Of a stretch of 22,333 nucleotides of DNA, positions 1 to 22,333 are shown piece by piece. The notes below the pieces were generated by a model. That model ran no database searches. It saw nothing but the letters and a program-made list of their open reading frames with translations, and had not been told where the DNA came from. This stretch comes from a virus. The stretch covers positions 1 to 22,333 of the IMG/VR virus record IMGVR_UViG_3300031463_000035; one strand, 5' to 3'. Position numbers and translations under genes: made by a program. The first letter of the stretch is position 1, and the number at the start of each line of letters is the position of its first letter.

Positions 1-141
1 CTGGTATCCACACACATGATTTTGGGTGATATGCAAAAAGATGACCCATGCAAGGAGGCAATGAAGAGAAATTTTCTCGACCTTGCCCAGGATGTCCATG
101 AATACTCTTTTAAGGTCATAAAAGCACAAATGGACTGCTAA
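1..141 (+). CDS. Partial hypothetical protein (3' end only)
   Basis: An open frame enters from the left edge in phase with base 1 and ends at the TAA at 139-141, giving 46 residues. The tail is mixed-charge and probably helical, with residues such as DLAQDVHEYSFKVIKAQMDC. It lies 14 nt before the inner-spanin gene on the same strand, so it could be the end of a lysis-region gene, but I do not recognise it. The start is outside the window, and the frame rests on openness and position only. Confidence 0.5.
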   Translation: MVSTHMILGDMQKDDPCKEAMKRNFLDLAQDVHEYSFKVIKAQMDC

Positions 142-155
142 ACAGGGGCAAAGCG

Positions 156-389
156 GTGTTTGAAATCCTAATCTCCAAAATTGGTGCAGCGATAGTAGGC
201 CTTTTTGTTTTGGTTGGCCTCTGGCTCCGGGGGACTTGGCATAAACGCCGGGCAGAGGAGGCGGAAGCCCGAGCGGAAGTGGCAGAAACCACCATAAAAG
301 TGAAGCAGGAAGAGGGGAAACGCCATGAGAAGGTGGACCAATCTACTCCTGATGAGCTGGTTGATTATTGGCGCAATAAGCCTGAGTAG
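156..389 (+). CDS. Inner-membrane spanin (i-spanin, Rz-like)
   Basis: A 77-residue protein with a GTG start. Residues 5-26 (LISKIGAAIVGLFVLVGLWL) form one N-terminal membrane anchor. It is followed by a charged, Ala/Glu/Lys-rich helical stretch (residues 29-62), the usual plan of an Rz-type i-spanin that spans the periplasm with its partner to fuse inner and outer membranes in the last step of lysis. The key support is context: the outer-spanin lipoprotein gene starts inside it at 325 in another frame, the classic overlapping Rz/Rz1 arrangement. It is shorter than lambda Rz, but small i-spanins are common. The upstream AGGGG is a weak ribosome site. Spanins imply a host with an outer membrane. 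Confidence 0.7.
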   Translation: MFEILISKIGAAIVGLFVLVGLWLRGTWHKRRAEEAEARAEVAETTIKVKQEEGKRHEKVDQSTPDELVDYWRNKPE

Positions 390-576
390 CTGTTGCGCTA
401 ACAGACCGATGGTGGCCCCGCCGCCGCTACCGGAGCGTCCAGCCCTCGGTTCCATCACCCAAGACCGCAATGACAAAACCGGTGAGCTGGGGGTTTGGAT
501 GGATTTTCAGGATTTGCGCAAGATGACTAAATATGCTGAAAGTGTCGAGGCAGTCAGAGAAGGATGGAAAAAGTAA
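325..576 (+). CDS. Outer-membrane spanin lipoprotein (o-spanin, Rz1-like)
   Basis: An 83-residue protein beginning MRRWTNLLLMSWLIIGAISL and then a lipobox ending at SLSSC, with a second Cys right after it. This is a lipoprotein signal peptide; the mature protein would be anchored to the inner face of the outer membrane. A proline-rich stretch (VAPPPLPERP, about residues 30-39) follows, also typical of Rz1-type o-spanins. The first 65 nt overlap the i-spanin gene in a different frame. The remainder (to SVEAVREGWKK) is polar and has no recognisable domain. Lipobox plus proline-rich segment plus overlap make the call firm, although sequence conservation in this family is low. Confidence 0.75.
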   Translation: MRRWTNLLLMSWLIIGAISLSSCCANRPMVAPPPLPERPALGSITQDRNDKTGELGVWMDFQDLRKMTKYAESVEAVREGWKK

Positions 577-680
577 GAAACACATTGGTAAACCCCTAAC
601 CCCCTAAGCCGCCTAGGGGAATAGGAAGGGTAAAGACTGGTTGGAAGAGCCCGGCGGCCCGGGCCAACTTGAGGTGAACC

Positions 681-842
681 ATGAAACGGTATCTGCTGCT
701 GTTCGTTTCGGTCTCCTGGTTTGGGTTCTGTGTCATCGCCTTCACGGTTTTCTGGATTCTGGCTTTCCCATACTTCTTGTGGCAACCCGTGTTTGAAAAG
801 GCATTCGATTGGCTGAGTTCGGCCATGGAGACCAGGTTTTGA
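681..842 (+). CDS. Small membrane protein, unknown function
   Basis: A 53-residue ORF: ATG at 681, good ribosome site GAGGTGA at 671-677, stop TGA at 840-842. Residues 4-35 are strongly hydrophobic and aromatic (YLLLFVSVSWFGFCVIAF, then VFWILAFPYFLW), enough for one long or two short membrane segments, with a short polar tail. The stop overlaps the next start as TGATG (840-844), so it is translationally coupled to rusA. A holin-like or regulatory role could be imagined near the spanins, but nothing in the sequence proves it. Confidence 0.6.
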   Translation: MKRYLLLFVSVSWFGFCVIAFTVFWILAFPYFLWQPVFEKAFDWLSSAMETRF

Positions 843-1222
843 TGGCGATTCTCAAAATCCCGGGGCGCCCAGTCCCTAAAAAGAATAATATGATGGCCCG
901 CTGCATCAACGGGAAGCCATTAATCATACAATCCAAAACTTATCGGGAATACGAAAAGATGGCTTTACTCAGCTTGGCGGATTACCAGGGGCCAAGGTTT
1001 AATTGCCCTGTGCAGGTCAAGGCCAGCTATTGGCTAGCTGATAACCGGCGCCCTGACCTTAACAACCTTATGGCGGCCACGGCAGACATTTTGGAGAAGG
1101 CTGGCATCCTCGCAAACGACCGGGATATCGTTTCCTGGGACGGCTCCCGCATCATGGGCGTGAGTCCAGAACCCAGGACGGAAATTGTTATCACCAGCAT
1201 AGACAACAAACTATACGACTAA
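842..1222 (+). CDS. rusA: RusA-family Holliday junction resolvase
   Basis: A 126-residue protein. The ATG at 842 is preferred to an upstream in-frame start at 809 because it overlaps the preceding stop (TGATG) and begins at the family's usual N-terminus, MAILKIPGRPVPKKNN. RusA enzymes are small homodimers that cut four-way DNA junctions; phages use them to resolve recombination or replication intermediates before packaging. The motif R-R-P-D-L-N-N-L followed by A-D-I-L-E-K-A-G-I-L-A-N-D-R-D-I (about residues 72-98) carries the metal-binding aspartates in the usual spacing. Length fits the family (about 120 residues). It sits between a membrane-protein gene and a ParB-fold gene. Confidence 0.88.
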   Translation: MAILKIPGRPVPKKNNMMARCINGKPLIIQSKTYREYEKMALLSLADYQGPRFNCPVQVKASYWLADNRRPDLNNLMAATADILEKAGILANDRDIVSWDGSRIMGVSPEPRTEIVITSIDNKLYD

Positions 1223-1240
1223 GGAGAGAGGAGAGTTCCC

Positions 1241-1924
1241 GTGAGAGCAAAGGTAAGAATCGGTGAATTGGTGGTTGACTCAAAACTTATCGAGCTGCGG
1301 CCAATCAACCCGGTCTTTGTGAGCCGCTATCGGCAGTCTTACCGTATGGGGGCTGCAATCCCACCCCTAATTGTGGAGGAGGGGACAAACCGGATAATAA
1401 GCGGAAACCACAGATATACGGCCATGGTGCAGGAATTTGGGCCGGATTACAAAACCGAGGTGATTTACAAAAAATTTGAGGATGAACTGGCGGTCTTGAA
1501 AGAGTTCACTCGGGATAACGCCGCACATGGATATCCTCTGGACGGCATCACCCGGAAACGCTTGGTGGCGGCCATGTTGGATCTGGGAGCGACGATTGAA
1601 GAGGTGGCGAGACTGCTCAATGTCCCGGTCAGGAATCTGGAATCATGGGGCCGGAATTTTGTGGCGGTAATCGGCTCTGACGGCATGCAGCGCCATGTGC
1701 CAGTGAAGCGGGGGTTTCCGGCGGTGCAAACCACCATCACCCCTCAGCTTTATGAAGAGCACAAGCGGGCCGACAGAGGGTTGAAGGTGGAGGAGCTGGT
1801 CGGCCAGCTTTTGCGATGGCTCCGGAATGGCTGGGTCGAGCCCAAAGAGGACATAGTAGCGAGCCTAGATGAACTCCAACGGGAAATTACCCGGTTCTTG
1901 AAACAAGCGGAAAGGGCTGCATGA
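1241..1924 (+). CDS. ParB/sulfiredoxin-fold domain protein
   Basis: A 227-residue protein starting at GTG 1241 with a purine-rich ribosome site (AAGGAGAGAGGAGAG, 1221-1235). The N-terminal 110 residues have the ParB-N layout: a short strand pair, then PPLIVEEGTNRIISGNHRYT (residues 41-60), where the G-N-H-R-Y box is the nucleotide-binding signature. Residues 118-135 (TIEEVARLLNVPVRNLES) look like a helix-turn-helix, so DNA binding is likely. The C-terminus is helical. Phage ParB-fold proteins range from CTP-dependent partition factors to nucleases; which one this is cannot be read here. The stop lies only 3 nt before the first degenerate unit of the TIGR-like array, so its transcript may read into the array. 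Confidence 0.75.
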   Translation: MRAKVRIGELVVDSKLIELRPINPVFVSRYRQSYRMGAAIPPLIVEEGTNRIISGNHRYTAMVQEFGPDYKTEVIYKKFEDELAVLKEFTRDNAAHGYPLDGITRKRLVAAMLDLGATIEEVARLLNVPVRNLESWGRNFVAVIGSDGMQRHVPVKRGFPAVQTTITPQLYEEHKRADRGLKVEELVGQLLRWLRNGWVEPKEDIVASLDELQREITRFLKQAERAA

Positions 1925-1927
1925 AGA

Positions 1928-3141
1928 GATGAAGCCGATAGACTGAAGAAACCCAGAACCCAAAAGCGGACCATGCAATGTAAGAAACCCAGCGGTGAGG
2001 AGCGAGCCAAAAAGAAGAAGCAACCCAAATAGATCAAGCGAGCCAATCGGCAAAAGAAACCCACGAGACGAAAGCGAGCCACGGTAGGCGAGAAATCCAG
2101 AATGGGAAAGCGAGCCACGCAATATAAGAAACCCATAGCCCAAAAGCGAGCCAGTTGAAGGAAGAAGCCCATGAAAAGTAAGCGAGCCATATTCCGGAAG
2201 AAACCCTAGCGGATGAAGCGAGCCATCGCCAATAAGGCGCCCGAAAAAGCTAAGCGAGCCATGTATCGAAAGAAACCCATTCAGGCAAAGCGAGCCATGC
2301 ACCACAAGAAACCCACAAACCACAAGCGAGCCAAATATTTGAAGGAACCCAAAGCTTGGAAGCGGGCCATTAACTATAAGAAACCCAGAGGTTGAAAGCG
2401 GGCCAATGCTTGGAAGAAGACCACAGGGCAAAAGCGAGCCAAGAGCAGAAAGAAACCCAGCTCGCGGAAGCGAGCCATTGGAGGGAAGAAACCCAGAAGT
2501 TATAAGCGAGCCAGATGCCCTAAGAAACCCATGACGAGCAAGCGAGCCAAAAAGAAAAAGAAACCCAGGGCAGGCAAGCGAGCCAAGTGTTGGAAGAAAC
2601 CCATTGAATGAAAGCGAGCCATTCGGCGGAAGAAGCCCAAGGTCCCGAAGCGAGCTACTCTCAGCAAGGAACCCAAGAAGGTAAAGCGGGCCATATGATG
2701 GAAGAAACCCAAGCGGATGAAGCGAGCCATGCTGCTGAAGAAGCCCAACGAATGAAAGCGGGCCACGAGGCCGAAGAAACCCAAGAGCTACAAGCGAGCC
2801 AAAGGTGATAAATAACTCAGCGAGCCAAAGGCTCCAAGAAACCCACAGATTGTAAGCGAGCCCGGGGGGAAAAGAAACCCAGATCACGGGAGCGAGCCAA
2901 GGAGTTCAAGTAACCCAAGCCTCCGAAGCGAGCCAAGGTGGTGAAGAAACCCATTACTGGTAAGCGGGCCATCTAAGATAAGAACCCCAAAGAGTGCAAG
3001 CGAGCCAAAGATCAAAAGAAACCCACAGGGCGAAAGCGAGCCACAATCCGGCAAGAAACCCAATGGCAAGAAGCGAGCCAATTTTTTTAAGAAACCCATT
3101 GAATAAAAGCGAGCCATGAGGCTAAGAAGCCCAAAAAATAA
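1928..3141 (+). repeat. TIGR-like array 1: alternating 9-nt repeats and 9-nt spacers, 36-nt period
   Basis: About 34 consecutive units of [AAGCGAGCC - 9-nt spacer - AAGAAACCC - 9-nt spacer], giving roughly 67 spacers. Examples of the first repeat are at 2036-2044, 2072-2080 and 2612-2620; of the second at 2054-2062 and 2594-2602. Repeats vary slightly (AAGCGGGCC, AAGAAGCCC, AAGGAACCC). The first unit is decayed (GATGAAGCC at 1928). The array ends 18 nt before the tas start codon. Phase is almost perfect: one unit is shortened to 26 nt (2792-2817), one spacer has 10 nt (3043-3052) and the last first-half spacer has 8 nt (3116-3123). Two alternating repeat types with two short spacers per 36-nt unit is the published layout of TIGR arrays (edge repeat, spacer A, loop repeat, spacer B). 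I see no promoter of its own; it may be read from the ParB-like gene. Confidence 0.9.
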
Positions 3142-3159
3142 AGCCTAAGGAGAACCAGA

Positions 3160-4020
3160 ATGAAGACCCAGGACCAAATCGCACTATTAATGTATGCCCG
3201 GGCCCGTGAAGACTTTCAAGACATGCGCAAACGTATGGATAACCGGTTGGGCCGCAAGGCCGATGGCAGCGCTCAAGAGCTAAAGGAACAACGGTTTTTC
3301 GCAGTGGAGGATGTCGAAAATTTCAATTTGATCTCCATGGAAGCACGGCGTAATGAGAAGCAGGTGGAGAAGATGCTTCGCCAAATATTGAACCGCTTCC
3401 GTATCTGGCGAGAGTGGTTAAGCAAAGTCAAGGGAATCGGGGAAATTGCTGCGGCTTGGCTGATCGGGTCCATTGATATCGAGATGGCCGACACCGTGAG
3501 CAAAATCTGGCAGTATGCTGGCCTCAACCCTGGCTTGGTGCGAGGCAAAAAACGGGTGTCTATCAAGGACTACAAACCAGACCAGGGAGAAGTCTGCGGG
3601 ATAATTAAACAGGACGGCAGGGATAAAGATTATATTGTCCTTACCAACACCTTGATAAGGGGCGACCGGCCGACGCCAGGATTTATCCTGCCTTACAACA
3701 AAAAGCTACGGGTTGTTCTGATGGGCATCTTGGCCCCTTCATTCATTAAAACCAAGTCAGAATACGCCCTCAATTTCTACTACCCCATGAAAGCACGACT
3801 GGAACAGGAAACCAACCCGATTGATAGCGTCGGGACTAAAGACGACGGCAAACCCTGGTGTGATGTCAGTAAAGGCCACCGGGACATGGCAGCAAAACGC
3901 TATATGATCAAAAACTTTCTGAAGGATTTGTATGTTGCTTGGAGGACAATTGAAGGGCTGCCAGTTAGGGTGCCCTATGCTGAGGAATACCTTGGCAAGA
4001 AACATATGGGGGCGCGATAG
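3160..4020 (+). CDS. tas: Tas-like protein (Nop/IS110-C-terminal-like), no nuclease domain
   Basis: A 286-residue protein with ribosome site AAGGAG at 3147-3152. Residues 1-88 are helical and charged (coiled-coil-like). Residues 90-125 hold a helix-hairpin-helix-like segment, VKGIGEIAAAWLIGSI, then WQYAGLNPG, the pattern seen in IS110/IS116 transposase C-terminal (Transposase_20) domains. Residues 179-215 (YNKKLRVVLMGILAPSF onward) match that domain's second half. The C-terminus (238-282) is K-G-H-R-D-M-A-A-K-R-Y, then FLKDLYVAWRTIEGLP. No DEDD/RuvC domain precedes it and no HNH motif follows it, so it is not an intact transposase. Flanked by two TIGR-like arrays, it fits a Tas protein of the nuclease-less (TasA-type) group, whose Nop-like domain binds the guide RNA. 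Function beyond RNA-guided DNA recognition is inference. Confidence 0.8.
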   Translation: MKTQDQIALLMYARAREDFQDMRKRMDNRLGRKADGSAQELKEQRFFAVEDVENFNLISMEARRNEKQVEKMLRQILNRFRIWREWLSKVKGIGEIAAAWLIGSIDIEMADTVSKIWQYAGLNPGLVRGKKRVSIKDYKPDQGEVCGIIKQDGRDKDYIVLTNTLIRGDRPTPGFILPYNKKLRVVLMGILAPSFIKTKSEYALNFYYPMKARLEQETNPIDSVGTKDDGKPWCDVSKGHRDMAAKRYMIKNFLKDLYVAWRTIEGLPVRVPYAEEYLGKKHMGAR

Positions 4021-4044
4021 AATATGCAGCAATGTAGATAAATA

Positions 4045-4053
4045 TGCTATAAT
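4045..4053 (+). promoter_or_regulatory. Extended -10 promoter for TIGR-like array 2
   Basis: TGCTATAAT is a perfect extended -10 (TG-N-TATAAT). No good -35 lies 16-18 nt upstream, which extended -10 promoters tolerate. It sits in the short AT-rich gap after tas and would start RNA near 4060, about 25 nt before the first repeat of array 2. This is the clearest sigma70-type element in the region. Confidence 0.6.
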
Positions 4054-4086
4054 ATAACCAATAACTCTAAATTGGCTAAGAAAAGC

Positions 4087-4275
4087 AAATGAGCCAAGGC
4101 AAAGAAGAAGCCCATTCGGTTTAAGCGAGCCACTGCATAAAAGAAGCCCATGCAATAGAAGCGAGCCAAATTATGGAAGAAGCCCAACAACTAAAAGCGA
4201 GCCAATAGGCCAAAGAAACCCACAGGAGGGAAGCGAGCCATCAAAGACAAGGAACCCATTGGGAAGAAGCGAACT
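4087..4275 (+). repeat. TIGR-like array 2: five units plus a terminal repeat
   Basis: This has the same 36-nt grammar as array 1. First-type repeats are at 4087 (AAATGAGCC, degenerate), 4123, 4159, 4195, 4231 and 4267 (AAGCGAACT, degenerate end). Second-type repeats are at 4105, 4141, 4177, 4213 and 4249. There are ten 9-nt spacers, all beginning with A and none identical to a spacer in array 1. Three of the five second-type repeats are AAGAAGCCC plus one at 4105, so this version predominates here whereas AAGAAACCC predominates in array 1. The terminal repeat directly abuts the ATG at 4276. Confidence 0.9.
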
Positions 4276-4728
4276 ATGGAAACAGCAAAAGCCAAAAAAA
4301 TTGACGAAATCCTAAAAAGCCCAGGAAGAATCGAATGTCAGGCCCTAAGGGCCAACATCTCAACCCAGCAGTGTGCCATAAACCAAGCCCAAGCCAAATT
4401 GAACCCCTACAGCCCACTTCAGCATTGTCTTAGCTGCCAGCATCCCCACCGAGCTAAAAACGAGGTCAAGAGCAAGGCTAGCGGCGGAATTTATAACTAT
4501 CACCCCAGAAGCCGAGCTATTCGGGCAGCGGCTGCACGGGGTGAGTTGGAGAGGTTTAGGGCTGGAGGCATGGGGGCTCGGTTGCGGGGCTTGGTGAATG
4601 CAAGCATCCGGGCTGGTTGGAATAAGGACAAGATAAAGCAAAAGCTTAAGGCCATCGATGATGCCGAAACCCGTGAAAAAATGTCCATCCTACATGGATG
4701 GACAGAGGAGTTGAGAGGGCAAACCTGA
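4276..4728 (+). CDS. Hypothetical Cys-rich (zinc-binding-like) protein
   Basis: A 150-residue protein. Four cysteines in the first third, C-x12-C (CQALRANISTQQC, residues 21-33) then C-x2-C (HCLSCQ, near 56-60), suggest a zinc site. The rest is basic and helical (AIRAAAARGELERF; KDKIKQKLKAIDDAETREK), so nucleic-acid binding is plausible. The ATG at 4276 follows the last array repeat with no space, and its only possible ribosome site (GGGAAGAAG) lies inside the final spacer and repeat. Its translation therefore depends on the array transcript unless a later start is used. No named family is recognised. It may be a TIGR-associated protein or simply the next phage gene. Confidence 0.65.
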   Translation: METAKAKKIDEILKSPGRIECQALRANISTQQCAINQAQAKLNPYSPLQHCLSCQHPHRAKNEVKSKASGGIYNYHPRSRAIRAAAARGELERFRAGGMGARLRGLVNASIRAGWNKDKIKQKLKAIDDAETREKMSILHGWTEELRGQT

Positions 4729-4732
4729 ATTC

Positions 4733-5227
4733 ATGACAAAGGGCGGTGAGGATAGGCTGTTCATCGGCGTCAAGGAAATCGCCGAATTCCTGCGCCTACA
4801 TTGGCGCACCTGTTACCGCCATCTCAAGGCAGGGCGCCTCCCTGCCAGACAAGACAGCTTGGGGCGTTGGGTTATGACCGCTGAAGACTATTACCAGACA
4901 TTAAGGCCGCCGCAAAAGGAGGAGGATGGAACCCCAGATCAAGGTTTATGCAGGGGTGAAGTGGGGCCTGTTGGAACCCACGGTGATTCTGGCGGCGGAA
5001 TATCATCCCCCGCCAGCGGACCGGATACACCTCATACGCGAGCTTTATCGACGGGAACTCTACCTGGAGGAGCTTCTGGCGATCGCCAGCGCTTGGCGGG
5101 AGGAACTGCAAATCAGACGGTTCTTCTGCGACCCAGCGGAACCGGAATTGATCAACCGCCTGCGCCGGGCCCGGCTCCCCGCGGTGGCGGCCCCCAAAGA
5201 GCAAAGCCTGGCCCTGAACCTGATTAA
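4733..5227 (+). CDS. Excisionase-type helix-turn-helix protein with an overlapping-frame tail
   Basis: A 164-residue ORF. Residues 9-58 form a clear MerR/excisionase-type (HTH_17) unit: FIGVKEIAEFLRLHWRTCYR, then HLKAGRLPARQDSLGRWVMT. After about residue 64 the frame overlaps the TerL-nuclease-like gene (from 4926), and the translated tail is Gly/Pro/Ser/Thr-rich without hydrophobic pattern, which looks like an out-of-frame reading. Either the protein truly keeps this tail, or an indel near 4910-4930 has separated an HTH domain from the downstream nuclease-like domain. The function of the HTH part is probably DNA recognition; the ORF end is uncertain. Confidence 0.6.
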   Translation: MTKGGEDRLFIGVKEIAEFLRLHWRTCYRHLKAGRLPARQDSLGRWVMTAEDYYQTLRPPQKEEDGTPDQGLCRGEVGPVGTHGDSGGGISSPASGPDTPHTRALSTGTLPGGASGDRQRLAGGTANQTVLLRPSGTGIDQPPAPGPAPRGGGPQRAKPGPEPD

Positions 5228-5435
5228 ACAACGGCTGGCTAATACCCGGGAAGGCAAACCAGGGGGGCTGACCATTTCCCGGGATTGTGTGAACACCATA
5301 CCGGAGTTTATGAAATACCACCTGCCAGAAGGTAAGAATAGGCCAGCGGACGCCGACGCTCACGGCCTCAAAGCTCTGCATTTTCTGGTTTTGGGTTTGA
5401 GCCTGGAAACAACACCGAGGGTGAGATGGCTATGA
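4926..5435 (+). CDS. TerL nuclease-domain paralogue, probably inactive
   Basis: A 169-residue protein, ATG at 4926 behind AGGAGG at 4918-4923. It aligns by eye with the RNase-H-like C-terminal nuclease of large terminases: VYAGVKWG (7-14), RRFFCDPAEPELI (64-76), LTISRDCVNTIPEFMKYHLP (115-134) and HGLKALHFLV (146-155). In active enzymes the first motif is G-V/I-D-W/F-G and the last is A-L-D-A-L-R-Y. Here both aspartates are lysine (K12, K149), while D69 is kept. It lacks the ATPase domain. It overlaps the HTH gene. It may be a decayed terminase copy, or a DNA-binding protein reusing the fold; the other nuclease gene at 9427 is the better candidate for the working enzyme. Confidence 0.65.
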   Translation: MEPQIKVYAGVKWGLLEPTVILAAEYHPPPADRIHLIRELYRRELYLEELLAIASAWREELQIRRFFCDPAEPELINRLRRARLPAVAAPKEQSLALNLIKQRLANTREGKPGGLTISRDCVNTIPEFMKYHLPEGKNRPADADAHGLKALHFLVLGLSLETTPRVRWL

Positions 5436-5514
5436 TGCAGAATGGCGACAATTTCGGATTCAGCGACTACACTTACTTCAAACAATTGCACTTACACCAA
5501 TGAGGAGTTGGCGC

Positions 5515-5736
5515 ATGAAAATTGCTGAACTCGCCAGATTGGTCCGTGCACCTTTTGCAGAGATTTTCCCCACCCCACCCCTGGTGCTGGATGCGGTCAC
5601 GGAAGCCATGCGCACTTGGGGCTATGACAACTCCCAGCCGATTCTGTGGAGAGCGAGAGAGACTGGTAAGCCTGTGTTTTTCAAACCAAATCTGACTATC
5701 CAGCCAAGAGAATATCCTGAAAGGAGCCAAAATTGA
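5515..5736 (+). CDS. Short ParB-N-like protein, truncated
   Basis: 73 residues from the ATG at 5515, chosen over an in-frame start at 5500 because GAGGAG (5503-5508) sits at proper distance. Residues 18-48, with IFPTPPLVLDAVTEAMRTWG then YDNSQPILWR, resemble the opening strand-helix-strand of ParB-fold domains, but the D/S-G-H/N-H-R-x box that should follow is missing. It may be a truncated ParB domain or an independent small protein. The stop TGA overlaps the TTG start of ssb, so the two are coupled. Confidence 0.55.
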   Translation: MKIAELARLVRAPFAEIFPTPPLVLDAVTEAMRTWGYDNSQPILWRARETGKPVFFKPNLTIQPREYPERSQN

Positions 5737-6116
5737 ACAAGGTGATACTGATTGGATACTTGGGACAAGACCCTGAAATCAGATATACCGCAAGCGGACA
5801 ATCTGTAACCAAATTACGTCTAGCTACCACAGACAGATATCATGACAAAAATACTGGTGAAAAACGGGAGCAGACCCAATGGCATACCCTGGTGGCTTGG
5901 GGCCGGTTGGCGGAAATATGCGGCAAATATCTGCAAAAGGGCAGCCATATTTACGCTGAAGGCAAACTGACCTACCGCCAATGGCAGGACCGGGATGGCA
6001 AAAGCCGTGTTGCTGCTGAGGTTCGCTTGGGAAACCTTCAGATGCTGAACCACAAAGGGAGTCGGCAGGAAGATGGCATGGATACCCAATATGAATCTGA
6101 GGATATTCCCTTTTAA
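5733..6116 (+). CDS. ssb: Single-stranded DNA-binding protein
   Basis: A 127-residue OB-fold SSB. It starts with TTG at 5733, six bases after a strong AAGGAG (5721-5726), giving the standard N-terminus MNKVILIGYLGQDPEIRYTA. Other family marks are TQWHTLVAWGRLAEICGKYL (residues 48-67), KGSHIYAEGKL and the acidic tip EDIPF that recruits replication and repair partners. Length is short for a bacterial SSB, because the linker before the tip is only about 20 residues, which is common in phages. It coats ssDNA during replication and recombination, in keeping with the nearby RusA and ParB-fold genes. Confidence 0.95.
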   Translation: MNKVILIGYLGQDPEIRYTASGQSVTKLRLATTDRYHDKNTGEKREQTQWHTLVAWGRLAEICGKYLQKGSHIYAEGKLTYRQWQDRDGKSRVAAEVRLGNLQMLNHKGSRQEDGMDTQYESEDIPF

Positions 6117-6127
6117 ACAATACTGTT

Positions 6128-6176
6128 TGGCGGGGCAGGGCCTGGCTAGCTATGGCTGGTCGAGGCAAAGCGAGGC
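6128..6176 (+). repeat. Phased GGC pentamer repeat upstream of DUF488 gene
   Basis: From 6129 the sequence reads as ten consecutive pentamers, six beginning GGC and two more differing in one base: GGCGG GGCAG GGCCT GGCTA, then GCTAT GGCTG GTCGA GGCAA, then AGCGA GGCGA. It fills the gap between ssb and the next gene. A similar shorter run lies at 9944-9972. Function unknown. Confidence 0.55.
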
Positions 6177-6185
6177 GAAATTGAA

Positions 6186-6575
6186 ATGATATTTACGAGC
6201 TGTTTTCGAATTTCCGGCCACCTCCCCCAAGCGGTGGCTATTTGTCGGGGGTTGCCCAAAGGATGGATTGGCAGGGCCTACCACCCTTTGGCCCCCTCCT
6301 GGAACTTGATAAAAGCGAGGCTGAAACCAGCCGATTTTATCAAGGCCTATTCGGCCGAGGTGCTGAATAAGCTTAATCCCACCCAAGTGCTGCAAGACCT
6401 AGGGGGCGATGACTTCGTTATGCTTTGCTGGGAACCGCCTGGCGAATTTTGTCATCGTAGAGTGGTAGCCGCTTGGCTCAAAAAAGAGTTGGGGTTGGAA
6501 ATCCAGGAATTAAACCCAAAACTCCGGAAACACCAAGAATGGCTCCGGGAGATGCGGGAAAGGAGAAACTGGTAG
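6186..6575 (+). CDS. DUF488-family protein
   Basis: 129 residues. The protein fits DUF488: an N-terminal strand region, a conserved aromatic/loop segment (YHPLAPSWNLI, about 32-42), LKPADFIKAYSAEVL, and near the C-terminus the diagnostic FVMLCWEPPGEFCHRRVVAA with C-x-E...CHR (residues 77-97) and W-L after it. The biochemical role of DUF488 is unsettled; the cysteine/histidine cluster suggests a metal or redox site. It is widespread in bacteria and turns up in phages. The start at 6186 has only a weak ribosome site; the pentamer repeat precedes it. Confidence 0.75.
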   Translation: MIFTSCFRISGHLPQAVAICRGLPKGWIGRAYHPLAPSWNLIKARLKPADFIKAYSAEVLNKLNPTQVLQDLGGDDFVMLCWEPPGEFCHRRVVAAWLKKELGLEIQELNPKLRKHQEWLREMRERRNW

Positions 6576-6608
6576 TGACCAAAAGTGGACCACAAACCAT
6601 CCTCGCTA

Positions 6609-6658
6609 GGTGATATTGGGTTCGGGTTCCGATTGCTTGGTTCGAATTGCTCAGGTGG
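6609..6658 (+). repeat. Decayed copy of the tRNA-like 3' half
   Basis: These 50 bases match 7066-7115 (the anticodon-stem end, T-arm, acceptor 3' strand and 14 bases beyond) at about 36 of 50 positions, most differences being transitions. The copies bracket the small gene 6663-7025. The copy cannot fold as a T-arm and is therefore a relic. Confidence 0.5.
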
Positions 6659-6662
6659 GTTA

Positions 6663-7025
6663 ATGGATATCATTGCAATCCTTAATATATATCGGGAAGC
6701 CCCAATTTCTGAGGCTGCCCTGATCCTGCAAAACTCCCCGGTGCTTTGTGAATTGGCCGTTGCCTGGACCAAGACCCACCAAGATAACTTTAACCCGCCT
6801 CCCGAAGCACTCAGCCTGCAAGAGCTGTGGGCTAATACAAAGATCGACTATGATGCCCTTGAGGCAGCCACCATGCTGACCACCATGCAAATTATCCGTG
6901 GGGTGGAGCAGTTAAAGCGATACAATATCATCCTACCGGATGGGACAATTAACAGAACTGCCAAGGCTATCATTAACAACATGATAATGGCAAATATTAA
7001 GGTGCCATTAGCTGCAAAGGAATGA
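6663..7025 (+). CDS. Hypothetical protein, possible winged-helix C-terminus
   Basis: 120 residues from the ATG at 6663, beginning MDIIAILNIYREAPISEAAL. The frame is open to 6585, but that stretch overlaps the tRNA-relic repeat, so the later start behind AGGTGGG is preferred. The protein is mostly helical; the end (TTMQIIRGVEQLKRYNIILP, DGTINRTAKAIINNMI) has the helix-helix-wing look of a DNA-binding domain. No family is recognised. It ends one base before the tRNA-like gene and lies between the two related tRNA-type sequences. Confidence 0.65.
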   Translation: MDIIAILNIYREAPISEAALILQNSPVLCELAVAWTKTHQDNFNPPPEALSLQELWANTKIDYDALEAATMLTTMQIIRGVEQLKRYNIILPDGTINRTAKAIINNMIMANIKVPLAAKE

Positions 7026-7026
7026 T

Positions 7027-7101
7027 CCGGGGGTCGTCTAATGTAGGATGCTGGAAGCTCAATCCGGTGATATCGGGTTCAAGTCCCGATCCCCCGGTCC
7101 A
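7027..7101 (+). tRNA. tRNA-Glu(CTC)-like gene with unusual features
   Basis: A cloverleaf folds: acceptor CCGGGGG (7027-7033) with CCCCCGG (7091-7097), discriminator T and encoded CCA (7099-7101); anticodon stem CTGGA/TCCGG around loop AGCTCAA (7056-7062); T-stem TCGGG/CCCGA around TTCAAGT. The anticodon would be CTC (7058-7060). Departures from a normal tRNA: position 33 is G rather than T, the D-loop (AATGTAGG) lacks the usual GG pair, and one extra T lies between T-stem and acceptor. It may be a degenerate or specialised phage tRNA. Confidence 0.6.
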
Positions 7102-7126
7102 AGTTGCTTAAAGGGTATTTGACACC

Positions 7127-8524
7127 ATGTCCAATAATATACCCATAAAAATTTTTCAGGGCGTGACCCCAAAACCCTTCCGGGATTACCTGAACTTGGT
7201 TTTGGCAACTCTAAAGGACAAATACAAAAGGTTGATTATACCCTGCGTCGGCCAATTCACTATCCCAAGCGTGGCGGTCAACAGCGGCTGGCTAGCCGAG
7301 AAAATCTTAACCAGCGATATCAGCCTCTATAGCTCCATCCTTGGATATGAAATCTCCGGAAAGCCATTGGAAGAGCTGGGAATCAAAATCAACGACAACT
7401 GGCTTATCGACCACCTGGGCCAATATCTGGAAGACCCCAATTACCAAGCTGCGGCCATCCTATATGCCATGAAATGGGCCCAAATCAAAGGTAAGAACCA
7501 GTATGAGACCTATTTTAAAAGAGACCTGGAAGACAACCTATTAACTCACCTGAACAGAATACAACAAACCCTTCTTGACATGAAGATCAAGCTAAAGGGC
7601 CTGCGTTATGAGATCAAAGACGTCTGGGACGTCCTCAACGAGTCCCTGGATGACCCTGAGAACATACTCTACATCAACCCACCAGGCACACCTGGCGGCT
7701 ATAAGAAAATGTTTGACTTTGGCGATAAAATCACTTGGAACGAACCAGCCATAGCAGAGTTTGACGCCAGAAAGGGGCCGCCAAAACTCCTGGGAATGTG
7801 CCTGTCAGGTAATGCCCTGTCCCTCATTTACCGCTACAAAAAACTAGAGCCGGAGCATCAGAATACCGCCATCTACTTGAGAGAGTATAACAAGGAACGC
7901 ATCGACTATATCCTATCAAACAGGCCCGAGCTATTCCCCAAAGTCTCAGAATTTCGCAAAACCAATATACGGCCATCTAAATATATGTTATTGCCAACTA
8001 CTCACGTTATTACCCCGGAATCAAAGATTGTTTTCGTCAAAGCGAGTAAAGAGGAAGCGCTATATTACCGCAACCTTTTTGTCCACAAATTAAATGCTGT
8101 TAGATCCGAACGCTATCTATTCGGAATCATGGATGGCTACCTATTTGCTATTACTGGTCTGCATTTTGCAGATTTTTTTGTTAAAGGTGATGAGTATATC
8201 AAAGAAACATTCGGGGTCACCGTGCCACACCCCAAATATCCACGACTCACCAAACTGTTTATGATGTGTCTCGCTTCCAAGGCATTTTATGAAAACCTGC
8301 TGAACATCGAACCAAAGCTAAACTTTTATCAGGCTAGGGGCATTAAAACCGTCAACTTAACGCCATATCCCGAACATAAAATTTTACGCGGCATTTACAA
8401 ATTAATAAAACGGGAGAAATACAAGAACAACCTGTTCAAACTGACTTATCAAAGCGATTGGAAGCCCATGACATATAAGGATTGCATCTTAACCTGGATG
8501 AAAAAGGAAAAGATCAATGGCTGA
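7127..8524 (+). CDS. Adenine-methyltransferase-like protein (putative antirestriction MTase type)
   Basis: 465 residues. Two parts resemble SAM-dependent adenine methyltransferases: an N-terminal IPCVGQFTIPSVAVNSG followed by LTSDISLYSSILGYEI (38-76), which fits a SAM-binding motif I and following acidic residue, and LYINPPGTPGG (181-191), a variant of the catalytic (D/N)PP(Y/W) with Gly in place of the aromatic. Phage proteins of this shape are often labelled putative antirestriction adenine methyltransferases. The long C-terminus has no motif I know. The missing aromatic may mean altered or lost activity. The last 8 nt overlap the ParB-fold gene at 8517, so the two are probably a functional pair. 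It starts just downstream of the tRNA-like gene. Confidence 0.55.
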   Translation: MSNNIPIKIFQGVTPKPFRDYLNLVLATLKDKYKRLIIPCVGQFTIPSVAVNSGWLAEKILTSDISLYSSILGYEISGKPLEELGIKINDNWLIDHLGQYLEDPNYQAAAILYAMKWAQIKGKNQYETYFKRDLEDNLLTHLNRIQQTLLDMKIKLKGLRYEIKDVWDVLNESLDDPENILYINPPGTPGGYKKMFDFGDKITWNEPAIAEFDARKGPPKLLGMCLSGNALSLIYRYKKLEPEHQNTAIYLREYNKERIDYILSNRPELFPKVSEFRKTNIRPSKYMLLPTTHVITPESKIVFVKASKEEALYYRNLFVHKLNAVRSERYLFGIMDGYLFAITGLHFADFFVKGDEYIKETFGVTVPHPKYPRLTKLFMMCLASKAFYENLLNIEPKLNFYQARGIKTVNLTPYPEHKILRGIYKLIKREKYKNNLFKLTYQSDWKPMTYKDCILTWMKKEKING

Positions 8525-9233
8525 ATTTATCTGCGAAGCCTATGAGGACCTGGAATTATGGCGGGTCAATATTGATCAATTGCGCGAACAGGATATCAAC
8601 GCGCAATGCATGTCGCCCGAAATGCAGGAACGCCTCACCTCGAATATTGCCAAGGAGCAACGCTTGGAATCGGTGCCTTTCGTCCTGAAGCGAGAAGATG
8701 GCAAGTTCGACATTATCTCCGGGCACCATCGCTACAGGGCAGCAAGAAATGCCGGCCTCAAAGAAATCATCGTCTTGGCGGAAACCCGGCCTCTGGACCG
8801 CAGCCGGGTGGTATCCAAGCAGGTTGCCCATAACCGATTGGTAGGCACCTCTGATCCCCAGGTGCTCAAGAAATTGTGCGAGGAAATGGTCAGGCCAGAA
8901 GACCTGCTGGAGGCCTTTATTAACAAAAGCGACTTGGAAATCAAATACCAACCGGTGCCCATAGACGATATCATCATAAAATACGATTGGAAAATCCTGG
9001 TTCTGAGTTTCTTACCCTCACAACTAAACGACATCAAGTCCCTTTGTGATGCAATACCCCCAAAAACCGCTATGGTAGGGGCTTGCGATATAAAAATCTT
9101 TGATGAATTCCGAGAAACCTTACTGGCTCTGGGGAAAGCAGAAGATATACGCAACCTGGGAACCGCTGTGGCTAAGATGGTAGAAATCACTAAAGAATAT
9201 CTAGCGGGTAAGACCGCTACGGAGAACATGTAA
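8517..9233 (+). CDS. ParB-fold protein coupled to the methyltransferase-like gene
   Basis: 238 residues. Residues 16-100 show a ParB-N domain: W-R-V-N-I-D-Q-L at the start, then SVPFVLKREDGKFDIISGHH followed by RYRAARNAG (about residues 48-77), with S-G-H-H-R-Y as the nucleotide-binding box, and a conserved helix with KQVAHNRLVGTSD. The C-terminal half (after about 130) is helical and unassigned. The ATG lies inside the end of the upstream gene (8-nt overlap), giving tight coupling. Such proteins beside phage DNA methyltransferases may recruit or regulate them; that is inference. It is the second full ParB-fold gene in the window and not a close copy of the one at 1241. Confidence 0.75.
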   Translation: MAEFICEAYEDLELWRVNIDQLREQDINAQCMSPEMQERLTSNIAKEQRLESVPFVLKREDGKFDIISGHHRYRAARNAGLKEIIVLAETRPLDRSRVVSKQVAHNRLVGTSDPQVLKKLCEEMVRPEDLLEAFINKSDLEIKYQPVPIDDIIIKYDWKILVLSFLPSQLNDIKSLCDAIPPKTAMVGACDIKIFDEFRETLLALGKAEDIRNLGTAVAKMVEITKEYLAGKTATENM

Positions 9234-9284
9234 CCTGTTCGAAACTCATAGACCCATTTGTTGGCCTATTCGGCCTTCGAAATT

Positions 9285-9328
9285 AAGGTGTTTGTTTGCA
9301 ATGATGCTTTTCGAGCCCCCAACACCTT
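9285..9328 (+). other. Inverted repeat, possible RNA hairpin upstream of TerL nuclease
   Basis: AAGGTGTT (9285-9292) pairs perfectly with AACACCTT (9321-9328) across a 28-nt loop. Just upstream, two copies of the palindrome TTCGAA (9238 and 9276) bracket a GGCC-TATTC-GGCC hairpin. The 193-nt gap between the ParB-fold gene and the TerL nuclease gene is thus structured. No T-tract follows, so a simple terminator is unlikely. Confidence 0.4.
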
Positions 9329-9426
9329 ACCGGTTTTGGATGCGAACACGGGACAGAGACCCGGAAGGCTAGCTGGCGCCGAGTGGGGAAATCAAAGATT
9401 GGGAAAATCCTGTTGCAGGCAAGGCA

Positions 9427-9933
9427 ATGAGCCATAACCTAGCCGTCTTCAGCTATAACCCCCAGGGAGAGCTTTACCTTGGTATCGATTTCGGCTACCG
9501 TAACCCCTTTGCCTGCTTATGGATTCAGCCCAGGGATAGAGGTGAGCGGGTGCTGGTGTTGGACGAATACTACCAGCGTTTCCGCACGACCCTGGAAAAC
9601 GGCAAGGCTATCCTAGCCCACCACCAAGCTAGGGGCTACGGTTCTATAACCTGTGCCTTTGCCGACCCCTCAGACCCAGACAAGCGGGCCATGCTGTCGG
9701 AAATCCTGGGGGTGGAGGTAAAGGCCCCGCGGCTGCCGGTGGAGGTGGGCCAGGAACTGGTGCGGCAATGGCTGAAAGTAAGGCCGGAAGATGGCTTGCC
9801 TGGCCTCCTGATCCACCACCGCTGCAAGAACCTGATCCGGGAACTTACGGGCTACATGGTGCATGAACCTGGGAAAGGTGAGCATCACGCCTTGGATGGC
9901 TTAAGATATTTCTTTGCAGGTTGGCAGTCCTAA
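9427..9933 (+). CDS. terL: Terminase large subunit, nuclease domain (separate gene)
   Basis: 168 residues forming only the RNase-H-like nuclease half of TerL. LYLGIDFGYRNPFACLW (17-33) carries the first catalytic Asp (D21), VLVLDEYYQ the conserved Glu (E47), TCAFADPSDPDKRAM the second Asp (near 80), and HHALDGLRYFFAGW the last Asp. These are the residues that cut concatemeric DNA for packaging. The protein begins with LAVFSYNPQGEL, which in ordinary TerL is the linker right after the ATPase; the ATPase gene at 11710 ends with FDLSVHVI, just before that linker. So TerL is split at the domain border, and the halves are in reversed order with 1.8 kb between. The start ATG has a weak ribosome site. 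Confidence 0.85.
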   Translation: MSHNLAVFSYNPQGELYLGIDFGYRNPFACLWIQPRDRGERVLVLDEYYQRFRTTLENGKAILAHHQARGYGSITCAFADPSDPDKRAMLSEILGVEVKAPRLPVEVGQELVRQWLKVRPEDGLPGLLIHHRCKNLIRELTGYMVHEPGKGEHHALDGLRYFFAGWQS

Positions 9934-9943
9934 GAATTTAGCA

Positions 9944-9972
9944 TGGCTAAGCGTGGCTGTGCGAGGCGGGGT
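9944..9972 (+). repeat. Short phased pentamer repeat
   Basis: GGCTA AGCGT GGCTG TGCGA GGCGG GG: five-base phased GGC/NGC units between the TerL nuclease gene and the zinc-ribbon gene, like the run at 6129-6176. In both places it directly precedes a small gene. Confidence 0.45.
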
Positions 9973-9974
9973 AA

Positions 9975-10163
9975 TTGGAAGGCATGGGCAGAGATTTTGA
10001 AACATTTTTTCGCTGTATGTGCGGCACCACCATCATTGGCGCTAGGTTCGGTTCCCGGTTCTGCTGCTTGGCTTGTGGCCGGGCTTGGCACCTTCGGAAC
10101 TCCGCTTTCAAATGGTGGTGGCCCAGAGGATTGGAAAAACATGAGTGCTCCAGCATGGTTTAG
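9975..10163 (+). CDS. Small zinc-ribbon protein
   Basis: 62 residues from TTG 9975 (an ATG at 9984 is possible but has a ribosome site too close). FRCMCGTTIIG (13-23) and RFCCLACGRAW (28-38) give two cysteine pairs in zinc-ribbon spacing, followed by a Trp-rich tail (FKWWWPRGLEKHECS). Zinc ribbons of this size in phages are usually nucleic-acid binding or structural. Another frame (9943-10197) is also open but yields an unpatterned Ala/Gly/Pro product; the cysteine pairs decide the choice. No finer function can be given. Confidence 0.6.
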   Translation: MEGMGRDFETFFRCMCGTTIIGARFGSRFCCLACGRAWHLRNSAFKWWWPRGLEKHECSSMV

Positions 10164-10218
10164 GGCAGAGCCATCTTTATTACAAGCAGTCAGGTAGGGC
10201 TAAGCCAAAAGTCGGAGT

Positions 10219-10728
10219 ATGAGATTGACAAATTCACAACCCCCCCAAACCTTAGGCCAATTTCAGCCGATATCAAACCGTCGCCGGGAGCGTATCTTAA
10301 GGGTCTGGGAGATGAGAGAAGGGGGGCATAAAATTAAGGAGATTGCTGAGTATTTTGGGATATCCCGGCGCATGGTTTACCATGACCTGAGTGTTGCCCC
10401 AAGACTACTCAAAGAAGCCGCCATGAGCCAGGATGGAGGTGAAATCCTGGGGGCTGAGATAGCCTATTGGCAACATGTTGTGTTTTTGGCTATGCGGGAT
10501 TATCAGATGACCCAGAACGATAATGCCAAAATCGGTTTTCTCCGGGTGGCTTCGGAGGCCCGAGCCAAACTTCAGGCCCTCTATGAGAAAACCGGTTTGA
10601 TTACCACCATCCCCACCCGGATCAGCCTGGAAGAGGGCAACCCCTTCAGTAATCCGGAGTTTCGCAAAAAATATGTGGCCCTGATGAAAGAGGCCAGAGA
10701 AAAAGGTATATCTATTTGGGGGCTATAA
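10219..10728 (+). CDS. HTH protein, probable terminase small subunit
   Basis: 169 residues. Residues 36-57 (HKIKEIAEYFGISRRMVYHD) are a textbook helix-turn-helix. The middle (about 65-125) is a long helical region with AYWQHVVFLAMRDYQMTQ and FLRVASEARAKLQALYEKTG, and the last 40 residues contain NPFSNPEFRKKYVALM. HTH followed by a helical oligomerisation region at this length fits TerS proteins, which recognise the packaging site and load TerL. The location between the TerL nuclease (9427) and TerL ATPase (11710) supports this. A plain transcription regulator remains possible. Confidence 0.55.
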   Translation: MRLTNSQPPQTLGQFQPISNRRRERILRVWEMREGGHKIKEIAEYFGISRRMVYHDLSVAPRLLKEAAMSQDGGEILGAEIAYWQHVVFLAMRDYQMTQNDNAKIGFLRVASEARAKLQALYEKTGLITTIPTRISLEEGNPFSNPEFRKKYVALMKEAREKGISIWGL

Positions 10729-10730
10729 GG

Positions 10731-11135
10731 ATGCTGGACCGCACCAAAGGACATCCCCTGTTTTACGATTTGCTGGAGGAAATGGCGGACTTGCACGGCC
10801 GGAAGAACTCTAATTATGCCAACCCCGAAGACCCCTTGAGCAACCTGCGCCGCTGCCGAGTGCTGGGCATCAATCCCCTCTTGGGGGTCTTGGTGCGCCT
10901 TCAGGACAAATGGAGCCGTATCGAGAACCTGGCCCGAGGTGCGCCCGATGAGGTGGGCGAGTCCCTGGAAGATACTCTGATGGATAACGCCGTGTATTCC
11001 CTGCTAGCAATTATCCTGATGAGGGAGGAGCGCAATAACAAGCATGGGGAAGATTCAACCGAAGCTGTGAATGATGAGATTCCGGAAGGACAAATTAAAC
11101 AACTTTTAGCAGGGATCAGAGACCGGGGGTACTAG
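10731..11135 (+). CDS. Nucleotide modification associated domain 1 (DUF1599) protein
   Basis: 134 residues from ATG 10731, two bases after the previous stop, with TAAGG overlapping that stop. The pattern fits Nmad1/DUF1599: a helix with EEMADLHGRKNSNYANPEDP (about 13-32), LSNLRRCRVLGINPLLGVLV (33-52), RLQDKWSRIENLARG and SLEDTLMDNAVYSLLAIILM. Conserved K/D/R and DTLMDNAVY residues suggest an all-alpha nucleotide-binding fold related to NTP pyrophosphohydrolases. The domain is found with base-modification genes in phages, and a thymidylate-synthase-family gene lies 1.5 kb downstream. The exact reaction is unknown. Confidence 0.7.
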   Translation: MLDRTKGHPLFYDLLEEMADLHGRKNSNYANPEDPLSNLRRCRVLGINPLLGVLVRLQDKWSRIENLARGAPDEVGESLEDTLMDNAVYSLLAIILMREERNNKHGEDSTEAVNDEIPEGQIKQLLAGIRDRGY

Positions 11136-11137
11136 CT

Positions 11138-11338
11138 ATGGTGAAAGGGAAAAAGGGGGCTCATTGTCCCTACTTTAAGCCCAGAGGAATATTTGAGCCG
11201 GAAAAGTGCCGGTATTGGGAAGACAGAAACCCTCATTGGCCGTCGCATTGCAAACACCCAGCCGTGATTATCTGTGAGACCGGGGGACTGAGGCTCATGC
11301 GCCGATCAGACAGCGATGACGATGGTTACCCAGACTAA
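11138..11338 (+). CDS. Small Cys-containing hypothetical protein
   Basis: 66 residues directly after the Nmad1 gene (2-nt gap). Three early cysteines (C10, C24 and C38) with nearby H and W residues (HCPYFKPRG; KCRYWEDRN; SHCKHP) could bind a metal. The tail is acidic (SDSDDDGYPD). No family recognised; it may be translated with the Nmad1 gene. Confidence 0.55.
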   Translation: MVKGKKGAHCPYFKPRGIFEPEKCRYWEDRNPHWPSHCKHPAVIICETGGLRLMRRSDSDDDGYPD

Positions 11339-11421
11339 AAAAAATTACTTTTTACAAAAATAACACTAGCGTTGCCCCAGAGATGACGAAAGCACCAATT
11401 TCCCACTTCCCCCCCAAAAAA

Positions 11422-11444
11422 GGGGGTTGTTTCCCACAACCCCC
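11422..11444. terminator. Strong GC-rich hairpin, possible terminator
   Basis: GGGGGTTGT (11422-11430) and ACAACCCCC (11436-11444) form a perfect 9-bp stem with a 5-nt loop, 84 nt after the stop of the small Cys protein. There is no T-tract downstream on either strand of the usual length, and an upstream run of seven C could compete for the G-run, so it may end transcripts weakly or act as a switch. Confidence 0.45.
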
Positions 11445-11665
11445 CAATTTAGACCCACCTGGTTCCCACCGCTTTAGGGCCATGCTCTTTATAAGCGTAA
11501 CTCCCTTTCATGACTTCAAAAAAAGGATGCGTAGAAAGCCCGTATTCGGGCGAACACGAGACCACCTTATCAATAATATTCGATGTTATTTCGCCTACTT
11601 AAGTCCATCTAAGCTTCGTTATGAAAATACCCCTTTCAAGGCCTCTGGACGGCTAAAAGGGATTT

Positions 11666-11682
11666 TGGCACAAAACTTGCTA
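11666..11682 (+). promoter_or_regulatory. Sigma54 (RpoN) promoter
   Basis: TGGCAC-AAAAC-TTGCTA matches the -24/-12 consensus TGGCAC-N5-TTGCW at every position, with correct spacing. Transcription would begin near 11692, about 18 nt before the TerL ATPase start at 11710. Sigma54 promoters need an activator ATPase bound upstream; the 300-nt upstream gap leaves room. Confidence 0.7.
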
Positions 11683-11709
11683 CTGTGCATTTATTCTCTG
11701 TGAGATTGT

Positions 11710-12657
11710 ATGGCGTGGCAGGGGATTGAATTCAAGGCTAACAAGTGTGTTTTGCCTCCGCCGGCTTCTGTTGCTGCCCCTAAGGAAATCCGGCAGTTGG
11801 TGGATTATCACCAGGCTTGCGGGTTTGACAGCCCGGAAGAGCTGTTGGACTTTATCAAGGTCTTCTGGGGCATCCATATCCCCCGGGCCAAGGTCTGCCC
11901 GGAACATACCCCACCAGCGGAGTATGTTACCGCTGCCTTTTTTGAGGAGGCTCTGGATTGTGTCTGCTGGGCCAACCGGGGCGGCGGTAAGACCTTCGAC
12001 GGCGCTTTGGTGACCTGGCTGGACTCGGTGTTCAAGGCGGGCTGCGAGACCAAAATCCTGGGGGGGTCCGGGGAGCAGAGCCTCAGGATGTATGAGCACA
12101 TGAAGGGCTTTATCACCCCTCCCTTTCAGCACCTGGTGGAGGGGGAGGCCCTGCGCACCCGCACCCATCTGGTGAACGGCTCCAATGTCCAGATACTCAC
12201 GGCCTCAATGAAATCTATCCGGGGCCCCCACCCCCAGAGGCTCAAGCTGGACGAGGTGGACGAGTTTGAGGATCGCATTTATGAAGCCGCCCTCCTGATC
12301 CCCAAATCGACCCGGGGCATCAGGGCTAGCGTCCAGATTTACTCCACCATGCATAAAGCTTACGGCCTGATGAGCCGGGTAGTGGCCGAGGCAGCGGAGA
12401 GCGGCTACCGGTTGTTCAAATGGTGCGTTTTCGACGTCATGGAAAAATGCGTGAACCGGGACTGCGAGACTTGCGAGCTGTGGGAGGAGTGTGAGGGCAG
12501 GGCCAGGAACGCCGACGGCTTTTACCCGGTTGAGGACGCCATCACCGCCAAACGGCGGGTGTCCCGGGAAACCTGGGAGGCGGAGATGCTCTGCCGGATG
12601 CCCAGCCAGGAAGGGCTGATTTATAAGGAGTTTGATTTGTCTGTGCATGTCATCTGA
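11710..12657 (+). CDS. terL: Terminase large subunit, ATPase domain (separate gene)
   Basis: 315 residues, the DNA-translocating ATPase half of TerL. Walker A is ANRGGGKTF (88-96) and Walker B is LKLDEVDE (178-185) with the catalytic Glu. The coupling segment near ASVQIYSTMHKAYG follows. A cysteine cluster, C-x4-C-x2-C-x5-C (about 249-263), may bind zinc and is found in some terminases. The protein stops after IYKEFDLSVHVI, precisely where single-chain TerL would continue into the nuclease linker; that nuclease is the gene at 9427. The two must meet in trans to package DNA. The first gene after the sigma54 promoter. The ATG at 11710 is the only sensible start, although its ribosome site is poor. 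Confidence 0.88.
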   Translation: MAWQGIEFKANKCVLPPPASVAAPKEIRQLVDYHQACGFDSPEELLDFIKVFWGIHIPRAKVCPEHTPPAEYVTAAFFEEALDCVCWANRGGGKTFDGALVTWLDSVFKAGCETKILGGSGEQSLRMYEHMKGFITPPFQHLVEGEALRTRTHLVNGSNVQILTASMKSIRGPHPQRLKLDEVDEFEDRIYEAALLIPKSTRGIRASVQIYSTMHKAYGLMSRVVAEAAESGYRLFKWCVFDVMEKCVNRDCETCELWEECEGRARNADGFYPVEDAITAKRRVSRETWEAEMLCRMPSQEGLIYKEFDLSVHVI

Positions 12658-12671
12658 AGAGGATATTGATT

Positions 12672-13433
12672 ATGAGAAATGACTTGAACTATTCGCCAGC
12701 AATGATCACGGCCAATGACCACGTGGACGCCTGGATGCAATTTATGCGCCATGCCCTGGAACAGGGGCGGCGCTACGAAATCACCTCCGGTTCCCACGCT
12801 GGCAGCTTCCGGCTGTCTCTGGACAGCGCCCACGCCTACATCCGCTACCCCGAAACCCGGCCCCTTTACCCCCTGGGCAAAGAGGGGTTGATCAACCCAG
12901 TGGGCAAGGTGGTGGTCAACGGCCAGGAGATGGACGAGGTTGAGCACTATTTCCACCACTATGTCCTGAACCCCCACGGCCCCCAGCCCAATGAGCATTA
13001 CAACTACAGCGAGTGGCTGCACCCCCTGGCCCACCTGGCTATTGACTACTACGCTGAGAAAGGCTTCGGCAATGCCCACGCCGTCCTGCGGGTGGGGAAC
13101 CCCTTCTGCTTTCGCGATTACTTCCGGCCATACTCCGACGAGACCTCCCGACCCACCACCCCCTGTCTTTTAGGGATTGATACCCGCATCGTGGACGGTA
13201 AGGAGCCAGAAACCTGGTTTCTGGTGTTTTGGGTAAACTACAGATCCTGGGACTTATACTCTGGTTTCCTCACTAACCTGGGCGGATTCCAGCTTTTGAA
13301 AGAATACATGGCCGAGATGATAAGCAGTAAGAGCGGTAAGACGGTCAAGCTGGGCCCCACCTTCACCACCTGCAAAGATTTGCACCTCTACAGCCATCAT
13401 GTTGAGGCGGCCAAAGCCTGGCTGGGTCTATAA
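12672..13433 (+). CDS. Thymidylate-synthase-family protein
   Basis: 253 residues from ATG 12672 (AAGAGGA eight bases upstream). C-terminal half fits the thymidylate synthase / dCMP- and dUMP-hydroxymethylase family: RPTTPCLLGIDTRI with the nucleophilic Cys (C165), FWVNYRSWDLY with phosphate-binding R191-S-W-D194, N202 in FLTNLGGF at the same 11-residue distance as in E. coli ThyA, and DLHLYSHHVEAAKAW with the H-x-Y motif (238-240). The N-terminal half is divergent, and the folate-binding end is not obvious. It may make dTMP or 5-hydroxymethyl-pyrimidine for modified phage DNA. The neighbouring Nmad1 and methyltransferase genes favour a modification role, which is inference. Confidence 0.8.
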   Translation: MRNDLNYSPAMITANDHVDAWMQFMRHALEQGRRYEITSGSHAGSFRLSLDSAHAYIRYPETRPLYPLGKEGLINPVGKVVVNGQEMDEVEHYFHHYVLNPHGPQPNEHYNYSEWLHPLAHLAIDYYAEKGFGNAHAVLRVGNPFCFRDYFRPYSDETSRPTTPCLLGIDTRIVDGKEPETWFLVFWVNYRSWDLYSGFLTNLGGFQLLKEYMAEMISSKSGKTVKLGPTFTTCKDLHLYSHHVEAAKAWLGL

Positions 13434-13458
13434 AACCAAGGATCTGGGGGTGAACAAA

Positions 13459-13644
13459 ATGTTGATTGAGCAATTAACGGAAGAAATTAGGCGGGCTTTG
13501 ATCAATCATCGCTGCCACCACAAGGCTTGTGATTGTTACAAAGCACGAGAACTCTTAAATCTATTGGAAGCTTTGGCTAGAGTGAGATATCCCTGGGCCC
13601 CTGATCTGGTTGTGAGAACAGAGTTTAGAGAGTTTAGGCGGTGA
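13459..13644 (+). CDS. Small hypothetical protein
   Basis: 61 residues from ATG 13459 behind a GGGGGTG purine run; the frame is open upstream, but that part overlaps the end of the previous gene. Contains a cysteine/histidine group, NHRCHHKACDCYKARELLN (about residues 15-33), possibly metal-binding, then a leucine-rich helix. The stop overlaps the GTG start of the methyltransferase gene (GTGA at 13641-13644), so the two are coupled. Confidence 0.6.
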   Translation: MLIEQLTEEIRRALINHRCHHKACDCYKARELLNLLEALARVRYPWAPDLVVRTEFREFRR

Positions 13645-14195
13645 TAAAAGGGGAGTATCGCACTATCCTTATTGACCCCCCATGGCAGGAAAGGGGCGGG
13701 GGCCGGATCAAGCGGGGGGCAGACCGGCACTACCGGCTGCTGAGCACCCCGGAGATCATCGCCACTATCCTGCGGTGCGAGATCTTCCGCCCTGCCCCCT
13801 CTGCCCACCTCTACCTATGGGTAACTAACAATTTCCTGCCAGACGGCCTGCTGGTGGTGCAGGCGTTGGGCTTCCATTACAAAACCCTGCTCACCTGGGC
13901 CAAAGACCGTTTCGGCTTGGGCCAATATTTCCGCGGCCAGACCGAACACATGATCTTTGCCACCAAAGGCCCCCACCTAGCGGCCAAGGCAAAAAACCAC
14001 TCCACCCTGATCTATGCCAAACGAGGCCGGCACTCTGCCAAACCGGAGGCGGCTTATGAACTAATTGAAGCGGTCTCACCAGCTCCCTACCTGGAACTGT
14101 TTGCCCGCACCACACGGCCAGGCTGGGACTGCTGGGGCGAGGAGGTCCAGCCCGGAACCAGGCTGTTTGACGGCTTGGTGCTGCATGCCTATTAA
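13641..14195 (+). CDS. MT-A70-family adenine N6-DNA methyltransferase
   Basis: 184 residues. It opens YRTILIDPPWQERGGGRIKR (6-25), with the catalytic D-P-P-W typical of MT-A70/Ime4-type enzymes. HLYLWVTNNFLPDGLLVVQA (about 56-75) and the Y-K-T-L-L-T-W-A-K strand are the family's next conserved blocks, followed by GQTEHMIFATKG and the closing block P-Y-L-E-L-F-A-R-T-T-R-P-G-W-D-C-W-G (about 150-167). These enzymes methylate adenine in a sequence context and in phages commonly protect DNA from restriction. It starts with GTG overlapping the previous stop. It is the last gene before the 1.2-kb gene-free region. Confidence 0.88.
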   Translation: MIKGEYRTILIDPPWQERGGGRIKRGADRHYRLLSTPEIIATILRCEIFRPAPSAHLYLWVTNNFLPDGLLVVQALGFHYKTLLTWAKDRFGLGQYFRGQTEHMIFATKGPHLAAKAKNHSTLIYAKRGRHSAKPEAAYELIEAVSPAPYLELFARTTRPGWDCWGEEVQPGTRLFDGLVLHAY

Positions 14196-15421
14196 CTCAT
14201 ACCAATAACATAATACCATCACCCAAGTAACGCTTATGACAAAACCCGGTAATACTGGGCGACGGTAGGGTTTCCCCTCATTACCGAAGTAACTTACGAA
14301 TAATATATCCCTTACAATATAATAAAAATATCGCAATATAATAAAAATATCGCAATATGATAAAAATATCGCAGGCGGTGTCCCGGCGATTGTTCGATAG
14401 TGTTTTGGTATAAAAAATTGGCTTTTACTGTAAAAATTTTTTTACCGTGTAACTTTAATTAATTATTATAAAATCGGGTTTTGTCATTTTGCCCAATATA
14501 AATTTTTATACTCTGTCTTTTTTCTTTATCTATAGCCTTGCCGTCGGGTGGTTTGTTGTTGCCCTGTTATCGAGATGCACAAGTAACTATATAAAACTAT
14601 TACCAAAAAGGGAATGAAAAGATTTTCACGGGCCAAAAATAATAAGTCCTTTCGGTAGCTTAGGCATACTGAGTGCAATATTGATAATCAAACAAAACAC
14701 AAAATAAAAAAAGGAGGTGAGAGCGAGAGAGAGCGGCAAGCCGACAAAGGCGCCACCAAATAACCCGCCGGATTGGGGCCCAGGGGAGCAGCCGGGTCCC
14801 TCACAAAACTCCCCAAAAACCGGAAGGCAGACGGCGGGACGCTCAAAAAAAGAAGGGCAACCTGGGATAGCAACCAGGGGAAAAACAAATGCAAATTCCG
14901 AGCAACCCTTTAAAGCCTTGGCGCCAGCGACCAGGAGCCCAGGTGAGGGAGAGGGTGAGGCGGTTCTGGGTCCCACGGGGCGGGCGCAAGTCAAACCGTG
15001 GAAACGCAGATAGGCGGCGCAACCGAAAGCGACCAGCAACTGAGCGGCTTGATAAGGAATCTAAAGGCTCACGTGTTTTTGAGTGGCACGAGAAGAACTC
15101 TGGGGTCCTGGCCCCTTAACCAGGGCGGAGCTAAGAACCGGGAACGAGGCGAAACCGGTAGTCAGCCAAAGCAAACTGAGGCAAGGCCAGCCGGCCCGTG
15201 GTGCGTGCGACGGGAGGGCCGGAAGGAAGGCGAGCGGCGGCAGGCAAGCGAAAGCGCACGGAATTAGCAACCGGGAAGGGCGACGTGAAACCTGAAACCC
15301 AGCGGGCGGGCGGCCCATAAAGCCCAAAGCAGTTTTGGCTCTGAAGGGGGGGCGGAAACGGAAAACCGGTTCTGGTCTCCCATTGAGCGCCAAAGCTCAA
15401 ATAAAAAAAGGAGGCAGGACG
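14196..15421. other. Gene-free 1.2-kb region: iterons, AT-rich tract, GC-rich structured tract
   Basis: No frame here is convincing. The longest (14717-15013 and 14889-15119 on +, 14626-15039 and 15061-15393 on -) give low-complexity Pro/Gly/Arg products; the GTG at 14717 even overlaps its own AGGAGG. From left: inverted repeat CGGTAAT/ATTACCG (14247/14280), three 19-bp iterons (14316-14372), very AT-rich DNA (14400-14640), then from about 14700 a purine-rich, GC-rich tract with many hairpins. Strong ones are CCGGCCC/GGGCCGG at 15191-15224, CCACGG/CCGTGG near 14973-15001 and a 7-bp GGGGCCC/GGGTCCC stem near 14776-14802. The tract begins and ends with the same AAATAAAAAAAGGAGG string (near 14702 and 15399). 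Replication origin and/or long structured RNA are the main options. Confidence 0.6.
14316..14372 (+). repeat. Three tandem 19-bp iterons
   Basis: AATATAATAAAAATATCGC occurs at 14316-14334 and 14335-14353 exactly, and at 14354-14372 with one change (A to G at the sixth base). They abut without spacers and lie beside an AT-rich tract, the arrangement of initiator-binding iterons at plasmid and phage origins. No initiator gene is recognised nearby. Confidence 0.7.
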
Positions 15422-15631
15422 ATGACAAGAGAGACCCTGAGTGTTATCAATATGGCCCTGGAGGCCCTGAGCAGGGCTGAGACGGCCACAGCTGACCTTA
15501 GGATGTGTGTGCTGGAGCTTGACCGGTATTCTGCGGCTCTCGGCATCCAGTTAGACAAGTTGTTGGGCGAGTTCAGGACCCACCTTGAGGGCCTCCTGGA
15601 GGCCTGCGAGGAACCAGGAGAGGGCCCATAA
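15422..15631 (+). CDS. Small helical hypothetical protein
   Basis: 69 residues from ATG 15422, eight bases after AAGGAGG. The open frame extends upstream to 15335, but that part lies in the structured tract and lacks a ribosome site. The product is amphipathic helix throughout (INMALEALSRAETATADLRM; LDKLLGEFRTHLEGLLEA), probably a helical bundle or coiled coil. It is the first gene after the gene-free region. No family recognised. Confidence 0.65.
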   Translation: MTRETLSVINMALEALSRAETATADLRMCVLELDRYSAALGIQLDKLLGEFRTHLEGLLEACEEPGEGP

Positions 15632-15650
15632 AACTGGGGGGTTTTTTATT

Positions 15651-15668
15651 AAGGGTAAAAGCCCTTTT
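15651..15668 (+). terminator. Weak terminator-like hairpin
   Basis: AAGGG-TAAAAG-CCCTT followed by TT, directly after a T-run (15642-15647), between two small genes. The stem has only 5 bp, so termination would be partial. Confidence 0.35.
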
Positions 15669-15689
15669 CAATCAAGAGGAGGCAGGGAG

Positions 15690-15779
15690 ATGATAATTGA
15701 ATGGATACATATTGACGGAAAGTGGGAGGCCCGGTTGGCTGGGTTGGACCCGATGGATACCTTCTTTCCCTGGGAATGA
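15690..15779 (+). CDS. 29-residue micro-protein
   Basis: ATG at 15690 with a strong ribosome site (GAGGAGG, 15676-15682) gives MIIEWIHIDGKWEARLAGLD and then PMDTFFPWE. It is very short, but start and ribosome site match the style of its neighbours and the next gene starts 13 nt after it. Trp-rich; no function apparent. Confidence 0.5.
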   Translation: MIIEWIHIDGKWEARLAGLDPMDTFFPWE

Positions 15780-15792
15780 TAGGAGGTTAGCC

Positions 15793-16002
15793 ATGACCAG
15801 AAATAAATCCAAGCGAACCTATTATACGCTTATTTGGCAGGAGTTTCACCCGGATCATGTTAATGGGAACCCTACTACCCCATACATGACCAAAAAATCC
15901 ATGACTTTTACCACTCGCAAGGCCCTTGAGTGGGCTTGGGAAGACCTTCCGAAGAACCCAAACTTCTTCCAGTTCAAACGGCTGGAGACCTTTAAGGCCT
16001 AA
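15793..16002 (+). CDS. Small hypothetical protein
   Basis: 69 residues from ATG 15793 behind AGGAGG (15781-15786). The frame is open upstream to 15697, but that overlaps the micro-protein gene. It is basic and aromatic (RTYYTLIWQEFHPDHVNGNP; KALEWAWEDLPKNPNFFQF). No family recognised. A stable hairpin follows 14 nt after the stop. Confidence 0.65.
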   Translation: MTRNKSKRTYYTLIWQEFHPDHVNGNPTTPYMTKKSMTFTTRKALEWAWEDLPKNPNFFQFKRLETFKA

Positions 16003-16016
16003 CTCCACTAACAACC

Positions 16017-16040
16017 AGGGCCCCGGGGAACTGGGGCCCT
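16017..16040. terminator. GC-rich hairpin between small genes
   Basis: AGGGCCCC (16017-16024) and GGGGCCCT (16033-16040) form a perfect 8-bp stem with loop GGGGAACT. No T-tract follows, so it may mark an operon boundary, protect an RNA end or slow polymerase rather than act as a classical terminator. Confidence 0.45.
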
Positions 16041-16060
16041 AAAGGTTATTAAAGGAAGAA

Positions 16061-16288
16061 ATGAATATGAAAAAGATAGTAGAAGCCCTTTTAAATGCCC
16101 AAGGATGGGCACAAGAAGCCTGCCGACTTCTTGAGTTGGCAGGAGCGAAAAAGGAAGCTGCTGCCGTAGCGAAAGCGTTGCGGCAGCTGAGGAGGGTAGA
16201 AACTGATATCTTCCTTCTGCATCAGCAAAAGGAAGAAATGATAAATTTGTTGGCTAAAGGCCAAGCACATCAAGAAGAAAAGGATTGA
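16061..16288 (+). CDS. Small helical hypothetical protein
   Basis: 75 residues from ATG 16061 (a second ATG at 16067 is also possible; AAAGGAAG at 16050-16057 serves either). Almost wholly helical: AQEACRLLELAGAKKEAAAV, then LRQLRRVETDIFLLHQQKEE, and a charged end. A coiled-coil or helical hairpin is likely. Unknown function. Confidence 0.6.
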   Translation: MNMKKIVEALLNAQGWAQEACRLLELAGAKKEAAAVAKALRQLRRVETDIFLLHQQKEEMINLLAKGQAHQEEKD

Positions 16289-16303
16289 GAGTAGGAGGCT
16301 GAA

Positions 16304-16738
16304 ATGACAAAAGAAAATTTCTGCAAACATGGTATTGTCGCTGGGGAAAGAGCTTGGCGGCAAATAAAGAAATATAAAGCCTTGTCTGCGCCACCAGAGG
16401 TGCAGGCAGGTATATTAATGATTGGTGGTCGCGCCTATTTTGGACGCGACCTCCAAAAATGGGTCTGGGAGGGCGACTTGGGCTCCAAAGGCGGAGCCTA
16501 TTTGATGATTTTGAGAGAGCTAACCTCTGACGTGAGGTTTGCTCCCCCCGAAGCTCGCATGATGCCCCTGCTGCGGGCTTATGCCATAGTGATAGGGCGT
16601 ACGGCTCTATCTTTGAAGGCCCTCAGTCGGGAGCTAGGGTTTGATTACTTTCAAACCCGACGGCTTCTGCTCGGGATGGCAAGCAGGGGCATGATTAATG
16701 TCGAGCTCGTAAAGGACCTCGACAATGTGTATGTGTAA
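16304..16738 (+). CDS. Hypothetical protein with C-terminal winged-helix-like region
   Basis: 144 residues with ribosome site AGGAGG at 16292-16297. The last 50 residues, TALSLKALSRELGFDYFQTR then RLLLGMASRGMINVELVKDL, have helix-turn-helix-wing spacing and suggest DNA binding. The N-terminal part (HGIVAGERAWRQIKKYKALS, and GGRAYFGRDLQKWVWEGDLG) is unassigned. It could be a regulator of this late gene cluster. The next gene starts 75 nt on. Confidence 0.6.
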   Translation: MTKENFCKHGIVAGERAWRQIKKYKALSAPPEVQAGILMIGGRAYFGRDLQKWVWEGDLGSKGGAYLMILRELTSDVRFAPPEARMMPLLRAYAIVIGRTALSLKALSRELGFDYFQTRRLLLGMASRGMINVELVKDLDNVYV

Positions 16739-16813
16739 TTTAGGCGGGGGTGGCCCATCTCCACCTTATTTTTTGGAAGGAAACCAATTACCTATTAAAA
16801 ATAGGAGGAAAAC

Positions 16814-17029
16814 ATGAAAAGCAAAAGCCTGATTTTTGATGATGAATTGGTCGGAGGGGCCTCCCAAATGATGGCCCCTATTACTGAGGAACTTACTCGG
16901 CGCACCCGGGAAGCTCTTGAGCGGGGCGAGACCCCCGATTTGGTGGGCGCCCTCACCTGGGCTGACATGGCCCGGTGGATTGAAAACGCTAAGGCCAGAA
17001 AGAAAAACCAAAAACGGGGACGGAGGTAA
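16814..17029 (+). CDS. Small hypothetical protein
   Basis: 71 residues from ATG 16814 behind AGGAGG (16803-16808). A Met/Thr-containing helical region (ASQMMAPITEELTRRTREAL) is followed by a basic tail (KARKKNQKRGRR), which suggests contact with nucleic acid. Gap to the next gene is 3 nt. No family recognised. Confidence 0.6.
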   Translation: MKSKSLIFDDELVGGASQMMAPITEELTRRTREALERGETPDLVGALTWADMARWIENAKARKKNQKRGRR

Positions 17030-17032
17030 ATC

Positions 17033-17284
17033 ATGGCTTACGATGAGTCCAAGGACAAGGTAATCAAGACCTGGCAACACAAAAACGGGTTATACCTGTC
17101 CATTTACCAATACAATGGCGGCGAGCCAAAAATTCAGATCGGCCCTCGGGCTTACAAGAAAGCTGACGGCTCCACCGGCTACGGCAAGGTGGGGCGGCTG
17201 AGCCTGGAAGAAATGGGTTGGCTCTTCGGCCTCAAGGACGAAATCAGGGAAGCTGTCAAGTCCGTTAAATCCATTAAAAAGTAA
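17033..17284 (+). CDS. Small protein resembling a PC4/ssDNA-binding fold
   Basis: 83 residues. A beta-rich first half (VIKTWQHKNGLYLSIYQYNG, GEPKIQIGPRAYKKADG) and then KVGRLSLEEMGWLFGLKDEI, a helix, give the strand-strand-strand-helix order of PC4-like ssDNA-binding proteins. The match is by pattern only. The C-terminus is Lys-rich. It ends just before a strong terminator, so it is the last gene of its transcript. Confidence 0.5.
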   Translation: MAYDESKDKVIKTWQHKNGLYLSIYQYNGGEPKIQIGPRAYKKADGSTGYGKVGRLSLEEMGWLFGLKDEIREAVKSVKSIKK

Positions 17285-17320
17285 ATCCTTTCTTTTATCC
17301 CACCTCTACTCTTTCCCCCT

Positions 17321-17356
17321 GGGGGCCTGGCAAAACCGGGCCCCCATCTTTTTTTT
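17321..17356 (+). terminator. Rho-independent terminator
   Basis: GGGGGCCTGG (17321-17330) pairs with CCGGGCCCCC (17336-17345) over loop CAAAA (one T-G wobble), followed by ATCTTTTTTTT. This is the best terminator in the window and closes the operon of small genes that ends at 17284. Confidence 0.85.
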
Positions 17357-17402
17357 GCCGAAACTTCCCAAGGTTAAAAACACCTTTTTGGAGGGCAAGG
17401 CA

Positions 17403-17558
17403 ATGAAGGAGGCGGTGGCGATTTTGAGCGAAAGCCCGGTTTACTGGGCTTTTCCTCTGGCTGAAAGGCTGGCGCTGGTCAAGGAATGGCGTCAGGAGAG
17501 AGACACAAACCTTTACCGGTCAAGGGTCATTAACTGGCTGAAAACCGGGATTTTTTAA
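17403..17558 (+). CDS. Small hypothetical protein
   Basis: 51 residues from ATG 17403 (GGAGG at 17391-17395); the open frame upstream runs into the terminator T-tract and is not used. Contains ESPVYWAFPLAERLALVKEW, a helix with aromatic residues, and a basic end. First gene after the terminator and upstream of the AAA+ ATPase. Unknown. Confidence 0.55.
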   Translation: MKEAVAILSESPVYWAFPLAERLALVKEWRQERDTNLYRSRVINWLKTGIF

Positions 17559-17571
17559 CTGGAGGGGAGCG

Positions 17572-17685
17572 ATGAATACTTTAGGCTTCGGTGCTGTGTT
17601 AATTGGTGGAGCCTTGCTTTACTACTGGATTTGGGCTCCTGTCCTGGCGGCTTTACAACCCTTAACCCAGGTCTTGGGGAGGTGA
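17572..17685 (+). CDS. 37-residue single-pass membrane protein
   Basis: ATG 17572 preceded by GGAGGGGAG; stop TGA at 17683-17685. MNTLGFGAVLIGGALLYYWI then WAPVLAALQPLTQVLGR gives one membrane-spanning segment (residues 4-27). It ends 6 nt before the AAA+ gene. The start and ribosome site are good; function unknown. Confidence 0.5.
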   Translation: MNTLGFGAVLIGGALLYYWIWAPVLAALQPLTQVLGR

Positions 17686-17691
17686 ATAACC

Positions 17692-18603
17692 ATGATTACC
17701 GACTACCTGAAGGCTGGTTATCCAGCCTTACTGGTGCGAACCCATGAGCCGCAGCGGTTCATCGCCTCCGGGGTTCAGCAGGCTAACGGCCGTACCCCTT
17801 ATCAATGGGATGTGGTGCGGGGCTACCGGCAAATGGGCAATGGTGGCGGGTGGCAGGAGTGCGACCCCTATGACCTGCCCAATGTGGCGGCAAAAGGGGC
17901 CGAAAAAGCGGTGTGGTTCCTGCGCAACTATCACTTTTGGCTGAATGAGCCTTCGGTCATCCAGGCCATCCAGAACAGCCTTCCTGTTTATAAAACCAAG
18001 GGTATCACCTTGGTAATTGTGTCTCCGGAAGCCAAGGTGCCAGTGGAGCTGGAGCGGGAGTTGGTGGTGCTGGACTTCCCCCTGCCCACCCGGGAGGAGC
18101 TGAAAACCATCCTGGACGGCTTGGTGGAGAGCACCGGCATAGAACCTGGGGACACAGAGGCGGTGCTGGATGCAGCCCAGGGACTCACCTGGGAGGAGGC
18201 CGAAAACGCCATGGCTCTAGCCTTGGTGCGCCAGAAACGGTTTGACCCCCAGACCATCTGCACTTTGAAGGCTCAGATGGTGGAGAAATCCGCAGCCTTA
18301 CAGTTTTCGCAGTTCACCGAGACCTTCGCCACTTTGGGGGGGCTGGAGAACCTGAAGGAGTGGACTCTCAACCGGTTCAAGAACCAGCGGCCCGGGCTGC
18401 CTTTCCGGGGCATCCTGCTCCTGGGGGTGCCCGGAACTGGCAAGAGCCACTTCGCTAAGGCTCTGGGAAACGAAGTGGGCTGGCCGGTCTTGTCCCTGGA
18501 CATGGGCCGGGTGTTCGGGTCTCTGGTGGGCGAAAGCGAAGCCAGGATGCGGGAGGCCCTGAAGGTGGTGGACGCCATGGCTCCGGTGGTGTTGTTCATC
18601 GAT
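17692..18603 (+). CDS. Ycf46-like AAA+ ATPase, exon 1
   Basis: Exon 1 encodes residues 1-304 of a 470-residue protein. The N-terminal 200 residues (MITDYLKAGYPALLVRTHEP onward) match the layout of Ycf46/Slr0374-type ATPases. The AAA+ core has GVPGTGKS (Walker A, 245-252), RVFGSLVGESEARMREAL (second helix region) and VVLFID (299-304), ending after the Walker B Asp. The following codon in this reading is TAA; the missing Glu is at the start of exon 2. The ATP-driven target is unknown. Members co-occur with DUF1257 and DUF2997 genes, which are found downstream here. The cut lies in a motif that cannot be lost, so splicing is needed for function. Confidence 0.88.
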
Positions 18604-19514
18604 TAACTTCGGTCGATGTAAAACCGTGTGAATTGCTGGGACGCCCTTAGAGCTTTGGAGGCTACAGCATAGGCGGAAACGCCAAGTGCGAAGGCTGGAA
18701 AACTCCAAAGATTGGGTAATCAGCAGCCAAGCCCCTAAGTCCTGAGCGATAAGGGGAAGGTTCGACGGCTATCCCGCAAGGGAGTAGGGACCAAGAGGTT
18801 CCGAAGCGCACGGCAGGTTTTTCCCCTCTCTCGGTATTTTTATCCCCGCAGCAAATCTTCTTCTTCCTCGCCCTTAAATAAATATAAGGAGAATGATTGA
18901 TATATGTGGGCAAAGAAATATGAACGCTGCATTAATTGCGGCGAAACAAGAGTCAAGCACATGGCTAAAGGTCTTTGTGCCAGGTGTTACTCTTACCAAT
19001 ATGCACATGACCCCCAGAAATCTGAGAGGGTAAGGGAACAAAAAAGGCAATGGTATTTCCAGCAAGGTGGCTTCATGTATGGCAAGAGATTGCGTGAAAA
19101 AAGGTGGTTCGACGGCAAGCGTGAGGCAATCTTGGCAAAAGCTAAATACCGTTGCTCTAAATGTAAACGCAAACTTCCAGCTACAAAATTGGTTGTTCAC
19201 CATAAAGATGGTAAAGGTAGGGGCTCAAAGAATTCCAATAATGAGGATTCAAACCTGATTGCTCTTTGCAGAGCCTGCCATTTGAATATACACAGATACG
19301 AAATTTGCAAATATCATGAACGGCAAAAACTAAACAGATGGGCGAGGAAATACGATTGTTGTTTGGAATGCGGGACAACAGAAAGAAGGCATAGAGCTTT
19401 TGGCTTATGCTGGAAATGCTATAGCGTGAAGAGAGGAAAAACTTGAAGATATAGCCTGGACTATAGCGAAAGCTATAGAGGGCGGTCGGAATCGGGCCGC
19501 CTGCAACACAATCG
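18604..19514 (+). mobile_element. Group I intron in the AAA+ gene
   Basis: 911 nt. P1: exon bases CATCGAT (18597-18603) pair with intron GTCGATG (18612-18618), leaving the required U-G pair at the 5' splice site. The intron ends with G (19514), and exon 2 begins GAA, which can pair with intron TTC (18608-18610) as P10. The core contains AATCAGCAGCCAAGCC (18718-18733, P4 side) and AAGGTTCGACGGCTA (R element). P7 forms between GGCTAT (18767-18772) and ATAGCC (19451-19456), the latter inside AAGATATAGCC, a near-consensus S element. P9 is CTATAGC-GAAA-GCTATAG (19461-19478), followed by a GGCGG/CCGCC helix. The endonuclease gene lies between the two P7 strands. Removal restores an in-frame Walker B. 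Confidence 0.9.
18904..19446 (+). CDS. HNH homing endonuclease inside the group I intron
   Basis: 180 residues, ribosome site AAGGAGA upstream. Residues 80-125 hold the HNH core: CSKCKRKLPATKLVVHHKDG, then NNEDSNLIALCRACHLNIHR, with the H-H catalytic pair, Asn, His and two zinc-binding cysteine pairs. Two further cysteine modules flank it symmetrically: CINCGETRVKHMAKGLCARC (10-29) and CLECGTTERRHRAFGLCWKC (156-175). Both have C-x2-C, a basic stretch, G-L-C-x2-C, and so look like duplicated zinc fingers for DNA binding. The stop overlaps the S element. The enzyme should cut the intronless AAA+ gene and drive intron spread. Confidence 0.88.
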   Translation: MWAKKYERCINCGETRVKHMAKGLCARCYSYQYAHDPQKSERVREQKRQWYFQQGGFMYGKRLREKRWFDGKREAILAKAKYRCSKCKRKLPATKLVVHHKDGKGRGSKNSNNEDSNLIALCRACHLNIHRYEICKYHERQKLNRWARKYDCCLECGTTERRHRAFGLCWKCYSVKRGKT

Positions 19515-20015
19515 GAAATCGAGAAGGGGCTGGCCGGGGTGGGGGGCTCTTCCACCGACGGCGGCACCACCCAGCGGGTGGGCGGCACCTTTTTAACATG
19601 GCTAAACGATCATACCAGCCAGGTGTTTGTCATTGCCACCTGCAACGATTACAGCAAGCTGCCCCCGGAATACACCCGCATGGGTCGCTGGGACGCCATC
19701 TTCTTCGTGGACAATCCCGGCCCCGGGGAGCGGGAGCAGATTTTAAAAATCTACCTGGAGCAATTCCAGGTGAAACCCAAGGGTAAAAACCTTCCTGACC
19801 TGGAAGGCTACAGCGGCGCGGAAATCCGGCAGGTGGCTATTGAGGCCGCTTATAACGGCGGCGACCTGGAGGCTGCGGCCCGGTTTGTTATCCCCATTTC
19901 CCGGAGCCAGAAGGCCCAGATGGACGCCCTGCGGGAATGGGCCCGGGCTCGGACCATCCTGGCCAGCAAGCCCCAGGCGGAGGAAACCAAAAGTAGAAGG
20001 AGGGTGCAGATATGA
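19515..20015 (+). CDS. Ycf46-like AAA+ ATPase, exon 2
   Basis: Exon 2 adds residues 305-470, beginning EIEKGLAGVGGSSTDGGTTQ so that the spliced Walker B reads VVLFIDEIEKGLAG. Then come the sensor-1 region VFVIATCNDYSKLPPEYTRM, the arginine-finger/second-region-of-homology stretch G-R-W-D-A-I-F-F-V-D, NPGPGEREQILKIYLEQF and the C-terminal lid with YSGAEIRQVAIEAAYNGGDL (sensor-2 area). The stop TGA at 20013-20015 overlaps the ATG of the next gene. Without splicing this half has no start of its own worth using. Confidence 0.88.
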   Translation, partial: EIEKGLAGVGGSSTDGGTTQRVGGTFLTWLNDHTSQVFVIATCNDYSKLPPEYTRMGRWDAIFFVDNPGPGEREQILKIYLEQFQVKPKGKNLPDLEGYSGAEIRQVAIEAAYNGGDLEAAARFVIPISRSQKAQMDALREWARARTILASKPQAEETKSRRRVQI

Positions 20016-20236
20016 TGATCGTTACTATCTCACCCGAAACTTGCGAGATAGAGGTCCGGGAGGGCTTCAGCTTGGCCCTCCCGAAGTTTTTGTGGGCTAC
20101 CCTGGAGGCTAGGGCCCAGTCCATGTATCATGGCGACCTGAACGCTGCGGTCATGGACCTGGTCTTCGAGGAGCTAATGGGTTGGTTCTCCGAATCCATC
20201 AGGAAGGTGGTAGGGCCAGTGTCGGGGAATAATTAA
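20012..20236 (+). CDS. Small hypothetical protein
   Basis: 74 residues; ATG at 20012 overlaps the AAA+ stop (ATGA), and GGAGGG upstream is the ribosome site. Short beta region (MMIVTISPETCEIEVREGFS) then a helix-rich remainder (MDLVFEELMGWFSESIRKVV). Translation is coupled to the AAA+ gene. No family recognised. Confidence 0.65.
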   Translation: MMIVTISPETCEIEVREGFSLALPKFLWATLEARAQSMYHGDLNAAVMDLVFEELMGWFSESIRKVVGPVSGNN

Positions 20237-20253
20237 CTTGACGGAGGCGAGCT

Positions 20254-20661
20254 ATGAGCCATTATTCCGAGGTGCAAATTGAGTTGACGGATGAGGGCTG
20301 CCTGGTGGCGGCCCTCAATCGTTTGGGCTTTCAGGGCAAGGTGGAGGTTCACCAGGAAGCCCAAACCCTTTATGGCTACCAGGGCGATGCCCGGCCCCAG
20401 AAGGCCCATATCATCATCCGGCGGCAGCATGTGGGCCGGGCGGCCAATGACCTGGGGTTTGAGCGCCAAGCCGATGGCAAGTATCGGGTCTGGGTGTCTG
20501 AATATGACGTGAAATACAACAAGTATAATGCCGCCTGGATGGGGCGGCTGAAACAAGCCTACGGCATCGAGAAGGTGAGGAAAGAGGCTAAGAAACGGGG
20601 CTATCGCCTCACCGAACAAAAACAAGACAACGGCACCGTGCGGCTGGTGCTGAGGAGGTGA
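20254..20661 (+). CDS. DUF1257 (Ycf35-like) protein
   Basis: 135 residues opening MSHYSEVQIELTDEGCLVAA, then LNRLGFQGKVEVHQEAQTLYG. This is the characteristic start of DUF1257 (M-S-H-F/Y-S ... L-x-x-A-L-x-x-L-G). Later blocks HIIIRRQHVGRAANDLGFER and AAWMGRLKQAYGIEKVRKEA (tyrosine-containing helix) and RGYRLTEQKQ also fit. DUF1257 proteins sit beside Ycf46-type AAA+ and DUF2997 genes in cyanobacteria, plastids and many phages. Role unknown; a client or adaptor of the ATPase is the natural guess. Confidence 0.85.
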   Translation: MSHYSEVQIELTDEGCLVAALNRLGFQGKVEVHQEAQTLYGYQGDARPQKAHIIIRRQHVGRAANDLGFERQADGKYRVWVSEYDVKYNKYNAAWMGRLKQAYGIEKVRKEAKKRGYRLTEQKQDNGTVRLVLRR

Positions 20662-20667
20662 TTCAAG

Positions 20668-20865
20668 ATGAAGCAATATTTAATCCGCGTTCCTACCTGG
20701 ACGCTGTTTAAGGTGGAAGCTGAGAGCCCTGAGGAAGCCCAGCATATTCTTTTCTGGGCTGATGACCCGATGGATTACTGCTATCAACTTGGTGATGAGC
20801 CTGATTGGCATTCCGCCATAGTGGAGGAGGATGATGATGAACTGGCTGCACAACCTGGAGTTTGA
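20668..20865 (+). CDS. Small acidic hypothetical protein
   Basis: 65 residues, 6 nt after the DUF1257 gene (ribosome site GAGGAGG overlapping that gene's end). Compact alpha/beta start (MKQYLIRVPTWTLFKVEAES, PEEAQHILFW) and acidic tail (VEEDDDELAAQ). The start resembles small phage proteins that pair with DUF1257 clusters. It overlaps the next gene by 35 nt. Confidence 0.6.
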   Translation: MKQYLIRVPTWTLFKVEAESPEEAQHILFWADDPMDYCYQLGDEPDWHSAIVEEDDDELAAQPGV

Positions 20866-21022
20866 ATTGGAGTGGAAGCTCCGGAACATCATCCGGAAAC
20901 ACGGGGCTCCCATAGCGGTAACGGATCCTAAGGTTAAAAGACTCTTTCAAAATCTGGCTGCGGTGCGGCGGCTGAAGGAGGAGGTTTATGAGCCCGGAAA
21001 TCGTTATCGACTTCCTGCCTGA
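20831..21022 (+). CDS. Small basic hypothetical protein
   Basis: 63 residues; three ATG codons in a row (20831, 20834, 20837) after GGAGGATG..., any of which may start it. The frame overlaps the preceding gene by 35 nt and the following one by 35 nt. Amphipathic helix plus basic stretch (NIIRKHGAPIAVTDPKVKRL, FQNLAAVRRLKEEVYEPG). No family recognised. Confidence 0.5.
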   Translation: MMMNWLHNLEFELEWKLRNIIRKHGAPIAVTDPKVKRLFQNLAAVRRLKEEVYEPGNRYRLPA

Positions 21023-21182
21023 CGGGCAGGTGAGCATGGAAGGCAAGGGATTCCAGGGAAAAAGCTGCGATGACGCCATGGGCGTCTTTGAGAAGGCCCT
21101 GGGTGTGGTGCAGAACCGGAGGAACAAACCCGAATATCACCAAGAGGTAAAAAACCATGCCAAAGCCAGACAGCAGTCTTGA
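20988..21182 (+). CDS. DUF2997 protein
   Basis: 64 residues, GGAGG ribosome site. PEIVIDFLPDGQVSMEGKGF then QGKSCDDAMGVFEKALGVV matches DUF2997 closely: a beta hairpin with D-G, the G-F-x-G-K-S-C box and a helix. It is usually encoded with DUF1257 and a Ycf46-like AAA+ ATPase, as here. Function unknown. It overlaps both neighbours in other frames, a sign of very compact coding. Confidence 0.85.
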   Translation: MSPEIVIDFLPDGQVSMEGKGFQGKSCDDAMGVFEKALGVVQNRRNKPEYHQEVKNHAKARQQS

Positions 21183-21318
21183 GATTGAGCTGGAGATCAC
21201 CCCGGACGGCATTGCAGCCGCTTGGTGGTGGACGGAAGAAACGGAAGCCATCCTCTCAACCCTGGGGCCCTCGGTTCCGGGGTTTGAGGAGGTCAATCAA
21301 AACCAATGGTGCGGATAA
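21157..21318 (+). CDS. Small protein, DUF2997-like start
   Basis: 53 residues (ATG 21157, stop TAA 21316-21318), AGAGGT upstream. SSLEIELEITPDGIAAAWWW resembles the first hairpin of the preceding DUF2997 protein (I-x-I-x-x-D-G), so it may be a diverged relative. The end is Gly/Asn/Trp-containing. It overlaps the DUF2997 gene by 26 nt in another frame; the next gene's ribosome site covers its stop. Confidence 0.5.
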   Translation: MPKPDSSLEIELEITPDGIAAAWWWTEETEAILSTLGPSVPGFEEVNQNQWCG

Positions 21319-21329
21319 GGAGGCAGGAT

Positions 21330-21548
21330 ATGGGTGGATACAATCTCCCCGACGACGTTTCCCCGAGCGACCCTCGGGCCCCCTGGAACCAGGAAGAGCG
21401 GCCTACTAAGGTTATCGTTACCGTGCATTACGCCGCACAGAAAGCTGAGTTCGAGGTGGAGTGGGACTGGTGGCCTTCGGAAGAAGAGGTTGCGGAAAAT
21501 TTCAATGAAAACTACTACATTACGGTTGATTATCCGGAAGACCAATGA
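21330..21548 (+). CDS. Small acidic hypothetical protein
   Basis: 72 residues from ATG 21330 behind AAGGAGG (21317-21323). Beta-rich centre (KVIVTVHYAAQKAEFEVEWD) and an acidic helical end (PSEEEVAENFNENYYITVDY). Member of the DUF1257/DUF2997 operon by position. A hairpin follows the stop. Confidence 0.6.
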   Translation: MGGYNLPDDVSPSDPRAPWNQEERPTKVIVTVHYAAQKAEFEVEWDWWPSEEEVAENFNENYYITVDYPEDQ

Positions 21549-21570
21549 ATGAAAACTTCATTCCTTCCCC

Positions 21571-21598
21571 CAGCCCAGGGGCTTTTGTCCCTGGGCTG
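21571..21598. terminator. Perfect 10-bp hairpin after the DUF2997 operon
   Basis: CAGCCCAGGG (21571-21580) pairs with CCCTGGGCTG (21589-21598) around loop GCTTTTGT. No T-tract follows on +, so it could be a weak terminator or a stabilising 3' hairpin. It lies in the 121-nt gap before the DUF3150-like gene. Confidence 0.5.
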
Positions 21599-21669
21599 TG
21601 ATGAGGGAATGATATTCCCCAAGGCTGGCAGAAGCTGGCCTTTAATTTTGCCAAAAGGAGGCGTGAATC

Positions 21670-22333
21670 ATGGCAAAGCAAGTCGAAAAAGCGGCTAATC
21701 GTTTCGAGGGAATGGTGGCTATCCAGCTCAACGTCCGGTTCTGGCCGGGGCAGGCCAAGCTGAAGCCCCAGGACCTGGGCCTCAAGCCGGAGGAGGTGCC
21801 GGAAATCTTCTATCTGGGGAACAAAAAGCTATATCCCCAGGAGATCCGCCAGCGTTTCGGGCAGATATCCAATCGGGCTCGAACCTTCCTGAACGACCAC
21901 AGCTATCCCTTTGTGATGGAGTATGTGCGGGCCATCCCCAAACGGAACCTGGCTAAGGTGGTGGAGCGGCTGGAGGAGCTGAAGGCGGAGTTCATGGCCG
22001 AGGCTCAAAACTTCCTGGCTGAGTATGATGCCATCCGGGAAGATTGGCGGCAAAGATATTCGGATATCTGGGAGCACTTGGCCCCCCACTATCCCCCCCG
22101 GGATTATCTGAAGCGCCGCTTCGACTTCCTCTGGACCGTCTTTGAGATCAAAGGGGTGGAGGTGCAGGAAGGCAGCCCCCCGGAGATTATCGAGGCCTAT
22201 GAGCGGGCTCGGGCGGAACTCCAGGCTCGCTATGAGGAAATGGTGCAGGAGGCGGTGGTTTACCTCCGGAAAAAGGTTCTGGAGGTGGTGAACAACCTTT
22301 CCACTCGCCTTAAGGAAGGCCGCATTGTCAGAA
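21670..22333 (+). CDS. DUF3150-like protein, 3' end outside the window
   Basis: Starts at ATG 21670 after AAAGGAGG (21654-21661) and stays open to the edge (221 codons). The opening, MVAIQLNVRFWPGQAKLKPQ, then GLKPEEVPEIFYLGNKKLYP, resembles DUF3150 phage proteins (strand, W/G-x-x-K-L, G-x-K-x-L-x-P). The rest is strongly helical with charged repeats (KVVERLEELKAEFMAEAQNF; YEEMVQEAVVYLRKKVLEVV), possibly coiled coil. DUF3150 genes often lie with AAA+ genes in phages and mobile elements. Function not known. Confidence 0.7.
   Translation, partial: MAKQVEKAANRFEGMVAIQLNVRFWPGQAKLKPQDLGLKPEEVPEIFYLGNKKLYPQEIRQRFGQISNRARTFLNDHSYPFVMEYVRAIPKRNLAKVVERLEELKAEFMAEAQNFLAEYDAIREDWRQRYSDIWEHLAPHYPPRDYLKRRFDFLWTVFEIKGVEVQEGSPPEIIEAYERARAELQARYEEMVQEAVVYLRKKVLEVVNNLSTRLKEGRIVR

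What the first reader, a model, noticed from the sequence alone, without database searches (positions are those of the whole stretch)
1928..4275. A TIGR-Tas-type RNA-guided system in a phage genome: two dual-repeat arrays around a Tas-like protein
Seen: two arrays in which two distinct 9-nt repeats alternate every 18 nt with 9-nt variable sequences between them, around a protein with IS110-C-terminal/Nop-like features and no transposase catalytic domain. Known: TIGR-Tas systems (described in 2025) have arrays of edge repeat, spacer A, loop repeat, spacer B processed to about 36-nt dual-spacer tigRNAs, used by Tas proteins whose Nop domain is related to IS110 transposases. Inference: this locus is such a system, with about 77 spacers. 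It is neither CRISPR nor a protein-coding repeat.
Basis: partly seen in the sequence, partly recalled or inferred. Interest (0 to 1): 0.95.

Follow-up and report, generated by a model that had tools for sequence, protein, structure and literature searches.

The report
Phage TIGR-TasA guide array with ParB
A phage of uncultured deltaproteobacteria carries a 3.5-kb cassette that encodes a nuclease-free RNA-guided DNA-binding protein, a ParB-like partner and about 39 paired-spacer guides: a real member of the TIGR-Tas systems described in 2025, and a useful one because relatives with and without the cassette can be compared.

Summary
Two dual-repeat arrays (1928-3141, 34 units; 4087-4276, 5 units; 77 spacers) with a 36-nt period flank a 286-aa protein (3160-4020). 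The interpretation also holds. The protein passes NCBI's TIGR_Tas model (139 bits, cut-off 100), fails the IS110 model, and matches the solved TasR and TasH by profile and predicted fold. It has no nuclease domain, so it is a TasA. A DNA scan with the repeat pattern alone found over 100 viral stretches; 93 of 124 array loci held encode a Tas relative. The edge repeat, AAGCGAGCCA, is that of the tested array of Salicola phage CGphi29.

Added here: sister phages lack the block (RusA joins directly to orf4733), so it is a cassette. Across related arrays, spacers A and B are inherited as a pair (90% against 25% across edge repeats), with no end polarity. Targets remain unproven: one exact 16/16 match lies 30 nt upstream of tasA in the closest relative, but there is no general enrichment. 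Verdict: new member of a known kind.

The parts
1241..1924 (+). tasParB: ParB/Noc-like protein, 227 aa
   Evidence: ParB-like PHROG hits (E 4e-4); predicted fold (pLDDT 81) matches pNOB8 ParB-N, Noc, ParB, KorB (best E 2.5e-6); invariant G-N-H-R box and presence beside tasA in the related loci aligned
1928..3141 (+). TIGR array 1: 34 units of edge (AAGCGAGCCA) - spacer A (8) - loop (AAGAAACCCA) - spacer B (8), 36-nt period
   Evidence: starts with a degenerate edge (GATGAAGCCG, 1928-1937) and ends in a truncated edge (AGCCTA, from 3142)
2810..2819 (+). degenerate loop repeat AAATAACTCA whose following spacer B is missing (damaged unit)
3160..4020 (+). tasA: 286-aa solo Nop-type Tas protein without nuclease domain
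   Evidence: NCBIfam NF052498 TIGR_Tas_endo 138.9 bits, cut-off 100; IS110 model 31 bits, cut-off 140; PDB profile hits TasR 9mty 1e-14 and TasH 21kl 2e-13; Foldseek TasH 7.6e-7, TasR 1.1e-5
4087..4276 (+). TIGR array 2: 5 units, ends in degenerate edge AAGCGAACTA
4159..4194 (+). unit with spacers AATTATGG / ACAACTAA, whose predicted target occurs 16/16 in relative X upstream of its first tasA
   Evidence: weak
3034..3070 (+). unit with spacers CAATCCGGC / ATGGCAAG, shared whole (odd 9-nt spacer included) with two arrays of relative X
4276..4728 (+). 150-aa ORF of unknown function, part of the cassette (also in X, 61%; absent from sisters lacking tas)
1223..4732 (+). whole cassette between RusA (809-1222) and orf4733; absent in L016, L054, L019, where RusA is followed directly by the orf4733 homologue

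Best explanation
This is a TIGR-TasA system of the tasParB subtype, carried as a cassette by a phage of Deltaproteobacteria. One operon (tasParB, array 1, tasA, array 2) is transcribed on the + strand. [quoted passage not shown] A TasA dimer binds one tigRNA through the AAG...CCA ends of its two repeats. It then binds DNA in which A pairs with one strand and B with the other, bending but not cutting it, because it has no nuclease domain. Shown here: family membership, array anatomy, conserved ParB partner, cassette nature, pairwise inheritance of spacers. Inferred from the published relatives: processing, dimer, DNA binding. Inferred only: the bound complex acts as a block, probably with TasParB, against competing mobile DNA (about 50% likely) rather than regulating the phage itself or helping its integration or partition. 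The confidence given is for the system type and RNA-guided DNA binding, not for the purpose of the binding.
For: NCBIfam TIGR_Tas model above cut-off, IS110 below. The PDB profile search from the window's own family finds only TasR 9mty (1.3e-14) and TasH 21kl (1.6e-13). Foldseek ranks TasH and TasR first, IS621 next. The only phage-database relative is Salicola phage CGphi29, the source of the tested SpTIGR-TasH (PMC12045711), whose array carries the same edge repeat AAGCGAGCCA. tasParB with tasA and 10-nt repeats is the arrangement described in PMC12045711, found here in the window and the related loci. Spacer pairs inside a unit are conserved together 172/191 times, across edges 42/169 (Fisher 8e-39, but related arrays are not independent), as expected if A and B specify one target. 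Array RNA is unstructured (z -0.25), as expected for the dual-repeat type.
Against: No rho-independent terminator is seen on the + strand after the arrays, although the paper calls this typical. No natural target set was found: pairs match related phages no more than shuffled or expected numbers. The TasA model is of moderate confidence (pLDDT 69.6). One unit is damaged. No expression data.
Confidence: 0.9

Rival explanations
1. A truncated or domesticated IS110-family transposase beside unrelated tandem repeats.
For: Sub-threshold Pfam Transposase_20 hit; PHROG label 'transposase'; Nop/IS110-C fold kinship.
Against: No RuvC/DEDD domain; IS110 model far below cut-off while the TIGR_Tas model is above it; array plus Tas recur together in many contigs.
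Confidence: 0.02
2. The arrays encode a repetitive protein (36 is divisible by 3; a 340-aa reverse-strand ORF crosses part of array 1).
For: Long reverse ORF 1865-2887.
Against: 3-17 stops in each frame over the whole of array 1; indels break the frame; relative X also has stops in every frame of its three arrays; the variable parts differ as spacers, not as codons. The reverse ORF follows from purine-rich spacers.
Confidence: 0.01
3. A CRISPR or CRISPR-like array.
For: Repeats and variable spacers in an array beside an effector gene.
Against: Two alternating 10-nt repeats with 8-nt spacers, no cas genes seen in the window, effector of the Tas family.
Confidence: 0.005
4. Same system, but its main job is inside the phage: TasA-tigRNA and TasParB control the phage's own gene expression, partition or integration rather than fight competitors.
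For: Operon with a ParB-like protein; no nuclease; the paper raises inheritance and integrase-aid roles.
Against: No exact or one-mismatch self-target in the window for any pair; sister phages do without the cassette.
Confidence: 0.3

Closest known systems
TIGR-TasA with tasParB (Faure et al. 2025, PMC12045711, as described in its methods)
   Same: tasA without nuclease, operonic ParB-like gene, dual-repeat arrays with 10-nt repeats placed around the genes, viral context
   Different: Long array (34 units; the paper gives 5-15 as most common); extra ORF 4276 in the cassette. Whether this very contig is in the paper's tables could not be checked (supplements not available here).
SpTIGR-TasH of Salicola phage CGphi29
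   Same: Same edge repeat AAGCGAGCCA, 8-nt spacers, 36-nt units, Tas protein 29% identical in the alignment (25% by tblastn); processing and cleavage shown experimentally for it
   Different: TasH has an N-terminal HNH nuclease that the window protein lacks; loop repeat AAGACAACCA instead of AAGAAACCCA; no tasParB found beside it
TaTasR (PDB 9mty)
   Same: Nop fold, profile match E 1.3e-14, Foldseek E 1.1e-5
   Different: TasR has a RuvC nuclease; its repeats begin UG rather than AAG
IS110-family RNA-guided transposases (IS621, ISCro4)
   Same: Nop-like C-terminal fold (Foldseek E 6.5e-3 and weaker)
   Different: The window protein has no DEDD/RuvC domain and lies beside guide arrays; model score far below the IS110 cut-off

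Membership tests
TIGR-Tas | Tas protein with Nop domain | tested here: met
   NF052498 above cut-off; TasR and TasH profile and fold matches
TIGR-Tas | Array of two alternating 8-12-nt repeats with spacers of about 9 nt (8 in SpTIGR) | tested here: met
   10-nt repeats, 8-nt spacers, 35 composite matches against 0.02 expected
TIGR-Tas | Array adjacent to the tas gene | tested here: met
   Array 1 ends about 20 nt upstream and array 2 begins about 70 nt downstream of tasA; 93 of 124 array loci held encode a Tas relative
TIGR-Tas | Matching box motifs at both ends of edge and loop repeats | tested here: met
   Both repeats run AAG...CCA; these positions are almost invariant in 38 copies each
TIGR-Tas | Array processed to 36-nt tigRNAs bound by the Tas protein | not testable with these tools
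   Needs small-RNA sequencing; the 36-nt period is consistent
TIGR-Tas | Tandem-spacer DNA targeting (A on one strand, B on the other) | tested here: inconclusive
   One exact and one one-mismatch match in relative X (permutation p 0.003); no enrichment elsewhere; pairwise inheritance of A and B
TasA type with tasParB | No nuclease domain | tested here: met
   Aligned with TasH the protein begins after the HNH part; no nuclease-domain model hit
TasA type with tasParB | Operonic ParB-like gene | tested here: met
   1241-1924, same strand, ends just before array 1; fold matches ParB/Noc/KorB
IS110 transposase | N-terminal DEDD/RuvC domain | tested here: not met
   286-aa protein without it; model score 31 against cut-off 140
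CRISPR-Cas | Single repeat of about 25-36 nt and cas genes | tested here: not met

The most novel reading that the evidence does not exclude
TasA and its tigRNAs act as programmable parS sites: the RNA-guided TasA dimer marks DNA and loads TasParB, a ParB/Noc/KorB-like clamp, which then spreads to silence or mis-segregate competing phage or plasmid DNA. The arrays renew themselves by swapping whole edge-bounded units between relatives, and the window's array is aimed in part at its nearest relative (exact site 30 nt upstream of that phage's tasA).
Probability: 0.12. Interest if true: 0.85.

Novelty: new member of a known kind. Interest (0 to 1): 0.5.

Why it matters
The system class is known, but its natural targets, the origin of its spacers and the job of the nuclease-free TasA with TasParB are open questions in the founding paper. 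This phage lineage offers a natural comparison: close sisters with and without the cassette, one relative with a doubled tasA and three arrays, and named bacterial host lineages. The comparison of about 150 arrays gives evolutionary support, independent of biochemistry, that spacers A and B form one functional unit. It also shows that arrays change as mosaics of whole units, without the end-polarity of CRISPR adaptation.

Tried and rejected
First assignment of edge and loop repeats was reversed; comparison of related arrays corrected it and the target search was repeated with the right pairs (on). Target searches in own genome, related phages, all held loci and tas-proximal regions: no enrichment over shuffled pairs (reversed pairs; right pairs). 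Collection scans for targets of the two most widespread units of other arrays gave 50 and 33 hits, by my own estimate about the number chance would give; a cluster in a gene that looks like a major capsid gene is explained by protein conservation. Enrichment of single 8-mers in the phage's own genome is weak and not specific to it. Plasmid database: no tasA. Genome collection: no tasA relative at this sensitivity. Rfam finds no family in the locus. Array polarity: none (mean position 0.53, p 0.37). PADLOC: no model for the cassette's proteins.

Full report
Observation. The two arrays and the 286-aa gene are as described. The composite pattern edge-N8-loop occurs 35 times, all in the arrays, against 0.02 expected from shuffles. 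Written with edge AAGCGAGCCA first, array 1 has 34 units (1928-3141) and array 2 has 5 (4087-4276), 77 spacers in all. Array 1 has stops in every frame and frameshifting indels, so it is not coding. Its RNA (1946-2600 folded) is no more structured than shuffled sequence (z -0.25), and Rfam has no family for the locus.

The protein. Pfam gives only a weak IS110-C hit. NCBIfam's TIGR_Tas model scores 138.9 bits (cut-off 100), while the IS110 model scores 31 (cut-off 140). A profile of the window's own relatives, excluding the CGphi29 protein, finds exactly two PDB sequences: TasR 9mty (1.3e-14) and TasH 21kl (1.6e-13). The AlphaFold model (pLDDT 69.6, pTM 0.63) matches TasH first (E 7.6e-7), then TasR (1.1e-5), then IS621 (6.5e-3). 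Aligned with TasH it begins at about TasH residue 61, so the HNH domain is missing. It is a TasA. The NCBI name 'endonuclease' would be misleading for it.

The neighbour. ORF 1241-1924 ends just before array 1. It has ParB-like PHROG hits, an invariant GNHR box, and a predicted fold (pLDDT 81) matching ParB, Noc and KorB. It lies beside tasA in all the related loci aligned. The founding paper describes such tasParB-tasA operons with 10-nt repeats and arrays upstream, downstream or between (PMC12045711).

Relatives. The only relative in annotated phages is Salicola phage CGphi29, the source of the experimentally tested SpTIGR-TasH; its array has the same edge repeat. Relative X (L007, IMGVR 3300005573_000321; 92-93% identical TasA) has tasParB, two tasA genes and three arrays. 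A DNA scan with the repeat pattern alone returned 118 stretches before reaching its limit. Of 124 array-bearing loci held, 93 encode a Tas relative and 15 a tasParB relative; some of these loci overlap or are near-identical.

Cassette and host. In sister phages L016, L054 and L019, RusA is followed directly by the homologue of orf4733; tasParB, arrays, tasA and orf4276 are all missing there, and no tasA was found elsewhere in six sister virus records or three genomes (an empty answer there is weak). Close relatives of the phage's AAA gene lie in Deltaproteobacteria and Syntrophales genomes, so the host is probably of that group.

How arrays change. In alignments of related, non-identical arrays, spacers joined by a loop repeat stay together 172 times of 191, and spacers joined by an edge repeat 42 of 169. 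Most of this signal comes from one large clade (66/73 against 7/70); W and X show 4/5 against 1/4, and one pair with a long collinear block shows no contrast. The window itself shares one whole unit with X, including its odd 9-nt spacer. Shared units show no preference for either end. In the block duplicated between arrays X1 and X2, the aligned differences lie in spacers and not in repeats. Interpretation: whole units, bounded by edge repeats, are swapped or lost, and A and B are kept together because both are needed.

Targets. Using the geometry deduced from the paper's 8-nt 3' overhangs (A followed by reverse complement of B, gap 0-2), no self-target exists with fewer than two mismatches. 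In X there is one exact match (unit 4159, L007:5956-5971, 30 nt upstream of its first tasA) and one with a single mismatch (unit 2468, L007:10804, in the orf6186 homologue, where by my count the window's own copy has three mismatches). Mispaired spacers give 0.03 such hits on average (permutation p 0.003), and 0.42 Mb of other sisters give none. But over all arrays and loci, and near tas genes generally, true pairs do no better than shuffled ones, and X was examined post hoc. This is a lead, not a finding.

Mechanism. The steps up to RNA-guided DNA binding follow from the tested relatives. What binding achieves is open. I judge blocking of competing mobile DNA, probably with TasParB, as most likely (about 50%), and self-regulation or partition as the main rival.

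Novelty. The locus is a new member of a known kind; whether this contig is already in the paper's tables could not be checked.

Noticed in passing
window 18604-19512: The phage's AAA+ ATPase gene is split right after its Walker B aspartate (LFID|EIEKG) by an insert carrying an HNH endonuclease ORF (18904-19446); sisters have an uninterrupted gene. Rfam group I intron RF00028 matches (E 1.1e-9, 44.3 bits, below the gathering score of 50): a likely group I intron with homing endonuclease.
   Followed up: partly
spacers of both arrays; also L007, L131, L185: Spacer positions 6-7 are pyrimidine-purine far more often than other steps (46% in the window, 61% in X, 64% in L131/L185, about 23% over all other arrays), in both A and B. 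Not general: some loci avoid it. Could be an intrinsic site preference near the DNA bend; unexplained.
   Followed up: partly
L007:6001-6894 and 7668-8546: Relative X carries two tandem tasA genes (about 92% identical to the window's) and three arrays, two of which share a duplicated block of units.
   Followed up: partly
window tasA residues 126-167: A beta-rich stretch present in all seven TasA relatives aligned and missing in TasH; could be the strand-separating wedge or a TasParB contact.
   Followed up: no
window 4926-5435 and 9427-9933: Two separate ORFs that look to me like terminase nuclease domains (no Pfam hit), apart from a terminase-like ATPase ORF at 11710-12657; the packaging gene may be fragmented or duplicated.
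   Followed up: no
window 7127-9233 and 13641-14195: DAM-like/GNAT-like fusion followed by a second ParB-like protein, and an MT-A70 methyltransferase: probably DNA modification genes.
   Followed up: no
window 14315-14373: Three copies of a 19-bp AT-rich tandem repeat (CAATATAATAAAAATATCG).
   Followed up: no
L118:4874-6611 (minus-strand coordinates): Array of 95 repeats (about 47 units), longer than the window's; arrays above 30 units occur in a few viral contigs.
   Followed up: no

What the first reader, a model, noticed from the sequence alone, without database searches (positions are those of the whole stretch)
3160..4020. The Tas-like protein has no visible nuclease domain
The only ORF between the arrays has a helical N-terminus, a helix-hairpin-helix/Nop-like core and a C-terminal cap, but no RuvC-type D/E motif series and no HNH. 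TasR and TasH carry such nucleases. A nuclease-less version could bind DNA to block transcription, or recruit a separate effector. Candidate partners nearby are the Cys-rich protein (4276), the HTH protein (4733), the D-to-K TerL-nuclease-like protein (4926) and the ParB-fold protein (1241).
Basis: partly seen in the sequence, partly recalled or inferred. Interest (0 to 1): 0.75.

Follow-up and report, generated by a model that had tools for sequence, protein, structure and literature searches.

The report
Nuclease-less TIGR guide protein with ParB
A bacterial virus carries a long array of paired short RNA guides and a guide-binding protein that lacks a DNA-cutting part; this is a new example of the recently described TasA type of TIGR system, and the one gene found beside it in nearly every related virus encodes a ParB-like DNA-binding protein, which is the partner worth testing.

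Summary
ORF 3160-4020 (286 aa) lies between two dual-repeat TIGR arrays (34 units before it, 5 after). An AlphaFold2 model (pLDDT 86.6) superposes along its whole length on TasH after its HNH part (Z 19.5) and on TasR after its RuvC domain (Z 17.7). Only about 48 residues precede the Nop body, so neither nuclease domain is present. Of the four partners proposed, only the ParB gene at 1241 travels with tas: 12 of 13 non-redundant contigs, the exception being cut off 89 bp after tas. The Cys-rich, HTH and TerL-like genes occur in 2 of 13 (the window and its nearest relative). No nuclease gene travels with it. TasA is under strong purifying selection (dN/dS 0.06), a relative keeps two copies, and guides turn over fast: one guide pair is shared with a phage whose TasA is 93% identical. 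I found no natural target above permuted-guide controls. Best reading: RNA-guided DNA binding without cutting, working with TasParB. Binding, partnership and silencing are inferred, not shown.

The parts
3160..4020 (+). tasA: solo Nop-domain TIGR-associated protein, 286 aa, no nuclease domain
1241..1924 (+). tasParB: ParB-N fold plus HTH, 227 aa, upstream of the array on the same strand; the only gene shared with nearly all tas relatives
1928..3143 (+). upstream TIGR dual-repeat array, 34 dual-spacer units of about 36 nt (edge AAGCGAGCCA, loop AAGAAACCCA, spacers about 8 nt), starting 4 nt after the parB stop codon; first and last edge repeats truncated, unit 2792 degenerate
4087..4276 (+). 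downstream TIGR array, 5 units, ending in a degenerate edge repeat that overlaps the start of the Cys-rich ORF
3034..3080 (+). guide unit CAATCCGGC / ATGGCAAG with its flanking edge repeats, conserved letter for letter in the two long arrays of the relative L002 while almost all other guides differ
3283..3516 (+). tasA codons 42-119: second coiled-coil helix and helix-hairpin-helix, the part most alike to TasR and IS110 (Transposase_20, sub-threshold)

Best explanation
The locus is a TIGR-TasA system of a tailed phage, probably of a deltaproteobacterial host, in the TasA+TasParB sub-type. The presumed operon parB - array - tasA - array is read in one direction. The arrays give about 39 dual-spacer tigRNAs of 36 nt. 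TasA, a bare Nop body, dimerises through its coiled coil, holds one tigRNA and opens a 16-bp dsDNA site by pairing spacer A with one strand and spacer B with the other. With no nuclease it binds, and probably bends, the site without cutting. The consequence comes from occupancy and from TasParB, a ParB-fold HTH protein that TasA would recruit or load at guide-chosen sites to block transcription, replication or inheritance of competing elements. Shown here: gene and array anatomy, Nop fold without a nuclease domain, near-invariable ParB linkage, purifying selection, fast guide turnover. Known for relatives (PMC12045711): 36-nt tigRNA binding by TasA, tandem-spacer targeting by TasR and TasH. 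Inferred: DNA binding by this TasA, physical contact with TasParB, silencing as the outcome, competing elements as the target.
For: Homology and fold to TasR and TasH beginning after their nuclease domains. Dual-repeat arrays beside tas, with repeats ending in CCA (box C) and edge and loop sharing their first three bases AAG; 36-nt arrays flank tas in the related contigs I inspected. parB next to tas in 12 of 13 non-redundant contigs, upstream in 7 and downstream in 5, always on the same strand; the next most shared non-tas gene family reaches 3 of 13. Reciprocally, 9 of the 10 contigs found with the ParB profile carry tas; the tenth, L019, is a weak match. dN/dS 0.064 and 0.063 for tasA against the two copies in L002, 0.057 between those two copies, 0.129 for parB. 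One guide pair shared with L002 out of 37 parsed window units. ParB model: ParB-N + HTH, best Z 12.8 to CTP-binding ParB over residues 1-102, with GNHR in 11 and [DE]N in 12 of the 12 sequences aligned (read by eye).
Against: No target was found. 163 unique guides against 1.19 Mb of fetched DNA gave 20 one-mismatch sites against 19, 23, 21 and 25 for four permutations, and one exact site outside those fetched by the guide itself. Other spacings and orientations were also at control level. No interaction or binding was measured or modelled. A ParB relative exists without tas within its 7.7-kb contig (L096), so this ParB family is not devoted to TIGR. In TasParB the canonical GERR and ENxQR (recalled motifs) are GNHR and mostly [DE]NxxHG, so CTP binding is uncertain.
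Confidence: 0.6

Rival explanations
1. TasA with its tigRNA acts alone as a roadblock or regulator; parB is carried in the operon for a separate job such as phage or plasmid partition.
For: Experimentally, FpTasA without clear partner genes binds 36-nt RNAs (PMC12045711). TasParB relatives exist without tas (L096).
Against: ParB is adjacent in 12 of 13 contigs in both gene orders while other neighbours change, which is hard to explain by chance carriage.
Confidence: 0.2
2. The system acts on the phage's own DNA: RNA-guided partition, regulation or help to the integrase through DNA bending.
For: ParB family; DNA bending and integrase help are suggested in PMC12045711; L002 has a tyrosine recombinase gene about 6 kb upstream of tas.
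Against: No own-contig match to the 37 window guides above permuted controls; no integrase family shared among the 13 contigs within 5 kb; rapid guide turnover does not fit a fixed own site.
Confidence: 0.12
3. A separate nuclease encoded nearby cuts in trans (RusA at 809, the TerL-like protein at 4926, or the HNH at 18904).
For: RusA is immediately upstream of parB in the window and L002; the TerL-like protein is related to the TerL nuclease.
Against: RusA and the TerL-like gene recur in no tas locus other than L002; the TerL-like protein has Lys for the first catalytic Asp (YAGVKWG for YLGIDFG); the HNH lies inside a probable group I intron.
Confidence: 0.05
4. The protein has a cryptic catalytic site and cuts DNA or processes its own guide RNA.
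For: E17, D18, D51, E66, D106, D169, H240, E265 and E276 are invariant in 11 sequences.
Against: In the profile alignment D106, H240 and E265 match residues also present in TasR or TasH outside their nuclease domains, and the others sit on separate helices and loops. PMC12045711 states that Tas proteins do not themselves catalyse processing. Distances between side chains were not measured.
Confidence: 0.03
5. It is a decayed IS110-type transposase, as database labels say (phrog_4285 'transposase').
For: Transposase_20 sub-threshold hit, E 0.0049; phrog_4285 E 2.6e-35 over 3-283; IS621 Z 13.5.
Against: Closer to TasH and TasR (Z 17.1-19.5) than to IS621; strong purifying selection; arrays at the tas loci; no DEDD domain.
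Confidence: 0.02

Closest known systems
TIGR-TasA (solo Nop domain; Flavonifractor plautii FpTasA, Faure et al. 2025, PMC12045711)
   Same: Nop body without nuclease, dual-repeat array, 36-nt unit, box C CCA at the end of both repeats, on mobile elements
   Different: 8-nt rather than 9-nt spacers, repeats start AAG rather than UG, about 39 units rather than the usual 5-15, strict ParB neighbour
TasA with TasParB (same paper, methods section on the parB-like gene; fig. S14 itself not seen)
   Same: parB-like gene operonised with tasA, 10-nt repeats, arrays upstream, between and downstream
   Different: Nothing essential seen; here the linkage is measured in one clade (12 of 13) and the nearest relative has two tasA copies
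TasH (PDB 9w04, 21kl, 9vzx) and TasR (PDB 9mty)
   Same: Nop body, fold over the full length of the model
   Different: They carry an N-terminal HNH or RuvC nuclease domain, absent here
IS110-family RNA-guided recombinases (IS621, 8wt6)
   Same: C-terminal Nop-like RNA-binding domain
   Different: No DEDD domain, no bridge RNA seen, arrays instead
ParB/Noc/KorB CTPase clamps (for the partner)
   Same: ParB-N fold plus HTH
   Different: GNHR for GERR, [DE]NxxHG for ENxQR; CTP binding untested

Membership tests
TIGR-TasA | Nop domain of the Tas family | tested here: met
   TasR E 2.1e-18 and TasH E 3.8e-16 by profile; Z 19.5 and 17.7
TIGR-TasA | No RuvC or HNH nuclease domain | tested here: met
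   Model begins at TasH residue 63 and TasR residue 112; only about 48 residues, one helix and a loop, precede the Nop body
TIGR-TasA | Array of two alternating 8-12-nt repeats with short spacers next to tas | tested here: met
   10-nt repeats, about 8-nt spacers, 34+5 units
TIGR-TasA | Repeats end in box C (CCA) and edge and loop covary | tested here: met
   Window edge and loop both AAG...CCA; in relatives such as L009, GAG edges go with GAG loops (read by eye); exceptions in last bases: L013 loop ends ACA, L015 edge ends CTA
TIGR-TasA | Repeats start with box D (UG), as in TasR arrays | tested here: not met
   Repeats start AAG; the source derives UG from TasR arrays and says the motifs can diverge
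TIGR-TasA | Processed 36-nt tigRNA bound by the protein | not testable with these tools
   Needs small-RNA sequencing of a pull-down
TIGR-TasA | Tandem-spacer DNA targeting | not testable with these tools
   No natural target found, which neither supports nor refutes it
TasA+TasParB sub-type | parB-like gene in operon with tasA, arrays with 10-nt repeats upstream, between or downstream | tested here: met
   parB 1241-1924, same strand, array starts 4 nt after its stop; 12 of 13 contigs including the window. Co-transcription itself not testable
TasA+TasParB sub-type | Head-to-head TasA dimer and TasParB dimer through the C-terminus | not tested
   No multimer prediction on hand
TasR | N-terminal RuvC with D11-type active site | tested here: not met
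TasH | N-terminal HNH | tested here: not met
IS110 transposase | N-terminal DEDD domain with C-terminal Transposase_20 | tested here: not met
   Only the C-terminal part matches, sub-threshold; IS621 aligned from residue 123 on
ParB CTPase (partner) | CTP binding through GERR and ENxQR motifs (recalled) | tested here: inconclusive
   Fold met (Z 12.8); motifs altered to GNHR and [DE]NxxHG

The most novel reading that the evidence does not exclude
TasA-tigRNA serves as a programmable loading site for a ParB-family clamp: the guide RNA replaces the fixed parS sequence, so that the phage can start ParB spreading and silence or mis-segregate any DNA it names, without cutting it.
Probability: 0.15. 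Interest if true: 0.85.

Novelty: new member of a known kind. Interest (0 to 1): 0.4.

Why it matters
What TasA does without a nuclease is an open question of the TIGR paper. This clade gives a clean case: 39 guides, two sister phages with 93% identical TasA and almost wholly different guides, one guide pair kept in all three long arrays, and ParB as the single gene that stays. It makes the ParB-partner question testable and clears away three wrong candidates.

Tried and rejected
Targets: 37 window guides (and those of L002 and L003) against the window and four related contigs, 74 window and L002 guides against 213 kb of related phage DNA, 163 unique guides against 1.19 Mb, and any orientation within 10-300 bp in 563 kb: all at permuted-pair level. 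One search showed one near-match with one mismatch and a 2-nt gap (window unit 2468 to L002:11520); with 15 source-target comparisons I treat it as chance. The conserved guide in all viral contigs: 71 stretches, gaps 0/1/2/3 = 13/23/23/12; the largest homologous cluster, 14 hits, all with gap 1, lies in a gene that looks like a small terminase or DNA-binding protein of other phages (read by eye). I read that as database redundancy, not a target. The same guide hits the nearest TerL relative L091 at 5163 with 15 of 16 bases and a 1-nt gap, in a small ORF whose orthologue in the window differs at the site. My own arithmetic gives 0.015 such sites by chance for that one guide, but many guides were tested, so it is a lead only. 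No exact match to the guide in 29 genomes of the class of G001.

TasA relatives in bacterial genomes: none with A2 in GTDB contigs; 4 of 395 genomes of the phylum gave weak matches, of which L113 looks like a solo Nop protein with a 36-nt periodic tract and the other three sit in longer open frames and look like IS110-type proteins (not examined further). Four deltaproteobacterial MAGs with a related terminase: none. Plasmids: none. Phage records: only the Salicola phage CGphi29 gene (TasH in PMC12045711), 25% identity, in two copies of the same record. Rfam found nothing in the window at gathering thresholds.

Rows dropped: L005 as a near-duplicate of L003 (then 13 contigs including the window); L012, L014, L016, L018 and L093 as second fetches of known contigs; guides with a spacer parsed under 8 nt; L112 and L093 from the related DNA.

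Not seen: the supplement of PMC12045711 (table S1, fig. S14; no look-ups allowed), so I cannot say whether this very contig is listed there. That I know of nothing else in print on TasParB rests only. No papers on the TasH structures were read; they are known here only as PDB entries.

Full report
What the window is. The window is a complete 22,333-base virus record. Its terminase ATPase is most like those in deltaproteobacterial genomes and phages (85%, 81% and 79% identity in MAGs labelled Deltaproteobacteria, 75% and 67% in a Syntrophales MAG, 40% in a Phycisphaerales MAG), so a host in that group is likely but not shown.

The observation. ORF 3160-4020 is the only long frame between the arrays. 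The arrays alternate AAGCGAGCCA and AAGAAACCCA, 10 nt each, with spacers nearly always 8 nt, in units of 36 nt. Because the arrays begin and end with the AAGCGAGCCA type, I take that as the edge repeat and the A-rich AAGAAACCCA as the loop repeat. The one guide pair kept in three arrays (CAATCCGGC / ATGGCAAG) is paired across the loop repeat in that register, which agrees. There are 34 units before tas and 5 after it, more than the 5-15 that the discovery paper calls most common.

No nuclease. An AlphaFold2 model built on 11 homologues has pLDDT 86.6. Foldseek ranks TasH and TasR structures first (E 1.3e-9 to 4.2e-5), then IS621-type recombinases. VIA-align gives Z 19.5 to TasH over model residues 1-282 against chain residues 63-298, Z 17.7 to TasR over 7-273 against 112-303, Z 13.5 to IS621, Z 7.0 to archaeal Nop5. 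Both Tas alignments begin after the nuclease domain, and the N-terminus here is one helix and a loop. Profile comparison agrees. Between the helix-hairpin-helix and the next helix the model has beta hairpins at 126-167; in the TasH profile alignment residues 123 and 170 correspond to TasH 179 and 184, so this is an insertion relative to TasH. It may be the wedge loop described for TasR, or a docking site; I could not tell.

What it is. Faure et al. 2025 (PMC12045711; I read the abstract and outline, sections 4, 6, 7, 8, 9, 10 and 24, the figure legends, and passages found by term) name the solo Nop form TasA, call it the commonest effector, show that it binds 36-nt RNAs, and propose non-cleaving interference or help to integrases. 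They also describe a parB-like gene, tasParB, in operons with tasA, with arrays of 10-nt repeats. The present locus fits that description closely. It fails one feature derived from TasR arrays, the UG start of the repeats; repeats here start AAG.

Which neighbour travels with it. Three scans of viral contigs with TasA and one with ParB gave 13 non-redundant contigs including the window. Clustering of all frames within 5 kb of tas shows parB in 12 of 13; L011, the exception, ends 89 bp after tas. The next gene family reaches 3 of 13. The Cys-rich (4276), HTH (4733) and TerL-like (4926) genes occur in the window and L002 only. parB is upstream of tas in 7 contigs and downstream in 5. The ParB scan found 10 contigs, of which 9 carry tas. 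The counter-example is L096, found through its terminase, which has a ParB relative at E 3.7e-24 and no tas or array within 7.7 kb. The ParB model (pLDDT 84.7) is a ParB-N fold plus HTH: best Z 12.8 to Myxococcus ParB over residues 1-102, and 12.2 to the pNOB8-like ParB over 1-156.

Selection and turnover. Between the window and L002, tasA has dN/dS 0.064 and 0.063 against the two copies; the two L002 copies have dS 0.47 and dN/dS 0.057 between them; parB has 0.129. So both L002 copies are kept. Of 37 parsed window units and 40 L002 units only one guide pair is shared, and the duplicated L002 arrays have drifted at single spacers while repeats stayed.

Targets. Using the published geometry (spacer A, then the reverse complement of spacer B, gap 0-2; deduced by me from the 8-nt 3' overhangs), I found no excess over permuted pairs in the window, its relatives, 213 kb of related phage DNA, or 1.19 Mb of all fetched DNA, nor in other arrangements. 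Since the paper predicts a head-to-head dimer for this TasA type, the target rule may differ, so the null result is weak. One lead, in L091, is recorded under Tried and rejected.

Mechanism. The anatomy and the literature support RNA-guided DNA binding without cutting. Near-invariable ParB linkage supports a two-protein system. Whether the outcome is silencing, replication block, partition or something else is inference; I put 0.6 on binding without cutting together with TasParB, and 0.15 on the bolder reading that TasA-tigRNA loads ParB as a programmable parS.

Verdict. New member of a known kind, useful because it isolates the partner question.

Noticed in passing
window 17692-20015: An AAA+ ATPase gene is split between 18606 and 19539 by an insert that holds an HNH endonuclease ORF (18904-19446) and matches the group I intron model (44.3 bits, E 1e-9, below the gathering score of 50): probably a mobile group I intron in the ATPase core.
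   Followed up: partly
window 4926-5435, 9427-9933, 11710-12657: The terminase is split: a nuclease ORF (9427) and an ATPase ORF (11710) are separate genes, and the 4926 protein is a diverged paralogue of the nuclease ORF (28% identity, E 1e-8) with Asp to Lys at the first catalytic position, conserved in L002 and with dN/dS 0.069.
   Followed up: partly
L002 6702-7610 and 8384-9262: The nearest relative carries two intact tasA copies with three arrays; the copies have dS 0.47 but both stay under purifying selection.
   Followed up: partly
window 3034-3080; L002 6449 and 8150: One guide pair is identical in three arrays while almost all others differ, and its spacer A is 9 nt instead of 8. Why this one is kept is unexplained.
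   Followed up: partly
   Followed up: partly
window 3160-4020 (match to PHROG phrog_4285): The phage protein family that covers TasA over its whole length is labelled 'transposase', probably a misnomer that hides TasA genes in phage annotation.
   Followed up: no
L096 4167-4847: A ParB relative of TasParB without tas or array in its contig: TasParB looks like a branch of a wider phage ParB family.
   Followed up: partly
L004 3764-4116 and L006 2217-2532: 36-nt periodic tracts that are protein repeats inside ORFs, not TIGR arrays: a false-positive source for array finding by period alone.
   Followed up: yes
window 14315-14373: Tandem array of a 19-bp AT-rich unit, 3.1 copies, 97% matches.
   Followed up: no
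window 13641-14195: MT-A70 family methyltransferase gene.
   Followed up: no
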